From Halothiobacillus neapolitanus c2 (lineage in GTDB: Bacteria > Pseudomonadota > Gammaproteobacteria > Halothiobacillales > Halothiobacillaceae): 64,000 nucleotides of DNA. Shown here piece by piece: positions 1-64,000 of this stretch. The stretch covers positions 949,501 to 1,013,500 of the forward strand of contig NC_013422.1 in NCBI RefSeq assembly GCF_000024765.1, read 5' to 3'. Each line of letters starts with the position of its first letter. Positions within the stretch are counted from its first letter, which is position 1. The notes under the pieces were generated by a model. That model had not been told where the DNA came from. It saw nothing but the letters and a program-made list of their open reading frames with translations, and made no database searches. The position numbers and the translations under genes were made by a program.

Positions 1-264
1 CCGTTCATCGCGATCATCATGGGCATGATGACGGCGGCATTCGGTGGTTTGATCCGCGATGTGCTGGCAGGCGAGCCGCCGTTATTGTTGCATCGTGAGA
101 TCTACGCCAGCGCTGCGCTGTCGGGTGGTGTGGTCTATGCGCTTTTAGTCGTGGTCTTGCACCAGCCGATCTGGGCTTTGATTCTCGGGTTTATTGTGGC
201 GTTGGTCGTCCGCGCACTGGGCATCGTTTATCATTGGCATCTGCCCGCGGCGCGAAGTGCCTGA
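1..264 (+). CDS. TRIC/UPF0126-type membrane protein, C-terminal part
   Basis: The reading frame is open from the first base and ends at a TGA at 262-264, so only the last 87 residues are present. The visible part has the GGLIRDVLAGEPP block typical of the glycine-rich repeat in YadS/YicG (UPF0126, trimeric intracellular cation channel) proteins, followed by two hydrophobic segments. It is an inner-membrane protein, probably a cation or small-molecule channel; the substrate in bacteria is not settled. The next gene starts 90 bases downstream on the same strand. Family assignment is fairly safe; function is inference. Confidence 0.75.
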   Translation, partial: PFIAIIMGMMTAAFGGLIRDVLAGEPPLLLHREIYASAALSGGVVYALLVVVLHQPIWALILGFIVALVVRALGIVYHWHLPAARSA

Positions 265-353
265 GCTTTTGCGCTCAGAAATCGGGTGCCGAGTGCGCGT
301 CACCGTTCTTTAGTTTTGTTCACCTGACACCCCTAACATTTAAATCGAGACTT

Positions 354-1283
354 ATGACTCCTGCTGTCGAAATACATAACCTCACTAAAACCTACGCTGG
401 CGGCGCCGAAGCGCTCAAAGGCATTGATCTGACCATCGAGCCGGGCGATTTCTTTGCGCTGCTTGGCCCCAATGGCGCGGGCAAATCCACCACCATCGGC
501 GTGTTGTGCTCGTTGGTGAACAAAACCAGCGGTGTGGTGAAAGTGTTCGGTCACGATCTCGATCAGGATCGTAATTGGGTCAAGATGCAGATTGGCATCG
601 TGCCGCAGGAATTTAACTTCAACCAGTTCGAACCGGTCGAAGAAGTGGTTATCAATCAGGGCGGCTTTTATGGCCTAACCCGCAAAAAAGCGCGTGAGCG
701 CAGCGAGCATTTGCTCAAACAATTGGGGCTATGGGAAAAGCGCAAGAGCATGTCGCGCCAGCTTTCCGGTGGCATGAAGCGCCGCCTGATGATCGCCCGC
801 GCGCTGGTGCATGAGCCCCGTTTATTGATTCTCGATGAACCAACCGCTGGGGTTGATATCGAATTGCGCCGCGGCATGTGGCAGTTTCTCACCGAAATCA
901 ACGAGCAGGGCACCACCATCATCCTCACCACGCATTACCTAGAAGAAGCCGAGCAGTTGTGCCGCAATATCGCCATCATCAATGAAGGGCGCATCATCGA
1001 AAACACCAACATGCGCGCCTTGCTCGATTCGGTATCGCAAGAAACCTTCGTGCTTTATTGTGACGCGGCCGTGGCCTCGCTGCCGACCCTACCCGCCATG
1101 GATGCGCGCCTGATTGAAGCGGATGTGATCGAAGTGGTGCTGTCCAACGCGCAATCACTCACGGAGGTGTTCGACGTGCTGCGTGGTCACGGAATCGAAG
1201 TCAATCGAATGAAAAACAAAAACAATCGACTCGAAGAATTGTTTTTGCGATTGGTTCAGAACAGTACGGAGCCCGCAGCATGA
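354..1283 (+). CDS. yadG: ABC transporter ATP-binding protein, YadG type
   Basis: A 309-residue nucleotide-binding subunit of an ABC-2 exporter. It shows Walker A (GPNGAGKST, residues 38-46), the signature LSGGMKRRLMIARAL, Walker B LLILDEPTAGVD and the H-loop TTHYLEEAE. It resembles E. coli YadG along its whole length, as I recall that sequence. I chose the ATG at 354 over upstream in-frame codons because GAG lies five bases before it and the protein then starts like YadG. It overlaps the permease gene by ATGA, so the two should form one transporter. The substrate is unknown. Confidence 0.88.
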   Translation: MTPAVEIHNLTKTYAGGAEALKGIDLTIEPGDFFALLGPNGAGKSTTIGVLCSLVNKTSGVVKVFGHDLDQDRNWVKMQIGIVPQEFNFNQFEPVEEVVINQGGFYGLTRKKARERSEHLLKQLGLWEKRKSMSRQLSGGMKRRLMIARALVHEPRLLILDEPTAGVDIELRRGMWQFLTEINEQGTTIILTTHYLEEAEQLCRNIAIINEGRIIENTNMRALLDSVSQETFVLYCDAAVASLPTLPAMDARLIEADVIEVVLSNAQSLTEVFDVLRGHGIEVNRMKNKNNRLEELFLRLVQNSTEPAA

Positions 1284-2110
1284 AAACCCAAAAGGAACTG
1301 CCCATTTCCGGAGAATTCACCCGTCCGGCCCAAGGCATGAGCGCCCGGCAGATGACCAATGCCTTTTTCATGTTGGTATCGCGTGAAATTTTGCGTTTTG
1401 GCCGCATCTGGCTGCAAACGATATTGCCGCCCATGATCATGACCTCGTTGTATTTCGTGGTGTTCGGCCATCTAATCGGCCCGCGCGTCGGTGAAATCGA
1501 TGGCGTGCCCTACATCAACTATCTCGTGCCCGGCCTGATTCTGATGGCGGTGATTACCCAAAGTTACGCCAATGTGGTCTCGTCATTTTACGGCGCGAAA
1601 TTTGCGCGACACGTTGAAGAGCTGCTCGTCTCACCCATGCCGCACTGGCTGATTATCCTCGGCTATTTGGCAGGGGGTGTGGCGCGTGGGCTGTCGGTCG
1701 GCGCGGCCGTTACCTTGGTCGCGTTGTTTTTCGCCGATTTGCAGGTGCACGATGTGTTGGCTTTAATTCTCGTGGCCGCATTGACCTCGGCGGTGTTCTC
1801 GCTCGGTGGCATGATTAACGCCATTTATGCCAATAGTTTCGACCATATTTCCATCGTGCCGACCTTCGTGCTGACGCCGCTTACCTACCTCGGCGGTGTG
1901 TTCTACTCCATCCACATGTTGCCGCCGTTCTGGCAGCAGGTGTCGATGTTCAACCCGATTCTCTACATCATCAACGGTTTTCGTTATGCCATGCTGGGCA
2001 TCAGTGATGTGCCTGTCTACACGGCTTATTTGATTTTGCTGGTGACCATTGTGGTTCTGTTTGCCTATACCTTGCGCCTGTTCCGCAAGGGCATTGGCAT
2101 GCGGGGCTAA
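1280..2110 (+). CDS. yadH: ABC-2 type permease, YadH type
   Basis: A 276-residue inner-membrane permease with about six hydrophobic segments and the ABC-2 pattern near the C-terminus (TPLTYLGGVFYSIHMLPPFWQ). The start overlaps the stop of the ATPase gene by four bases, which points to translational coupling and a shared complex. It is somewhat longer than E. coli YadH (about 256 residues) because of an N-terminal cytoplasmic extension of about 20 residues. The substrate is unknown; ABC-2 exporters move lipids, polysaccharides or drugs. Confidence 0.86.
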   Translation: MKTQKELPISGEFTRPAQGMSARQMTNAFFMLVSREILRFGRIWLQTILPPMIMTSLYFVVFGHLIGPRVGEIDGVPYINYLVPGLILMAVITQSYANVVSSFYGAKFARHVEELLVSPMPHWLIILGYLAGGVARGLSVGAAVTLVALFFADLQVHDVLALILVAALTSAVFSLGGMINAIYANSFDHISIVPTFVLTPLTYLGGVFYSIHMLPPFWQQVSMFNPILYIINGFRYAMLGISDVPVYTAYLILLVTIVVLFAYTLRLFRKGIGMRG

Positions 2111-2111
2111 T

Positions 2112-4070
2112 ATGAATAGCGGCCAACTTGAATTGCTCGCCCCCGCACGGGATGCGGACATCGGCATCGAAGCCATTAACCACGGCGCCGATGCGGTCTA
2201 TATCGGCGGGCCCGGTTTTGGTGCGCGCAAAAGTGCGGATAACGACGTGGCCGATATCGCCCGTTTGGTCGACTATGCGCACCGTTTTCATGCGCGCGTC
2301 CACGTCACGCTCAACACCATCCTGCGGGATGACGAGCTTGAACCAGCCCGCAAGCTGGCGCACCAACTCTACGATGCGGGCGTCGATTCGCTCATTATTC
2401 AAGACATGGGCTTGCTCGAACTCGACCTGCCGCCCATCCAGTTGCATGCCAGTACCCAATGCGACATCCGTACTCCCGAGAAGGCGCGCTTTTTGCAAGA
2501 TGCGGGGCTGTCGCAACTGGTGCTGGCGCGCGAGCTGAGCCTGGAGCAGATCAAGGCCATTCGTTCTGCTACCACCGTGCCCTTGGAGTTTTTCATCCAC
2601 GGCGCGTTGTGTGTGGCGTATTCGGGGCAGTGCTTCATTTCAGAGGCGCATACTGGTCGCAGCGCCAATCGCGGTGAGTGCAATCAGGCTTGTCGCCTGC
2701 CGTATGAAGTGCGCGACGCCGAGGGTCGCATTATCGCCCACGACAAGCATGTGCTGTCGATGAAAGACAACGATCAGAGCGCCAACCTCGCCGCATTGAT
2801 CGATGCGGGCATCCAGAGCTTCAAGATCGAAGGCCGTTACAAAGACATGGGCTATGTGAAAAACATCACCGCCCACTATCGCGGCTTGCTGGACGGCATT
2901 CTCGAACAGCGCCCTGAGTTGAGCCACACGTCCAGTGGGCACAGTACATTCAACTTCACGCCCGATCCCGCGCAGAACTTCAACCGCGACGCAACCGACT
3001 ATTTCGTGCAGGGTCGCAGAGAAGACATTGGTGCGTTCGACTCGCCCAAGAACCCCGGCCGTCGGATTGGCTGGGTGAACAAAATCGGCAAAGATACCGT
3101 CGAGATCGAAACCGATGCCGACATGTTGCTCAATAACGGCGACGGCCTGTGCTATTTCGACCTGCACAAGGAACTGGTCGGCATGGCGATCAATACCGCC
3201 GAAAAAATAGCGGCTGGCCGCTGGCGGGTTGTGCCCAAAGATCCGATTGCAGAGCTGCGCCACCTGAAAATCGGCACCGAACTCAATCGCAACCGCGATA
3301 TGAACTGGCAGCGGCTCATGGACAAAAAATCCGCCGAGCGCCGTATCGATGTGCGCATGCGGCTGGATGAAACCGCCGATGGCCTCGCGCTGAACCTGAC
3401 CGACGAAGGCGGTTGCAGCGCCACAGCAACGCTTGCCATCGCCAAGGAGCCCGCCAAGGACGCATCCCGCAGCGAGAGCAGCCTGCGCGAGAACCTTGGC
3501 AAGCTGGGCACCACGATTTTCAATCCCGTAGAAATCGTGCTCAACCTTAGCCAGCCCTGGTTCGTGCCCGCCTCGCTCGTCAATAACCTGCGCCGAGAAG
3601 GCATCGAGGCCCTTGAGGCCGCGCGCAAGGCCGCGTTGCAACGCCTGCCCCGTGCCAAACCGGTGGACCCGCCGGTGCCGTACCCCGAAGACACCCTCAG
3701 CTACCTTGCCAACGTGTTCAACCACAAGGCGCGTGATTTCTACGCCAAGCATGGTGTGAAGTTGATTGAAGCCGCCTTCGAAGCACACGAGGAAGCGGGC
3801 GACGTCTCGCTGATGATCACCAAGCACTGCGTGCGCTATTCACTCAGCCTCTGCCCCAAACAGACCCGCGGCGTGACTGGCGTGCATGGCACCATCAAGG
3901 CCGAACCACTCGAACTGATCAACGGCAGCGAAAAGCTCAAACTGGTGTTCGATTGCAAACCCTGCGAAATGCACGTCGTCGGTAAACTCAAGCGGAGCGT
4001 GGCGCAATCGAAGGTTAAAGAAGTCCAGACTGCGCCTGTTCGGTTTTACAAGGCGCGGCCGTCCGTTTAA
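2112..4070 (+). CDS. rlhA: 23S rRNA 5-hydroxycytidine C2501 synthase (U32 peptidase family)
   Basis: A 652-residue U32-family protein close in length and sequence to E. coli RlhA (YdcP, 653 residues), which hydroxylates C2501 of 23S rRNA. It has the family blocks HGADAVYIGGPGFGAR, HASTQCDIRT, the Cys-containing CVAYSGQCFIS and NRGECNQACRLPY, and SFKIEGRYK. A second Cys-rich segment lies near the end (TKHCVRYSLSLCPKQ and CKPCEMHV). These cysteines probably bind an Fe-S cluster. The length separates it from the shorter tRNA enzyme TrhP. The start at 2112 lies one base after the yadH stop, so it may be co-transcribed with the ABC genes. Confidence 0.9.
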   Translation: MNSGQLELLAPARDADIGIEAINHGADAVYIGGPGFGARKSADNDVADIARLVDYAHRFHARVHVTLNTILRDDELEPARKLAHQLYDAGVDSLIIQDMGLLELDLPPIQLHASTQCDIRTPEKARFLQDAGLSQLVLARELSLEQIKAIRSATTVPLEFFIHGALCVAYSGQCFISEAHTGRSANRGECNQACRLPYEVRDAEGRIIAHDKHVLSMKDNDQSANLAALIDAGIQSFKIEGRYKDMGYVKNITAHYRGLLDGILEQRPELSHTSSGHSTFNFTPDPAQNFNRDATDYFVQGRREDIGAFDSPKNPGRRIGWVNKIGKDTVEIETDADMLLNNGDGLCYFDLHKELVGMAINTAEKIAAGRWRVVPKDPIAELRHLKIGTELNRNRDMNWQRLMDKKSAERRIDVRMRLDETADGLALNLTDEGGCSATATLAIAKEPAKDASRSESSLRENLGKLGTTIFNPVEIVLNLSQPWFVPASLVNNLRREGIEALEAARKAALQRLPRAKPVDPPVPYPEDTLSYLANVFNHKARDFYAKHGVKLIEAAFEAHEEAGDVSLMITKHCVRYSLSLCPKQTRGVTGVHGTIKAEPLELINGSEKLKLVFDCKPCEMHVVGKLKRSVAQSKVKEVQTAPVRFYKARPSV

Positions 4071-4215
4071 TCTGATAGCTAAAGCTGAGCAGAGCTCAGT
4101 AATTCGTGATTCTTCAAAGGACCCTTACGGGCCAGCAGTTACGCCTTCATGCTGACGGCTCTGCCTTGTATTTTTCGAATATTGCTTCAAACCGAACATG
4201 CTTATGGAGCCCACG

Positions 4216-5004
4216 ATGCCAAATCAAAAAGGAATTATGTTTCCTGATGGAGTAAGGCAGGTCACATGCAAAGATTGTATTGACGGCCAATTCAATATTC
4301 CAATATCCATGGCCTTCCAGCCTATCGTCAACACGGCGACCAAGCGTATATACGCTTACGAGGCCCTCGTTCGAGGGCGTGCTGGGGAGCCTGCGCTGTC
4401 GGTGCTGAGTCAGATCAACACCGATAATCGCTATTTTTTCGACCAAGCGGCACGGGTTACCGCCATCCGCTTGGTTTCAGAGTTGGGTTTTGCCTCAAGA
4501 GATCCAGACACCAAGCTCAGTATCAATTTTATGCCGAACGCGGTTTATCGCGCCTCAACCTGTATCAGAGCAACGCTTGAGGCCGCACGCCTTTATGATC
4601 TGGATCCGAAGCGCCTGATTTTTGAAATTGCCGAGGCGGATCAGATTGTTGATCGAAAACATCTGATGGACATCATCGAGGTTTATCGCACAGAAGGATT
4701 TACCATCGCGCTTGATGATTTTGGTGAAGGATATGCTGGTTTGAATCACCTGATCGAGATTCGTCCGGATGTGATCAAGCTGGATTTGAATCTGATCCGC
4801 AATATTGACCATGATGCGGGTCGGCAAGCGGTCGTGCGTGCGACGGTAAGCATGTGCAAGGAATTGGGTATCGGCGTGGTTGCAGAAGGGGTTGAAACGC
4901 TTGAAGAATGGTCGTGCCTCGAAGCTTCGGGCGTTTTCTTGTACCAAGGTTATTTGTTCTCGAGACCAGCATTTGAGGCGTTGCCTGAGCCACAGTATCC
5001 TTAA
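4216..5004 (+). CDS. EAL-domain cyclic-di-GMP phosphodiesterase
   Basis: A 262-residue cytoplasmic protein made almost entirely of an EAL domain, which cleaves c-di-GMP. The metal and substrate residues are all visible: the EAL motif in YEALVRG, N in INFMPNA, E in IFEIAEAD, the DD in LDDFGEGYAG, K in VIKLDLNLI, E in AEGVET and Q in YQGYLFSRP. It should therefore be catalytic rather than degenerate. The short N-terminus has a CKDC pair but no recognisable sensor domain. I chose the ATG at 4216 because GGAG lies six bases before it; ATGs at 4198 and 4204 have no good ribosome binding site. Confidence 0.85.
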   Translation: MPNQKGIMFPDGVRQVTCKDCIDGQFNIPISMAFQPIVNTATKRIYAYEALVRGRAGEPALSVLSQINTDNRYFFDQAARVTAIRLVSELGFASRDPDTKLSINFMPNAVYRASTCIRATLEAARLYDLDPKRLIFEIAEADQIVDRKHLMDIIEVYRTEGFTIALDDFGEGYAGLNHLIEIRPDVIKLDLNLIRNIDHDAGRQAVVRATVSMCKELGIGVVAEGVETLEEWSCLEASGVFLYQGYLFSRPAFEALPEPQYP

Positions 5005-5176
5005 CTTGTGGGTTGTGCTGATTGCCCAGTAAGCGGCTGTGACATCAGTTTCAGCGTTTTGAAACATAGTTTCCCGATTGTGCCTTGGAGCTGTCAGCAG
5101 GCCGACAGAGCCGCGTCCAATCAATCTGAAAGCGGAAAATCCCGAGATCAAGTAGAGGTTCCTCTGAGGAGCATAC

Positions 5177-5554
5177 ATGTCCGATCTGAATGACCCCCGG
5201 GTATTTTTTGCGGCCGAACGTACCTTGATGGCGTGGAACCGTACCGGTTTGACGCTGATGGCGTTCGGTTTCGTGATCGAGCGATTTGATCTGTTCGTGA
5301 CGATGTTGGCTCGGTTGCCGGAGAAACCACTGGATCACGGTTTGTCGTTCTGGATCGGCATGGCGTTTATTTGGCTGGGGGCCGCATCGAGTGCCCTGGC
5401 CGTCGTGCAATATCGCAAGGTGTTGCGCACACTGAACCCGAACGAGGTGCCGCAAGGCTACTGGGTCAATATGGGCGTGCTGACAAACCTGGCCGTGGCG
5501 GCGCTGGGATTCATTCTGACCGCCTATCTTTTCATCAGTCATTCGGGTGGCTAA
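5177..5554 (+). CDS. YidH/DUF202 family membrane protein
   Basis: A 125-residue protein with the DUF202 start pattern (DPRVFFAAERTLMAWNRTGLTLMAFGF) and three hydrophobic segments, as in E. coli YidH. The start has a good ribosome binding site (GAGGAG five bases before ATG). Its function is unknown in all organisms I know of. It stands alone between the EAL gene and the umuDC operon. Confidence 0.8.
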   Translation: MSDLNDPRVFFAAERTLMAWNRTGLTLMAFGFVIERFDLFVTMLARLPEKPLDHGLSFWIGMAFIWLGAASSALAVVQYRKVLRTLNPNEVPQGYWVNMGVLTNLAVAALGFILTAYLFISHSGG

Positions 5555-5605
5555 GATCGTCCATAGTCGGTTCAGTGATTGCCTTTTACTCCGGTTATGA
5601 ATTAT

Positions 5606-5636
5606 CCTCTTGAATAACGTAACTGTATTCAAGAGG
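5606..5636 (+). promoter_or_regulatory. Perfect 11-bp palindrome before umuD (candidate operator)
   Basis: CCTCTTGAATA at 5606-5616 and its exact reverse complement at 5626-5636 flank a 9-base spacer. The right arm includes the AGAGG ribosome binding site of umuD, whose GTG start is at 5644. A possible promoter lies just upstream (TTGCCT at 5579, AT-rich around 5600). The dyad does not fit the usual CTGT-N8-ACAG LexA box. The TTGAA...TTCAA core resembles sites described for the extended UmuD of Acinetobacter. It could be an operator, an mRNA hairpin over the ribosome binding site, or both. Confidence 0.6.
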
Positions 5637-5643
5637 CTATGCC

Positions 5644-6375
5644 GTGGACTCATCCGGTCGTTCATCACCCCCCAAAAAGCGACGTGCCGATGCCAACGGG
5701 CATGGCGGTGCGCGTTCTGGGGCGGGGCGGCCCAAGGGTCAGGGACGTTGGGGCGAGCCCACGGTGCCGGTTCGGGTGCCGCAAAGCCGGGTTACTGTGG
5801 TCAAGGCTTTACTGGATACCTTGCCCGCTGTGAATGGCGAGGACCAAAAACCCCCAAATCAAGTGGGCGATATGCCAGTCATTACCCGTGCGAGGGCCAG
5901 TACGAAACCGCTTTCACCGGATGCCTGGTCTGATTTGCTGACCGCATCGGGGTTGATCCCGCTGCAACCGGCCACTGTGGCGCCCGTGTTGACGTTGCCC
6001 CTGTTCGGTTATCGGATTGCGGCAGGGTTTCCTTCCCCAGCCGATGATTATGTCGAGGAGCGCATCGACCTGAACCGGCATTTGATCCGGCACAAGGAAG
6101 CCACGTTCTTTCTGCGCGTGCAGGGGGATTCGATGATCAATGCCGGGATTCACGATGGCGATATGCTGATTGTCGATCGGGCCATCGAGCCGGTATCGGG
6201 CAAGATCGTGATTGCGGCGCTGGATGGAGAGCTCACGGTCAAGCGGTTATCGGCCAGTGGCGGCGTGGTGCGCCTGTTGCCGGAAAACCCGGATTACCCG
6301 GTGATCGAGATCGGTGCGGAGCAGGAGTTGGTGGTCTGGGGTGTGGTGATTCACGTCATCCACGCGCTGGGCTGA
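5644..6375 (+). CDS. umuD: Extended UmuD-like self-cleaving S24 peptidase
   Basis: A 243-residue member of the LexA/UmuD (S24) family, about 100 residues longer than standard UmuD (about 139). The protease part is complete: an A127-G128 cleavage site in RIAAGFPSP, nucleophile S163 in GDSMINAG, and K200 in LTVKRL. The extra N-terminus is basic and glycine-rich (KKRRADANGHGGARSGAGRPKG) and looks able to bind DNA. The GTG start is favoured by AGAGG seven bases upstream. It is followed by umuC after four bases, so it should be the Pol V accessory subunit. The extension suggests an added repressor role, which is inference. Confidence 0.82.
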   Translation: MDSSGRSSPPKKRRADANGHGGARSGAGRPKGQGRWGEPTVPVRVPQSRVTVVKALLDTLPAVNGEDQKPPNQVGDMPVITRARASTKPLSPDAWSDLLTASGLIPLQPATVAPVLTLPLFGYRIAAGFPSPADDYVEERIDLNRHLIRHKEATFFLRVQGDSMINAGIHDGDMLIVDRAIEPVSGKIVIAALDGELTVKRLSASGGVVRLLPENPDYPVIEIGAEQELVVWGVVIHVIHALG

Positions 6376-6379
6376 GAAA

Positions 6380-7699
6380 ATGCCGGTTGCAGCATCCCCC
6401 CGATTGGACAGCACGCGGCGCAAGCCGGTTTTTGCGCTGGTCGATGGCAATAATTTTTATGTGTCCTGCGAGCGGGTGTTCAACCCGGCACTTGAGGCGC
6501 GTCCGGTCGTGGTTTTGTCGAATAACGATGGCTGTGCCGTCGCCCGTTCGGCAGAAGCCAAGGCGCTGGGGATTGCGATGGGGCAGCCGTGGTTCCAGAT
6601 TCAGTCGATGGCGCAGTCGCACGGTTTGATTGCCTTGTCGTCGAACTACGAGCTCTACGCGGACATGAGTAACCGCATGATGCGAATACTGGCCGATTTT
6701 TCTCCCCGTCAGGAAGTCTATTCGATTGATGAATGCTTTTTGGATTTACGGGGGATGGATGTCGATTTGACGTTATTGGCACACGGCATGCGCCAGCGTG
6801 TCGCACAGTGGATTGGTATCCCGGTCGGTATCGGGATTGGAGAATCCAAGACGCTGGCGAAGCTGGCCAATCATCTGGCGAAAAAACAGCCGCAGTGGCA
6901 GGGCGTGTGTGATTTGACCACGCTGGAGGAATCGGCGCAGGATCGTTTGATGGCTTGCGTCGATGTCGGTGATGTCTGGGGTGTCGGGCGGCGCTTGAAA
7001 GAACAGCTCAACGCGCGGGGAATTGTTACCGCACTAGACCTGAAACGCGCCGATCCGGTGATTATTCAGCGACAATTTTCGGTTGTATTGGCGCGCACGG
7101 TACGCGAGCTTCAGGGTATTTCCTGCCTGCCGCTGGAATCAATGGTGGCGCCTCGGCAACAAATTATCGTTAGTCGCTCATTTGGCAAACCGGTTTGGTA
7201 TCTGCCCGAACTGCGTCAAGCCATCACGGCGCACATGAGCCGCGCGGCCGAAAAGCTTCGAACGCAAGCCAGCGTAGCGCAGATGGTGCAGGTCTTTATT
7301 CGCACCAGTCCATTCAGTGCGCGGCCTTTTTATAGCCAGGGCATCACTCTGCCCTTGGCAGCGGCCAGCGATGATACCCGCTTGCTCGTTAAAATCGCCC
7401 AGCAGGGTTTAACCCGGATTTACCGCGCCGGTTATGACTATCAAAAAGTCGGTGTTTTGTTAATGGATATTCAACCCAAAGGGCAGGGCGCGCGGACAGA
7501 TTTATTCCACGATGCGCAACACGACCGGCGCACCGATCAACTGATGCAAACACTCGATTCGATCAATGCCCGAATGGGCAAGCACACGCTCAAGCTGGCG
7601 GGCGAGGGATTCGTGCAGCCTTGGGCCATGAAGCGCAATCGGCATACACCCGCGTATACGACCAATATTCGTCAACTGGCGCGTGCATGGGCGAAGTGA
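6380..7699 (+). CDS. umuC: DNA polymerase V catalytic subunit UmuC
   Basis: A 439-residue Y-family polymerase for translesion synthesis. Motifs include the N-terminal catalytic block FALVDGNNFYVSCERVF, the SNNDGCAVARS loop, the second catalytic block YSIDECFLDLRGM and the helix-hairpin-helix region GDVWGVGRRLKEQL. The C-terminal DUF4113-like end is also present (FVQPWAMKRNRHTPAYTTN). It lies four bases after umuD and should be SOS-induced with it. A terminator belonging to the opposite-strand actP gene sits just downstream. Confidence 0.92.
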   Translation: MPVAASPRLDSTRRKPVFALVDGNNFYVSCERVFNPALEARPVVVLSNNDGCAVARSAEAKALGIAMGQPWFQIQSMAQSHGLIALSSNYELYADMSNRMMRILADFSPRQEVYSIDECFLDLRGMDVDLTLLAHGMRQRVAQWIGIPVGIGIGESKTLAKLANHLAKKQPQWQGVCDLTTLEESAQDRLMACVDVGDVWGVGRRLKEQLNARGIVTALDLKRADPVIIQRQFSVVLARTVRELQGISCLPLESMVAPRQQIIVSRSFGKPVWYLPELRQAITAHMSRAAEKLRTQASVAQMVQVFIRTSPFSARPFYSQGITLPLAAASDDTRLLVKIAQQGLTRIYRAGYDYQKVGVLLMDIQPKGQGARTDLFHDAQHDRRTDQLMQTLDSINARMGKHTLKLAGEGFVQPWAMKRNRHTPAYTTNIRQLARAWAK

Positions 7700-7726
7700 T
7701 CTTTCCAGGCAGGAAACGCCGGGCAT

Positions 7727-7750
7727 AAAAAAGCCTGCTTGAAGCAGGCT
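7727..7750 (-). terminator. Rho-independent terminator for yjcH-actP
   Basis: Read on the minus strand, AGCCTGCT-TCA-AGCAGGCT (stem 7733-7750) is followed by a run of T (7727-7732). It lies 63 bases after the actP stop. A larger imperfect palindrome (7771-7805, GCCTGA...TCAGGC) sits between the stop and the terminator and may add 3' structure. Confidence 0.8.
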
Positions 7751-7813
7751 GTCAGATCTAAGTTTGCTGTGCCTGAAGCAGGATGAAGTTCACCCTGCCT
7801 CAGGCTCTGGGGC

Positions 7814-9475
7814 TCAGTGCTTTGCAGCACCTTCTGCACCGATGCCGGTTTCCGAACGCACATATTGAGCGTGGAAGCGGGCGCGTTCTTCAACGGCGCG
7901 CGTGCTGTTGTCGGTGATCGAGAAGAACCACGCGAATACAAACGCCACCGGCATCGAGAAGATGGCCGGATAAGCATACGGCATGATCGCTTTAGAGTAG
8001 CCGAGCACATCCACCCATACGCTCTTGGAGAGAATAACCAGGATGACGGCCGTCAACAGACCACCCAGGCCACCCATCACGGCGCCGCGAGTCGTCAGCT
8101 TCTTCCAGTAAATCGCTAGGAACAAAATCGGGAAGTTGGCCGAGGCGGCAATCGCGAAGGCCAAGCCCACCATGAAGGCAATGTTCTGCTTCTCGAAGGC
8201 GATGCCGAGGAAAATAGCCAGAATACCCAGGGTGATGGTGGCATAGCGGGAAACGCGCATCTCGGTTTTTTCATCCACTCGGCCGTGGCGGAAGGCACTG
8301 GCATACAAATCGTGCGATACCGCTGAGGCGCCGGCCAAGGTCAGGCCGGAAACTACCGCCAGAATGGTGGCAAACGCGACGGCTGAGATGAAGCCCAGGA
8401 AGATGTTGCCGCCGATGGCATGCGACAAGTGGATGGCGGCCATGTTGTTGCCACCGATCAGCTTCTGTGCCGCATCGAGATAGGCGGGATTGGTGGACAC
8501 CATGATGATGGCACCAAAGCCGATGATGAACGTCAACACATAGAAGTAACCGATAAAGCCCGTGGCGACAAACACGGATTTACGTGCTTCTTTCGCGTTG
8601 GTTACGGTGAAGAAACGCATCAGAATGTGCGGCAAGCCAGCCACACCGAACATCAGTGCCAAGCCGAGTGAAATGGCGGAGATCGGGTCGTGGATCAAGC
8701 TGCCGGGTGCCATGATGGCGTCGTGTTTCGGGCTGATTTCGATGGCCTTGGCGAACATTGCGTTGAAATCGAAACCGAAGGCATACAGCACGGCCAGCGC
8801 CATGAAGGTAGCGCCGGAGAGCAGCAGTACCGCCTTGATGATTTGTACCCAAGTCGTCGCCAACATGCCGCCCAGGGTGACGTACAGAATCATCAGTACG
8901 CCGACGATCACCACCGCGTAGTTGTACGGCAGGCCGAACAGAATCTCGATCAGTTTGCCGGCACCGACCATCTGCGCGATGAGGTACATGGCAACCACAA
9001 TCAATGATGATACGGCGGCAACACTGCGAATCGGGATCTGCGAGAGGCGGTAGGAGGCGACATCGGCAAAAGTGTATTTACCGAGGTTGCGCAGTTTTTC
9101 CGCCAGCAGGAACAGCATGATCGGCCAGCCGACCAGAAAGCCGATGGAGTAGATCAGGCCATCGAAACCGTTGGCGTAGACCAGACCGGCAATCCCGAGA
9201 AACGAGGCGGCAGACATGTAATCGCCCGCCAGAGCCAGACCATTCTGAAAGCCTGTGATATTGCCACCGGCGGCATAGAAGTCCTTGGTGGTGCGCGTGC
9301 GTTGCGCGGCCCACCAGGTGATGAACAGAGTCAGCACCACGAACACCACGAGCATGCTCACGGCCGGAACATTGATTGATTTTTGGGTTGCATCCGCGGC
9401 AAAAGCGCCGGTTGAAACCATCGTTGCGGTAGCCAGCGCTGCAAGGCCAGCCATCATTAGAAGTGGGTTTTTCAT
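7814..9475 (-). CDS. actP: Cation/acetate symporter ActP
   Basis: A 553-residue sodium:solute symporter family protein with about 13 membrane segments and a cleavable-looking N-terminus ([20 protein letters not shown]...AFAA) as in ActP. The block [20 protein letters not shown] and the following [16 protein letters not shown] are typical of the ActP group. It should take up acetate or a similar short carboxylate with Na+ or H+. It overlaps the upstream yjcH by ATGA. In an obligate autotroph it may scavenge acetate for biosynthesis; that is inference. Confidence 0.9.
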
Positions 9476-9780
9476 TCGTGGGATTCCTTGATCTTGGCCG
9501 TGAGCGCATCGAATTGTGTGTTCGCCTTGTGCACGTACAGTCCGGTCATCACAAAGGAAAACACAATGATCAGGAAGCCCGCGACAATCCCGACGGAAAT
9601 CGTTGATCCGGCCGAAATCTTGGTGGCCAGTAATTGCGGTTGGTAGGCAATCAGCAGGATGAAGGTGAAATACACCAACATGATGATGAACGCCATCATC
9701 CAGCCATAACCCGTACGGCGTTTGATCAGGTGTTGGAAATCGGGATCGGTGGCGATCCGTTCGGCTAAGTCTGCTTTCAT
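9472..9780 (-). CDS. yjcH: DUF485 membrane protein YjcH
   Basis: A 102-residue protein with two membrane segments and the DUF485 pattern ([24 protein letters not shown]). In many bacteria DUF485 genes sit directly before actP and are co-expressed, as here, with an ATGA overlap. The ATG at 9780 has GGGGAG upstream and is preferred over a TTG at 9792. It is probably a small partner of the symporter; its role is not known. Confidence 0.88.
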
Positions 9781-9997
9781 GAGGCTCCCCAATTCAATTT
9801 TTGTTTGTTTTGCCAGCCCGGCTCTTCATGGCTTTTGACTGGCGCTCAATCGCTTCGAACGTTGGCGAAATGAGATTGTAGACCCTGTACGGGGAGTCCT
9901 TTCCTCCAAGGTTTCGCGATTATACGCACAAGTTTGGGGCGTTGAAGATGTTGTATGAAAAAATTAGCCCAATCATCGGTTTATAATGATTTGCTAA

Positions 9998-10987
9998 TTA
10001 ATTGGATGGGGAAGCTGATGGCCCGTTATCGACTTTGACCGCAGCGAGCAGCCGCTCGGCGCTACTTTGAAGTTGACGGGCGCCACTCGTGGGCAGTCGA
10101 TGTGTGACGAGACCCGCGAAAACAGCCTGTATGTCGTCGGGTAGCACATGATCCCGCTGATCAATAAATGCCCATGCCCGGGCAAGATTCAAAAGCATCA
10201 GACCGGCGCGCGGTGATAACCCCATGCTGAATTCCGGCATTTCACGGCTGGTTTGCAGCAGTTTCTGCACATAATCGATCACGGGGTCGGCAACATGGAT
10301 GTTGCGAACGGCTTGGCGCATCTGGGCAAGGCCGCGGGCATCCAGCACCGGTTCGATGTCATTGATATGCGTGCGTCCACCCTGACCCTTGAGCATGGCG
10401 CGTTCCACTTCCGGTGCGGGGTATCCCATGCCGAGAATCAATGCGAAGCGATCGAGTTGTGATTCGGGTAGCGGATAAGTACCTTGCTGATGCAGCGGGT
10501 TTTGGGTCGCGATCACGAAGAAGGCTTCCGGCAGCGGATAACGTTTGCCTTCGATCGTAACTTGGCGCTCTTCCATCGCTTCGAGCAAGGCGCTTTGCAC
10601 CTTGGGTGGGGCGCGGTTGATTTCATCGGCAAGCAGGATTTCGGTGAAAATCGGTCCCGGCTGAAAACGGAATTCACGACTTTGCGGCTCAAAGATCGAT
10701 ACGCCCAGAATATCGGCGGGCAGCATGTCGGCCGTGAATTGCAGCCGACGGAACCGCAGCCCCAGTCCGCGTGCCAGCGCGTGCGCCAGCGTGGTTTTTC
10801 CAAGCCCGGGCAGGTCTTCGAGCAACAAATGTCCACCGGCAAGAACGCAGCAAAGGGCCTGACGTATAACCTGCTCTTTTCCGAGCACGACCTGTGCGGT
10901 TCGGGCAATCAGCGTCTTCGCGGCGGCTTGAAGGTCATGCGGCGCGAGTGCAGGTGTGGAGGGCATCTGAGCGCTGGCATTGTTCAT
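9998..10987 (-). CDS. MoxR-family AAA+ ATPase
   Basis: A 329-residue MoxR-type AAA+ ATPase. It has Walker A (DLPGLGKTTLAHALA), Walker B with LLADEINRAPPK, sensor 1 (FFVIATQNP) and a MoxR arginine region (LPESQLDRFAL). MoxR proteins act as chaperones that insert cofactors or remodel partner complexes, often with DUF58 or VWA proteins encoded next door. Here no such partner follows: the next minus-strand gene is yjcH. Instead the start overlaps the stop of the ycaO gene by ATGA, so its natural partner in this genome may be YcaO. Confidence 0.85.
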   Translation of the reverse strand: MNNASAQMPSTPALAPHDLQAAAKTLIARTAQVVLGKEQVIRQALCCVLAGGHLLLEDLPGLGKTTLAHALARGLGLRFRRLQFTADMLPADILGVSIFEPQSREFRFQPGPIFTEILLADEINRAPPKVQSALLEAMEERQVTIEGKRYPLPEAFFVIATQNPLHQQGTYPLPESQLDRFALILGMGYPAPEVERAMLKGQGGRTHINDIEPVLDARGLAQMRQAVRNIHVADPVIDYVQKLLQTSREMPEFSMGLSPRAGLMLLNLARAWAFIDQRDHVLPDDIQAVFAGLVTHRLPTSGARQLQSSAERLLAAVKVDNGPSASPSN

Positions 10988-12762
10988 GTGGTGAACTCGA
11001 CTGGTGGTTTGGCAGCAAAGGCACGGTCAAAAGCGGCCATGAGTGTTTGATGCAGCGGGCTGCGTTCAAAGTTCGCGCCCAAGCCGCCAAGATCGAGGAA
11101 GCCGGCTCGGCCTTCAAGTAAGGCTTGGGCCGAGGCCTGTTCCTGTGGCGGGTACAGGGCCATGAGTGTGCTTTGATACTGATCGAGCGGCGCGGTTGCG
11201 GCGACCGTTAACTGATGGTGTGTGTGCGCGGCGCGATAGATGATTCTTCGATTATCCGGTAGTGGCGGCACGTTGACCAGCCAGTCAAGAAGTGCCTCTG
11301 TTTCATCGTCATCATCATCGGGGCCGGAGGCAAACAGCGCCAGCGCGCGCAGTTCACCGAAGCGCAGACTGGCCCAGGGATGGTCTGCTCCGATGGCTAA
11401 ACCAATGACATCGGTCATCGGCATCAGCCAGTCCATGTCCAGATCGTCCATGGTTTCGAGCAGCTGCGCGCATTCGGTGGCGCTGAGTTCACCCAGCCGT
11501 TCAACATAAGGAATCAGCGACAGGCCAACGTTGTTGTTCCGCTCGTACAGTTCATCGACGGGATAGATTTCCGATAGACCCGGCACGAGGATGCGACAGG
11601 CATACAGGCCGATATGCGGGTAATCGGCGACATAAACGTCGTAACCTTCTGCATGAACGATGTCGCACAGTCGCTTGAAACCCGCCTCATTGTTCTCGGC
11701 GGTAAAATCCCAGTGCACGAAGGGGTAATCGGGGGTGTCACGAAAAAAGTCCCAGGACAACCACCCCGAGGAATCGATAAAGTGCAATTCGAGATTTTGC
11801 GGGTCGCTGACCAGTTCCTGATCGGTCGTGGGTGGGTGGAAGGCGTGCAGGTCGTCGAGCGCGCGGCCCTGCAACAGTTCAGTAACCGTGCGCTCGAAAG
11901 CGACTTCGAAATTGGGATGGGCGCCGAACGATGCAAATACGCCACCGGATTGCGGATCAATCAGAGTCACGCAGATGACCGGGTATTTCCCACCCAGCGA
12001 GGCATCCAGCAGGCGCAATCCGAAGCTGTGACCGCGCAGGGCGGCAATCGCTGTGGCAATGGTCGGGTAGCGGGCCACAATGTCGTCCGGAATCTGCGGC
12101 AGAGCAATGCTCTCGGCAATCACCCGGTTTTTCACGAAACGTTCAAATACTTCGGATAGACCCTGCGTGCGGGCTTCGAATATGGTATTGCCCGCCGTCA
12201 GGCCGTTGCTGACATACAGATTGCCAACCACATTGGCCGGAAAATACAGGGTCTGCCCATCCCGGATTCGGGTGTAGGGCAGGGCACAGACGGCATCCGT
12301 GACGGCACTGTTGAAATCCACCCAGTCTTTCGTGGTGATGCGGTAGTCATCGGCCAGGTAATGCCGCCAAAGGGCGTCATCCAGCAGGCCCTCCGGCCGA
12401 ACGCCGGGGTGATCAATGGTGAACCAGCGTTCGCGCGGATCATGCACACCCTGTTTGAGTCCATCATGCGTCGTCTGTTCGCGATGCCAGTGGAAGTCGC
12501 CGAAAAAATACTGTGATGCCAGCCGTTCGACAAACTCACCCAGCGCCGAAGCCAGCGCTGCCTTCTTGCTGGCACCCTTGCCGTTGGTGAATAGAATCGG
12601 GCAGTTTTTATCGCGGATATGCACGGACCAGCAGTGGGGCACCGGGTTGAGCCAGCGTGTTTCTTCGATATCGAAACCCAGTGCGGTTAGTTGGCCTTGA
12701 ACACGGGCGATCGTGTCCTCCAGCGCCGCATCCTTGCCGGTAATAAATGTATGTTCGGACAT
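10984..12762 (-). CDS. ycaO: YcaO-domain protein
   Basis: A 592-residue protein with a YcaO cyclodehydratase-like domain, close in length to E. coli YcaO (586), which is linked to beta-methylthiolation of ribosomal protein S12. Visible blocks include the ATP-binding segments GKGASKKAALASALGEFVERL and NTIFEARTQGLSEVFERFVK. The C-terminal part has a tetratricopeptide-like helical region. It is followed by an overlapping moxR gene and preceded by a Mth938-like gene 12 bases upstream. No RiPP precursor peptide is visible nearby, so a housekeeping role fits better than natural product synthesis. Confidence 0.87.
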   Translation of the reverse strand: MSEHTFITGKDAALEDTIARVQGQLTALGFDIEETRWLNPVPHCWSVHIRDKNCPILFTNGKGASKKAALASALGEFVERLASQYFFGDFHWHREQTTHDGLKQGVHDPRERWFTIDHPGVRPEGLLDDALWRHYLADDYRITTKDWVDFNSAVTDAVCALPYTRIRDGQTLYFPANVVGNLYVSNGLTAGNTIFEARTQGLSEVFERFVKNRVIAESIALPQIPDDIVARYPTIATAIAALRGHSFGLRLLDASLGGKYPVICVTLIDPQSGGVFASFGAHPNFEVAFERTVTELLQGRALDDLHAFHPPTTDQELVSDPQNLELHFIDSSGWLSWDFFRDTPDYPFVHWDFTAENNEAGFKRLCDIVHAEGYDVYVADYPHIGLYACRILVPGLSEIYPVDELYERNNNVGLSLIPYVERLGELSATECAQLLETMDDLDMDWLMPMTDVIGLAIGADHPWASLRFGELRALALFASGPDDDDDETEALLDWLVNVPPLPDNRRIIYRAAHTHHQLTVAATAPLDQYQSTLMALYPPQEQASAQALLEGRAGFLDLGGLGANFERSPLHQTLMAAFDRAFAAKPPVEFTT

Positions 12763-12774
12763 GAAAAATTCCTT

Positions 12775-13197
12775 TTAGACGTGAGCGTTATCGGACGTGT
12801 TTTCGGGACCACTCTCAGATTCATTCTCCTGGAACAGCACCAGCAGCGATACGCGGCGCAATTCGCTGGCAAGAACGGTGAATGTCCGGCAAGCCGCACC
12901 GGTATCCATGAACTCGATGCCGATACCGGCGCGGAAAAATGCCGCTTGAACAGCGGCACTGGCGCGCAGTGTCCGTGGTCCGGTACCCACGATGAGTACT
13001 TCCGGGTCATCAATGATCAGTGCATCCAGCGACGAAGGTGCCAGCTCAGACGCAGTTTTGAACAGTAAGTCTGGAACCACGCGTTCCGGCGTGAGCAGGA
13101 AGCTTTGAAAGTATTCATCATGATTCACCCGCACGCTGGTTTCAGTAAAACCACGGATGACAAATCGTTGGCCGGAATCGTCAAGAGAGAGACGCAT
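12775..13197 (-). CDS. Mth938/DUF498 family protein
   Basis: A 140-residue cytoplasmic protein with the DUF498/Mth938 pattern: IRGFTETSVRVNHDEYFQSFLLTPERVVPD at the front, then LIIDDPEVLIVGTGPRT and GIGIEFMDTGAACRTFTVLASE. Members are small alpha/beta proteins of unsettled function, sometimes linked to respiratory complex assembly. It lies 12 bases before ycaO and 55 bases after ubiI, so it may be in the same transcript. Confidence 0.8.
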   Translation of the reverse strand: MRLSLDDSGQRFVIRGFTETSVRVNHDEYFQSFLLTPERVVPDLLFKTASELAPSSLDALIIDDPEVLIVGTGPRTLRASAAVQAAFFRAGIGIEFMDTGAACRTFTVLASELRRVSLLVLFQENESESGPENTSDNAHV

Positions 13198-13252
13198 ATA
13201 GGTATCCTGATTATGGAAGCTCTAAGGAAGCGCTGAGTAAAACAGAACTTCT

Positions 13253-14455
13253 TTAGCGTTGTCCGCTGGCGAATTGACCGACCATTTTTCTCAATGGCTC
13301 GAAAGCCGATACGGCGGAGAGAGCCAGATTGCGGCCGCCAACCAGCAACGGGTTGTGCGCACGGAATCCATAATGGAATAGATCCATGCCCGACTGTGTG
13401 ATGAGATTGTCCGCACGCCGCATCCGTTCATAGCGAGCCAACGCTTTGGGTGCGCCAAGGTCGTCGCTGTCCTTGAGGCAATCAATCAGGGCCATGGCGT
13501 CATAAAAGCCGAGATTGACCCCTTGTCCGGCAAGGGGGTGAATGGTGTGGGCGGCATCGCCGGCGAGTACCGTTCGCTCAGCGGTATAGCGCTCGGCGTG
13601 CATTCTGCGGATCGGGAAGTATCCCCGGCGCTCAATCGCTTTGATTTCGCCAAGTTCGGCTGGAAACGTGGTTGCCAGCGCCGCGAGGATTTCTGCATCG
13701 CTCCAGGTGTGACGGGTTTTGACTGCATCGACCTGATCGTACCAGACGATCGAACCTCGGGCGCCCGCCAGGGGCAGGAATGCTTGAGGGCCATGAGCGG
13801 TGAATCGCTGCCAGGTTATGTCTTGCTGCGGGTAATCCGTAATCACACTCAGTATCTGCGCGGCAGTATCGTAATCCTGATGGGTTTCTTCAATGCCGGT
13901 CGCCTGACGTACCCAGGATTTTCCACCATCGGCCCCGATTAGCAGCGAGGCGGTTAGTGTCCGTTCATCGTTGAGACAGACGCCTACGTGCCGATCATCC
14001 ACTCGCCATTGGCTTGGGTGGCTGTCGGTAAATGGCGTGATGGCGTCTATCTTTCGAATGCCTTCCCACAACGCGGCTTGAATCAGGCTGTTTTCGACAA
14101 TATAGCCGAGCTCGGGCAGACCAATATCGCGTGCATCAAAGGTGACATCTCCCGTACCCGCTTGATCCCAGACGCGCATTCGACGGTAGGGCGCCGCGCG
14201 TGTGTGACGGATCTTGTGCCATACGCCCAGTTGCTGCAGAAATTCGATGCTGGCGGGCGAGAGTGCGGAGACGCGAATGTCGAAGGGCGTGGTGCTGTCT
14301 GCTGGAAGGTCGGGCACCGGTTGATCTTCGACCAGGGCGACTTGCCAGCCTTGCTGACCAAGAGCCAATGCAATGCTGGCACCCACCATACCGCCGCCGA
14401 TGATGATGACGTCAAAAGGTTGATCCGAAGCAGTTTTTTTGAGTTTTGCTGTCAT
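13253..14455 (-). CDS. ubiI: Ubiquinone biosynthesis FAD hydroxylase, UbiI type
   Basis: A 400-residue flavoprotein of the UbiH/UbiI/UbiF/COQ6 family. It has the dinucleotide fold at the N-terminus (DVIIIGGGMVGASIALALGQQG), the mid-protein motif LIGADGGKSWVRQ and the FAD-ribityl motif VLAGDAAHTIHPLAGQGVNLG. It follows ubiH after two bases, and the order ygfB-pepP-ubiH-ubiI is the same as in E. coli, which supports UbiI (C5 hydroxylation of the ubiquinone ring) over UbiF. It would act as a soluble or membrane-associated component of the Ubi complex. Confidence 0.85.
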   Translation of the reverse strand: MTAKLKKTASDQPFDVIIIGGGMVGASIALALGQQGWQVALVEDQPVPDLPADSTTPFDIRVSALSPASIEFLQQLGVWHKIRHTRAAPYRRMRVWDQAGTGDVTFDARDIGLPELGYIVENSLIQAALWEGIRKIDAITPFTDSHPSQWRVDDRHVGVCLNDERTLTASLLIGADGGKSWVRQATGIEETHQDYDTAAQILSVITDYPQQDITWQRFTAHGPQAFLPLAGARGSIVWYDQVDAVKTRHTWSDAEILAALATTFPAELGEIKAIERRGYFPIRRMHAERYTAERTVLAGDAAHTIHPLAGQGVNLGFYDAMALIDCLKDSDDLGAPKALARYERMRRADNLITQSGMDLFHYGFRAHNPLLVGGRNLALSAVSAFEPLRKMVGQFASGQR

Positions 14456-14457
14456 GG

Positions 14458-15678
14458 TCAGATGCCTCGCGTCAGGCGCACGAGCCGATTTTTGAATGGG
14501 AAGATGCCATCGCTCAACGAGAGCAGTGCGCCACGTACGATCCCTGCACCGGGCAGGTCGAGACTGAACCCCCGCACGAGCCGATCGGTGAGGCCGATCG
14601 TCCGACGGTAATCGTCGACACGCTCTTGCGCATAGCGTTTGAGACGAACCGGATCACCGGGGTCGACAGGTTCTCCCCGATCGGCGCGCAGAGCCGCCGT
14701 CAGGTCACGGACATCGCGCAGGCAGAGGTTGAAACCTTGCCCGGCGACCGGGTGCAGTGCGTGGGCGGCATTGCCGAGGATGACAAGACGCTCGTCTACC
14801 AGCTCCTGAAGGGTGATGAGATTCAGCGGGTAAGCCTGCCGTGGCGTCAGTTCGGTAAATCCACCGAGACGGTGTCGAAACAATTCATCCAGCCGTTTAG
14901 CGTAGGCTTCCGGTTCCAGCGCCATGAGTTCGCTGACGTCTTCGTCGCGATTGACCCAGACGAGCGATACTCGTCCTGCCGGGGCGGGTAGAACGGCGAG
15001 TGGGCCACCTCGTGTAAAGCACTCGAATGCCGTACCGTGATGCGCGCGCGCAGGCTTTGCCGTGCAGACAATGGCGGTTTGTCCGTATTCGGATTTTTCA
15101 ACCGGCTTCTGGATAGCAGCGCGCACACTCGAATAAGCGCCATCGGCCGCGATCAACAAACGTGCCTCAAGAGTATGCGCTTCGCCGTGGTATTCGAACT
15201 GCACTTCGACCCCAGTGCCATCGTTGGTCACGTTATGGTGGGTGTAGCGCGCCGGTTGCAGACGCTGCACGGTGCCATTGCCGGTGATGCAATCCTCTTT
15301 TTCGGCGCGTTCGATGGCCGCAGCAATGGCCCGGTTACCGATGACTTGCCCCAGCGCAACGCCCTGATTGTTGGCTTTGGTGATGCGCGTCATGCCGAAG
15401 TGACCGCTATCGACCACGCGGACTTCTTCGATGGCTTGGGCTGCGCGCGCGGTTGCTTCATCAATCAGGCCCAGGGCATCGAAATAGCGCCAGGATGCAT
15501 CTGACAGCGCTGTCAGCCGGGCATCGAAACTGCTCGATGCACCTTCTGGTGCGCCTTCAAGCACCGTGACGCGCCAGCCATCGAGCTTCAGGGTATGCGC
15601 AAGCACGCCGCCGACCATGCCGCCGCCAACAATGATGATGTCCTGTTTACTGGAATCGAAGCGGGTTTGATGGGTCAT
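14458..15678 (-). CDS. ubiH: 2-octaprenyl-6-methoxyphenol hydroxylase UbiH
   Basis: A 406-residue FAD monooxygenase paralogous to the next gene, with IIIVGGGMVGGVLAHTLKLDG at the N-terminus, LIAADGAYSSVR in the middle and VILGNAAHALHPVAGQGFNL near the C-terminus. It catalyses ring hydroxylation at C1 in aerobic ubiquinone synthesis. Position between pepP and ubiI matches the classic gene order. Both ubi genes are present, so an aerobic ubiquinone pathway is expected. Confidence 0.88.
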   Translation of the reverse strand: MTHQTRFDSSKQDIIIVGGGMVGGVLAHTLKLDGWRVTVLEGAPEGASSSFDARLTALSDASWRYFDALGLIDEATARAAQAIEEVRVVDSGHFGMTRITKANNQGVALGQVIGNRAIAAAIERAEKEDCITGNGTVQRLQPARYTHHNVTNDGTGVEVQFEYHGEAHTLEARLLIAADGAYSSVRAAIQKPVEKSEYGQTAIVCTAKPARAHHGTAFECFTRGGPLAVLPAPAGRVSLVWVNRDEDVSELMALEPEAYAKRLDELFRHRLGGFTELTPRQAYPLNLITLQELVDERLVILGNAAHALHPVAGQGFNLCLRDVRDLTAALRADRGEPVDPGDPVRLKRYAQERVDDYRRTIGLTDRLVRGFSLDLPGAGIVRGALLSLSDGIFPFKNRLVRLTRGI

Positions 15679-15729
15679 GGTGCGATCTCGTGTGCGTCTG
15701 TTCTAAGTTTGATCGGCAGGGGCATCCTG

Positions 15730-17079
15730 TCATGCGTCCAAACGGTGGCGTACTTTGCAGTCGTTCATGAACGCTTCGATATCTTCCACGGTCTTGGGTA
15801 CTTCGTGCGTCAATATATCGACGCCTTTCGGCGTGACCAATACATCGTCTTCGATTCGCACACCAATGCCGCGATAGGCCGTGGGGATATCTTCTGCGGC
15901 GTCGATATAGATGCCCGGCTCGACCGTGACGACCATGCCGGGTTCGAACTCACGCCACTGACCATCGATTTTATACTTTCCGACGTCGTGCACATCCAAC
16001 CCCAGCCAGTGGCCGGTGCGATGCATGAAAAAGCGTTTGTATCCCTCGCTGTTCGGAGCCCCGTCCACTGCCTGCGGGATCAGTCCCAGTTCGATGAGCC
16101 CTTGCTGAATCACACGAACCGCGGCCTCATGTGGCGCATCAAAGCTGGCTCCGGGGCGGATTTCATCAATGGCGGCCATCTGGGCTTTCAGAACCAGTTC
16201 GTACACTGCTCGCTGTGGTTTAGTGAATTTGCCATCTACGGGCCAGACGCGGGTGATGTCGCCTGCGTAGTGTTCGATTTCCGCGCCCGCATCAATCAGC
16301 ACCAGTTGCCCTGACTCAAGCCGGGCCTCGTTGGCTCGATAATGCAGCACACACGCGTTGGCACCACAGGCGACGATGGGAGCGAAGGAGGCTTCACCAT
16401 GATGCTGGTGGAAAATGCGTTGCAGGTCGGCGGCCAGTTCGTATTCGTACATGCCTTCGGCAATTGCGGCGGCTGCGGTTCGATGCGCCTGTGCGGAAAT
16501 GCTCGCGGCCCGGCGCATCTTGGCAATTTCCACAGGCGATTTGATCAGGCGAAGCTCGTGCAGCGGCTCGGCGAGATCCTTGAGGTTTTGTGGCGGGACA
16601 ACGCCACCGCGTGATTTCTTTCGCAGGGTGTCCAGCCATCCAAGCGTATTGAGCATCAATTCGTGATCGGAAAAGGGCAGCGTGATGCGCTCATAGCCGA
16701 GGAGCAATTCCGGAAGCACATCGTCAAGCTCATCCAGCGCGAAAGCCTGATCAGCGCCGTAGACGCGTTTCGCACCTTCAAGCCCGGCGCGTGGGCCGTC
16801 CCAGCGCGCACGTTCGGGGTCATATGGGTGTACGAACAGGATGACTTCACCATCCGCCCGCTTGGGGCAAAGCACAAGCAGTGCATCCGGTTCATTCAGC
16901 CCGGTGAGGTAAAGAAAATCGCTCGATTGGCGGAACGGGTAGGGATTGTCGTTATTACGAATGATCTCTGTTGTTGCGGGTACCAGAACCGCTGACTTGC
17001 GGCCGACCATTTTCAACAGGCGCCGTCGACGCTTGCCGTATTCTGATTGATCAAGAGCACTCAACGTATTGACGGCCAT
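15730..17079 (-). CDS. pepP: Xaa-Pro aminopeptidase PepP
   Basis: A 449-residue M24B metallopeptidase that removes N-terminal residues preceding proline. The five metal ligands fit the visible motifs: two Asp in LIDAGAEIEHYAGDITR, His in MHRTGHWLGLDVHDVG, Glu in VVTVEPGIY and Glu in GIGVRIEDDV. I chose the ATG at 17079 because AAGGAAGA lies about six bases before it and it avoids overlap with ygfB. Confidence 0.92.
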   Translation of the reverse strand: MAVNTLSALDQSEYGKRRRRLLKMVGRKSAVLVPATTEIIRNNDNPYPFRQSSDFLYLTGLNEPDALLVLCPKRADGEVILFVHPYDPERARWDGPRAGLEGAKRVYGADQAFALDELDDVLPELLLGYERITLPFSDHELMLNTLGWLDTLRKKSRGGVVPPQNLKDLAEPLHELRLIKSPVEIAKMRRAASISAQAHRTAAAAIAEGMYEYELAADLQRIFHQHHGEASFAPIVACGANACVLHYRANEARLESGQLVLIDAGAEIEHYAGDITRVWPVDGKFTKPQRAVYELVLKAQMAAIDEIRPGASFDAPHEAAVRVIQQGLIELGLIPQAVDGAPNSEGYKRFFMHRTGHWLGLDVHDVGKYKIDGQWREFEPGMVVTVEPGIYIDAAEDIPTAYRGIGVRIEDDVLVTPKGVDILTHEVPKTVEDIEAFMNDCKVRHRLDA

Positions 17080-17095
17080 GTGATCTTCCTTGGTT

Positions 17096-17656
17096 TTAGT
17101 GTGGACGTGACGACAAGTGGCCGCCACTAGGGACGGGGGGGTGCACGTTGATGTACATCACGATCAGTGCCGCGCTCAGATAATCGATGATCTCATGCAG
17201 GTTGATCTCATCTTCTTCATCATCGTGCGTATGATCGACCTCATCATCCAGCGCGGCGATCGCTTGCAAATCATCGAATACTTCTTTAGCTTCGGGTGAG
17301 AGCTGAGCTGGGTCTGGGCCTTTGCCGACGGCGTAGCCATAAAGTACGCTCTGTGCGAACTCGATCAATGCCATCAGGCGGTCACGAAAGGGTTGATCGT
17401 CTTCCGGGAAAATCAGGCTCAGACCAAGATTGTCTGCGGAGGTGATCTGGTTGATTGCCTCGGCGTACATGGCTTTCAGACTGGCAGGCATGATGTTTGG
17501 AGTGGCCTCGTCAGATAACTCAGACAACCACTCCGACTCTGAGGCATGGCCTTTGCCGAGCCACAGCCCAATGAGGGTGCCCTGTGCTTCGCTCGGGCTG
17601 AGCACTGCGCCGATATCATGTAAATCGTCTCTGAGTTGTGGGTAATGGACAGGCAT
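17096..17656 (-). CDS. ygfB: UPF0149 family protein YgfB
   Basis: A 186-residue acidic protein with the UPF0149 pattern (SPSEAQGTLIGLWLGKG, then a C-terminal DDEEDEINLHEIIDYL). It lies 16 bases before pepP, as in most gammaproteobacteria. The ATG at 17656 has GAG six bases upstream and is preferred to the GTG at 17662. In Pseudomonas, YgfB has been tied to control of a programmed lysis pathway; whether this holds here is unknown. Confidence 0.88.
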   Translation of the reverse strand: MPVHYPQLRDDLHDIGAVLSPSEAQGTLIGLWLGKGHASESEWLSELSDEATPNIMPASLKAMYAEAINQITSADNLGLSLIFPEDDQPFRDRLMALIEFAQSVLYGYAVGKGPDPAQLSPEAKEVFDDLQAIAALDDEVDHTHDDEEDEINLHEIIDYLSAALIVMYINVHPPVPSGGHLSSRPH

Positions 17657-17866
17657 AAACACTCGCTAGAAAAAACGCCAGCTCACTAAATGAGTTTTTG
17701 TGAAAGGGATATTGTCAGCTCATTGGAGACAAAATGATAGACTGAACCCGTTCATGTGCCCTCTGCTTGCTCTGCTCGCACTTTTCGCGCACAGAAATAG
17801 TGACCTCGGAAAGTCGCTTGGGTTCGGAACGTATCAATTCATACTTTACTATTCAGGGAAATGCGC

Positions 17867-18139
17867 ATGTCAGCCGCCACCGCCGACTCATCTGATCAGC
17901 CCTCGATTGAAAACCACAACCTTGCCGAGCCAATTGCTGTTGGTGCGTCATCCGATCCATTGACGGAGCGTGTTGAGCGTTTGATTCAAACCTGCCGAAC
18001 GTTGGATCTTCGTCGAAGGGAATACCAGGAAACAACTGAACGACTCACGGATGAGAATATCCAACTCCGGCGGGTTTTATCGCATACGCAGCAGCAAATA
18101 CAACAACTGGTCGAGCAGATCAGGCAGATGGAAGAATAG
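17867..18139 (+). CDS. zapB: Cell division protein ZapB-like coiled coil (TIGR02449 type)
   Basis: A 90-residue protein with an unstructured N-terminus and a long C-terminal coiled coil (about residues 30-90, QTCRTLDLRRREYQ... then TDENIQLRRVL). It sits six bases before zapA and divergent from ygfB, which is where TIGR02449/ZapB-like proteins are found in many gammaproteobacteria. The ATG at 17867 is placed eight bases after AGGG; an ATG two codons earlier is too close to it. The likely role is at the Z ring with ZapA. Confidence 0.75.
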   Translation: MSAATADSSDQPSIENHNLAEPIAVGASSDPLTERVERLIQTCRTLDLRRREYQETTERLTDENIQLRRVLSHTQQQIQQLVEQIRQMEE

Positions 18140-18144
18140 ATCGT

Positions 18145-18450
18145 ATGAACAACACTTCAAAACCACTCACAGTTCGTATCCTTGAAAAGGACTACCGGAT
18201 TGCCTGTCCACCCGAAGAGCAGGCCATTCTGTTTCGTACGGCCGACTATGTTAATCAAGCCATGGTGCAGGTGAAAAAGAGCAGTCAATCGCTCAGCACT
18301 GAGCGCGTTGCCGTGCTTGCGGCGCTGAATATCGCGCGTGAATTGATTGAAAACAACCCTAACAGTTTGCAACAACCCGTGCACGATACGCATGCTGAAG
18401 AACTGATCGATCGGATCGACGCAGCCTTGCATGAGTTCGGCCACCCTTGA
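18145..18450 (+). CDS. zapA: Cell division protein ZapA
   Basis: A 101-residue FtsZ-binding protein with the ZapA pattern: VRILEKDYRIACPPEEQAILFRTADYVNQ in the globular head, then STERVAVLAALNIARELI in the coiled coil. It stabilises and bundles FtsZ filaments. It pairs with the upstream zapB-like gene. Confidence 0.9.
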   Translation: MNNTSKPLTVRILEKDYRIACPPEEQAILFRTADYVNQAMVQVKKSSQSLSTERVAVLAALNIARELIENNPNSLQQPVHDTHAEELIDRIDAALHEFGHP

Positions 18451-18541
18451 AGGCTCGGCACAGCTGAGTTTTCCAAACACCACTCTTCGTTTGGAGCGTG
18501 TATCTAGGGAACCTCTTCCTGTACCCCGACGCGAGGAATAA

Positions 18542-18988
18542 TCAGTGCGAAGGGTTTTGCTCTTCAGCGCGGATCAGCGCGGGCCAGAACTGACGCAATG
18601 CATCCAGAGGTACTGGCGAGGGGGATTGCAGATAACGCTCCGCGCCGGGAAGGAGGCTTGGATGCTTTTTGGTCATCGCTTGCATCCAGTTCAAATCACG
18701 AAAAGACAGAAAACCGTTCTGCAATCGAACAGACCATGCCAGTGTTTTAGCGATGATTTCTGCCGGTGTTAGCGTAAACCAGACCGCTGCCATTAACACA
18801 GGAATGCCCAGCAACGGGTAACCCGAGGCTTGATCTGATAGCAGCAGCCATTGCATCAGAAAAAAACCACCAGCAAGCGCCATGAATGAGGCATAGGTGT
18901 ATCTGTACTGAATGACGATGGCATGTATGCGATTGAGTCGTTCGATCAATTCGGGCTGATAGTTGAAATCATCGCGTAAATCAAACAT
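18542..18988 (-). CDS. Small membrane protein of unknown function
   Basis: A 148-residue protein I do not recognise. Two close hydrophobic segments (about residues 33-75, SFMALAGGFFLMQWLLL and LLGIPVLMAAVWFTLTPAEIIAKTL) are flanked by soluble ends. The ATG at 18988 has a perfect TAGGAG five bases upstream, which settles the start. It converges with zapA and has no operon partner. Confidence 0.6.
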   Translation of the reverse strand: MFDLRDDFNYQPELIERLNRIHAIVIQYRYTYASFMALAGGFFLMQWLLLSDQASGYPLLGIPVLMAAVWFTLTPAEIIAKTLAWSVRLQNGFLSFRDLNWMQAMTKKHPSLLPGAERYLQSPSPVPLDALRQFWPALIRAEEQNPSH

Positions 18989-19087
18989 GGCGACTCCTAG
19001 CACTTTCTTTGGCGCTTGGCTGCTATAAAAACTCTTATGAAGATAATATGACATGCAGCGTCCGACCGCCACATTGAATTGACTTAG

Positions 19088-19197
19088 GGAATCTCGAAAA
19101 AACTGTCATTCCCGCGTCGGCGGGAATCCAGCGCCTTGATTTTTCTGGGTTCCCGCTTTAGCGGGAACGACGAACCACAGGTATTTCGAGGTGCCCC
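19088..19197. repeat. MITE-like repeat, copy 1
   Basis: About 110 bases with two internal hairpins, ATTCCCGC...GCGGGAAT and GTTCCCGC...GCGGGAAC, joined by CCTTGATTTTTCTGG, and with CTCGAAA-like ends in inverted orientation. A second copy at 21903-22008 is nearly identical. The TCATTCCCGC...GGCGGGAAT pattern is common in proteobacterial dispersed repeats. It contains no gene. Confidence 0.85.
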
Positions 19198-19201
19198 TTA
19201 A

Positions 19202-19735
19202 TCAGATATGGTGCGCTTCAGGCGTATCGGATTGATTCTTGGGAGGGGTGATGCGCTGCCAGGTCATGAAACTGTACGGAAAGGGGTTATCTGCATCAGC
19301 GGGATGATTTTCTTCGATAACCAGACGCCAGTCGCGACGGTTGTACGCTGGGAAAAAGGCATCACCATCATCGATGGTCGTGTGTACCAGCGTGAAATAG
19401 AGTCGATCTGCACGCGGCAGAAACTGGTAATAAATATTCGCACCACCAATGACCATGACCTCGGGGGCCTGGTCTGCGGCTTCAAGCGCCATATCCAGGC
19501 TATCAACGACCGTCACACCATCGGCATGAAAATCGGGATTACGGCTGATGACTATATTTTTCCGACCCGGCAGAGGACGACCAATCGAGTCATAGGTTTT
19601 ACGCCCCATGATAATCGGCTTGCCCATGGTGATCTTTTTGAAGCGCTGCAAATCGGCCGGTAGCGACCACGGCAGGGCATTGTAGCGCCCGATGACCTGA
19701 TTGCGTGTAAGCGCGGCAACTAATCCAATTTTCAT
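19202..19735 (-). CDS. folA: Dihydrofolate reductase
   Basis: A 177-residue DHFR with family blocks LVAALTRNQVIGRYNALPWSLPADL, MGRKTYDSIGRPLPGRKNIVISR and EVMVIGGANIYYQFL. It reduces dihydrofolate to tetrahydrofolate for thymidylate, purine and methionine synthesis. Its start overlaps the stop of the PsiE-like gene by ATGA, and thyA is two genes upstream, so thymidylate synthesis and dihydrofolate recycling are co-transcribed. Confidence 0.94.
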   Translation of the reverse strand: MKIGLVAALTRNQVIGRYNALPWSLPADLQRFKKITMGKPIIMGRKTYDSIGRPLPGRKNIVISRNPDFHADGVTVVDSLDMALEAADQAPEVMVIGGANIYYQFLPRADRLYFTLVHTTIDDGDAFFPAYNRRDWRLVIEENHPADADNPFPYSFMTWQRITPPKNQSDTPEAHHI

Positions 19736-20151
19736 GACTGATCCGGTGACCCGCCAGGAAATCGAGCGGAACTGTATTTGATGACGAGAATTGCGATGGC
19801 CAGCAAGGCAATGGCGCCTGTATAGGTAATGATCGTTATGTTGCTCATGACTTTGATATCGACCACGAGCACCCGGGTAATCGCCGTGATGGCGATATAG
19901 ATCAAAAACCGCACGGGCATTCGCTTGGTCTGGAAATAAATCCCGATCATCGCGAGGATTTCAAGATAAATGAAGAACAACAGCAGGTCGTCGAGAGATG
20001 GTGTGCCTTTATGCAAAATATCGACGACCGATGCGGTGGTTGACCAAAGTACGGCGACCCACAAAACAAACAAGAGCAAAACGTGGGCAATGTTATTGAG
20101 TTCGTTGCCGACCCTTTCTATGAATTTATGACTTGATGATAAACCCGACAT
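19732..20151 (-). CDS. PsiE-family phosphate-starvation membrane protein
   Basis: A 139-residue protein with four membrane segments and the PsiE pattern YLEILAMIGIYFQTKRMPVRFLIYIAITAITR. PsiE is induced by phosphate starvation in E. coli; its function is unknown. Placement between thyA and folA is unusual for it and suggests it simply shares their transcript. Confidence 0.78.
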   Translation of the reverse strand: MSGLSSSHKFIERVGNELNNIAHVLLLFVLWVAVLWSTTASVVDILHKGTPSLDDLLLFFIYLEILAMIGIYFQTKRMPVRFLIYIAITAITRVLVVDIKVMSNITIITYTGAIALLAIAILVIKYSSARFPGGSPDQS

Positions 20152-20180
20152 CTTGTGGCCTCGCTCTGATTATGGCTTGA

Positions 20181-20975
20181 TTATACGGCAACTGGCGCTG
20201 CGATATGCGGCAAGGGTGCATAGTCTTCAAGCACAAAATCATCGAATACGAACGACTCGATTGAGCGACGCTCAGGGTTGATCTTCATGGTCGGTAATTT
20301 GCCTGGCGTGCGCTCGAGTTGGGTACGCGCCTGTTCAAAATGGTTGTGGTAGATGTGTGCATCGCCCAGCGTATGAACGAACTCGCCGGGTTTCAGACCG
20401 GTGACCTGCGCAATCATGAGGGTGAGCAGGGCATAGCTTGCGATATTGAAGGGCACGCCCAGAAAAATGTCAGCGCTGCGTTGGTACAGTTGGCAGGAAA
20501 GTTTGCCATCGGCGACATAAAACTGGAACAACAAGTGGCAGGGCGGCAACGCCATATTCGGCACATCCGCCGGATTCCAGGCAGTGACGATCAGCCGGCG
20601 CGATTCCGGGGTTGTCTTGATGTCGTGGATGACCTGACTCAGTTGGTCGATGGTGCGGCCATCGGGCGTGGCCCAAGAGCGCCATTGTTTGCCGTAAACC
20701 GGGCCAAGGTTGCCTTCCGCATCGGCCCACTCATCCCAGATACGCACGCCGTTTTCCTGGAGATAACGAATATTGGTGTCGCCCTGAATAAACCATAAAA
20801 GCTCATGGATAATCGAGCGCAAGTGCAGTTTTTTGGTGGTCAGCGCCGGGAATCCCGCTTCGAGGTCAAAGCGCATCTGGTATCCAAATAGGGATCTCGT
20901 ACCCGTCCCGGTCCGGTCCCCCCGATCAACACCTTGCTCCATTACCTTCTGAAGTAAATCGAGGTATTGCTTCAT
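20181..20975 (-). CDS. thyA: Thymidylate synthase
   Basis: A 264-residue ThyA enzyme, the same length as that of E. coli. It has the catalytic cysteine in [13 protein letters not shown], the folate/dUMP segment [22 protein letters not shown] and the signature region [18 protein letters not shown]. It converts dUMP to dTMP using methylene-tetrahydrofolate, yielding dihydrofolate for FolA downstream. The start overlaps lgt by ATGA. Confidence 0.95.
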
Positions 20976-21799
20976 GTGCTTTGCTCCGAGTTGGACGGTG
21001 AATTATCTGATCTGTCCATGATGCGTTTGTGATAGGCATACCAGAGCAGGGCGAATCCGAACATGATCATGGGGAATGAGAGGACCTGGCCCATGGTGAG
21101 CCACCCGTCCCACAAATAGCCGAGCTGCGGATCGGGTTCGCGCACAAACTCGACCAAAAAGCGGAATGTGCCATAGAAAATCAGGAACACGGCTGAAACA
21201 GCCATGCGTGGCCGCGGCTTGATTGAAAAGAAGAACAGGATCAAAAAAAGCAGAATCCCTTCGGAAAATGCTTCATAAAGCATGGAGGGCTGCCGTGGTA
21301 ACGGACCGCCGGTCGGGAAAACCATGCCCCACGGCAGCGTAGTGACTTTGCCCCACAGCTCGCCGTTGATGAAATTGCCGATACGCCCGGCGAAAAGGCC
21401 GATCGGTACCAGTGGGGCAATAAAGTCCATCAACGTGAAAAAATGCAATTTGTATTTACGAGCGAAGAGGGCCATGGCAGTCATGACGCCAATCAATCCG
21501 CCGTGAAAGCTCATACCGCCGTCCCAGATCTGGAAAATGGTCAAGGGGTGGTGAATCAGCTCCGGCGCCTGATAAAAGACCATATAGCCGATTCGCCCAC
21601 CCAATATGACCCCAAGAGCGCCATAAAAAATCAGGTCGTCTACCAGTAATGGGCTCAACGGCCAATTGGGTTTGGCTGCACGGTAGCGACCAAGTGCCCA
21701 AGCGCCGACAAAACCAACCAGATACATCAATCCATACCAATGTACCTTGAGTGGCCCTAAAGACAGCGCGACGGGGTCGATATGGGGGTAAGCCAGCAT
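20972..21799 (-). CDS. lgt: Prolipoprotein diacylglyceryl transferase
   Basis: A 275-residue inner-membrane enzyme that attaches diacylglycerol to the lipobox cysteine of prolipoproteins. The Lgt signature [13 protein letters not shown] and the HGGLIG motif are visible among about seven membrane segments. The lgt-thyA pair is common in gammaproteobacteria. Confidence 0.94.
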
Positions 21800-22178
21800 T
21801 GAGTTGCCTTTTTTAACTTATAGGGTCGGGGGGGAATTCTAGACGATTAGAGGGTTGGATGGGAGTGAGCGGTTGAGACCGCATGACCATTATTTACATG
21901 GGAGGCTAGAAAAACGCGTCATTCCCGCGTAGGCGGGAATCCAGCACCTTGATTTTTCTGGGTTCCCGCTTTCGCGGGAACGACGAATCATGGGTATTTC
22001 GAGGTGACCATATGATCAGGCAAAGAGGATTCCATAAATTAAAGTCTGCACGAATACTGACCTTTTCGAGCAGAAAAAGTTAGCCCAGTTGTCATTGGCG
22101 CGAGCCAGCGAAAATTCTGATGGTCTTGAGCGGAGCGTGTTCAGGTTAAGAGAACATTGCTTGAATGTCAGCGATTTC
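21800..22178. other. Non-coding gap between lgt and csoS1D
   Basis: No gene is supported in this 379-base stretch. It holds the second MITE-like repeat (21903-22008), whose two strong hairpins lie downstream of the last carboxysome gene and might help end the transcript. The region around 22009-22178 shows no clear motif. Confidence 0.6.
21903..22008. repeat. MITE-like repeat, copy 2
   Basis: Nearly identical to the repeat at 19088-19197: ATTCCCGC...GCGGGAAT, then CCTTGATTTTTCTGG, then GTTCCCGC...GCGGGAAC, ending in TATTTCGAGGTGACC. It separates lgt from the carboxysome cluster. Confidence 0.85.
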
Positions 22179-22820
22179 TTAGAACCCTTCAGCGCGACGC
22201 GCACGCGCGTTGATGCTTGCGATTGTGGCCTCAGCCGCCCGCATGGCTTCTTCGGTTTCCGCTTCGCTGCCCATCATGGTCAGGCGACCAAAGTTACCAA
22301 AAGCACGTACATCGATCAGAGTCACATGAGCTGCTTTCTCGGCCTCGTTGGCAGCCTGAACAATATAACCTGCCGGTTCTGTTTCAAGGATGAACATGCT
22401 TTTGCCCGGCAACAGCATAGAGCCTTTACGCAACTGGCGATTGATCAAGGTGGCATGATCGGGGGTAATCGCTCGAATGATCTCTTTCCATGCGATGCGA
22501 CAAGGCAGACGATCTTCTTGCGCGTGATTGATTTCTCTTAAAACGGCCTCACCGGATGCGAGAACGTCGCTTTGGTTTCGGTAATGAATTTCCATCGAGC
22601 CAAAAGCACGCTCGACTACCTGTTCGCCGAGACGAACGTTCGTGGCCTTTAGCGCAATATCACTGAGGCGATGGACGGCCATGCCCGGCGCGACTTCAAT
22701 CCACAAGCAGGCATCACCCGGAACGGGAAGAAAGCCTTGCGATGATGTCGCAAGATAGGATGCAAGCTGCGGTTGAAGCGAATCGATAAACGAATAGACG
22801 CGCAAATCAATGTTGTTCAT
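22179..22820 (-). CDS. csoS1D: Carboxysome shell trimer protein CsoS1D (tandem BMC)
   Basis: A 213-residue protein with two BMC folds in tandem, the second ending [39 protein letters not shown]. CsoS1D forms trimers with pseudo-hexamer shape and a large gated pore in the alpha-carboxysome shell, probably for larger metabolites such as RuBP. It is the last gene of the cluster. I chose the second ATG (22820), seven bases after AGGGA; the first (22826) is too close to it. The ribosome binding site lies in a perfect hairpin (separate entry). Confidence 0.85.
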
Positions 22821-22822
22821 GC

Positions 22823-22841
22823 GCATCTTCCCTGAAGATGC
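22823..22841 (-). promoter_or_regulatory. Hairpin enclosing the csoS1D ribosome binding site
   Basis: On the minus strand GCATCTTC (22841-22834), loop AGG, then GAAGATGC (22830-22823) form a perfect 8-bp stem. The AGGGAAG ribosome binding site spans the loop and the 3' arm, and the start codon follows two bases later. The fold would limit ribosome access. Confidence 0.6.
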
Positions 22842-22904
22842 ACACTGATTTCATTGATTTTCACTTGTATCTTGATTTGGGCGGATACAGTTTGGTCTGG
22901 AGTT

Positions 22905-23207
22905 TTAATCATCATCGGACAGTTCCGGGTCCCATCCATTTTCCCGGGCGCGTTTTAGTGCATCTTCCTGAATTCTTAGGTACTTTTCTTTAAGCTCGGG
23001 TGGCAAGCGGCTCGGGATGTGTGCATACGGTTCCCAGGCAGCAAACACCTTTTCATACAGCATTTGAATCTGTGTGTGGGTCCAGCCGGTACCCGTTTCC
23101 GTTTCTGGAATAAAGCCAAACAGCCAACCATCTCGGATAATTTTTCCGATGTGCGTCATGCCGCCTTGTGCGTCAAGATCAAGACCGACATAGCTGGTGT
23201 GTTTCAT
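22905..23207 (-). CDS. Small conserved-looking protein of the carboxysome cluster, function unknown
   Basis: A 100-residue soluble protein I cannot assign. It starts MKHTSYVGLDLDAQGGMTHIG, has an aromatic-rich middle (GWLFGFIPETETGTGWTHTQ) and a helical, charged end finishing in DDD. I chose the ATG at 23207, 31 bases after the cbbQ stop; the longer frame would overlap cbbQ. It lies between cbbQ and csoS1D, so a role in Rubisco activation or carboxysome assembly is plausible but is only inferred from position. Confidence 0.7.
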   Translation of the reverse strand: MKHTSYVGLDLDAQGGMTHIGKIIRDGWLFGFIPETETGTGWTHTQIQMLYEKVFAAWEPYAHIPSRLPPELKEKYLRIQEDALKRARENGWDPELSDDD

Positions 23208-23238
23208 GTTGTGCGTATTACCTGTTGGTACGGAAGGC

Positions 23239-24042
23239 TTAAAAGAACGTTTTGACGACGGTGTCGAGTGCATCGCGCATGTCGACATCATCTGTGATCG
23301 GGTTGACAAGCGTCATGGTGCAGGCAGCGCGGGCATCAACGCCTTTGGCAATCAATTTGCCTGCATAGACTAACAGACGCGTGGAGAGGCCTTCATCCAG
23401 GCCATGACCCTTGAGGTTACGTGCTTTTTGTGCGATCTGAACCAGTTTTTCAGCAGTGTCTTTATCAACCCCGGCCTCGTGGCTCACAATTTCGGCTTCA
23501 ATGTCTGGTTTAGGGTAGTCAAAATCAAGCGCACCAAAACGTTGCTTGGTGGATTGCTTGAGGTCTTTCATCAGGCTTTGATAGCCCGGATTGTAAGAAA
23601 TCACGATTTGGAAATCGGGATGCGCTTCAACCAATTCGCCCTTTTTCTCAAGTGGCAGTACTCGACGGTGATCGGTCAATGGATGGATGACGACGATGGT
23701 ATCCTGACGGGCCTCAACAATTTCATCGAGGTAGCAGATGGCACCAATGCGCGCAGCGACCGTAAGCGGGCCATCTTGCCAACGGGTGCCATCTTTATCG
23801 AGCAAATAGCGGCCGACAAGATCGGATGCCGTCATGTCTTCATTACACGCGATGGTGATTAAGGGGCGGTTGAGCTTCCAAGCCATATGTTCGACAAAAC
23901 GTGATTTACCACAGCCGGTCGGGCCTTTGAGCATCATGGGAATGCGTGCTTCGTAACCGGCGCGATATAACTCGATTTCGTCTTGTACAGCTCGATAATA
24001 GGGCTCTTTGCGTACGCGATATTGATCTGCATTTTGTGTCAT
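23239..24042 (-). CDS. cbbQ: Rubisco activase AAA+ subunit CbbQ
   Basis: A 267-residue MoxR-type AAA+ protein. Walker A is GPTGCGKS (residues 40-47), Walker B is [10 protein letters not shown], and sensor 1 is [11 protein letters not shown]. CbbQ hexamers use ATP, together with CbbO, to release inhibitory sugar phosphates from Rubisco. In this cluster cbbO lies upstream, separated by the DAB1 genes, an arrangement seen in alpha-carboxysome bacteria. A proteobacterial NirQ/NorQ relative is excluded by context. Confidence 0.92.
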
Positions 24043-24094
24043 TTAAATTGCCTTGTTCTGGTCGATGTAGCCGTCTTTCTGATTTAAATCGTAT

Positions 24095-24430
24095 TTATTT
24101 AGCGTCTGTTTTGAACTTGACCGGACGACTGACCTGAATGTCAGAAACAAATACTACTCCGCTGTGTTTGCTGAAAAAGGGGGCGAAGCCTTCCAGCAAG
24201 GGAGAAACGAGCTCTTCCGGAACGGCGGTGATGATCATGTTCAGCACTTCATCTTCGTTAAACATGAGATGGCCTTCATGAAAGCCTTGAGCCCCTTTGC
24301 CTGAAAGGTTGCCGACAATGGTGTAGCCCTTGACGCCTGCTCGGTCGAGTAAATCCGTGGCGAATGATTGATGTTCACCTTCGAGGATGATTTCCAGTTT
24401 TTTCAATTGGGTAAGGTTGAGGTTTTTCAT
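24095..24430 (-). CDS. Carboxysome-associated PII-like protein (CPII)
   Basis: A 111-residue protein with a PII-like ferredoxin fold pattern (LKKLEIILEGEHQSFATDLLDRAGVKGYTIV... then EDEVLNMIITAVPEELVSPLLEGFAPFF). CPII proteins from alpha-carboxysome clusters bind ADP/AMP and bicarbonate. Its start overlaps the dabA1 stop by ATGA, so it should be made together with the bicarbonate pump and may sense bicarbonate or energy state to control it. That regulatory link is inference. Confidence 0.82.
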   Translation of the reverse strand: MKNLNLTQLKKLEIILEGEHQSFATDLLDRAGVKGYTIVGNLSGKGAQGFHEGHLMFNEDEVLNMIITAVPEELVSPLLEGFAPFFSKHSGVVFVSDIQVSRPVKFKTDAK

Positions 24431-27400
24431 GCGCTGAGTTCTTCTTCAAGCAAGGGTTTGACCGAGGGCGTGTACTGCGGATCATTGTTGAGATTGTACC
24501 ATTCGCCGCGATCATAAAAAAGACGATCGCCCGTTTCCGGATCAACGACAACAACAGTGATCCAGCCGTTGGTAATCAGGGACATCACCTTGGGCAATCG
24601 ACCCGCTACTTCGAGGGTGAATGCTGCGGGTGCTTCGATAATCGCCAAGAGACGGATGGGCTCGTGGTATGGGCGTCCATCTTTAAGCACCGACTGTGCT
24701 GGTAACCCTGTTCGCAAGTCACTTAAATTACCCGTAACCACACCAAAACGACCTACGACGTTGTGATAGGCCTTGCTGCCACTGCCAAAGTGTTCGTTAT
24801 CTACCGCTGAGAAATAATGCTCAAGATTGATCCACTGGCCGATAATTAGCGGGTTGCTGAGAATGTTTTCAAGGTGGCGGCCTTTGGGATCGAGTCGATA
24901 ATCGTAAGACTGCAAAAACGTTCGACCGCTTAAGTTCGCACCCTCGGTCAAATGTCGGCCGCCGGCGACGACGCTCGCATTTCTCGCCAAGCCCCACTCT
25001 GGCCGAACTTGGGTCCAGTCGCTGGCATTCCGCTCAATTTGTTTTTGTGCCGATAATGTGTCGATGTTGGGCGAAGGATGATCAAGCAGAGCAGGCAAGC
25101 GTTCTGCCGCTGACAAACGGGTGGCCGCACGTAAGCCGTTACGCAAGCGTTCGAGGTAAACAAGATGGCTGTTTGGAAGCAAATCAAGGTCTTGCAGTGA
25201 CAATTGATCGGTTGTGGTGTTGTGCATGACGGACACAAACCAAGTATCTTCAGGTATCTGGATGCCTTGCTTGGCCAGTCTGCGACGTACTTCAGGCTTA
25301 TTGGCCATGTGGGCAAGCACCCGGGCAGAAACCAGCCCATGACTACCACCACATGCACCGCAGTCAAGCGCGGATTCGTAGGGATTATTGTCGGAAGTGC
25401 TGCCGTGACCGGCCAATAAAACAAAGCGTGAAAAGTTTTCGGTCAATCCGATGGATGTGAGTGCCTTGTCAACATAAAACACCTGTTCATCGAGGCTAAA
25501 ACCAATCCTGGCCAAGCGTTCCATTTGCATGGAAACAAATGAGCGATTGATTTTATAGTCCTTTTTCAGCCCTGCGATAAACTGAGTTTCGGCCGTTGGG
25601 CTCAAGGCGAAACGGCGCGCGAATTCGGTCTGTTCGTGATAGTTATCCATGGCCGCTTCGCGCAGTTCGCGGATCATGGCATCGGTGACTGCTTCGCGTT
25701 CGATGCCAAATTCCTGATGAATGGCGCGCACAATCATGGCGCGTTGCAGCGAACGGACGATTGAGTCGGCTTGTTCGCGGGTGAGTTTATCCACCAGCAA
25801 ACGAGTTGCCTGTGCTTTTGGTTCGATATGATTGCGTATTTGGGTGTAGCGTCGCGGGGCAATGGTTTTGCCGATCATGTCGAAACCAAACAGCAAACCG
25901 GCCGCTTCAACCGTGAAGTAGGGTGAAAGGATCGAGCTTTTCATCTCATGTAGCACATGGTCGGCGGAAGAATAAAAGTCTGTTTCAATGCTTGTGGCAC
26001 CCACGGGCACTTCAAGCACCAGATTTTTAGGGGTAATGACCACCGGGCAAAGATTAACTTCACTGCCCTTGCCAAGGCCAATATAGCTTACCGGAACACC
26101 AAAAAACCCGGCGATACCATAGGTTTGATACTCGCCTACCGTTTCCAGATTACGGCGTATCGGCTCGGAGCGCACATCGATACAGAACAATGCCTGGGCA
26201 AAGGGCCGTTTTTCTTTTTTATGCGGTGCATACAGTTGAATCTGGTTGATGATTTCCCGTCGATAGACCGATTCCATCGCACGAAGCCAGATCATGCCTT
26301 CTTCGTTTTCAAACGCCTCGATAAGTGTCATGAGTTGCTTGATTTGAGGCGCATTCAGCGCCATAAGGGCATCGGTTTGCCCCGCTTTGCTGGCTAAATC
26401 ACGAAGCGCATCAGCTTGTCGTGTTGCCTCGAATTGGCGTTGTTGGCGCAGGTAGCCCGGAAGAATGTTGTTGATCCTTTGAGGCTTTTTATGCGACAGC
26501 GCATCATCAACATCATGAGCAAACGCGGGCAATATGCAGCCACCGTAATAGGCTTGACGCAGATAGCATTCGGCGGTGTGCCCTTCGATATATTCTTGCA
26601 GCACTTTGACTGTCATCGGTGTGCGCTTTTGACGGCTATGTTCACGGATCAAGGCCAAGCCTAAAACGAGCCGGATGGCCAGGAAATCGATGAGATCCCC
26701 CGGGTACTGCTCGGCCCAATAGTAGTGCTTGGAAGAGGAGCGCCAGCGAATAAAACCTGCCCAGCCATGCAAACGAGTCAGTTCGCGGGTAATCAGCCCA
26801 TCCCAGTGAGCCTCCTCAATGCCCAGTTCGTCGAGAATGTAGGCGATGATGCCCTCTGGCGTATCGTCCTGATCGAGGATCTGTTTGATATGCATGCCAC
26901 GTAAAAACAGGCGTAAATTACGTTTTGCCAGGGCCGTCCAAGCTGCGAACAATCCTTGGTGGCGGCCGGGCATTTGGATGGTTGATTGGCCTTCATCGAA
27001 AAAGTCGAGACAGCTTTTGATTACCAATTCATCGAGTGTGGTGCCCATTTGCGTGCCGAACAGCAAATCGATGGCTTCGTACAGGGGGCGCTCTGGTGCA
27101 AACTGCGCACATAAGCGTTGAGTTAGCGCTTTAAGATCGAGCGCCTCTGCATTTTCCAGTTGTTTCCCGTGCAAGGCTTGGAACACATCATCATGATCGG
27201 CGAGCGCGCGCGTTCTAGTTACTTTGTTCTTAACCGAACACATCAAGTCGCTAAGTAACGATGCCAAATCCAAACCGTTGAGCGTTTCTTGTTTTGAAAT
27301 AAAATCGGCTATGTCACGCTTTATGCTGTTTTGATCAACTCGGCCTTCCTTGTGATAGCGCTGGTAATCCTCACGCGGCAAAAATCCCCGTGCGTGAAAG

Positions 27401-27567
27401 AGTTTTTCACCCTGGCGAACCGCCTGTTCGAAGGGCAGATGCTCCAGACCATGGAGCGGGTTATGGTGAATGAACGTCCGCATAGGCCAGAAATTGGGGA
27501 TTGGCTCGGCAGCCATGTGCACCATGGAACGAATTTTCAGGCGTTTACCCAAAGGGAGTTTGCTCAT
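24427..27567 (-). CDS. dabA1: Inorganic carbon pump subunit DabA1
   Basis: A 1046-residue DUF2309 protein. It contains a beta-carbonic-anhydrase-like zinc site: C462 and D464 in FCIDVRSEP, then H721 in LLAGHGSTSDN and C736 in LDCGACGGSHG. In the DAB complex, DabA is thought to hydrate CO2 one way to bicarbonate inside the cell, driven by the membrane partner DabB. It is longer than DabA2 (about 830 residues). It sits between an unrecognised membrane protein gene and the PII-like gene, with ATGA overlap to the latter. Confidence 0.93.
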   Translation of the reverse strand: MSKLPLGKRLKIRSMVHMAAEPIPNFWPMRTFIHHNPLHGLEHLPFEQAVRQGEKLFHARGFLPREDYQRYHKEGRVDQNSIKRDIADFISKQETLNGLDLASLLSDLMCSVKNKVTRTRALADHDDVFQALHGKQLENAEALDLKALTQRLCAQFAPERPLYEAIDLLFGTQMGTTLDELVIKSCLDFFDEGQSTIQMPGRHQGLFAAWTALAKRNLRLFLRGMHIKQILDQDDTPEGIIAYILDELGIEEAHWDGLITRELTRLHGWAGFIRWRSSSKHYYWAEQYPGDLIDFLAIRLVLGLALIREHSRQKRTPMTVKVLQEYIEGHTAECYLRQAYYGGCILPAFAHDVDDALSHKKPQRINNILPGYLRQQRQFEATRQADALRDLASKAGQTDALMALNAPQIKQLMTLIEAFENEEGMIWLRAMESVYRREIINQIQLYAPHKKEKRPFAQALFCIDVRSEPIRRNLETVGEYQTYGIAGFFGVPVSYIGLGKGSEVNLCPVVITPKNLVLEVPVGATSIETDFYSSADHVLHEMKSSILSPYFTVEAAGLLFGFDMIGKTIAPRRYTQIRNHIEPKAQATRLLVDKLTREQADSIVRSLQRAMIVRAIHQEFGIEREAVTDAMIRELREAAMDNYHEQTEFARRFALSPTAETQFIAGLKKDYKINRSFVSMQMERLARIGFSLDEQVFYVDKALTSIGLTENFSRFVLLAGHGSTSDNNPYESALDCGACGGSHGLVSARVLAHMANKPEVRRRLAKQGIQIPEDTWFVSVMHNTTTDQLSLQDLDLLPNSHLVYLERLRNGLRAATRLSAAERLPALLDHPSPNIDTLSAQKQIERNASDWTQVRPEWGLARNASVVAGGRHLTEGANLSGRTFLQSYDYRLDPKGRHLENILSNPLIIGQWINLEHYFSAVDNEHFGSGSKAYHNVVGRFGVVTGNLSDLRTGLPAQSVLKDGRPYHEPIRLLAIIEAPAAFTLEVAGRLPKVMSLITNGWITVVVVDPETGDRLFYDRGEWYNLNNDPQYTPSVKPLLEEELSA

Positions 27568-27571
27568 GGGA

Positions 27572-28318
27572 TCAAGCTCCTGTCCAAATCAGATTAATCA
27601 CAACAATCGTTGCTATCAGGCCAACAAAGCCCCATGTTGTGGTTGAAGAGAGATCGGCGGCATCTGTCTCGGCGCGTGGCCCGAAAACAAACCCATTCAA
27701 TAACCGCGTGCCTGCCCAACTCCAAAGCAACCAGGTAAGCAAAATCGGCAGAGCGAATAAGATGGAGCTATGCGCCAGCAATGCCAACATTGCAAAAAAA
27801 CTGGGGAAAATAGGGAGTGCCATTGCGGCCAACACCACGATGACAATGACGCTGGATAAGCGCGGTAAAGCCCGCGCCAACCCCACAACTAAACCACTGT
27901 AAGCAGCGCCAAAACGTTCTTGCAGTGCAATGGCAATGAAGATCAGCAAAGCCGGCGCAACGGACATCCACAGGGCGAAACTGTGCAGTTCGCTACTGGC
28001 TGGAAGATCGGCGGCGATAATCCAAGCCAGCGCCCAGGCGGACGTGGCGAGCATCCCGGCCCACTGGGAGAGCACACGCACCGTCAGCAATCGCCAGGCA
28101 TAGAAGACTGCCGTAAGCACTGCCCAGCCAACGAAGAATCCGGAATCCAGCGGCAAACCAGCCCATGCAAGCAAGAAAACGCCGATTTGAGGCCAGATAA
28201 AAATCAGCAGTACCCGCGCGATGGGGTTTTTGATTCGGCCGAGCAGGGCATTGAATACCATGCTCAAGGGGAACAAGGGCAGAAAGAACCCGGCCAGTAA
28301 CATCAAGAAAAAGGACAT
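27572..28318 (-). CDS. Membrane protein between dabB1 and dabA1, function unknown
   Basis: A 248-residue protein with about seven hydrophobic segments starting at the N-terminus (MSFFLMLLAGFFLPLFPLSMVFNALLG). It begins right after the dabB1 stop and ends four bases before the dabA1 start, so it is translated as part of the DAB1 unit. I recognise it only as the hypothetical gene in that place in Halothiobacillus. It may be an accessory membrane subunit or assembly factor of DAB1; no catalytic motif is visible. Confidence 0.78.
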   Translation of the reverse strand: MSFFLMLLAGFFLPLFPLSMVFNALLGRIKNPIARVLLIFIWPQIGVFLLAWAGLPLDSGFFVGWAVLTAVFYAWRLLTVRVLSQWAGMLATSAWALAWIIAADLPASSELHSFALWMSVAPALLIFIAIALQERFGAAYSGLVVGLARALPRLSSVIVIVVLAAMALPIFPSFFAMLALLAHSSILFALPILLTWLLWSWAGTRLLNGFVFGPRAETDAADLSSTTTWGFVGLIATIVVINLIWTGA

Positions 28319-28319
28319 A

Positions 28320-29999
28320 TCAATACCACCTCATCCAGACATTGAAGCGTTTGGATGCATCAAGCAGCCAGTGCGCCATCCGGTCGTAGAGATCGGCTAC
28401 ATAAAATTCACGCGAGATCAGTGAGTAGAGAGTGAGGCGAACCGCTCCGAACCGGTCACCGAAAACCGATTTCTCACGACTGGCCAAATAGCTGCTAAAC
28501 CAGCCTGCCACCACAATCAAAGCGAGCAAGAAAACAAGTCCGTCGAACGTCAGTTTATCGATGCCTGCTGCATGGTACAGCGCATTACGGAAGGCTTCTT
28601 CGGGGTAAAGGAAGTTTTCGAAAGCATGACCAATGAAGGTGTAGCCCACCACAATCAAGGTAAACGACAATAAAATCATCATCATCATGCGAATTGGGTT
28701 ATTGGCATCCAGATGATGTGTGGCAAAAAGAACCTGAACCCCCGTAATCCAGCCGAAGAACAGCAGCACGATGGCACCTTGTTTTTCGAAAAAATCCGGT
28801 GCCACGAACCAGTGTGCAATAACCAGAATGAACAGAGGTACGACCAGCGTAGCCAAGCCGATAAATAACCAAGGCAATTTTAATGATGCAGACTTTCGTT
28901 CAACCAAGAAGGTGTGCAGAGGGTTATGTGGCACGCCGTCGTGCTTGCGTGCTTCATGAATCATGCTGCCCGAACCGAGGAACATGGTGCCTTTGAACAG
29001 ACCATGCGCAATGAGATGGAACACGGCCAGAGAAAAAGCGCCAAGACCACACTCCATGACCATGAAGCCCATTTGACCCATGGTGGAATAACCCAGTGAT
29101 TTTTTGATGTCGTTTTGCGTCAACATCAGCACCGATCCCACCAGCGCGGTAATCAGACCCACGACAAACAGCATGTGCAGTACGCCATCACTGTGAACAA
29201 AAACAGGCGCGAAGCGGTTGATGATAAAACCACCGGCGTTGACAATCCCCGCATGCATCAAAGCTGAAACCGGCGTCGGGCCCTCCATGGTATAGGGGAG
29301 CCAGGTATGTAGCGGGAATTGGGCGGATTTTGCAAAGGCAGAGAGCGCCACCAAAAAAGCAGCCGTTATCGCCGTGGGCAGCCCCATGATGGTGGCGTTT
29401 GGATCGGCCGCGATACGGGAAAATAAGGTGGGGAAGTCAATCGCACCATAGGTTTGATAAAGCAGCACGGCGGCGAGCACCAATGGCAAGTCCCCCAACC
29501 GGTACGTGATAAACGTCCAAAAGGCGTAGCGCTGGCTCGGCCATGATTCTGTATTCTGACCCAAAAGAAAGTAGAGCATGATGCCGATCATGTGCCAGGC
29601 GATCAGCAATGTGACCAAGTCACCGGCGGCGACCATAAGCAAAATGGAAGCGGTCATCAAATCCAGCAGCAAGAAGAACCGGGGATAGCCCGGTTCTTCG
29701 GTCATGTAGCGGATTGAATAGACATGAACAATCAGGCTGATGCCCGCTACAACCAGCGACATGATGCTGCTCAGCGGATCGACGTACAGACTGCCCCACA
29801 TCGTGCCCAGAGAATGCCAGCTTGGGCTCGCATCGGTACCGATATACGCTACGAGCTGATATGCGGCAACAATGACGGTCAGTGTTCCCAACGCCACGCT
29901 CAGGTGGGCAACACGTTTACCGAGTCGAGCGGCAAACAATTGCACCAGTAGGGCGGACAGTAAGGGTAACAATGGAATTAACCATTGCAGGTTCATCAT
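28320..29999 (-). CDS. dabB1: Inorganic carbon pump membrane subunit DabB1
   Basis: A 559-residue NuoL/MrpA-like proton-conducting antiporter family protein with about 14 membrane segments. Motifs typical of the family are LHTWLPYTMEGPTPVSALMHAG and the later MGQMGFMVMECGLGAFSLAVFHL. It couples the cation gradient to CO2 hydration by DabA1. The first of two adjacent ATGs is used, with GGAG seven bases upstream. It is not complex I, since no other nuo genes are near. Confidence 0.92.
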   Translation of the reverse strand: MMNLQWLIPLLPLLSALLVQLFAARLGKRVAHLSVALGTLTVIVAAYQLVAYIGTDASPSWHSLGTMWGSLYVDPLSSIMSLVVAGISLIVHVYSIRYMTEEPGYPRFFLLLDLMTASILLMVAAGDLVTLLIAWHMIGIMLYFLLGQNTESWPSQRYAFWTFITYRLGDLPLVLAAVLLYQTYGAIDFPTLFSRIAADPNATIMGLPTAITAAFLVALSAFAKSAQFPLHTWLPYTMEGPTPVSALMHAGIVNAGGFIINRFAPVFVHSDGVLHMLFVVGLITALVGSVLMLTQNDIKKSLGYSTMGQMGFMVMECGLGAFSLAVFHLIAHGLFKGTMFLGSGSMIHEARKHDGVPHNPLHTFLVERKSASLKLPWLFIGLATLVVPLFILVIAHWFVAPDFFEKQGAIVLLFFGWITGVQVLFATHHLDANNPIRMMMMILLSFTLIVVGYTFIGHAFENFLYPEEAFRNALYHAAGIDKLTFDGLVFLLALIVVAGWFSSYLASREKSVFGDRFGAVRLTLYSLISREFYVADLYDRMAHWLLDASKRFNVWMRWY

Positions 30000-30018
30000 G
30001 CGCTTTCTCCATCACAGA

Positions 30019-30055
30019 CCGGCCTTGGCCGGGTAGTTATCTTGCGTATACGCAA
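30019..30055 (-). promoter_or_regulatory. Dyad pair upstream of dabB1
   Basis: The 159-base gap between cbbO and dabB1 holds a perfect 14-bp palindrome TTGCGTATACGCAA (30042-30055) and a GC-rich dyad CCGGCC-TT-GGCCGG (30019-30032). Such a palindrome is a good operator candidate for an internal promoter serving the DAB1 genes. No regulator is identified. Confidence 0.4.
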
Positions 30056-30158
30056 ATTAAAATTAATCGGGTTTCAGGCGCATTGTCCTCGTATCCCGAG
30101 CAGCAATTTGAACAGCTTCATGAGATTTGTTTCTTGTCTGAAGCTCGGACGGAAAGTT

Positions 30159-32525
30159 CTATCGCGTCATCGACAAATAAAGTGCCGGTAGTTTCTCAGG
30201 CAGTCGAGCTACATGGTCGAGGATCATGTAGTGTTTCGGGCCAAAAATTCGTTCGACATAATCATCGGCTCTTGGATCGAGGGTGACGCAGAACGTATTG
30301 ATGCCCCGTTTCCCTAATTCCTCAACAACGCGCTTGGTGTCTTGGCGTAGATATTGGGGGTCGCGCACATCATTATCGGAAGGCTCGCCATCGGTAAGTA
30401 ACAGAATAAGTTTCTTCTGGCTGGGCCGTGAATCCAACAAATGGCCCGCGTGTCGCAAGGCAGTGCCCATGCGTGTGGAGAGTTGCCCCGTCATTCCGGC
30501 CAGACGAGCCTTGGCGAGGTCATCGAAGGCGTCATCAAAGTCTTTGAAGCGGAAATACTCAACATCGCTGCGCCCATTGGAATCAAAACCATGAATAGCG
30601 TAGGGATCACCAATGCGATTCAATGCATCACCGAGTAATGCTGCTGCCTCTCTAGCCATATCAAGTACGGTTTTTTCTTCTTCACCGGTTTGCACGAGAT
30701 CATTGGTTGATTCTGAGAGATCAATGAGCAAAATCACGGATAGATCACGCACATGGATACGTCGACGAATGCCAATGCGCGGGTCCGGTTGACGATTCAT
30801 TCGAATATCGATCATTGCGCCAATGGCTGCATTGAGATCGACTTCATCACCATCCTCGATTTTTTTCTGTCGCACGACACCTTGTGGCTGTAAGCCTTCG
30901 ATCAGGTACTTCAAACGCCGTACCATTGGGGCGTGCTCGAACAAAATATTATCAACCACCGCAGGATCGCCCAATTTGGGTTTCTTCTCCATCAGGGTCG
31001 TCCACAATGGTCGCTCAAGCTGTGATTGGTAATCCCATTCGGGATAATATCGAGGCGAAGCAGTCGGTGGCGTGCCATAAAGCTCATTGAACGTCGTGCC
31101 ATCGTCATCAAAAAGTTCGGTGGCAAGCACCCATATTTCATCCGCGCTTTCCGCCGTGGCGTACTCCACATCCAAGGCGTGCAGCATCTGCATCACGCTA
31201 ACGTACTTGCGCTTTTCCTGAATGCTGGCCGCGGTATGTGCATTGCTCTTGCCTGTTTCCGGTGTTTGCCACAAATAGGTATTGTCATCACGGTACGGGC
31301 TACTTGGGATATCGGTACGGCTTTGAAATACCAGGTTTTGCTGCTGGATCTTTTCGGCTAGAGCGATGCCCAGTTCTCGCGCCATCTCCTGATCTTCCAG
31401 ACGATCAAGTGCTGCTTTAAACGCCTCACGCGACCATTCGACAAGCGGGTGGGTATCCGATGAATTCTCATCGCATAGTGCCAGCGCTATCCGGTCGAAA
31501 AGTGCGCCAAGAGTTGGATTCTCTCCTGTTCGTGCGTCAGCGGGGAGGGCAGCAACCGTCAGTTGGTTGAGATTCCTCCACAGGGGAACCAATCCAGGGA
31601 AATCGGCCATTGCGAGTTTTTCGACACGCGCGTCTTCAAATAAACCAATGGTCGCGCGGTCCAGTGGGGATGCGTTCTTCGCATCGGAGTCGAGACGCGA
31701 ATAAATTTGATGTGCTGCGGCATGAGCCGCTGCCGCACGATAGACAGTCAGACCATCAACTGTTTGTTCGCCTTCAACGGCGTAATCATCATACGCGTCG
31801 GGTAAATTGATAAATAGTTCATCAATGAACGGACGGTATCCCGCACGGCTTTCGAAATCACCCGAAGTGGGGCGTAGAAAAAAATCACGCCCCCACAGTG
31901 CGCGTAAATACATCACCAAGCGGCGTTGTACATCAACAAACAATACACCCCTTCGCTCGCGCTGTAACACAGCACGGGATTCAGGCGTTGCAAGACTAAA
32001 GTAGGCCTCTTGGGCGGCAAAATCGGTTCGGTGCGCTTGAATCCCCCAAGTGATCCAACGCCGCAATCCCCCAAGCGTCAGCACACCAAGCAGTTGCTCT
32101 ATTTGACCAAGAAGTGGACGTAAGGCTCGGGGGGCTTTGGCCGCTATGTAATCCAGTAAAGAAAGATAGGCAACGAACAGTTCAGCCTCACCGAGCCGAC
32201 TGACAGCAACAGGTGCCGATTTGAAAACCATTGCTAAAACTTCAGCACTGGCCTTGGAGAACATTTTAATAACGGAAGACAGCAGTTCGAAAACTGCTGT
32301 TTCACCAATTGACCTTGTAACAGGACCTGCCGATTCAATAAACGAGATAACTAACTCATCACCGCGTCCCAAAGCCTTAAGATTGGAAACGCTTTCTAGA
32401 AAAGCCTTGAAACCCATCGGGCTGAACAATCGCGAAAGCTCAATCCAATGGGTCTCAAGGACTTCAGCGATCGGTTCGCCCAAGTCTTCAAAAAGAGCCT
32501 GATATTCTTCAGTCGCTGGGTTCAT
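30159..32525 (-). CDS. cbbO: Rubisco activase adaptor CbbO
   Basis: A 788-residue protein with a C-terminal von Willebrand factor A domain whose MIDAS motif is intact (ILLIDLSESTND, then LLTDGEPSDND). CbbO binds Rubisco through the VWA domain and links it to the CbbQ hexamer. The N-terminal two thirds is helical, as usual for CbbO/NorD. It lies just after mcdAB in the same direction. Confidence 0.92.
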   Translation of the reverse strand: MNPATEEYQALFEDLGEPIAEVLETHWIELSRLFSPMGFKAFLESVSNLKALGRGDELVISFIESAGPVTRSIGETAVFELLSSVIKMFSKASAEVLAMVFKSAPVAVSRLGEAELFVAYLSLLDYIAAKAPRALRPLLGQIEQLLGVLTLGGLRRWITWGIQAHRTDFAAQEAYFSLATPESRAVLQRERRGVLFVDVQRRLVMYLRALWGRDFFLRPTSGDFESRAGYRPFIDELFINLPDAYDDYAVEGEQTVDGLTVYRAAAAHAAAHQIYSRLDSDAKNASPLDRATIGLFEDARVEKLAMADFPGLVPLWRNLNQLTVAALPADARTGENPTLGALFDRIALALCDENSSDTHPLVEWSREAFKAALDRLEDQEMARELGIALAEKIQQQNLVFQSRTDIPSSPYRDDNTYLWQTPETGKSNAHTAASIQEKRKYVSVMQMLHALDVEYATAESADEIWVLATELFDDDGTTFNELYGTPPTASPRYYPEWDYQSQLERPLWTTLMEKKPKLGDPAVVDNILFEHAPMVRRLKYLIEGLQPQGVVRQKKIEDGDEVDLNAAIGAMIDIRMNRQPDPRIGIRRRIHVRDLSVILLIDLSESTNDLVQTGEEEKTVLDMAREAAALLGDALNRIGDPYAIHGFDSNGRSDVEYFRFKDFDDAFDDLAKARLAGMTGQLSTRMGTALRHAGHLLDSRPSQKKLILLLTDGEPSDNDVRDPQYLRQDTKRVVEELGKRGINTFCVTLDPRADDYVERIFGPKHYMILDHVARLPEKLPALYLSMTR

Positions 32526-32559
32526 AGTTTGACGTTAGTTTCGCGATGTTCGGACAAAA

Positions 32560-32850
32560 TCAATCTGGCCATACACGGCGAGGATGCGTCGATGTGTCGT
32601 GTGCCGGAACCTGAATATCATCAGCCGATGGCTTGCTGGATTTTGATACAGCAGGTTTTGTTGTCGTCGCACGCGCTACAGGCTTTTTCGCAGCCGTCCG
32701 TGTGGCAGGTTTGGCCCCTGTCGATGCAGGCTTGGTGGTTTCGGGTGCAGCCGAGCGCGCGGCTGGTTTGGCTGGCGTTGACGCAGGCGCTATCGTGTCC
32801 TTGTTCTCGGTCTTGATGCTTGCACTCAGTTTATCTTCTAAATTAGTCAT
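32560..32850 (-). CDS. mcdB: Carboxysome positioning protein McdB (alpha type)
   Basis: A 96-residue, disordered, low-complexity protein rich in Ala, Thr, Lys and Pro. It ends HPRRVWPD, matching the C-terminal invariant tryptophan described for alpha-McdB proteins. McdB coats carboxysomes and stimulates the McdA ATPase, spreading carboxysomes over the nucleoid. Its start overlaps the mcdA stop by ATGA. Low complexity makes sequence search weak, so position and the terminal Trp are the main evidence. Confidence 0.85.
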   Translation of the reverse strand: MTNLEDKLSASIKTENKDTIAPASTPAKPAARSAAPETTKPASTGAKPATRTAAKKPVARATTTKPAVSKSSKPSADDIQVPAHDTSTHPRRVWPD

Positions 32851-33497
32851 GACGGGATAACCTCGTTAAGGATTTGATTGATTTCATCAGCCGCTGAGCG
32901 GCCTCTTGCTCCGAGCTGGAAAACGCTAACGCCTTCCACTACGGCATTTCGGTACACAGCGCGTCGTCGCACAGAGGTAGTGAGTACGGGAACCCCTAGT
33001 CGCTCAATGGTTGTTTGCATTGCTCGTGTCATTGCACTGCGCGGCTCTGTTTGATTGAGTACCAACGCAGCTTTTAGCTTGGGGTTGGTTTTGCGTGCGC
33101 TTTCAATCATCTCGATTGTTTGAGTGCTCGCCCAAAGATCTAAAGGGGAGGGCAGTACAGGAATTAATATAAAATCGCACTCAATCATCAATTGACAGGT
33201 AATTGCCATGTCTAGGGAAGGCGGGCAATCCACGACGACAAAGTCATGGTTTGGTTGCGCCAATTTAAGATTTTGAACGGGATCGGTGTGATCTGAGTAT
33301 AAGACGGGGACTTGAGCGTCCGCCTCTTTGCTTCCCCAGTCAACCCAATGCTTGAGTGCGCCTTGGGGGTCGGCATCGACCAGACCAACACGACCACGCT
33401 GCGTCAAGCCCGCACTGATGTTTGTGCTGATGGTCGTCTTGCCACAGCCACCTTTGAGGTTGGCGACAGCCAATGTAAAGGCTTTGTTGCTGGCCAT
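32847..33497 (-). CDS. mcdA: ParA-type carboxysome positioning ATPase McdA
   Basis: A 217-residue ParA/MinD-family ATPase with the deviant Walker A LKGGCGKTTISTN, switch I DADPQGALKHWVDWG and Walker B VVVDCPPSLDMA. It binds nucleoid DNA as an ATP dimer and, with McdB, spaces carboxysomes. I chose the ATG at 33497, four bases after the upstream stop, which gives a standard ParA N-terminus; longer frames overlap the previous gene. Confidence 0.9.
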   Translation of the reverse strand: MASNKAFTLAVANLKGGCGKTTISTNISAGLTQRGRVGLVDADPQGALKHWVDWGSKEADAQVPVLYSDHTDPVQNLKLAQPNHDFVVVDCPPSLDMAITCQLMIECDFILIPVLPSPLDLWASTQTIEMIESARKTNPKLKAALVLNQTEPRSAMTRAMQTTIERLGVPVLTTSVRRRAVYRNAVVEGVSVFQLGARGRSAADEINQILNEVIPS

Positions 33498-33501
33498 GGC
33501 G

Positions 33502-33783
33502 TTAGCTATACTTGGCGGCCAAGTCATTGACTTGGGTAGCAAATTCAACCTCAGACTCTTGCAATGGACCGTCGTCCGCAGCAGATATGGTGACGGTCAC
33601 GAATTCTTTGGCAAAATGCAAGTTGGGATAGTTGCCAATGGCCTCAGATAAATCAGCTAAATCGTCCAAAAATGAACGCGTTTGAGAATAACTTCCAAAA
33701 TCGAAGCGGCGAGTTAATTGAGGTGGTAATTTACGGCATTCCCAACCATCAACCTCAATCTGATTTAGCTTTTCTATCGCCAT
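33502..33783 (-). CDS. acRAF: pterin dehydratase-like Rubisco assembly factor
   Basis: A 93-residue protein with the pterin-4a-carbinolamine dehydratase fold pattern (WECRKLPPQLTRRFDFGSYSQTRSFLDDLADLSEAIGNYPNLHF). The usual catalytic HHP is replaced by NYP, so enzyme activity is unlikely. Catalytically inactive members in alpha-carboxysome clusters act as Rubisco assembly factors. I chose the ATG at 33783 with GAGA seven bases upstream; the longer frame would need a TTG with its ribosome binding site directly against it. This gene has sometimes been labelled differently in annotations of this locus. Confidence 0.8.
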   Translation of the reverse strand: MAIEKLNQIEVDGWECRKLPPQLTRRFDFGSYSQTRSFLDDLADLSEAIGNYPNLHFAKEFVTVTISAADDGPLQESEVEFATQVNDLAAKYS

Positions 33784-34093
33784 GATTTGTTCTCGCAAAC
33801 TTGAGTGTATGTTGGGCCAGTCGGAACCGGCAAATCCCTTGAACTGATCCTGTCTAAGATACTTCCGAGAAGTTTGCATCCGGAAAATCGAGAGGGAACA
33901 GGAATCATTCAATCCTCGAGCTGAGCGTGCCGCTCATATCCGAAGAGTTATTCAATTCAAAGTGAATAATAAAGCAAAAAATAGCGTTGGATACGTGTTT
34001 GAAACGCGCATAAAACCTACAAAACTTCCACAACAGGGGGTCTATAGGACGCCATATCAATTCAGAAACCCGTCAGGAAATCAGTCAGTTTCA

Positions 34094-34426
34094 TTAGCTA
34101 TTCAGATTTGCGATACACCACGCGGAATCTGAGTCTTCGGGCGTCTCGGGTAGGATGATCTCAACTTCAGAATGAACGCGCGCAATGATGTGCGCAGCAA
34201 CCAGGCCATCGCCAACACGTTCACAGGCGTCAGCACCCGCACGAACGGCAGCATTTACTGCACCTGTCTCACCACGAACCATTACGGTCACGTAACCGCC
34301 GCCAACAAATGATCGTCCGACCAGACGGACTTCCGCCGCTTTGGTCATGGCATCTGCGGCTTCAATGGCAGGAACCAATCCTCGTGTTTCAATCATGCCC
34401 AGGGCAATACCGTGAGTCGTTGCCAT
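34094..34426 (-). CDS. csoS1B: Carboxysome shell hexamer protein CsoS1B
   Basis: A 110-residue single-BMC shell protein, the CsoS1 paralogue with a C-terminal extension (ETPEDSDSAWCIANLNS). The core ([22 protein letters not shown]) is shared with CsoS1A and CsoS1C. The start at 34426 has AGAGG seven bases upstream. It forms hexagonal facets with the other CsoS1 proteins, as a minor component. Confidence 0.95.
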   Translation of the reverse strand: MATTHGIALGMIETRGLVPAIEAADAMTKAAEVRLVGRSFVGGGYVTVMVRGETGAVNAAVRAGADACERVGDGLVAAHIIARVHSEVEIILPETPEDSDSAWCIANLNS

Positions 34427-34484
34427 AACAGATCCTCTAAAACTAGTGTTGAGCACGTTCAGAACGAGCCCAGAAATTTGGTTA

Positions 34485-34522
34485 GACGGTTTCGGCGACG
34501 GGTGTCGCCGAAGTGAGCCGTC
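34485..34522 (-). other. Intercistronic hairpin between csoS1A and csoS1B
   Basis: A perfect 9-bp stem TTCGGCGAC-loop-GTCGCCGAA (34491-34512) is framed by a second arm pair GACGG/CCGTC. No T-run follows on the minus strand, so it is not a standard terminator. It may stabilise the upstream mRNA end or lower csoS1B output. Confidence 0.65.
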
Positions 34523-34537
34523 TTAGGAATATCTGAC

Positions 34538-34834
34538 TTAGGCTTGTGGCGCCTTAGGCAGAATGTTTTCTACTTCTGAGTGGACACGCGCAATGATGTG
34601 CGCAGCAACCAAGCCATCACCAACACGTTCGCAAGCATCGGCGCCAGCACGAACAGCGGCGTTAACAGCGCCTGTTTCGCCCCGAACCAATACGGTGACG
34701 TAACCGCCACCAACAAATTGACGACCGACCAAACGCACTTCAGCCGCTTTAGTCATGGCGTCCGCTGCTTCAATCGCAGGAACTAAGCCACGTGTTTCGA
34801 TCATACCCAGAGCAATACCAGTTACATCAGCCAT
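34538..34834 (-). CDS. csoS1A: Carboxysome shell hexamer protein CsoS1A
   Basis: A 98-residue BMC-domain protein, a major facet protein of the alpha-carboxysome shell. It differs from CsoS1C at only two residues (position 3 and the penultimate residue) although the two genes differ at many synonymous sites. Hexamers tile into sheets with a small pore for bicarbonate and other small metabolites. Confidence 0.97.
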
Positions 34835-34868
34835 TTAAATAAACTCCTAAGCTGTCACTTTATGCAAA

Positions 34869-34894
34869 GAACCGGAACAAGCCTGCGCCGGTTC
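34869..34894 (-). other. Intercistronic hairpin between csoS1C and csoS1A
   Basis: GAACCGG and CCGGTTC form a perfect 7-bp stem with a 12-base loop in the 70-base gap. No T-run follows on the minus strand. It may be an mRNA processing or stability element. Confidence 0.5.
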
Positions 34895-34908
34895 GTCTTT
34901 CCCAATCC

Positions 34909-35205
34909 TTAAGCTTCAGGGGCTTTCGGCAGGATGTTTTCGACTTCGGAATGGACACGGGCAATGATATGCGCCGCGACCAGACCATCGCCGACTCGTT
35001 CGCAGGCATCAGCGCCCGCACGAACTGCTGCGTTGACGGCACCGGTTTCACCACGGACCAAAACGGTCACGTAACCACCACCAACAAATTGACGGCCAAC
35101 CAAACGTACTTCGGCGGCCTTGGTCATGGCATCGGCAGCTTCAATCGCTGGAACCAGACCACGTGTTTCAATCATACCCAGTGCAATACCTGTTACTGCT
35201 GCCAT
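34909..35205 (-). CDS. csoS1C: Carboxysome shell hexamer protein CsoS1C
   Basis: A 98-residue BMC-domain facet protein, almost identical to CsoS1A. The ATG at 35205 is preceded by GGAGAGAAGAA, which rules out the upstream in-frame ATG at 35241. It is the first of the three csoS1 genes. Confidence 0.96.
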
Positions 35206-35256
35206 TTCTTCTCTCCTCAATAAAGACTCATTCAAAATCAACTCATCTAGCGATGG

Positions 35257-35502
35257 TCAAGTTACCCAGTGATCGATGATGCCACCAATCGTCAAATCCG
35301 TGAGAATCTCAAAATCACCCACGCCAAACCGAGCGGCAGAGCCGCTAATCGTAAAGACCCAACATCCCTCGGGAACGCCAATGGGATCGCAAGCGACACT
35401 GACCTTACCCGTAGCATCCTCCATGACACGCAAAGAGATATTTTTAAGACCGGGAATCCTGCGTGTTGCGATTAGGTCGGAACGAACGCGCATTACTTCC
35501 AT
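35257..35502 (-). CDS. csoS4B: Carboxysome vertex protein CsoS4B
   Basis: An 81-residue BMV (EutN/CcmL) family protein with RVRSDLIATRRIPGLKN at the start and DLTIGGIIDHWV at the end. It forms pentamers that cap the icosahedral shell vertices. The start ATG overlaps the stop of csoS4A (TAATG). Confidence 0.95.
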   Translation of the reverse strand: MEVMRVRSDLIATRRIPGLKNISLRVMEDATGKVSVACDPIGVPEGCWVFTISGSAARFGVGDFEILTDLTIGGIIDHWVT

Positions 35503-35753
35503 TACTCACCATTCCACTGATCAATAATCCCGATAATCGTCAAATCAGAGGGATAAGACTTGCTTCCTGCAGCCTCTCGTGCTGCCGATGACCCAACGCA
35601 CAAAACCCAATCGCCCGGTATGCAGCCAATCGCATCCACGGCGACCTGCCTGGGCGCGCCCGGTTTCTCCCATACCACTAATAGTGGTTTGTGACCCATA
35701 TCAGCAATACGGTTTGTTGAAACCAACGTTTTCTCAACTTGCATGATTTTCAT
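35502..35753 (-). CDS. csoS4A: Carboxysome vertex protein CsoS4A
   Basis: An 83-residue BMV family pentamer with the pattern VEKTLVSTNRIADMGHKPLLVV and ending DLTIIGIIDQWNGE. It overlaps csoSCA upstream by ATGA and csoS4B downstream by one base. Pentamers close the shell and limit CO2 leakage. Confidence 0.95.
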   Translation of the reverse strand: MKIMQVEKTLVSTNRIADMGHKPLLVVWEKPGAPRQVAVDAIGCIPGDWVLCVGSSAAREAAGSKSYPSDLTIIGIIDQWNGE

Positions 35754-37294
35754 GCGGATGCAACCTCTTCAATCGGGCTTCCGATATCCTGCGCCTGAAC
35801 GCTCAAACGAAACTGCAATAGATTCTGCTCATCCAAGGATGAGAACCGCTCTTTAATGGCGTTGTATATCCGTCTTGCTTTGACCACGGTTCTTTCTCTG
35901 GAGCCTGGAACATTGGGGTCATAGCGATAGTGGATGGCAATCGGAATCGGTAAACCTCGACTCAAATTAAGTTTGGTGAAAATTTTGATTCCCACATCCA
36001 CATCAATCGCATTTTCTTCAACCGTATCCAAATGCGCGTAGTAGGCTAAATTCCGGATTTGAACTTCATCAAAACCATCACCAACACTGATATATCGCTC
36101 AGCATGACCAATATCATTGGGTGGATAGCGACCACCATGACGATTTACTACGTAATCGATTTGCGAGAGGTTGTTGATCAAAAGCTGACCAATAAAACGA
36201 CGCATCCCCTCGCTGGCTACTCCATTTCCTTTAGCCCAACCATCGCTGCGGTTTGCGTTGAGAATTGCTTCGTGAATAATCACACGAGCCTCATCCGGCG
36301 CCAGATGTAGTGTTTGCGCATAAGTTACTGTGTTGTCAACATAACGATACGGATTCAAAAAACCTTTGCTATCCGGAATATGAACGCGAATGGCATCCGT
36401 ATCCGTATCAACGCCAATCAGTAAAATATCGATACTTGCGCCGCAGCAATGGGCATTTTCAACCGCTTCTCTGAATTTCATCAGCTGGGTTAAAGCCGCT
36501 TCCAGTGCTGCACGATCATTACTGCCGTGTGCCGCGCAGCCAGAGTGTGTCGGGTCAGAGGTGCTGAAATGATACACAGCAATTTTCAGGTATCGTGTTG
36601 GCTGATCCGCTGTATTTGGAACACCTTCACGATAACGGCGGAGTTCATTTTTCTCCCACTGTGCCAGATCATCTTCAATATCGAACATCGAGCCTGCGTA
36701 GGCTTTACGATAGGTGAATGCCGTAAGGGGCAAACGCAATATGTAAGGCAGTAACCCTTTGAGACGACCATCGGCACAAGGGCTTATGTCCACTGCGTGG
36801 AACCCGCAATCCAGGAAGAAGCCAATGGCCGATGCGGAATCGTCCTTCTCAGACATTATTTTACGACTGAATTGTTCCGTGGCTGCTGTTAGTGCTTTAG
36901 CAGTCGCGTAGCCAAAAATGCCTTTTAAATTGTGCCCACTGATCCAATTATCTTTGAGTAATTCTTCGGGCAGCGTATGTCCAAGCGACGACTGGGCTAA
37001 TTCTTGAACACGGGTAACATAATCCAGACCAAGAGGAATGCCAGCAACAACTTGCAAGAAAGGGATAACGCGATCAAAACGGTTCTTGACGCTATCCTCG
37101 CAACGACCCAGTTGTTCGTTGGCTTCAAGGTCAGTTAACGGGTGCCGGCAGGTACGCTCAGGCAACGTTATGCAAGCAGGATGGCGGTCATAGGCAGGGT
37201 TTGGTGCTTGCTCAATCAAGTCAAGCCGAGGTTTGACTGATGAGCTAACACCAAACGGTGCGCGTTGCTTGCTTCGTGTGTTACGGGTGTTCAT
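35750..37294 (-). CDS. csoSCA: Carboxysomal carbonic anhydrase CsoSCA
   Basis: A 514-residue beta-type carbonic anhydrase. Zinc ligands are C173 (in ISPCADGR), H242 (AVYHFSTS) and C253 (HSGCAAHG), with D175 and R177 forming the catalytic dyad. It dehydrates bicarbonate to CO2 inside the carboxysome. The disordered N-terminus (to about residue 50) is the part known to bind Rubisco. It overlaps csoS4A by ATGA. Confidence 0.97.
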   Translation of the reverse strand: MNTRNTRSKQRAPFGVSSSVKPRLDLIEQAPNPAYDRHPACITLPERTCRHPLTDLEANEQLGRCEDSVKNRFDRVIPFLQVVAGIPLGLDYVTRVQELAQSSLGHTLPEELLKDNWISGHNLKGIFGYATAKALTAATEQFSRKIMSEKDDSASAIGFFLDCGFHAVDISPCADGRLKGLLPYILRLPLTAFTYRKAYAGSMFDIEDDLAQWEKNELRRYREGVPNTADQPTRYLKIAVYHFSTSDPTHSGCAAHGSNDRAALEAALTQLMKFREAVENAHCCGASIDILLIGVDTDTDAIRVHIPDSKGFLNPYRYVDNTVTYAQTLHLAPDEARVIIHEAILNANRSDGWAKGNGVASEGMRRFIGQLLINNLSQIDYVVNRHGGRYPPNDIGHAERYISVGDGFDEVQIRNLAYYAHLDTVEENAIDVDVGIKIFTKLNLSRGLPIPIAIHYRYDPNVPGSRERTVVKARRIYNAIKERFSSLDEQNLLQFRLSVQAQDIGSPIEEVASA

Positions 37295-37314
37295 GATCGT
37301 TACACTTTACTTAA

Positions 37315-39924
37315 TCAACCGCGCGCGCCGCCGGAGTAAGTGATCAGACTACCTTGGGTGTCATTACCACTACTGCCCGTGATCTTGGAGCCCGGCTTTT
37401 CAGGTTTTGGCACATTGCGATTGGCAAACGCGCTGGTTTCGACCACACGCGCATTACCGCGCATGGAAGGGTTGCGACCACTCGCCCATTGACCGGCTGT
37501 ACCGGTGATGTGCTTGTTAACTGACCAGTCATCGCCAGTGATGTGGCAACGTTCTTTGCCTTCGCCACTCACACGATCCATTTGATCGCTTCTTGGTGCA
37601 CATACCAACTCAGGCTTTTCCTGAGTTGCAACCACTTCTGGCTGCACAACAGGTGCTTGAGCAGCCTTATTACGGTTGGCCATGGCCATTGCCATGGGTT
37701 GTGGAGAACCAACCAACTCGCGCGCAGCGTGCCTGAATTCGGGGGTTCCTGTAATCAAGCCGGTTGCCAGCATACCAGGGCCTGTAATGCGACCTGAGGG
37801 CGCAATGTCGTTACCTGTAATGCGATTCTGAGCCGAGCGAGCTGGGGTTTGAATACTAAAGTCAGTAGGCATTACTTCACCTGGTGCAAAGTTTTGTTCT
37901 GGCTGATTGGTGTTCTTAAAACCCATTGACTGAACATTGCCAGTTTGGTTGAAGCGTGGACTAGTGGGAAGGCAACCTGTCTGCTGCGCGCCAACATAGG
38001 CGTCACCGCTGATGAGTTGCTGTTCACCGATTTCATTTCCTGTGACCAAATCACTGGCGTCAACTGAAGTGCCGCTAATAATTTGTCCTTCACAGGTCAA
38101 TGATTGTTCAGTTGATTGAGCTTCGGGCTCTGGGGTGCTCGTACAAAACGGTTCGAAATGTTCACGACCGTAGTACTCATTACCGGTGACGGGCATGCAC
38201 CCGCCGCGCTCGTCACCGGACATCTTTGGGGCATGATCTAGCTGTTGGCCAGATACTGAGGTGCCGCGAAGGGTGCGCATTGAGCGCACTTTTCCCACGC
38301 CACCACCGCAGATTTTGCTTTGGCCATACTGAGAGCCTGTAACCCGAGAGCATGAACCTGGTTCGTTACCTGTAACCAGTTCGGAACGATCAACCAAGTT
38401 ACCAGTCACAGACTGACCCTTGTTCGTGCGATCTTGGCCAACCTTGAACGGGCTGCGTTGAGGTTTTGTGTCACAAAAGGATTGGAATTGCTCGTTACTG
38501 AGATACTCGGTGCCTGAGATTGAACGACACGAACCGCTTTCATCACCAGTTACGCGAGTAGAGCGACCGATTTCCGTGCCGGTAACGTCAGAGCCCGCAA
38601 AGGTGTGGGTTCTGGCTACTTTTGCAGGTGCTCCGTTGATCGTGAGTCGCGCAAGACCTTCGTCTGCGTACTGCGAGCCGGTAATTGTGCGTTTTGCACC
38701 CGATTCGTTACCCGTAACAGAAGAGGGCCTGAATTCATCACTGCCACTGACCACTTGATGCGTTCGTGCTGTGGCGCCGAACATGACTTTATCCGCTTGT
38801 GAAGGCTTTGCGGCTGTTCCACATAGAGAAAAGTGAGCTTCATTACTCATGTATTCGGTGCCGGTAACGTTACGGCAGACACCGGATTCGTTGCCAGTTA
38901 CCTTCTCGGTCCGTGAAACTTCCGTACCGCTAACAGGGCGACCACGAGCCGTTGTGGTCACATTGACCTTCGTCGCATTTGGCTTGGGGCTGGTATTGCA
39001 AAAAGAGGTGAATTGCTCAGTACCTACGTACTCGGTGCCCGTGACTGCTCGGCAAGTGCCCGGCTCGTTTCCAGTCACATGAGATTTACGATCCACTTGC
39101 GTGCCCGTAACAGATCCGCCGGATAGGGTGTGACCGGTTTCAACCTTTTTTGGCGCTGCGTTGCCCGACTGTACAGAATTTTTGACACGGCCTGTTGGCT
39201 TGCAGGAAGGTGCTGTGCCGCGGCCGTATTGACAGAGCATTTCACGGTGGCGCTTGGCGGCATCGCGGCCATGAAGTGCGGTATCTAGGTATCCATCAAT
39301 TTGATAGCCATTGCGTCCTGGACCACCTTGAGATTGCGGCTTTGGCGGCACGGCGCGAGTTCCACGCTCAGAGAGCGCTTGACGGCGTGCACGGCAGATA
39401 TCACGGACGGTTTTGGCTTGTGAACCAAAACGCTCCGGCATGTCGTCTGCTATGGAGCAGATTTCGGAAAGTTCATTATTTAATGAAGTGGACGATGATT
39501 GGTTAGTATCACCGGCATTTTCGATCATTGCGTCGTTGTGAACCACTGATTGCTGTGGTCGAACGCGACCCGACGGCTTGCCGTTGGTTTTAACCGCTTT
39601 TTTACCGATAGTTGATAGTGCCTCTCTGCGTTGACGGCAGAGATCTCTAACGCGATTGCTTTCGGTACCAAAGTCAGCATGATCAATCGTAGAGCACAAT
39701 TGATCCGCCATTTGGTAATCAGTGGGCACTTCATTTACAGAAGAGCGCACCTGATTTGTATTGATCGAAGATGCCGCCTGTTTAGTGCTACGGTTTACGC
39801 TAGCCGTTTTATTAGAAACAGCTGCTTTCCCTTGCTTGGATAGTGCAGCGCGGCGTGCGCGTGCCAGTTCCTTGCCAGAGAGTCCGCTCAGGTCGGCAGG
39901 ATTCATTCCTGACTGTGAAGGCAT
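37315..39924 (-). CDS. csoS2: Carboxysome scaffold protein CsoS2 (long form CsoS2B)
   Basis: An 869-residue intrinsically disordered scaffold. The N-terminal region has four basic helical repeats that bind Rubisco (for example [15 protein letters not shown] at 21-35). The middle region has repeats with VTGNE and VTGTEY motifs and regular cysteines. The C-terminal region anchors to the shell and ends [12 protein letters not shown] chose the ATG at 39924; the longer frame starts in the spacer after cbbS. A short form, CsoS2A, is known to arise by -1 frameshifting, and a slip site is visible (separate entry). Confidence 0.96.
38213..38296 (-). promoter_or_regulatory. Programmed -1 frameshift site giving CsoS2A
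   Basis: On the minus strand the heptamer GGGAAAA (38296-38290) is in the correct phase, G-GGA-AAA, at codons 544-545. A small perfect hairpin (GTGCGC-TCAAT-GCGCAC, 38289-38273) follows directly. A -1 slip adds 25 residues starting [10 protein letters not shown] and then meets TGA at 38215-38213, giving a product of about 570 residues. Frameshifting in csoS2 is established for H. neapolitanus; the assignment of the exact site here is from reading the sequence. Confidence 0.8.
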
Positions 39925-39988
39925 GTTTGACCCCATCTTGAATAAGTGCTGTGCGTAGAGAAACGCACAGCGCAATGACAGACTTGAC

Positions 39989-40321
39989 TTAGTTGCCGCG
40001 GTAGACCACGAAGGCCAGACCTAAGCTTTGCGCATAGTTGTCATAAGCCACCAGTTTGACCTGGTGTGTTGGATACGCACTACGACACGCTTCAATTTCA
40101 GCCAACACGTTGTCGACATTTTGTTCGCCGAAGAAGGGAAGTTTCCACATGTACCAATATTGGTTCATGGAGTTTTTCACTTCTACGTGCTCAATGCCGG
40201 GGCTCCAGCCTTGAGCAATTGCGTACTTGATTTGAGCGCGGATGCGTTCCGCGTTCATGGGTGGAAGATAAGAGAAAGTCTCATATTTGAGGCTTTGCTT
40301 GTAATCCTGCATTTCAGCCAT
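39989..40321 (-). CDS. cbbS: Rubisco small subunit, form IA
   Basis: A 110-residue Rubisco small subunit with [28 protein letters not shown] and [11 protein letters not shown]. It follows cbbL after 36 bases. With CbbL it forms the L8S8 enzyme packaged in the carboxysome. Confidence 0.97.
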
Positions 40322-40357
40322 GGTTACTCACCTTAGTATGTTGTGTGGTACGAGGGA

Positions 40358-41779
40358 TCAACGATTTTGAGTGTCGAGTTTGTCGACAGTGTCAAATTCG
40401 AATTTGATCTCTTTCCAAGTTTCCATGGCAATCTTCAGTTCTGGGCTGTGCTGTGCAGCAGCAGTCAGAATTTCTTTGCCTTCTTTTTCGATATCGCGGC
40501 CTTGGTTACGCGCTTCTACGCAGGCTTCCAGAGCAACACGGTTGGCAGCAGCACCGGCAGCGTTGCCCCATGGATGACCCAGCGTACCGCCACCGAATTG
40601 GAGGACAGAGTCGTCACCAAAGATGTTAACCAGCGCAGGCATGTGCCATACGTGAATACCACCAGAGGCCACAGCGAATACGCCTGGCATTGAACCCCAG
40701 TCTTGATCGAAGAAGATACCGCGCGAGCGATCTTCAGGGATAAACGATTCGCGGAGCAAATCAATCCAGCCCAGAGTAGAGGCACGGTCGCCTTCCAGTT
40801 TGCCGACAACGGTACCGGTGTGCAGGTGATCGCCACCCGACAAACGCAGAATCTTGGTCAGAACACGGAAGTGAATACCGTGGTTCGGGTTACGGTCGAT
40901 AACCGCATGCATCGCACGGTGGATGTGCAGCAGTACGCCGTTGTCTTGACACCACTTGGCCAAGCCAGTGTTGGCCGTGAAGCCACCGGTGATGTAGTCG
41001 TGCATAATGATTGGCGCGCCAATTTCTTTGGCGAATTCTGCGCGCTTGTACATTTCTTCAGGAGTTGGCGCCGTTACGTTGAGGTAATGGCCTTTGCGTT
41101 CGCCGGTTTGGGCTTCAGCAGTTTCGGTCGCGTCTTGTACGAACAAGAAGCGATCGCGCCAGCGCATGAACGGCTGAGAATTGATGTTTTCATCATCTTT
41201 AGTGAAGTCGAGGCCGCCACGGAGGCACTCGTATACGGCACGGCCGTAGTTTTTCGCAGACAAACCAAGTTTTGGCTTGATGGTGCAACCCAACAGTGGG
41301 CGACCATATTTGTTCATCTTGTCGCGTTCGACTTGAATACCGTGCGGTGGGCCGCCACAGGTTTTAACGTAGGCGAGTGGGAAGCGAACATCTTCCAGAC
41401 GCAGGCCGCGTACCGCTTTGAAGCCGAACACGTTACCAACCAGTGAGGTAAACACGTTAACAACTGACCCTTCTTCGAACAGGTCGATTGGGTAGGCGAT
41501 AAAGGCATAGAATGCCGCATCGTCACCGGGTACGTCTTCAATGCGATAGGCACGGCCTTTGTAGTAGTCCATGTCGGTCAGCAAATCGGTCCACACGGTG
41601 GTCCATGTGCCGGTTGAAGATTCTGCTGCAACCGCGGCTGCGGCTTCTTCGCGATCAACACCCGGTTGTGGGGTGATTTTGAAGCATGCAAGGATGTCGG
41701 AATCCAACGGTGTGTATTCCGGCATCCAATAGGTCTGCCGGTATTCTTTTACACCAGCACTATACTTTTTAACTGCCAT
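40358..41779 (-). CDS. cbbL: Rubisco large subunit, form IA
   Basis: A 473-residue large subunit. The carbamylated lysine is K194 in [13 protein letters not shown], next to the Mg ligands D and E; the catalytic TIKPKLGLS and loop 6 region ([12 protein letters not shown]) are intact. It fixes CO2 onto RuBP. The start has a strong AGGAGGA ribosome binding site. It is the first gene of the carboxysome operon, as expected for form IAc. Confidence 0.98.
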
Positions 41780-42708
41780 GAGTTCCTCCTGAAAGGATGG
41801 GGGATTCGCGCAACGCCCCTGTGGCTTGTCGCGTGAAAAGCATCATGCCGAGTCGGTGCCATCAATAACAGTCGATATTTTCTATCTTCGACATAGGAAC
41901 TAATCTATGATCTGGTTCTCGTTAGATACGCTCTTTTGGTCTCAATGCTCAGTGCGAATTGTTAGAAATTGTCGTGCTGGCTTGGTCGATCACAATCTTA
42001 GAAAGACATCACGTGCCAGTGCTTTAGGTTGAGTGGTTGTATCGGCTTGGCCGGCGCTTTATCCAATCAAATCAATCACATTTTTAGCATACTTGATATC
42101 TTGATGCGCTTGCATTCCACAACGATACACAATTAAGATCTATAAATCTTTGAATTGGTATGAATTGCTTTCCGATTTTTATCGGATTCTTATCGAAATG
42201 TTAGGGCCGCGAATGTCGGCTGTCTGCTTGCATCTGGGTTGTGGTAGTGACGGGGGTCGAAACTTAACCAACACTAGATTCCATAATATGGACCTTTCGC
42301 CATGGTGTTGATCGGCCGCTTGTATTGAATACCCTTGAGATTCCGGTTATCGTTGGTCTGATGGTGCACGAATCACATCGCCCAGATCTAATTCGGCTTG
42401 GTCTGCTCTTTCAGTGGCTGGGTTGCCTGTCGATTGAGACGCCGCCGAGTTTGATCAGAATGCTCAGTTCGAGTGCGCAAATGTATGTTTCAGGCAGGAG
42501 TAAAGGTTGCCCGTGATGGCCTAATGCTTTAAATGATATGTTTATGTGTGCTTCTGTCATACTCGGTATGCTGCTAGACGGTTTGGCTCGATTGAAACGT
42601 TTTATGAGCGCTGCATGAATTCTTGGCGTTGCGACGAGATTCTGCATTACTAATGAGTTAACCTCTGATGATGAAATTCTTTTCGCTCCTTGGGCGACGA
42701 TTGTTGTG
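41780..42708. other. Long non-coding region between cbbL and copA
   Basis: No gene is supported in these 929 bases; two short opposing frames (42325-42516 and 42411-42719) look like chance. The cbbL side should contain the main promoter of the carboxysome operon. Visible dyads are CATAG-N8-CTATG (41892-41909) and a tight TCCGAT-TTTT-ATCGGA hairpin (42171-42186). The stretch 42060-42190 is AT-rich. No cbbR gene lies next to cbbL. Confidence 0.6.
41892..41909 (-). promoter_or_regulatory. Candidate LysR-type (CbbR) box upstream of cbbL
   Basis: The inverted repeat CATAG-N8-CTATG lies 113 bases before the cbbL start within an AT-rich patch. LysR regulators such as CbbR bind dyads of this kind near cbb promoters. 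The match is to general architecture only; the regulator gene is not in the window. Confidence 0.3.
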
Positions 42709-45216
42709 ATGAAACTCATTGATCTTTACATCCGTATTGATGGTATGACGTGCGCATCTTGCAGCGCGCGCGTCGAGCGTGGTCTTGCCAAACTTCCCGG
42801 TGTGGCTGCCGCCAGTGTGAATCTCGCAACCGAACAGGCAACGATCCAGTTCGACCCGCAACAGATCCGTACCACCGACTTGATTGAAGTCATCAGGGAT
42901 GTCGGCTATGCACCGGTTGTCGCCGAGATAGATCTCGCAATCGAAGGGATGACGTGCGCATCATGCGTCGGGCGCGTTGAGCGTGCATTGAAACGTTTGC
43001 CCGCTGTAGTGGATGCCGTGGTGAATCTGGCGACCGAACGTGCTCATGTTCGCTATATCCCGGCGATGATTGAGCCGAATGAGTTGATTGCCGCGGTGAC
43101 GGAAGCGGGTTATGGCGCCAGCCTTGTCGATGGTTTTGCTGATGGCCATTCCGATGGTGTGAAGTCGGATGATAACCGTCAGCAGGAGAGCCTCTCCGCC
43201 ATGAAGCGTGACGTGATTCTAGCTGCCGGTTTCTCTCTGGGTATTATGTTCTTATCCATGGGCGCCATGTTCATCCCCGAGTTCGAGCGCGTGATGGATG
43301 GAATCAGTCCCTTCCCGAATTTTTGGGATTGGGTCCAACTGTCCCTTGCCTCGGTTGTATTGTTCGGCCCCGGTCGCCGTTTTTTCAAACCGGGCTTTAT
43401 CGCCTATCGTCACCTCTCGCCGGATATGAACTCACTGGTCGCGACCGGCACAGGAGCGGCTTACGCTTACAGTGTGTTGGTGCTGGTTTTCCCCTTCTTG
43501 TTTCCGGTCGAGGCCAGGCATGTCTATTTTGATTCGTCCGCTGTCGTTATTGCGGCCGTATTGGCTGGCAAATATCTGGAAGCACTCGCCAAGGGCAGAA
43601 CGTCCGCTGCGATTCGAAAACTGATTGATTTACAGGCGAAAACGGCGCATATCCTTGATGAATCCGGTGTTGAACGAGATGTGCCCTTGGCGCAACTGCA
43701 TAAAGGTGATCGATTTGTCGTGCGCCCCGGCGAGCGTATTCCGACGGATGGGCGCGTGATCGAGGGGCGTGCCCACATCGACCAATCCATGTTGACGGGC
43801 GAGCCATTGCCTGTCACCAAAGGGCAGGGCGATGAGGTCGTCGGCGGTACGGTCGATCAGGATGGACGGCTGGTGATCGAGGCGACCTCGGTTGGTCGTG
43901 ATACCGTTCTGGCTCAGATCATCAAGCTGGTTGAAAATGCGCAGACGGGCAAGCTGCCGATACAGGGTCTGGCTGATCGCGTTGTTCGCGTGTTTACACC
44001 CGTTGTGCTGGCCATTGCCCTGATTACCTTCATTACCTGGATTGTATTAACCGGCAATGTCAGTGTGGCTCTTGTCGCTGCTGTCGCCGTGCTGGTGGTC
44101 GCCTGTCCCTGCGCCATGGGGTTGGCAACGCCCGCTGCCATTATGGTGGGCACGGGGCGTGCGGCAGAGTTGGGTGTGCTATTTCGCAAAGGCGAAGCAT
44201 TGGAAACGCTTTCCCATGTGGATACGGTTCTGTTTGATAAAACGGGCACATTGACCGAAGGACGGCCGACTTTATCGGATATCGGCGGCCCATCGCCCGA
44301 TGAAGCCCTTCGTATGGCGGCTGCTCTTGAAGGGGGATCCGAGCATCCTCTGGGGCGAGCCATTGTGATTGCCGCTGATCAGCGCAAACTCATTTTGCCT
44401 ATTGCTGAAGATTTTCGCTCTATTGCCGGTTATGGCATAGAAGGCATGATTGAAGGGCACAAGGTGCGTGTCGGTTCCCGCCATTTTCTTGAACGTGAGA
44501 GCGTGGATCTCGGCTCGAATCCCACAGAAGTCGCTCAATTAGAAGAAGCTGGTCATACGGCCGTATTTGTCTCATCGGATAATTTGTTTCTCGGCTGGCT
44601 GGCGATTGCGGATCGACTTAAACCGGAAGCAAAAAGCGTGGTTGATGCCTTGCGCCAGCGGGGTATCAAGATCGCCATGGTGACCGGCGATGCAAAGCGA
44701 ACCGCTCAAACGGTTGCCGCGCTATTGGGTATCGATGAAGTGCACGCAGAAATTCGCCCACAGGATAAGGCCAGGGTGGTTAGCGAACTTCAATCCAAGG
44801 GACGTCGCGTTGCATTCGTTGGTGACGGTATCAATGATGCACCTGCATTAGCTCAAGCAGATGTTGGCATTGCGCTGGCTTCGGGAACAGATATCGCCAT
44901 CGAGGCGGCTGATGTCACGCTCACACGCGGCCAATTGCGTGAGGTGGTTACGGCAATAACCGTCGCGCGACACACCTTATCCAATATTCGCGGCAATCTA
45001 TTCTGGGCATTTTTCTACAATATTCTCTTGATACCAATTGCTGCGGGCGTTGCCGTTTCGATCGGCATTCATCTCAATCCAATGGTGGCCGGGGTGGCAA
45101 TGGGCTTGTCCTCGATATTCGTGTTGGGGAACAGTCTTCGTCTCAAGGGACTCAAAGCATTCCAACCAGTTCCAATCACCCAATCAACCAATATCCCGAC
45201 TCACCCCATAACCTAG
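42709..45216 (+). CDS. copA: Copper-exporting P1B-type ATPase CopA
   Basis: An 835-residue P-type ATPase with two N-terminal heavy-metal-binding domains, each with GMTCASC (the first Cys pair at residues 15 and 18). The membrane metal site is ACPCAMG, the phosphorylation site DKTGTLTEG, the HP motif EHPLGRAI and the hinge [16 protein letters not shown]. The CPC site and paired HMA domains indicate Cu(I) export. Upstream in-frame GTG at 42706 is a possible alternative start. DUF302 and copZ genes follow in the same direction. Confidence 0.93.
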
Positions 45217-45227
45217 AGGTACTTCCC

Positions 45228-45623
45228 ATGAGTTCTTACGTTTTCTCCGTCACCAGCCCGAAAGATTATGAATCAACCATTCCAATGGTTACCGAGGCAT
45301 TGAAGCAGGAAGGCTTTGGTGTGCTGACCACGATCGATGTGGCCGCCACACTCAAAGCAAAATTGGGTATCGAGCGGAAGCCTTACATCATTCTGGGCGC
45401 TTGCAACCCGACATTCGCCCATCAAGCAATGGAAGCAGAGCCTGACATCGGTGCCTTGTTGCCTTGTAACGTTGTCGTGCGCACAGAGCCGGATGACAGT
45501 GTAAGCGTCGTGTTTATGGATCCGGTATCCGTTCTTGGGATGGTCAACCAGCCCGGGGTGGACAAGGTCGGTCACGAAGTGCGTGAAAAGCTCATGCGCG
45601 TCGCCGAGTCTGTACGCGGTTAG
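45228..45623 (+). CDS. DUF302 family protein
   Basis: A 131-residue single-domain DUF302 protein (EALKQEGFGVLTTIDVAATLKAKLG, then YIILGACNPTFAHQAMEAEPDIGALLPCNVVVR). It lies 11 bases after copA. DUF302 proteins often occur next to metal or sulfur genes; the function is unknown. Two cysteines (GACNP and LPCNV) are in the conserved core and could bind metal or a thiol. Confidence 0.85.
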   Translation: MSSYVFSVTSPKDYESTIPMVTEALKQEGFGVLTTIDVAATLKAKLGIERKPYIILGACNPTFAHQAMEAEPDIGALLPCNVVVRTEPDDSVSVVFMDPVSVLGMVNQPGVDKVGHEVREKLMRVAESVRG

Positions 45624-45652
45624 TGACAGGCTTCCAATCATGAGGATCAGCA

Positions 45653-45859
45653 ATGAGTGAAATTAAATTGAATATTACCGGCATGACCTGCGAACACTGC
45701 GTCCGCGCGGTGACCAAGGCTCTAAAGGACGTGCCGGGCGTAACCGACGTTGAAGTAAACCTGCAGCCGGGCTCGGCTGTTGTTCATGGCGAGATGGACC
45801 CGACTGATCTCATCTCTGCGGTAATCAGCGAAGGGTATGTTGCGGTGATTCAGTCTTGA
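45653..45859 (+). CDS. copZ: Heavy-metal-associated copper chaperone CopZ
   Basis: A 68-residue HMA-domain protein with GMTCEHCVRAV (CxxC at residues 13 and 16). It should carry Cu(I) to CopA, whose gene lies just upstream. The size and single domain fit CopZ. Confidence 0.88.
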   Translation: MSEIKLNITGMTCEHCVRAVTKALKDVPGVTDVEVNLQPGSAVVHGEMDPTDLISAVISEGYVAVIQS

Positions 45860-46159
45860 GCGCTTGAATGCAGATGGGCGGCACTCATCTGCATGTGCAT
45901 TATTTCAGTGTTGAATGCCGTGGTTCTGTGCCGCGCCCAGTTAATATTTGGGCCGTATCCGTCAAGGCGGAGATCACTTGGGGCGTTTCATTTGGGGAAG
46001 CTCCTAATAACTCCTTCCTGGAGTTTTTCAGAGGGCGAAAATCAAAAAGTGTGATTTTTGATTTTCTTCATGAACAATCACTTGCATGGTCGTTCATGGC
46101 GTCACATCCCAACGCCGCACCGAACCTCCGATTTAATCAGAGGTTCCTTGGATTTTGGT
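45860..46159. other. Gene-free convergent region with three inverted repeats
   Basis: Between copZ (+) and the next minus-strand gene there is no supported gene. Three dyads stand out: ATGCAGATG...CATCTGCAT (45868-45894), the perfect 12-bp GAAAATCAAAAA...TTTTTGATTTTC (46037-46066), and GAACCTC...GAGGTTC (46122-46146). The outer two may be terminators for the converging genes. The central A/T-rich one is more like an operator or a mobile-repeat remnant. Confidence 0.55.
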
Positions 46160-46582
46160 TTAAATGCTCTCAAGATCAGCAAATGGCTTGTGCGGTTCAA
46201 TTACTACGTCATGCCATGCATCATGATTTATAAGATAAATATCCCTCAGTGAAGCGGGAATAAGAATTAAGGCAGCAATCGCCCAAACCACCAGGTAATA
46301 AATAATATGAGGAGGGAAGAACACAGCTACCGCGACTGATGCACCTGCAACACCATAAAATCGATATGCTGCTTTTTGCGTGTAGTTTCCAACCATAGGG
46401 TTCGGATGATGTTTATTTAGCGCATAGATCAGCATTGAGAGGCCGGTCCAGAAAATAAATAACGGCACAGGAATAATTGCCGCGACTATAGTTCCGTAGT
46501 TAAACCATTTTGCCGCTCGGCGAGAAGAATCTGCACTGGCAATTTTTTGGTCATCTTGATTTTCAATATCAAATTCATTCAC
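46160..46582 (-). CDS. Membrane protein of unknown function near nnrS
   Basis: A 140-residue protein with three or four hydrophobic segments (NYGTIVAAIIPVPLFIFWTGLSMLIYAL, AAYRFYGVAGASVAVAVFFPPHIIYYLVVWAIAALILIPASL). The GTG start has GAGGT about seven bases upstream. It lies 45 bases after nnrS in the same direction and may belong to that nitric oxide response unit. I do not recognise the family. Confidence 0.65.
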   Translation of the reverse strand: MNEFDIENQDDQKIASADSSRRAAKWFNYGTIVAAIIPVPLFIFWTGLSMLIYALNKHHPNPMVGNYTQKAAYRFYGVAGASVAVAVFFPPHIIYYLVVWAIAALILIPASLRDIYLINHDAWHDVVIEPHKPFADLESI

Positions 46583-46627
46583 GATAATACCTCACGTTAA
46601 TTGAACAAACATTCTCTTTTCTGAGAA

Positions 46628-47821
46628 TTAAGATCGCCTATCGGCCCGAGGCGATACAAGCCAGGGGCCCACAGCAAATAGCAATGAAAAATAGACTGCA
46701 GCCATTCCCCAGGCAGATAATCCGAGCATCAGAGGGTTGTATCCAAGAACTGGCGCGAAGACACGTAATAACCAAATTAGCGGAGTGGCAATAAAAAAAA
46801 CACGGAGCCAGTTGGGCATAACGATAATGCGTCCACTATGACCCGCACTCACACGCAACAACATTCCAGGGCCCAGAACACCGAGTATTCCAAGGCCCAC
46901 TCCATGAATTCCGGCATCCCACCACATTGCAGCCATGTTGGTATTCGTAAAAAACAATACACTCAGTGTCATGATAAGTAAGCCTGCCAATGTCAGTGCG
47001 AAACCGGCATAAAGCACCAGCAACATGGGTTCACGACGCACAACTGGGTGCCACCAACGCAATACGCCCCAGCAACCAAGAAGAATGATTATTGTTGAGG
47101 TCGCGCTCCATAGCAGTGTATTTCCCGGAATTTGCGGAATAAAACTTAAAAGCAGCAGCACGAATGGCGCTACGCCAAAAGTAACGGCGGCGTAATTCCC
47201 CAAAGAATTGGAGCGTTTACCCGCCCGACCGGCGGTAAATGCCGGGATAATGCGTTGCGAAACAAATAATAAGACTGCAAGTATCGGCCATAGACCCATA
47301 ACGGCAACTTGCCCTTGTAAATTTGGTTCATTGATATGGATGCCAAAATAACTGTCCAAAAAAGCAATAAGCAATAAAGAAAATGGAAATAAAAGATTAT
47401 GCCACTGACCGGTACGGATAATGGCAACCAAAATAGCTGAACCAACAATTATCTCTGGGATTATTGATAAAATGTAAGCCCATACGCTGTGCATTCCAAA
47501 GAATAAAAAAGTGCAACGTGCACACAGCCATATCGCAGTTGTTACAAACAGCTCAATCGGTGGTAGTGGTCGTCGTCCCGTCCAGTTCTGCACCGCAGTC
47601 AACAAGAAGCCGGCAAGAAGAGCGAAGCCTAATCCGTATATCATTTCATGAGCGTGCCATCGCCAATCCATGAGCGCTGGAAATAATTCAATATTAATGT
47701 GCAAACCAGTCGATGTGATCAGCCAAGGTAGCCCCCAAGCTGAAAACATAAGGCCCCCACTGACTAGAAAGAGCAAGAACCAAGGACGAAAACCAATACT
47801 GAACAAAACTGGTGATTTCAT
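46628..47821 (-). CDS. nnrS: NnrS family heme-copper membrane protein
   Basis: A 397-residue protein with about 12 membrane segments and NnrS features: the N-terminal FSIGFRPWFLLFLVSGGLMFSAW and WRWHAHEMIYGLGFALLAGFLLTAVQNWTGR. NnrS relieves nitrosative stress, probably by acting on iron-nitrosyl species. Its start overlaps a hemerythrin-like gene by ATGA, and nsrR is divergent, so NO control is likely. Confidence 0.9.
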   Translation of the reverse strand: MKSPVLFSIGFRPWFLLFLVSGGLMFSAWGLPWLITSTGLHINIELFPALMDWRWHAHEMIYGLGFALLAGFLLTAVQNWTGRRPLPPIELFVTTAIWLCARCTFLFFGMHSVWAYILSIIPEIIVGSAILVAIIRTGQWHNLLFPFSLLLIAFLDSYFGIHINEPNLQGQVAVMGLWPILAVLLFVSQRIIPAFTAGRAGKRSNSLGNYAAVTFGVAPFVLLLLSFIPQIPGNTLLWSATSTIIILLGCWGVLRWWHPVVRREPMLLVLYAGFALTLAGLLIMTLSVLFFTNTNMAAMWWDAGIHGVGLGILGVLGPGMLLRVSAGHSGRIIVMPNWLRVFFIATPLIWLLRVFAPVLGYNPLMLGLSAWGMAAVYFSLLFAVGPWLVSPRADRRS

Positions 47822-48231
47822 CGCATGAGTACATCAGTTGTTGAATTAATTAAGCAACACTGTTCAAGACTAGGGAAAAGCTCACGTTCCTCGAATGTAA
47901 TATGCTCTGAGAGCAACGTACCCAAGGCAATAATTTGTTCTCGATCTTTCATGGAATTGCTGCGCTCAAGACGTGAGATCATCGCCATAATCACAATATG
48001 CTCAAAAATCATGCGAGATAGTTGCGCCATGATTGGATGCGTGTCAGCCAAGCCATAAACCAAGCTCGAAAATAAATCCTCTTCCTCGCTGAAGTGGTGT
48101 GAAAGTTCTAATTTTTTCGCTCGAAAGTCATCCGGATCCCACTTTCCTTGTTTAAGCTGACGTGCAAGGCGCAAAGTTTGATGGTGCGAGCGAGATAGTG
48201 GCTGAAGTTGAGCATGTCTTCTCATCGGCAT
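47818..48231 (-). CDS. Hemerythrin HHE-domain protein
   Basis: A 137-residue four-helix protein with a diiron ligand pattern: SRSHHQTLRLAR, LSHHFSEEEDLF, an internal FEHIVIM and HITFEERELFP. Such HHE proteins occur with NO response genes and may bind O2 or NO or help repair iron centres. It is the first gene of the nnrS operon and is read away from nsrR. Confidence 0.85.
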   Translation of the reverse strand: MPMRRHAQLQPLSRSHHQTLRLARQLKQGKWDPDDFRAKKLELSHHFSEEEDLFSSLVYGLADTHPIMAQLSRMIFEHIVIMAMISRLERSNSMKDREQIIALGTLLSEHITFEERELFPSLEQCCLINSTTDVLMR

Positions 48232-48268
48232 CTCCTGCGGTAGAATATTATAAAGCTACATTCATAGA

Positions 48269-48283
48269 TGCATAATATATGCA
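48269..48283. promoter_or_regulatory. Candidate NsrR operator between the hemerythrin gene and nsrR
   Basis: The 142-base divergent gap contains TGCATAATATATGCA (perfect dyad, TGCAT-AATAT-ATGCA) preceded by AGA, so each half resembles the GATGCAT half-site of NsrR operators. A second looser dyad (GATGTA...TACAACAT) lies nearer nsrR around 48333-48353. Binding is inferred from position and pattern. Confidence 0.5.
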
Positions 48284-48373
48284 ACATTTAGTATTACAAG
48301 AAGAATTCTGGTTGATTTCCCGTTGCACAGTTATGATGTAAGAAAAATACAACATAAATAATCAGGGTTTCGT

Positions 48374-48826
48374 ATGCAACTGAACCAACAGACCGACTTC
48401 GCTCTTCGCGCACTTATGCTGTTAGCGCAAGAGGAAAAGAACAACTCACCTCGACTCCTAACAATCCGTGAGATCTCTGAGTTCCATCGCATATCGCGCA
48501 ACCATATGATGAAGGTCATCAACACGCTCGTTGAACAAAACTTTGTCGAGGCAAAGCGAGGACAAAATGGCGGGTTAAAACTTAACCGCCCAAGCAATGA
48601 GATACGTGTCGGTGATGTTGTACGCGCGCTAGAAAATAACTGGAACTTGGTGGAATGTTTCTCCCCAGAGAGGCAAAATTGCCAACTTCTTCCAAGTTGC
48701 CAGCTCAAATACTTGTTTCATAGGGCGCTAAATGCTTTTTTTGAAGAACTGGATCAGTGCACTCTGGCTGATATTTCAATAAGGATTGAACCTCTCATAC
48801 CAAAAACAGCTTCAAAAGGCACCTGA
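48374..48826 (+). CDS. nsrR: Nitric oxide-sensing repressor NsrR (Rrf2 family)
   Basis: A 150-residue Rrf2 regulator with the NsrR start MQLNQQTDFALRALM and a winged helix (ISEFHRISRNHMMKVINTLVEQNFVEAKRGQNGGLKL). The three Fe-S cysteines are C95, C103 and C109, spaced as in NsrR. NO damages the cluster and relieves repression. It should control the divergent hemerythrin-nnrS operon and itself. Confidence 0.88.
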   Translation: MQLNQQTDFALRALMLLAQEEKNNSPRLLTIREISEFHRISRNHMMKVINTLVEQNFVEAKRGQNGGLKLNRPSNEIRVGDVVRALENNWNLVECFSPERQNCQLLPSCQLKYLFHRALNAFFEELDQCTLADISIRIEPLIPKTASKGT

Positions 48827-49021
48827 ATGATGGCGAGGATTCGACGTCCCCCGTGTCATTTCGATGCCGAATCCTGCCAATTGCAGACCCGAGTTGATAC
48901 ACAACGTCAATGATTGATGCCTGGATACGGAATCAGACTACTGCCTTCCTGTTGGCATTGTTCGCTGACTGTTTTGGAAATTTACAGTTCATAAAGATTC
49001 CGGTAAAATTGTGTGCTCTTT

Positions 49022-49108
49022 GCCCGGGTGGTGAAACTGGTAGACACAAGAGACTTAAAATCTCTCGAAGGAAACTTCGTGCCGGTTCGATTCCGGCTCC
49101 GGGCACCA
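49022..49108 (+). tRNA. tRNA-Leu (UAA)
   Basis: An 87-base class II tRNA with acceptor GCCCGGG pairing CCCGGGC (via ...CTCCGGGCACCA), a D-arm GGTGAAACTGGTAGACAC, anticodon loop CTTAAAA with TAA at 49056-49058, a long variable arm (CGAAGGAAACTTCG) and T-arm GTTCGATTC. CCA is encoded. Downstream genes look foreign, so its 3' end is a likely attachment site. Confidence 0.95.
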
Positions 49109-49462
49109 ATAAAATCAATCAATTGCATGGACTTCTAGGGACTCATAGCGACTTTAAAGGTCAAACAAAGTCACCATCAATTGCACCAAAATTGCACCAT
49201 TGCACCAAGACCCCTCCGCAACAAAGTGCGGTCATGTTTCGCATTCTGGGAAAAAAACCTCCATTTTTCGGTTTTTTAATTCAAAAGAGATCATTTCTCA
49301 AAAAAACAATCAGATGCATGATTTTGGAAAAGGGGTGACATAGAGTCACATACTAATTTCGATCACGCCAAAACATTTTTGGTTATACCAAAAAAATGGC
49401 ATATCCCTTTTGTATCAATGGCCTATTTGGACTTATGAAGTCTCGAAGGTACTCTTGGGGAC
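49109..49462. other. Gap after tRNA-Leu with short direct repeats
   Basis: No gene is supported here. Three copies of TTGCACCA lie at 49181-49188, 49192-49199 and 49200-49207, the last two adjacent, like arm-type integrase sites. A dyad GTGAC-ATAGA-GTCAC (49335-49349) could be a regulator site. The far attachment site and the integrase are not in the window, so the junction cannot be fixed exactly. Confidence 0.5.
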
Positions 49463-49873
49463 ATGTACAAGAACATCCATTTCTTAACCCCAGTTGCGCG
49501 CCTAGCGAGCGATTCAGCATTCTTCCGTTTTTTCGATTTTCGGAAGGCGTGGGTGGGGCTTCTTTGTCTTGCCTCGGCGTTATTTTTATTAGCCGCCCCA
49601 ATTTCGGTAATCCAAGGTGTTTTCTCTGTATTCACAGGCTCGTTGATCGCTGGATTGCTTTTCTTGGCATTGATTTTTCTTGCCTTTGCAGGGGCGGTGG
49701 GGGCCGTTTCCGAAGAGGTGCTCAAAAAGGCCGCTCGGCGACCACCTCAAACCCCAAGATTTGAGAACGATTTAGCCCCTCGGTTTGTTTCATTTTCTTC
49801 TTGCCCAACTGCCCCTGACTTGCGTCCCCCCAAAAACATCGACTTCCAGGAACACCCCAGGAAGTCGAGATGA
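49463..49873 (+). CDS. Putative small membrane protein of the mobile element
   Basis: A 136-residue frame with two strongly hydrophobic segments (KAWVGLLCLASALFLLAAPIS and SLIAGLLFLALIFLAFAGAVGAV) followed by a soluble, proline-rich tail. The pattern looks like a real membrane protein, but the ribosome binding site is poor (GGGGAC directly before ATG). An opposing frame overlaps it. I do not recognise the family. Confidence 0.45.
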   Translation: MYKNIHFLTPVARLASDSAFFRFFDFRKAWVGLLCLASALFLLAAPISVIQGVFSVFTGSLIAGLLFLALIFLAFAGAVGAVSEEVLKKAARRPPQTPRFENDLAPRFVSFSSCPTAPDLRPPKNIDFQEHPRKSR

Positions 49874-49930
49874 CGAAATAAGTCATTGAAATTCTCGACT
49901 TCATCAGTTTATTAAGATTGGTGAAGCAAC

Positions 49931-50236
49931 ATGATGAAATCCAAAAAAGAACAGAACCCCGCTGACAAAATTTACACGGGGGCGCCTGAATTCGCGGCGC
50001 GGTTGAAGGTCAGCATTAAGACAGTTTTCCGCAACCGACATCAAATACCACATAAAATGCTTGGAAACCAGATGGTTACATCTGAGTCCGTTATTTCAGA
50101 CTGGCTGGCCGGACGCCTGGAATGGCCGCCTGAAGGCGCAGATAAACCAACAAACTCAACTAAAAATAAGGGCGGTCGCCCTAAAAAATCTCAGTTGGCT
50201 AGGCTGCGTGGGCTGTCTGAAGGAGGTGCAAAATGA
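49931..50236 (+). CDS. Small helix-turn-helix-like DNA-binding protein
   Basis: A 101-residue protein with an excisionase/AlpA-like segment (IYTGAPEFAARLKVSIKTVFRNRHQIPHKMLGNQMVTSESVISDWL) and a basic tail containing GRPKKSQ. It probably binds DNA as a regulator or recombination directionality factor of the element. Its stop overlaps the next start by ATGA. Naming is tentative. Confidence 0.65.
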   Translation: MMKSKKEQNPADKIYTGAPEFAARLKVSIKTVFRNRHQIPHKMLGNQMVTSESVISDWLAGRLEWPPEGADKPTNSTKNKGGRPKKSQLARLRGLSEGGAK

Positions 50237-50769
50237 TGCGCCCCCTCGACCTCAGTCAGATCGAAATCATGGATCAAGTGCTTGAATTCAAAGGAGAGTG
50301 CGCTGCCAATGGCCTCCGGATAGATCAAGGGCAGGCTTACGAATGTCTTCTTACTGATGATGCATCGCGGGCGCGGCTGGCTCGGCGCTTCCATAATCGC
50401 AATATTCGTATTGACCGCTCTTGCGGCGAGGTTCATTTCTCGGGTGGTGAAGATGATTTTTTCGATCTTCCCGCTCCACCGGTTCAGGATCCTGAAGACG
50501 GAGAAGAAAAACTAAATGAAATCATGATGCTGTGCCCAATTCGGCATCGTGAAAAAATCATCAGAGTGTTGTTGGAAATGAAGAGGGTCGGCGGCGCCGA
50601 TACGATCACGTCGTCGGCCCCGGCGGTCGGTATTACTCGGGCTGTTTTTTACCGAATCCTTGCGAAGGTTAGGAAGTGGGTAACCAGGCCCCCAACACCT
50701 GAGGGCTGGTCCGGCATTGACTGCGCCTTGCTATCCCAACTGGAGCTGAACTTGGGAGGTGAGGAATGA
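50233..50769 (+). CDS. Unknown protein in a coupled element operon
   Basis: A 178-residue acidic protein I do not recognise. The middle is rich in Asp, Glu and Pro (SGGEDDFFDLPAPPVQDPEDGEEKL) and the C-terminal part has a possible helix-turn-helix (SSAPAVGITRAVFYRILAKVRKWV). It has an excellent ribosome binding site (GGAGG) and overlaps both neighbours by ATGA, so the three genes act together. Confidence 0.65.
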   Translation: MMRPLDLSQIEIMDQVLEFKGECAANGLRIDQGQAYECLLTDDASRARLARRFHNRNIRIDRSCGEVHFSGGEDDFFDLPAPPVQDPEDGEEKLNEIMMLCPIRHREKIIRVLLEMKRVGGADTITSSAPAVGITRAVFYRILAKVRKWVTRPPTPEGWSGIDCALLSQLELNLGGEE

Positions 50770-51815
50770 GCCGAGACGTTACCCTTTTTCCTACAGGCAT
50801 CTGGCATTGGCCTAGGTGCCGATCCTTGACCAGCGATGACATGCATGCACTTATAAATTTATGGGGGGGCGACACCAGTTGCATCGGCGTCTCGCAATAT
50901 CGAGATTCTCGGGCCACGGATGTAAAGATGTCTGTTGACGGCTACGGTGCAGCCTTACAGAACATTCAGAACCGGGATTTAATTTTCATGGACTCGGAAA
51001 CTGGGGAGATATTTGTGAAAGACTGGTTTCGTATTCATAAATTCAAGGGGGTTGGCAAAGCGATCGCGCTTCGTCAAATCGATAAAATTGAATCAGAATC
51101 AATAAGATGCTTAGTGTTGGAAGCGATAAGTAACCGTCCCCAATGTGGCCTTGGGGGAGGAAATCAACAACTTAGCTCCCCAACACCACCAACAACAACA
51201 AACTCACCCGCGTCGGAGGCGCGGAATACCAATACCCCTGAGCATCTGGCTCAGGGTACGAAGCCGCCGCCTTCGGCGGGTGAGTGTATTGAATTATTCA
51301 AAAAGAATGAGAAGTGGTCGGAGCTGATCGGTCGCGTCAATAAATCATCTCAGAAACACTTCCTCGGCCAACTTTCGCAGTTGACGTTACGGGGTGGAGT
51401 AGCCGTCTCCGACAAGCACGTAGATGCGATCATGATCTATTTGCTTGGGGGCGCCCATAGCGTGATTGGCGCAACACAGGGGATTCTGGACAGAGGTGGA
51501 TGGGACCCCGTACGTCTCGCTGATGCCGCTCGACCCGGTGAGTCTGCGGCAGAGGCTAAAATTCGACTTGCTGGGGTGGGGGCGCAGGAGCATGACCCCG
51601 CATCAGATGCCGTACCTCAGCCCCCGATGCGGGAAAACCATGAACACGACCTAAACATCATAACGTCCGCAATCAAGAACAATATGAAGAAGTTTCCGCG
51701 GAATCCGGAATTGGTCGAGCCCGAATTTGTTCTTTTGAAGAAACTCAGCCCTGAAGACCCCCTAATCCAACAGTTCGAAAACCATAAAAAAGCCGCCGCA
51801 GGAACGGCAGCTTGA
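50766..51815 (+). CDS. Unknown protein, possibly replication-related
   Basis: A 349-residue two-part protein. The N-terminal part (about 1-125) has a pattern reminiscent of phage or plasmid replisome-organiser domains (DLIFMDSETGEIFVKDWFRIHKFKGVG). A Pro/Thr/Ser-rich linker (about 135-175) joins it to a helical C-terminal part of unknown type. The ribosome binding site GGAGGTGAGGA is strong. A replication role is inference from this resemblance and the operon. Confidence 0.55.
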   Translation: MSRDVTLFPTGIWHWPRCRSLTSDDMHALINLWGGDTSCIGVSQYRDSRATDVKMSVDGYGAALQNIQNRDLIFMDSETGEIFVKDWFRIHKFKGVGKAIALRQIDKIESESIRCLVLEAISNRPQCGLGGGNQQLSSPTPPTTTNSPASEARNTNTPEHLAQGTKPPPSAGECIELFKKNEKWSELIGRVNKSSQKHFLGQLSQLTLRGGVAVSDKHVDAIMIYLLGGAHSVIGATQGILDRGGWDPVRLADAARPGESAAEAKIRLAGVGAQEHDPASDAVPQPPMRENHEHDLNIITSAIKNNMKKFPRNPELVEPEFVLLKKLSPEDPLIQQFENHKKAAAGTAA

Positions 51816-51837
51816 TGTAACACTTTTCGCATAAACG

Positions 51838-51859
51838 TCACGCGGCGGTAACCGCGTGA
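51838..51859. terminator. Hairpin between converging genes
   Basis: TCACGCGG-CGGTAA-CCGCGTGA is a perfect 8-bp stem between the ends of the plus-strand operon (51815) and the minus-strand StbC-like gene (51908). It may end transcription from either side, although no long T-run follows. Confidence 0.5.
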
Positions 51860-51907
51860 TCATGTTACTTAAAACTCTCCCAAAGTAAGCAAGAGCACGA
51901 CAACTTT

Positions 51908-52468
51908 TTAATTCCTAACCCTGCACCACAGCTCCTCATGAAAAGTCTGGCATTCGTAAACTGAGCCGGATTTAATCGCAATATTCCAGATCAGTCCACC
52001 CGCCACCATCATTGCTACGGCCATCGCCGCCCCGGCAATCCCCCAGATGAGAACACTGCGTTTGCCTTCATTTTTTAGGTGTTTTTGCACCTCCTTATGC
52101 GCGGCGTCAGCCCAGACTGCGGTCACCGAGTCCACTTTTTTTGACGCAGCTTGCTCCAGTTTTTTATCGATGTCCGAAAGTTGTCTCTGGACTACAACTT
52201 CAACCTTGCCAAGGCCCTGCGCAACCGGCGTAGCGGCCTCAGAAAGAACCTGACCAAATCTCTTCCCAGCTTCATCAATCCTGCTTGGTAAAGTTTCGGC
52301 AGAGGAGGTGGCTTGCCTAATGTTTTCCTCAAACTCGGCGTTCTTTTGTCCTGCTACTGCGTGAACAGCGACCGCGACCGCTTCAATCAGTGCCAATGAC
52401 TCTGGCTCGTGAATGCCGGAGTCGATCAAGATTGCTTTAACCTTATTCTTGGTAATGTCATCCATCAC
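51908..52468 (-). CDS. StbC-like membrane-anchored protein (third gene of partition module)
   Basis: A 186-residue protein with a long helical, coiled-coil-like middle (about 35-130) and one membrane segment near the end (SVLIWGIAGAAMAVAMMVAGGLIWNIAI). It overlaps the ATPase gene upstream by ATGA. Gene order and sizes resemble stbA-stbB-stbC of plasmid R388; the third gene there is also poorly understood. The name is by analogy, not by sequence match. Confidence 0.6.
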   Translation of the reverse strand: MMDDITKNKVKAILIDSGIHEPESLALIEAVAVAVHAVAGQKNAEFEENIRQATSSAETLPSRIDEAGKRFGQVLSEAATPVAQGLGKVEVVVQRQLSDIDKKLEQAASKKVDSVTAVWADAAHKEVQKHLKNEGKRSVLIWGIAGAAMAVAMMVAGGLIWNIAIKSGSVYECQTFHEELWCRVRN

Positions 52469-53145
52469 TCAGCCCCTTTGACGAGGCCCACAAGATCGTC
52501 AGCCGACCGTATCCACTTCTTGATCATGGTCTTTGTGATGAGCGGTGTCGTAGGTTCAGCCAGAAGGTCACCAATGCTCATATCGTCCGTCAATCGCGTC
52601 AAAATTGCAGCTTGAAGAACTGGTATCGGAATGATGTGGTCAGACTCAAAGGACAAGGGTTTGTTGCGATAGTTGTTCAAAAGCAAAATGTTCGGCAACT
52701 TTGAACATATGCCTGAATTGGCGGATTTTTCATATGCTGCAACCGAGTTGGCTTGGCCGTCAGCCAAAAACATCACATAACTGGCAATGCCTGCTTCATT
52801 GATGGTTTCTCCGATCAGATCCCCTAGTGGATCGATAAATGCTGAGGCCCCGCCCGGCAGGTTGATTAATGTGACGTTGCCGTTTTCTCCGAAGGCATTG
52901 AATGCAGCTTCAACCACTTTCTCAACCCCGATTGAAATGTCAGCAGCATTCTCATCACGGGTTTGAAGTGGTGACATATAAATGCTTACAAGAGGGTTTG
53001 TGGCGTAGCGGTTAGCTATATCCCGCTGATCATCGGCCTCAACAATATTCACCTTCTCGTCACGTGATATCAGATTCTCAGCAACCCAGGCCAACGCAGT
53101 AGATTTACCCGCTCCACCTTTTTCACCATGAAAAAATAAAATCAT
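52465..53145 (-). CDS. StbB/ParA-like ATPase
   Basis: A 226-residue P-loop ATPase with a deviant Walker A at the extreme N-terminus (FHGEKGGAGKSTALAWVAENL), a switch-like EADDQRDIANRY and a Walker B-like VTLINLPGGASAF. This fits ParA/StbB-like plasmid ATPases rather than chromosomal ParA. It overlaps both neighbours by ATGA. It probably acts in plasmid or element positioning and conjugation balance, as StbB does in R388. Confidence 0.75.
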   Translation of the reverse strand: MILFFHGEKGGAGKSTALAWVAENLISRDEKVNIVEADDQRDIANRYATNPLVSIYMSPLQTRDENAADISIGVEKVVEAAFNAFGENGNVTLINLPGGASAFIDPLGDLIGETINEAGIASYVMFLADGQANSVAAYEKSANSGICSKLPNILLLNNYRNKPLSFESDHIIPIPVLQAAILTRLTDDMSIGDLLAEPTTPLITKTMIKKWIRSADDLVGLVKGAE

Positions 53146-53618
53146 TTCAATTCACCTCGTTTCAAGTTCTCGATTGTTTGCTCATTGGGGTAATCCTTGT
53201 CAGTCGGACGAACCAGACGGCCATTCACATAAATGGCATTGCCGGTCATCTCGATCTTCGGTCCCGCCCTCTGGAAATTAAGCGGTGAGCCTGGAGGATT
53301 AATCTGAGGCTTCCTTTTTTCCTCACTCCCAATAACTAGCTGTCGGGGTGTCTCCTGTTTTGCGACAGATAACTGTCCAGGTTCCGAATGAGGATTAATC
53401 CCGGAGCGCATCAATTCATCATTGATTTTTTCGGCAGCCTTCAATGCCCGGTGGAAGACCTCCCGATTTTTGCCGAGGCGACGGGCCAGTTCTGCACTGG
53501 TGGTGAATTTACGTTTCAGTAATACCCGGATTTCTCCGGCAAAGGGAGCAAGCCTCGCGGGCAGCGAGACGGCTGGCCATTCATTTACTTTTTGAATCAG
53601 ATCGTCGATTTCCAGCAT
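53142..53618 (-). CDS. StbA-like DNA-binding protein (candidate iteron binder)
   Basis: A 158-residue protein with an N-terminal helix-turn-helix (FTTSAELARRLGKNREVFHRALKAAE, about residues 40-65) and a disordered, Pro/Gln-rich C-terminal half. The ATG at 53618 has AGAGG seven bases upstream. It is the first gene of the three-gene module and lies directly beside the 11-bp iteron array, which it probably binds. Similar to StbA by position; sequence similarity was not tested. Confidence 0.65.
   Translation of the reverse strand: MLEIDDLIQKVNEWPAVSLPARLAPFAGEIRVLLKRKFTTSAELARRLGKNREVFHRALKAAEKINDELMRSGINPHSEPGQLSVAKQETPRQLVIGSEEKRKPQINPPGSPLNFQRAGPKIEMTGNAIYVNGRLVRPTDKDYPNEQTIENLKRGELK
53330..53357 (+). 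repeat. 28-bp shared motif, copy A (inside StbA-like gene)
   Basis: This segment starts CAATAACTAGCTGTC and ends GTGTCTCCTG. It recurs with one mismatch in reverse orientation at 57098-57125. A shorter version (ACTAGCTGTC-N4-TGTCTCC) is at 53647-53667, just upstream of the StbA-like start. Confidence 0.8.
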
Positions 53619-53646
53619 ACGGGTACCTCTTTTTTGTCCGTACACC

Positions 53647-53667
53647 ACTAGCTGTCAACGTGTCTCC
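53647..53667 (+). repeat. Shared motif, copy B (before the StbA-like gene)
   Basis: ACTAGCTGTC, four bases, TGTCTCC: the core of the motif also found at 53330-53357 and 57098-57125. It lies between the StbA-like start and the iteron array. Confidence 0.7.
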
Positions 53668-53672
53668 ATTTG

Positions 53673-53804
53673 TTGACTGGTCGTTGACCATTTGTTGACC
53701 GAAGATTGACGAAATGTTGACCTGTCGTTGGCCATCTGTTGACCAAGGGTTGACCGCTCGTTGATTGGTCGTTGACCATCTGTTGACCAAAGATTGACGA
53801 AAGA
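53673..53804 (+). repeat. Array of twelve 11-bp iterons (centromere or origin candidate)
   Basis: Twelve consecutive units with exact 11-base period, each starting TTGAC (once TTGGC, once TTGAT), for example TTGACCATCTG and TTGACCAAAGA. The period is about one helical turn. The array lies in the divergent gap between the StbA-like gene and the AAA ATPase gene. Known stb sites of R388 are also arrays of short direct repeats with 11-bp period beside stbA. It is most likely a partition/transfer-control site, less likely a replication origin. Confidence 0.85.
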
Positions 53805-53951
53805 CGCCACCCCAAGGGGTGGAACTAAGAACACACCATCGCACCCAAGTGGTTAGTGTGTTGAAAATGCGGTAGAACACGCTGCGCAAAGTTCACTACT
53901 GAATGATGTATGATGGTTAAACGCATGATTAATGCATTCACTGGGTGACAC

Positions 53952-55022
53952 ATGATCAAATCTTTTGCCGTTGAGAATTTTCGCTCTCTCAAGCAACTAG
54001 AGCTTTCAAATTTAAGTCGCGTCAACATACTTGTTGGCCGAAGCGCATCAGGTAAGACGGCCGCTTTAGAAGCAATTCGTATAGCACTAACGGGAACTCC
54101 CACTGTGGCGTGGCAGGTAAACTCACTTAGAGGCGTGCCAATGTTTATGCCGCCAAATCCACAACGAGATCAGTTTGAGTCTCAATGGGCTTCGATTTTT
54201 AATGATTATGATTTGGGGCGTTCGATATTATTTAAGTTGACTGATGAGCTAAACCAAGTCACTTCGCTAAAAATTTATTTTGATCAAAGAAACCCTATAA
54301 CACCTTCAACTCAACTTGCTTTAGGTTCATCTGTACCAACTACGATTGTGCCTCTGGCATTCGAACGAGTATTACTAGGTGGAAAGACAAATAAATTATA
54401 TGCAACGGTAAACCAGCAAGGTCACTTCCATCTTGATCAAGGTCAGGACTTAAGGCCGAATTCTGAGTTTTTTTCATCAAACTGGCAATCAAATGCGACT
54501 CAGATGGCTAGTTGGTTTTCACAAATAAGCATAGATGTCAACGACCAAACGAAAGATATAGTTAATCTAATCTGCAGGCAATTTCCTGAGATCGCTGACC
54601 TTGCTGTTCAGGCACCAACTCAATTTCCACTTTTATATGCCACCTTAAAATACAGTAATAGAAAAATACCACTTTCCTTGGTTTCATCAGGAATAAATAA
54701 ATTTATTTCTCTGATACTCGCCATAAGAATTTTCAAAGGTGGTGTGGTATTGATAGATGAAATGGAAAACGGGATATATTATCAAATGTTTCCGATTTTC
54801 TGGGAGGCTCTTTATCAATCAGCAGTTGAGACCAATACTCAGTTATTCTTGAGTACGCATAGTTGGGAATGCTTGAAAGCAGCTGTTCCTCTCATCGAGA
54901 AACACAGTGATGATTTCTCACTTATTCAAGTATTTCAGGATCAAGGCATCACGAAGGCGACATCTGTGTCTGGTTCAGATGCAGCGGCTGCAATCGACAG
55001 CGATATCGAAGTACGGCGGTAA
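53952..55022 (+). CDS. OLD-like AAA ATPase of a candidate defence pair
   Basis: A 356-residue ATPase of the AAA_21/OLD/RecF-like type. Visible are the start MIKSFAVENFRSLKQLELSNL, Walker A ILVGRSASGKTAALEAI, the ABC-like signature SLVSSGINKFISLILAI, Walker B GGVVLIDEMENGIYY and the switch FLSTHSWECL. The coding region is clearly richer in A and T than its neighbours, suggesting recent transfer. It precedes a DUF3226/TOPRIM-like gene by five bases. Paired ATPase-TOPRIM systems act in phage defence; here the partner is disrupted. Confidence 0.8.
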   Translation: MIKSFAVENFRSLKQLELSNLSRVNILVGRSASGKTAALEAIRIALTGTPTVAWQVNSLRGVPMFMPPNPQRDQFESQWASIFNDYDLGRSILFKLTDELNQVTSLKIYFDQRNPITPSTQLALGSSVPTTIVPLAFERVLLGGKTNKLYATVNQQGHFHLDQGQDLRPNSEFFSSNWQSNATQMASWFSQISIDVNDQTKDIVNLICRQFPEIADLAVQAPTQFPLLYATLKYSNRKIPLSLVSSGINKFISLILAIRIFKGGVVLIDEMENGIYYQMFPIFWEALYQSAVETNTQLFLSTHSWECLKAAVPLIEKHSDDFSLIQVFQDQGITKATSVSGSDAAAAIDSDIEVRR

Positions 55023-55027
55023 CACCC

Positions 55028-55441
55028 TTGGAAATCAAGAATGAAGTTGTCATAATTTGCGAAGGCGCAGCAGATAGAAATTTCTTCCGTAAACTCATCG
55101 AAAAGAGAAAAGAACTGCCGGGCATTGATGTTCCTTTCCCAGTACCGGGTAAGGATTTAGGCGGTATTAATGCCTTTCAGCATTGGCTCAAAGCCATTCG
55201 TGGTGATAGGCATGCTTTCTCTCGAATCAAAGGAGTATTATTGGTTGCAGACAGTGCAGATGATCCTCTGTTAACTTTTAATAACATCTGCACACAAATA
55301 ACACACGCAACCGGCTATGCTATTCCGACAAAACTTGATGAAGTAACACCTCACGCTGCCGGTTCCCCTCAAGTTTCAGTTATAACAATTCCGACCAGTG
55401 ATAAACCGGGTGGCTTAGAATCACTTGGCGGATGCAATGTC
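55028..55441 (+). pseudogene. DUF3226/TOPRIM-like gene, 5' part (split by IS30 element)
   Basis: The first 138 codons, from a TTG start, give VVIICEGAADRNFFRKLIEKR and GVLLVADSADDPLLTF, a pattern like the EG...DxD residues of TOPRIM-related DUF3226 proteins. The frame runs into the IS30-family element and stops there. The remaining part continues in frame after the element (56525-56830); joined, the protein would have about 238 residues. The intact gene probably encoded the nuclease-like partner of the upstream ATPase. Confidence 0.75.
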
Positions 55442-56524
55442 TGAGTGCAACACGGTTATTGAATTGAAGCAGGCGCATCATGGCGCATAGCTATGGCTTT
55501 CTCCATCACTTCGCTCATCACTTCGATAGGACATTTGAAGTCGAATCGCTTTCGCGGACGCAAGTTCAGTTGCAACGCAATGGCATCCAGGTCCTCCTGA
55601 CTGTGCGCAGACAAGTCCGTGCCCTTGGGTAGGTACTGGCGGATCAACCCGTTGATATTTTCGTTGCTGCCACGTTGCCAGGGGCTATGCGGATCGCAGA
55701 AGTAGATAGCCACCCCGGTTCGCTGTGTGATCTCAGCGTGCCGTGCCATTTCCCGGCCTTGGTCGTAGGTCATGCTCTTGCGCACCGCCTGCGGCATACG
55801 ATTGAGTGCCGCGCTGAAGCCTTCCATCGCCGAGGTCGCTGTCGCGTCATTCATCTTCACCAGCATCAGGTAGCCACTGCTGCGCTCGACCAGCGTGCCC
55901 ACAGACGATGCGTTAGCCTTGCCCTTGATCAAATCGCCTTCCCAATGCCCCGGCATCAGGCGGTCTTCGATCTCGGGAGGACGAACATGAATGCTCACCA
56001 TCTCCGGGATCTGACCACGCCGATCCACACCACCAGCGCGTGGTCTACGTGCTGTCTTGCCCTGACGAAGACAGATGATCAACTCCTTGCGTAGCTCGCC
56101 GACCGGCAAGGCATAGATCGCGTTGTAAATCGTCTCGCGACAAACGTAGGCATCTGTGAGGCTGGGTATGTTCATACGGCGTAGCTTGCCGGCAATCTGC
56201 TCTGGAGACAAACGCTCGCGCAGCAAATGGACCACCAACTCGAAGCGCTCACTTCCCGGCAACAGCTTGTGCTTCGGTCGGCAAACCTGGCGGCGAGCCT
56301 GCATCTGTTGCTGGGCTGCGCGAGCCGAGTAGTCTCTACAGTCATCTCGATTGCGGCGCAGCTCTCGGCTGATGGTCGAAGGGGATCGGTTGATCAGACG
56401 GGCAATCTTGCGCTGGCTGAGCCCCTGAGCATGACCGATTTGAATGGTGGCGCGCTCTTCAACGCTGAGTTCGGAATAAAACATAGGGGCAACACCGTAC
56501 CGATAAAATCTGGTGTTGCACTCA
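55442..56524 (-). mobile_element. IS30-family insertion sequence
   Basis: A 1083-bp element bounded by inverted ends TGAGTGCAACAC (left, 55442) and GTGTTGCACTCA (right, to 56524). The flanking triplets GTC and GTT may be a 3-bp target duplication with one change; treating them so restores the reading frame of the split DUF3226 gene exactly. It carries one transposase gene. Confidence 0.88.
55456..56484 (-). CDS. IS30-family transposase
   Basis: A 342-residue DDE transposase. It has the N-terminal helix-turn-helix of the family (ERATIQIGHAQGLSQRKIARLINRSPSTISRELRRN) and the catalytic blocks beginning at GHWEGDLIKGKANASSVG, TYDQGREMARH and SPWQRGSNENINGLIRQYLPKG. I chose the ATG at 56484 (MFYSELSVEERA); the longer frame would run across the element end. 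It appears intact, so the element may be active. Confidence 0.92.
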   Translation of the reverse strand: MFYSELSVEERATIQIGHAQGLSQRKIARLINRSPSTISRELRRNRDDCRDYSARAAQQQMQARRQVCRPKHKLLPGSERFELVVHLLRERLSPEQIAGKLRRMNIPSLTDAYVCRETIYNAIYALPVGELRKELIICLRQGKTARRPRAGGVDRRGQIPEMVSIHVRPPEIEDRLMPGHWEGDLIKGKANASSVGTLVERSSGYLMLVKMNDATATSAMEGFSAALNRMPQAVRKSMTYDQGREMARHAEITQRTGVAIYFCDPHSPWQRGSNENINGLIRQYLPKGTDLSAHSQEDLDAIALQLNLRPRKRFDFKCPIEVMSEVMEKAIAMRHDAPASIQ

Positions 56525-56830
56525 GTTTCTGCCGCCGCCCTTTGTATTACCGCGCTAATTGACAAGAGTCCAAATATTAATGATTGCGTCAACCAGTTTC
56601 TTTCCTGTGGCGATATTAATGCTCTTGATTGGTCTCCTGAGAAAGTTGATAAAGCCAGATTTCATTCTATTATCGCTGCTTCAAATGAAAATGATCCTAG
56701 TAGAGCATTATCTTACGCATTCAAAGGCGAGCAACCTGTCATTTCAGTAGAACATTGCTGTTTTGATGGCATATATAACAAAATTAAAGAATTTTGCGTA
56801 TCAGTCGGTGCATTATTACCCCAACAATAA
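56525..56830 (+). pseudogene. DUF3226/TOPRIM-like gene, 3' part
   Basis: The continuation of the gene split at 55441: SAAALCITALIDKSPNINDCVNQ at the start and a cysteine-containing end (HCCFDGIYNKIKEFC) before the stop at 56828-56830. It is AT-rich like the ATPase gene. It has no start of its own within the original gene and is probably not translated usefully. Confidence 0.75.
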
Positions 56831-57161
56831 CGCAATTCAGACCTTGTTTATTTCCTGATATCCCCTTGAAAAGTATTTTCTAAACTTAGTATTCACTCTC
56901 TCGCAAATCCCTCTCTCATCGGAAACTAAAAACACCAGCCTGATATTTCTCCACTGTCTACGCGCGCCGGAGGCGAATGGCGCTTGGTGGATTGATGCTG
57001 TGGAGGGGGGGGTGGAGGCGAGCCGAAGGCGAGAAAGGGAGGAACCCCAGAGGGGTTCCCCCCTCCGACTGGAGAAACGGACGACTTTTTCAGAAATCAG
57101 GAGACACCCTGACAGCTAGTTATTGAGGGGCTTCCTCAATAACTGTCGGAGAGTGTTTTTC
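56831..57161. other. Gap with hairpins before the exported-protein gene
   Basis: No gene is supported here. It contains a purine-rich tract (57001-57045), a perfect hairpin GGAACCCC-AGA-GGGGTTCC (57041-57059) and copy C of the shared 28-bp motif (57098-57125). A further 11-bp stem (57118-57144) overlaps the end of copy C. The combination resembles a plasmid regulatory or transfer-origin region. Confidence 0.55.
57098..57144 (+). repeat. Shared motif copy C joined to an 11-bp hairpin
   Basis: 57098-57125 repeats the motif of 53330-53357 in reverse orientation with one mismatch. Its last bases form the left arm of AGTTATTGAGG-GGCTT-CCTCAATAACT (57118-57144), a perfect 11-bp stem. GAC before and GTC after the stem can extend it around a bulge. 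The arrangement of a conserved site beside a hairpin is like a relaxase recognition site, but no known nic sequence is recognised. Confidence 0.65.
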
Positions 57162-57710
57162 ATGAAAAAAATCATTGCATACGCCACCTTGGCTTTGGGG
57201 CTGGCGTTACCTTTTGTTCCCGTACTTGCAGGTAACTGCGCCATACCTGGCCAACAGGACTCTACCTGCATCACTGCGATTTCTTCAGCCGCAATCCCGC
57301 CACCGTCTTGTGGAGTAAATCAGACCCAAACAAGTGCGCCCACGTGGAATGGTTCGTCATGAGTGGGGCTGGCTTGTCAGGCAGTACCACCGCCTCCAAT
57401 GAAAACTGTGCATTTGGCTCTTTACTGCTCAGGTCTGAGCGGCGTATATGACTTCACTGATCCTTCAAACGCAATTATGTACGGCGTGGTCTTTCTTGAG
57501 GCTTGGGGGTCGGGCTGCGATGGCACGCCCACTCAATGCCTGAATCTTGCCTCGTTCTGGTCTTATGCACAAACAACGAACACTGGCTGGATGGGTTTTG
57601 GTAAGCCGCCTATCGGGGGTGACCCTATTTGGTTTGAGTTTGCTCAAGCCGGGCAAAACAAAGGCTCCTGGAACCTATGGTTTCCGTTGATACCGTGGAC
57701 TTCATACTAG
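57162..57710 (+). pseudogene. Exported protein gene with an in-frame TGA
   Basis: From ATG 57162 the frame encodes a Sec signal peptide (MKKIIAYATLALGLALPFVPVLAG) and a Cys-rich segment, then meets TGA at 57360-57362. The same frame continues from 57363 to 57710 without interruption. The context TWNGSS-stop-VGLACQAVPPPP suggests that TGA replaced a Trp codon (TGG). Joined it would be 182 residues, secreted, with several cysteines. It could be a nonsense mutation, a sequencing error or a readthrough site. The function is unknown. Confidence 0.6.
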
Positions 57711-57847
57711 AGGCGATTCATTTGCTTATATGTTGCTACTGAGGAGAAAAGTAAATCAACAAATACGGGTATGGAACCCTTCGTTACCAAATGTTAGTAT
57801 TGCTAAATATTTTAACTTTTACTTAAAAATCAGGCAGGGAACGCTCG

Positions 57848-58024
57848 ATGAAATGGAGTTTCGCTCTTCGGTATCTGATCGACACTAATCGACTTATATC
57901 TTCATGTTTCGATGATTGTCTTGAAACTTCAGTTTCAGATGCTTTGACGCGTCTTATCCTCAGAGCCCCTCATCCGTGCGCTCTCTCGCCTGGATATGAA
58001 CAATGTGGCGAGGTGCTGAAATGA
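57848..58024 (+). CDS. 58-residue small ORF coupled to the RHS gene
   Basis: A short frame (MKWSFALRYLIDTNRL...) with AGGGA eight bases before its ATG. Its TGA stop overlaps the ATG of the RHS gene (ATGA), so it could act as a leader ORF or translational coupler. It has four cysteines and no recognisable domain. Small size keeps confidence moderate. Confidence 0.45.
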   Translation: MKWSFALRYLIDTNRLISSCFDDCLETSVSDALTRLILRAPHPCALSPGYEQCGEVLK

Positions 58025-61000
58025 GAGGGATATTATTTCTATTTCTTCTGGCATGCTCGTCACCAAGCTTTGCCGGTTGGTATTGTAATGGTATGGACTA
58101 CCCATCCACTACTATCCCGGCTTTTGCTGCTAGCCCTTCTGGTTGTGCTGATATAGAAGAGCATTTAGACGAAAATTGGGATCCAAGATCAGGTATGGCG
58201 TATCCATATACGATCACAATGGCCTCCCCTGTACAGGCCGTTGTCACGTTCCATAAAACTGTAACTATCGACGGATACGGTGTCCCCATCGGAACAGTCG
58301 TGAATAATCCGCAATCAGTTTTCAAGTACTGGGGATGCAATAATGACGGCCCCAAATCAAGTATCGACTCATGCGCAAAGCCACAACCTCCCAAACGATT
58401 GGGTACACCTGCGCCTGGAAGCTGTACTGGTGATCCTTGTGACGCTGGCACAGGTAATGAATTCCAATATGATACCGACTATCAAGGCGCCTCGGACACT
58501 TTGTCCTTCAGCCGAGCCTATAACAGCCTAGATATTCAAGACCATGGTCTCGGTTACGGTTGGGTGTCCAATATCGGCGGACATCTGGCCATCAGCGGCA
58601 GTTTGCTGACGGCCTATCAGGCCATCAATGGCAGTTCGCTGACGGTCTATCAGGCCGACGGCAAGGGCCTCCCGTTTACGCTGACCAATGGTGTCTGGCA
58701 GGGCGATGCTGATTCCAAGCTGCAATTGACCCAGGACGCCACCGGTTACACCCTGCAACGTCAGGACGGCAGCAGCGATCGCTATGATTTGCACGGCCAT
58801 CTACTCAGTGAAACCGACCGGGCTGGCCGCACCACGACCTACACTTACGACAGCGCCAACCACATTGCCGCCGTCACCGGTCCGTTCGGACATACGCTTA
58901 CTTTTACCTACAATAGCTATGGGCGCCTCGTCAGCCTGACCGATCCAGTCGGACAGGTCACCAGCTACAGCTATGACACCGCTGGCAACTTGGCTCAGGT
59001 CAACTACCCTGACGGTACTGCCAAACAATATAGCTATGGCGACAGCAGTTTCTCGCATGCCCTGACCGGCGTTGCCTTCGTTGATGCCAACGGCAATGTC
59101 ACGCCGTTCGACAACTTCGTCTACGACAGCTACGGAAAGGTCACCACCAATGAATTGTCGGGCGGGCAGCAGCGCTTCGATCTGAGCTACGACTCCGACA
59201 CCCAGACCACTGTTACCAATGCGGCCGGTCGTCAGGATGTGTTGACCTTCCAGGCCCAACTGGGCGTCAAGAACCTGCTGTCCAATATCGTTCAAGGCGA
59301 CGGCAAGGGCCTGACTCAGCAGTTCGATGCCCGCAACAATGTGATCTCCCGCACCAATGCAGATGGCCAGACCACGCAATACACCTATGACAGTCAAAAC
59401 CGCCTGGCCTCAGAAACTCAGGCTGCCGGTACGTCGCAGGCCCGTACTGTCAGCTATCAGTACGGCACGGATGGCTTGGCTCTGCCGGCCGAGATCGACC
59501 GACCCAGCGTCTGCGCCGGTTCCAGCCAACAGACCGTCATCACCTACGATGCCCACCACAACCCGATCCAGATCACCGAGAACGGCTACACGCCCGCCTG
59601 CAGCGCCATCAGTCGCAGCCTGAGCTTGGGTTACAACAGCGCCGGTCAGGTGACCCGAATCGATGGCCCGCGTACCGACGTTTCTGACGTCACCACGATG
59701 AGTTACAACAACTGCACCACAGGTGGCGCTTGTGGTCAGTTGCTATCTCTGACAGACGCCCTAGGCCACATAACAACCTTTAACGCTTACGACGCAGATG
59801 GTCGTCTGCTACAGAAAACCGATCCCAATGGCCTCGTGACGAGCTACGCCTATGATCCTCGTGGCCGCCTGAGCCGGATCACCCAGCAGGCCAGCGGCAG
59901 TAGCGCACGGGTCACTACCTTTGCCTACACCCCGTCCAGCAAACTGGCCAGCACTTCGTTGCCGGACGGTCGCACACTGACCTACAGCTACGACGATGCC
60001 CAGGAACTGACCGCCATCACCGACAACCTCGGCGACAAGGTCAGCTACGCTTATGACAGCCGCGGTAACCGCAGTCAGACCAGCATTTACGATCCCGACA
60101 GTTCGCTGGTGCGACAGATCAAGAGCGTCTACGACCTGCGTAACCACCTGGCCAGCAGTAACGACAGCGGTTCGATCACCCAACAGGTCACCGATGCCTT
60201 GGGTAATCTGGTCCAGCAGACTGATCCCAACAACAACGCACCGACCACCCACAGCTACGATCCGCTCAACCGGCTGATCCAGACCGTCAACGCCATCGGC
60301 GGTACCACCAGTTACGGCTATGACGTCAACGCTGAAATCAATCAAGTCATTACCCCCAACGGTGCCACCACCGGCTACCAGAATGACGACTTCGGCGACC
60401 TGTTGCAGGAAGTCTCGCCAGATCGAGGCACCACCACCTACGCCTACGATGCCGCCGGCAACCTGATCCAGAAAACCGATGCCCGTGGCGTCATCGCCAA
60501 CTACAGCTACGATGCCCTCAACCGGTTGACGGCCACTCACTTCAGTGGGATGAGCCAAGCTAGCGATGCCGACATCACGCTGACCTACGATCATGGGCAG
60601 AACTGCAGCAACGGCATCGGCCACCTCTGCACAGCTCAGGATCAGTCCGGCACCACAATCTACGCCTACGATGCCTTTGGCAATATCCTCAACCAAATCC
60701 ACAGTGCAGGCACAACCACCTCCACCATCAGCTACCGGTACGACAACGGTAATCGCATTGCGATGATCATCTATCCCGATGGCCGAGAAGTCGGTTACAC
60801 ACGCGATGCCATTGGACGAGTCCAGGGGATCACCACTACTGCAGCCGGCAACAGCCAAACCCTGGTCAGTGCCCGCCAATACCATGCCGACGGTAGTTTG
60901 ACCGGAGAGACTTTTGGTAATGGCTTGGCCGATCAACGCCAATACACCGCTCAGGGCAGGCTTTCCAGCTGGACACTGGGCGGCAGCAACGTCAATCTCA

Positions 61001-62424
61001 ACTATGGCTACAGCTACGACGCCAATGGCAATATGACCGGTCAGAGCGGTCCCGATGGCGCTGCCGCCTACCAGTACGACCCGCTTGACCGCCTGATTGA
61101 CGAATCCTGGGGCACGGGCAACTACCACAACGCCTTCAGCTACGACAACAACGGCAACCGTCTGACCAGCCTGGACAGTGGTGGCAACACCGTCGACTAC
61201 AGTTACGACCTGCAGAGCAACCGTCTCAACCAACACGGCAGTCAGAAAATCACCTTGGATGCGGCAGGCAATACCACAAACGACGGTACCTATCAGTACC
61301 TCTACGATGCCGCCGGTCGCCTGAGTGAAGTACTGTTGAGTGGCGTTACCGTGGCCAGCTACCGCTATGACTATCGCGGCTTACGGCGGGAGAAGATCAT
61401 CGCAGCAGGCACCACCGAGTTCACCTACGGCCCCAGCGGCCACCTGTTAAGTGAGCAGAATACGGCAAGTGGTGGCCGAGACTACGTCTGGAGCGATACC
61501 AGCCCCATTGCCCAGATTGATGTAAACGGCAGCAATCAGGCCAACGACGCGATCTACTACCTCCATACCGACGCCATGGGCACACCGAGATTGGCGACCA
61601 ATGCCAATCAACAGACTGTCTGGCGATGGAACAGGGATGCGTTTGGGGATCGGCAGGTCAATGCGAGCAGTGCCAGTATCGAGATGAACCTGCGGTATCC
61701 GGGGCAGTATTACGACACCGAGACTGGGTTATTCTACAACTGGAATCGATACTATGACCCGAGTACTGGGCGGTATGCCACCAGTGATCCGATTGGGTTG
61801 AGTGGTGGAGTGAATACCTTTGGGTATGTTTCAGCTAACCCCTTGGCTCTTATTGATCCATGGGGGTTGTTTGGCAGTGCGCAGGTCAGCCCGATACCGC
61901 CTGGTTATAACTCGGGCGATGTCAGAGGTGCGTATGACTCATATGGCAATAGCTCGGTTTATGAACCAGGCTATTACGACCCTAACAGAGCAGCTGCGAT
62001 CATTATGGCTCTGCTTGCTGCCGGGATGGGGCCTGCTGCCGATGAGTTCGCTGCAATACTCGCTCACGCGGAAGAGGCCAGCGCGATTGGAGGTGAGTGT
62101 GAAGCTGCCGCTTCTTCGAAGCTGCCGTCGTTAGACGATTTATCACGTGCTGCCAGTGCTTCAGATAGAAATGGCTTTTCAAAAGCGGGGCGCTCTTTGC
62201 AGAAACACGGAAGCAGGCCGGGGTCCAAGTGGGGGCAAGAGGATGTGAACGTGAATAATCCCTCCGAGGCAAATTCGAGAGCACAAGGCCTCGTTGATGA
62301 TATTTTGAACTCACCAGGGACTAATGTGGTTCAAAACTCTCGTGGCGGTGTTGATGTGATCTCTCAAGATGGTCGGGTTGTTCGCTATAACCGGGATGGT
62401 TCAATGCAAGGTTTTCGGGAGTGA
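58021..62424 (+). CDS. RHS/YD-repeat polymorphic toxin
   Basis: A 1467-residue protein. It starts with an export signal (MRGILFLFLLACSSPSFAG), where LLAC could also be a lipobox. A DUF6531-like entry segment (DPCDAGTGNEFQYDTDYQG) leads into many YD repeats (YTYDSANHIAAVTG type) to about residue 1190. The RHS core follows (YYLHTDAMGTPRLAT..., then YYDPSTGRYATSDPIGLSGG). The variable C-terminal part (about 170 residues) contains GRSLQKHGSRPGSKW and GGVDVISQDGRVVRYNRDGS, a motif set seen in polymorphic RNase-type toxins. I chose the ATG at 58021 with GAGG seven bases upstream. Confidence 0.88.
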   Translation: MRGILFLFLLACSSPSFAGWYCNGMDYPSTTIPAFAASPSGCADIEEHLDENWDPRSGMAYPYTITMASPVQAVVTFHKTVTIDGYGVPIGTVVNNPQSVFKYWGCNNDGPKSSIDSCAKPQPPKRLGTPAPGSCTGDPCDAGTGNEFQYDTDYQGASDTLSFSRAYNSLDIQDHGLGYGWVSNIGGHLAISGSLLTAYQAINGSSLTVYQADGKGLPFTLTNGVWQGDADSKLQLTQDATGYTLQRQDGSSDRYDLHGHLLSETDRAGRTTTYTYDSANHIAAVTGPFGHTLTFTYNSYGRLVSLTDPVGQVTSYSYDTAGNLAQVNYPDGTAKQYSYGDSSFSHALTGVAFVDANGNVTPFDNFVYDSYGKVTTNELSGGQQRFDLSYDSDTQTTVTNAAGRQDVLTFQAQLGVKNLLSNIVQGDGKGLTQQFDARNNVISRTNADGQTTQYTYDSQNRLASETQAAGTSQARTVSYQYGTDGLALPAEIDRPSVCAGSSQQTVITYDAHHNPIQITENGYTPACSAISRSLSLGYNSAGQVTRIDGPRTDVSDVTTMSYNNCTTGGACGQLLSLTDALGHITTFNAYDADGRLLQKTDPNGLVTSYAYDPRGRLSRITQQASGSSARVTTFAYTPSSKLASTSLPDGRTLTYSYDDAQELTAITDNLGDKVSYAYDSRGNRSQTSIYDPDSSLVRQIKSVYDLRNHLASSNDSGSITQQVTDALGNLVQQTDPNNNAPTTHSYDPLNRLIQTVNAIGGTTSYGYDVNAEINQVITPNGATTGYQNDDFGDLLQEVSPDRGTTTYAYDAAGNLIQKTDARGVIANYSYDALNRLTATHFSGMSQASDADITLTYDHGQNCSNGIGHLCTAQDQSGTTIYAYDAFGNILNQIHSAGTTTSTISYRYDNGNRIAMIIYPDGREVGYTRDAIGRVQGITTTAAGNSQTLVSARQYHADGSLTGETFGNGLADQRQYTAQGRLSSWTLGGSNVNLNYGYSYDANGNMTGQSGPDGAAAYQYDPLDRLIDESWGTGNYHNAFSYDNNGNRLTSLDSGGNTVDYSYDLQSNRLNQHGSQKITLDAAGNTTNDGTYQYLYDAAGRLSEVLLSGVTVASYRYDYRGLRREKIIAAGTTEFTYGPSGHLLSEQNTASGGRDYVWSDTSPIAQIDVNGSNQANDAIYYLHTDAMGTPRLATNANQQTVWRWNRDAFGDRQVNASSASIEMNLRYPGQYYDTETGLFYNWNRYYDPSTGRYATSDPIGLSGGVNTFGYVSANPLALIDPWGLFGSAQVSPIPPGYNSGDVRGAYDSYGNSSVYEPGYYDPNRAAAIIMALLAAGMGPAADEFAAILAHAEEASAIGGECEAAASSKLPSLDDLSRAASASDRNGFSKAGRSLQKHGSRPGSKWGQEDVNVNNPSEANSRAQGLVDDILNSPGTNVVQNSRGGVDVISQDGRVVRYNRDGSMQGFRE

Positions 62425-62427
62425 TAG

Positions 62428-62676
62428 ATGAGTAATCAAGACTCGTTCCACATCAGTGTGGGTGATGATCCAGATCATGAGGATCTAACGGCGGAGGTGT
62501 ACTACGAGGGTGCATATCTCGCCTTGATCTCTCAGGAAAATGGCCTTGATAATGCTGAGATTGAATTGCAGCCCAATCCTTCAGGTGGTGCATGGATATT
62601 TGAACTGGAAGGTTTTGCTGATGCGCTTCAACGGGCCAAATGTCGCTTGTGGGATCTCAGAAGACGGGAGGAGTAA
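62428..62676 (+). CDS. Candidate immunity protein to the RHS toxin
   Basis: An 82-residue acidic protein (SVGDDPDHEDLTAEVYYEGAYLALISQENGLDNAEIELQPNPSGG) starting three bases after the RHS stop. Small acidic proteins in this place are usually immunity proteins that bind the toxin domain. The assignment rests on position, size and charge. Confidence 0.75.
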   Translation: MSNQDSFHISVGDDPDHEDLTAEVYYEGAYLALISQENGLDNAEIELQPNPSGGAWIFELEGFADALQRAKCRLWDLRRREE

Positions 62677-62698
62677 TTGGGATCAGAGTAAAATTACT

Positions 62699-62875
62699 CG
62701 ACGCCTGCCGGCCGACTGGTCGCTGTTACCCGCGGTGGACGGACCATCGCCCACTACCGCTACGACTACCAGGGCCTGCGTCGGCAGAAGATCACCGAGG
62801 CAGGCACCACCGACTTCACCTACGACCCAAGCGGGTACCTGATCAGCCAGAGCGGACCCGGGAAGGCCGTGATGT
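62699..62875 (+). pseudogene. Remnant of a second RHS gene
   Basis: The frame from 62704 reads PAGRLVAVTRGG, then HYRYDYQGLRRQKITEAGTTDFTYDPSGYLISQSG. This aligns with DAAGRLSEVLLSGV...YRYDYRGLRREKIIAAGTTEFTYGPSGHLLSEQ near the end of the RHS repeats upstream. It has no start and no RHS core, and is likely a fragment left by recombination or displacement of toxin cassettes. Confidence 0.75.
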
Positions 62876-63036
62876 CGGTCAGCACGACCACTCTGGATCG
62901 ATACAGCTCTGTGCCCCCCCGGAAATAAGTAATGGGTAACCGGCCTTAGAGTAGAACTGCCAGGTTCTACATTGGCAATTCAGTACACATTCATTGAGTG
63001 ACTGAGATTACGGGGTACGACCTGAGACAGCATGAC
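62876..63036. other. Short gene-free stretch before the relaxase hairpin
   Basis: No gene or strong motif is seen between the RHS remnant and the hairpin at 63037, apart from a C-run at 62914-62921. If the transfer origin lies next to the relaxase gene, this is one place it could be. Confidence 0.4.
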
Positions 63037-63071
63037 AGCTCTTGTGTGAGACATCACACAGGAGCTTTTTT
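63037..63071 (+). promoter_or_regulatory. Terminator-like hairpin overlapping the relaxase ribosome binding site
   Basis: AGCTC-t-TGTGTGA, loop GACA, TCACACA-g-GAGCT (63037-63066) is a strong stem with one mismatch, followed by six T (63066-63071) and then the ATG at 63072. GGAG in the 3' arm is the relaxase ribosome binding site. The element could both end transcription and hide the binding site, keeping relaxase expression low. Confidence 0.7.
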
Positions 63072-64000
63072 ATGTTGCGCATCAAGAATCTTAAGGGCGA
63101 TCCGTCAGCCATCATTGATTACGCCGAGAACAAGAAAAATCACCCTGATCAAAAATCAGGTTATTACGATGCCAAAGGTGCGCCATCCGCATGGGGCGGG
63201 GCCTTGGCTGCTGATCTGGGACTATCAGGTAGTGTTCAAGCCGCCGATCTGAAAAAACTATTGTCTGGGGAATTATCTGACGGTACACGTTTTGCGAAGG
63301 AAGACCCCGACCGTCGCCTTGGCATTGACATGTCATTCAGCGCACCTAAATCAGTTTCATTGGCAGCACTAGTGGGTGGTGATGAACGTATTATTCAAGC
63401 CCATGATGCGGCTGTGCGAACAGCCATGAGCATGATTGAACAGGAGTACGCTACTGCTCGGTTTGGACATGCCGGGCGTAATGTGGTGTGCTCCGGAAAA
63501 CTGGTTTACGCCGCCTACCGACATGAAGATGCACGAACCGTGGATGATATTGCCGATCCTCAGCTACACACTCATTGCATTGTTTCCAACATAACGATCG
63601 ATCCAGAAACTGGAAAACCAAGAAGCATTGACTTTGCCTGGGGACAGGACGGGATCAAACTGGCTGGCGCCATGTACCGCGCCGAGTTAGCCAGACGGCT
63701 CAAGGAGATGGGCTATGAACTGCGTAAATCCGAGGAAGGTTTCGAGTTGGCGCAGATCAGCGATGAGCAGGTGGAAACATTCAGCAGAAGGCGAGTGCAG
63801 GTAGATCAGGCTCTGGAGCAACAGGGCACCGACCGTGAGCATGCCAGCAGCGAACTGAAAACAGCCGTCACATTGGCTACACGACAGGGAAAAGCTCAGC
63901 TATCAGCCGAGGATCAGTATGAGGAATGGCAACAGCGCGCAGCCGAAGCCGAACTTGATCTCAGTCAACCCGTCGGACCCCGTGTTTCAGTGACTCCACC
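63072..64000 (+). CDS. TrwC/MobF-family conjugative relaxase, N-terminal part
   Basis: The frame is open to the window end (309 complete codons). It has the MobF start MLRIKNLKGDPSAIIDYAENKK with candidate catalytic tyrosines Y17 and Y31/Y32, the block GIDMSFSAPKSVSLAAL and the HUH metal motif ADPQLHTHCIVSNITI. MobF relaxases nick the transfer origin and usually carry a helicase domain further on, beyond this window. Its presence, with the Stb-like genes, points to an R388-like transfer system. Confidence 0.92.
   Translation, partial: MLRIKNLKGDPSAIIDYAENKKNHPDQKSGYYDAKGAPSAWGGALAADLGLSGSVQAADLKKLLSGELSDGTRFAKEDPDRRLGIDMSFSAPKSVSLAALVGGDERIIQAHDAAVRTAMSMIEQEYATARFGHAGRNVVCSGKLVYAAYRHEDARTVDDIADPQLHTHCIVSNITIDPETGKPRSIDFAWGQDGIKLAGAMYRAELARRLKEMGYELRKSEEGFELAQISDEQVETFSRRRVQVDQALEQQGTDREHASSELKTAVTLATRQGKAQLSAEDQYEEWQQRAAEAELDLSQPVGPRVSVTP

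What the first reader, a model, noticed from the sequence alone, without database searches (positions are those of the whole stretch)
53952..56830. AAA ATPase + DUF3226/TOPRIM-like defence pair knocked out by an IS30 insertion
An OLD-type ATPase is followed after five bases by a TOPRIM-related gene, the layout of ATPase-nuclease phage defence systems such as PARIS and Gabija-like pairs, but with DUF3226 in place of the usual partner. The region is AT-rich and foreign. The IS30 element splits the partner with its frame otherwise intact on both sides, which suggests selection to switch off a costly or toxic effector.
Basis: partly seen in the sequence, partly recalled or inferred. Interest (0 to 1): 0.6.

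Follow-up and report, generated by a model that had tools for sequence, protein, structure and literature searches.

The report
Broken two-gene phage-defence cassette
A small foreign two-gene cassette, an ATPase plus a predicted nuclease of a widespread but untested family of bacterial phage-defence candidates, has lost its nuclease to a jumping gene; the cassette belongs to a known kind, and the most useful result is that the nuclease family of unknown function carries the active-site pattern of a known enzyme class.

Summary
A 356-aa OLD/SMC-type ABC ATPase (53952-55022) is followed after 5 nt by a DUF3226 gene that an IS30-family element interrupts. The element is exactly 55427-56539 (1113 bp, 27-nt ends) with a CTT target duplication. 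IS plus duplication is 1116 bp, so both halves share one frame; they tile onto intact 227-229-aa relatives.

The partner is not unusual. DUF3226 directly follows this ATPase in at least 102 of 123 loci examined, in many phyla, in phage contigs and on small Klebsiella plasmids, and the two proteins have co-diverged (r=0.76). PADLOC lists the pair as candidate PDC-M38. The ATPase also matches AbiLi, but the partner is neither AbiLii nor PARIS AriB.

AlphaFold and conservation indicate that DUF3226 is a TOPRIM plus helical-domain nuclease whose invariant residues fall in the order of the two-metal site and catalytic lysine of Class 2 OLD nucleases. The insertion separates the metal ligands from that lysine.

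Best reading: an AbiL/PARIS-like abortive-infection cassette, effector dead, ATPase intact. The idea that the insertion was selected to remove a toxic effector is untested and rests on one event. New member of a known candidate kind.

The parts
53952..55022 (+). ABC/OLD-type ATPase, 356 aa; Walker A G29-K35, signature-like SSG, Walker B D269-E270, His switch H303 all present
   Evidence: PADLOC AbiLi 3.4e-45 and PDC-M38A 5.5e-38; model pLDDT 93; motif conservation
55028..55426 (+). 5' part of the DUF3226 (TOPRIM) effector gene, 133 codons from TTG, holding E, D (EGAAD), D (ADSADD) and E (GLE) of the metal site
   Evidence: searches (DUF3226 9.3e-7; PDC-M38B 2e-4), alignment to intact relatives
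55424..55426 (.). CTT, left copy of the target-site duplication
   Evidence: sequence
55427..56539 (-). IS30-family insertion sequence, 1113 bp, 27-nt imperfect inverted ends (GGCGG...), single copy in the genome
55456..56487 (-). IS30-family transposase, 343 aa, intact (HTH_38 + rve)
56540..56542 (.). CTT, right copy of the target-site duplication
   Evidence: sequence
56540..56830 (+). 3' part of the DUF3226 gene (95 codons after the duplicated CTT, then stop), holding the invariant lysine of the helical domain; no start of its own
   Evidence: alignment to L037/L038 partners, 37-38% identity without gaps to L037

Best explanation
The locus is a remnant of a two-gene defence module. A dimeric ABC/OLD-type ATPase acts as sensor and as keeper of a separate TOPRIM nuclease, DUF3226. 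On sensing an infecting phage or other invader the ATPase would release or activate the nuclease, which cuts nucleic acid (tRNA as in PARIS, or DNA as in OLD/Gabija) with a two-metal site and a catalytic lysine and stops growth before the phage multiplies. An IS30-family element then inserted after codon 133 of the nuclease gene. The truncated product keeps the metal ligands but loses the helical domain with the lysine, so the module is almost certainly inactive here although the ATPase is intact. Shown: gene identities, the insertion and its borders, the conserved pairing and co-divergence, and (by prediction) the TOPRIM-plus-helical fold and the conserved catalytic pattern. Inferred: abortive infection, the sensor/keeper role of the ATPase, the nuclease activity and its substrate.
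For: Full-length match of the ATPase to AbiLi and PDC-M38A, and of partners to PDC-M38B (37 of 48, best 7.6e-71). DUF3226 directly behind the ATPase in at least 102 of 123 loci, 96 of them overlapping or within 10 nt; distance correlation 0.756 against a shuffled maximum of 0.084. Closest relatives (52% and 50%, clade support 0.998) are in phage contigs; L037's pair lies between portal and head-protease genes. Pair carried by 4.2-kb Klebsiella plasmids. Partner model pLDDT 92.9; beyond PH0156 (Z 12.4) the best structural relatives are OLD nuclease domains (Z 9.2), retron Eco2 (Z 9.1) and AriB (Z 7.2). ATPase model matches SMC/Rad50 heads, GajA, PtuA and AriA (Z 17.5-20). Invariant E14, D76 and E136, K175 (46/47), and mostly acidic residues at 18 and 78 follow the order of E400, E404, D455, D457, E508, K562 of Bp OLD (PMC6755086). 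AAA-neutralised TOPRIM toxins of the same architecture behaved as toxin-antitoxin pairs (PMC10440598).
Against: No DUF3226 pair is reported as tested in the papers held, and PDCs are mostly unvalidated (PMC12988326). The window's clade has DSAD/DSSD instead of DxD at the second aspartate, so the metal site may differ. Neighbouring genes give only a modest defence-island signal (a handful of PADLOC hits among 112 neighbours, without a control). An OLD-family ATPase-nuclease with an essential cell-cycle role exists in archaea (PMC12796447).
Confidence: 0.75

Rival explanations
1. The pair serves competition between mobile elements (plasmid exclusion or plasmid maintenance as a toxin-antitoxin pair) rather than defence against phages.
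For: Carriage on 4.2-kb ColRNAI plasmids; here it sits beside plasmid-like genes (ParA-like gene at 52465-53145, 11-bp-spaced TTGAC repeats, MobF relaxase fragment about 7 kb downstream); AAA/TOPRIM pairs behave as toxin-antitoxin pairs (PMC10440598).
Against: The closest relatives and most viral-contig copies are phage cargo; PARIS and AbiL, the nearest characterised relatives, act against phages.
Confidence: 0.2
2. The pair is a DNA repair or replication factor with no immune role.
For: The ATPase fold is that of SMC/Rad50 heads; the archaeal OLD protein Cran1 is an essential cell-cycle factor (PMC12796447).
Against: Very patchy distribution (DUF3226 in 9 of 369 genomes of the class; pair in none of nine congeners), carriage by phages and tiny plasmids, foreign base composition.
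Confidence: 0.08
3. The IS30 insertion was favoured by selection because the effector was costly or toxic, rather than being chance transposition.
For: The insertion hits the effector and leaves the ATPase intact; IS insertions into cas and other defence genes arise naturally and under DNA damage (PMC10359306); other decayed copies exist (L036, L062).
Against: One event; about 690 bp of effector against 1.07 kb of ATPase, so hitting the effector is not improbable; no expression, fitness or population data.
Confidence: 0.3
4. The 138-codon truncated TOPRIM product still works with the ATPase, for instance as an altered effector.
For: The left ORF keeps E14, D18, D76 and E136 and stays open.
Against: It lacks the whole helical domain and the near-invariant lysine (46/47), whose counterpart is needed for processive cleavage by Bp OLD (PMC6755086).
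Confidence: 0.04

Closest known systems
PDC-M38 (PADLOC-DB 2.0.0 two-gene phage-defence candidate)
   Same: ATPase matches PDC-M38A over its full length; intact relatives of the partner match PDC-M38B; same gene order and spacing
   Different: Here the B gene is interrupted; its left part matches weakly (2e-4)
AbiL (Lactococcus lactis AbiLi + AbiLii)
   Same: ATPase is a full-length AbiLi match (3.4e-45); two-gene ATPase + TOPRIM-like effector layout
   Different: AbiLii is RloB-related (PMC10440598); the window's partner has no AbiLii match and only 3 of 48 relatives reach it weakly
PARIS (AriA + AriB; Class 4 OLD)
   Same: Separate ATPase and TOPRIM nuclease genes, similar folds (AriA Z 17.8, AriB Z 7.2), phage and satellite carriage
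   Different: AriB is DUF4435, the window's partner is DUF3226 with no DUF4435 match; its best structural matches are PH0156 and OLD/retron TOPRIMs rather than AriB
Class 1/2/3 OLD nucleases (P2 Old, GajA, retron Eco8)
   Same: ATPase plus TOPRIM with helical domain; same order of catalytic residues
   Different: There the two domains are one protein; here they are two genes, and no helicase or reverse transcriptase partner is present

Membership tests
PDC-M38 | ATPase of the PDC-M38A family | tested here: met
   5.5e-38, residues 1-355 on 1-383 of 383
PDC-M38 | adjacent PDC-M38B (DUF3226) gene | tested here: met
   left half 2e-4 over 4-138 of 219; intact relatives 37 of 48; the gene is interrupted here
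PDC-M38 | anti-phage activity | not testable with these tools
   needs plaque assays; candidate status only
AbiL | AbiLi ATPase | tested here: met
   3.4e-45, 1-355 on 1-340 of 340
AbiL | AbiLii (RloB-type) partner | tested here: not met
   no AbiLii match at E<=1 for either half, none at 0.001 for the closest intact relative L037; 3 of 48 relatives at best 3.6e-5
PARIS | DUF4435 partner (AriB) beside AAA_15/AAA_21 ATPase (detection rule of PMC9122126) | tested here: not met
   the left half matches DUF3226 and not DUF4435, L037 matches DUF3226 only; DUF4435 in 2 of 48 relatives at best 6e-4
OLD-type two-metal TOPRIM nuclease | TOPRIM fold plus helical domain | tested here: met
   AlphaFold model of the intact relative; Z 9.2 to Bp OLD C-terminal region, 169 residues, 4.7 A
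OLD-type two-metal TOPRIM nuclease | E, E/D, DxD, E and K catalytic set | tested here: inconclusive
   family-wide E14, D18, D76, D/E78, E136, K175; in the window's clade the second D of DxD is shifted by one; residue equivalence to Bp OLD is inferred from order and spacing, not from superposed coordinates
IS30 family | HTH_38 + DDE (rve) transposase, inverted ends, short target duplication | tested here: met

The most novel reading that the evidence does not exclude
DUF3226, a Pfam family of unknown function, is the effector nuclease of a widespread, split form of the OLD immune ATPase-nucleases, distinct from PARIS and AbiL. It uses the Class 2 OLD two-metal site plus catalytic lysine, and an IS insertion between the two halves of that site has silenced it here.
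Probability: 0.55. Interest if true: 0.45.

Novelty: new member of a known kind. Interest (0 to 1): 0.3.

Why it matters
It turns an untested database candidate (PDC-M38 / DUF3226) into a concrete, testable nuclease hypothesis with named residues. It shows the family is spread over bacteria and archaea, phages and very small plasmids. The window itself offers a natural knock-out of the effector with the ATPase left intact.

Tried and rejected
Inner repeat CTGAGTGCAACAC as the IS border (1085 bp): rejected, it leaves no target duplication and breaks the frame, and the sister-species copy extends to GGCGG/CCGCC. PARIS or AbiL membership: rejected on the partner. Single-protein scans of viral contigs with the ATPase and with the left half found nothing; the profile scan did. 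Phage records: no match to the ATPase. Partner left half in plasmids: no match. Integration at the tRNA-Leu (49022-49108): no second copy of its 3' end in the window or the next 20 kb. One own-genome pattern search used a generic tRNA motif and was uninformative. Defence-island enrichment: only a few PADLOC hits among 112 neighbour proteins and no matched control, so not used as strong evidence. Papers on DUF3226 or PDC-M38: none in the library. The split gene was not rejoined; its halves were aligned apart.

Full report
What is there. The ORF at 53952-55022 encodes a 356-residue ATPase with AAA_15 and AAA_21 matches above Pfam's cut-offs. Five bases later a TTG opens a frame that matches DUF3226 (9.3e-7) and ends inside an insertion sequence whose transposase (HTH_38 + rve) reads on the minus strand. 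The AT-rich composition of both genes (GC 0.40, 0.43 and 0.36 against 0.52 for the window) and their absence from nine congeners mark them as foreign.

The insertion. A 92% identical copy in another species of the genus aligns over exactly 55427-56539 with unrelated flanks, and the ends form a 27-nt imperfect inverted repeat. With these borders the element is 1113 bp and is flanked by CTT on both sides, a three-base duplication as expected for this kind of element (chance of a random match 1 in 64). IS plus duplication is 1116 bp, so the two halves of the interrupted gene are in the same frame. The left half (133 codons) ends in GLESL and the right half begins LCITAL; on intact relatives these abut without gap or overlap apart from the duplicated leucine codon. 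The IS is the only copy in the 2.58-Mb chromosome at this similarity and its transposase is open. Perfect duplication and undamaged flanks point to a recent event.

The family. A profile of the ATPase found 28 loci in viral contigs and 80 in genome contigs; genome searches added 24 more with a usable ATPase. Of 123 ATPase loci examined, at least 102 have DUF3226 directly downstream, 96 of them overlapping or within 10 nt. The counts are lower bounds because the ORF picker hides some partners, and a few of the loci were found through DUF3226 itself. Sequence distances of the two proteins correlate at 0.756 against a permutation maximum of 0.084, so they have travelled as a unit; by record titles the hosts span Proteobacteria, Cyanobacteria, Chloroflexota, Bacteroidota, Acidobacteria, Planctomycetota and Methanosarcinales archaea. 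DUF3226 is rare in the window's class (9 of 369 genomes).

Context of intact relatives. The two closest ATPases (52% and 50%, clade support 0.998) are in viral contigs. In L037 the pair sits between a portal and a head-maturation protease gene, with the terminase upstream; other copies lie beside phage portal, replication and baseplate genes. About 4.2-kb Klebsiella plasmids carry the pair as half of their annotated genes. In L035 the pair is followed by another ATPase + small-gene pair. Others stand alone between ordinary genes. A PADLOC scan of 112 neighbours gave a handful of strong defence hits (BREX helicase-like, DrmD, CARF and PDC proteins), without a matched control.

Known names. PADLOC's best full-length matches are AbiLi (3.4e-45) and PDC-M38A (5.5e-38) for the ATPase and PDC-M38B for the partner. 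AbiLii is RloB-related (PMC10440598), and PARIS is defined by DUF4435 (PMC9122126); the partner is neither. PDCs come from a guilt-by-embedding screen and are mostly unvalidated (PMC12988326). The pair is therefore a member of a known candidate kind, and 'DUF3226 in place of the usual partner' is not right.

Mechanism. The intact L037 partner folds with mean pLDDT 92.9 as a TOPRIM followed by helices. Its structural relatives are the uncharacterised PH0156 (Z 12.4), the C-terminal regions of OLD nucleases (Z 9.2 and 8.8), retron Eco2 (Z 9.1) and AriB (Z 7.2). Across the 47 sequences covering each site E14, D76 and E136 are invariant, K175 is lysine in 46, position 18 is mostly D or E and position 78 mostly D or E. 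In Bp OLD the residues E400, E404, D455, D457, E508 and K562, in this order over TOPRIM and helical domains, form a two-metal site with a lysine needed for processive cleavage (PMC6755086). The match in order and spacing is an inference, not a superposition. The window's left half holds the positions of E14, D18, D76 and E136 (with the second aspartate of DxD displaced by one, DSAD); the right half holds K175. The insertion therefore parts the metal ligands from the lysine and removes the helical domain. The ATPase keeps all its motifs and folds like SMC/Rad50 heads, GajA, PtuA and AriA.

By analogy with PARIS, whose AriB is a two-metal tRNase (PMC12409363), and with AAA-neutralised TOPRIM toxins (PMC10440598), the intact pair most likely stops growth of infected cells through a nuclease held in check by the ATPase. 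Whether the substrate is tRNA or DNA is open. In this genome the effector is almost certainly dead.

Was the insertion selected? One insertion cannot tell. IS insertions into defence genes do occur (PMC10359306), and other decayed copies exist (L036, L062), but the effector makes up about 39% of the cassette, so a chance hit is not unlikely. The survey proposed under next steps would decide.

Verdict. Observation confirmed with corrected borders and length; interpretation partly supported; ordinary as a system (a member of a listed candidate family), with one useful addition: a specific catalytic hypothesis for DUF3226.

Noticed in passing
53330-53361, 53647-53667 and 57094-57125: A motif GGAGACAC..TGACAGCTAGT occurs three times: twice on the minus strand at the HTH-like ORF 53142-53648 and once on the plus strand just after the cassette, where it runs into a strong hairpin. 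The copies bracket the cassette as inverted repeats; the 26-nt core has two copies in the genome. Possibly a recombination or regulatory site.
   Followed up: partly
51908-53648 and 53672-53802: A minus-strand three-gene operon (small DNA-binding-like protein, ParA/VirC1-like ATPase, coiled-coil/membrane protein) preceded by 11-bp-spaced TTGAC repeats resembles a StbABC-type plasmid-maintenance operon; the resemblance to StbABC is from memory, only the ParA-like match was tested.
   Followed up: partly
L095:68-1903 (just beyond the window end): Helicase part of a MobF/TraI relaxase (37% to an Acidiphilium plasmid MobF), so the cassette probably lies in the remains of a conjugative or mobilisable element.
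   Followed up: partly
L018 (NZ_CP024435.1 and many similar Klebsiella records): ColRNAI plasmids of about 4.2 kb, common in Klebsiella pneumoniae, annotate only four genes, two of which are this ATPase + DUF3226 pair.
   Followed up: no
L036 7585-8866: A second, independently decayed copy of the pair (fragments) in another genome of the class.
   Followed up: no
L067/L080: Two ATPase + DUF3226 pairs in tandem in one genome (G559).
   Followed up: no
L145, L159, L162, L171, L075, L077: A long form of the ATPase (620-735 aa, some cut by the locus edge) with a longer partner (285-299 aa, weaker DUF3226 score), probably a separate subtype.
   Followed up: no
58003-62424: A 1473-aa RHS-repeat protein gene followed by a small ORF (62428-62676) and a partial duplicate of RHS sequence (62743-62846, 79% to 61348-61451), typical of a polymorphic toxin locus.
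   Followed up: no
L095 7449-19993: A large modular polyketide synthase cluster begins about 7.4 kb beyond the window end, next to IS fragments.
   Followed up: no
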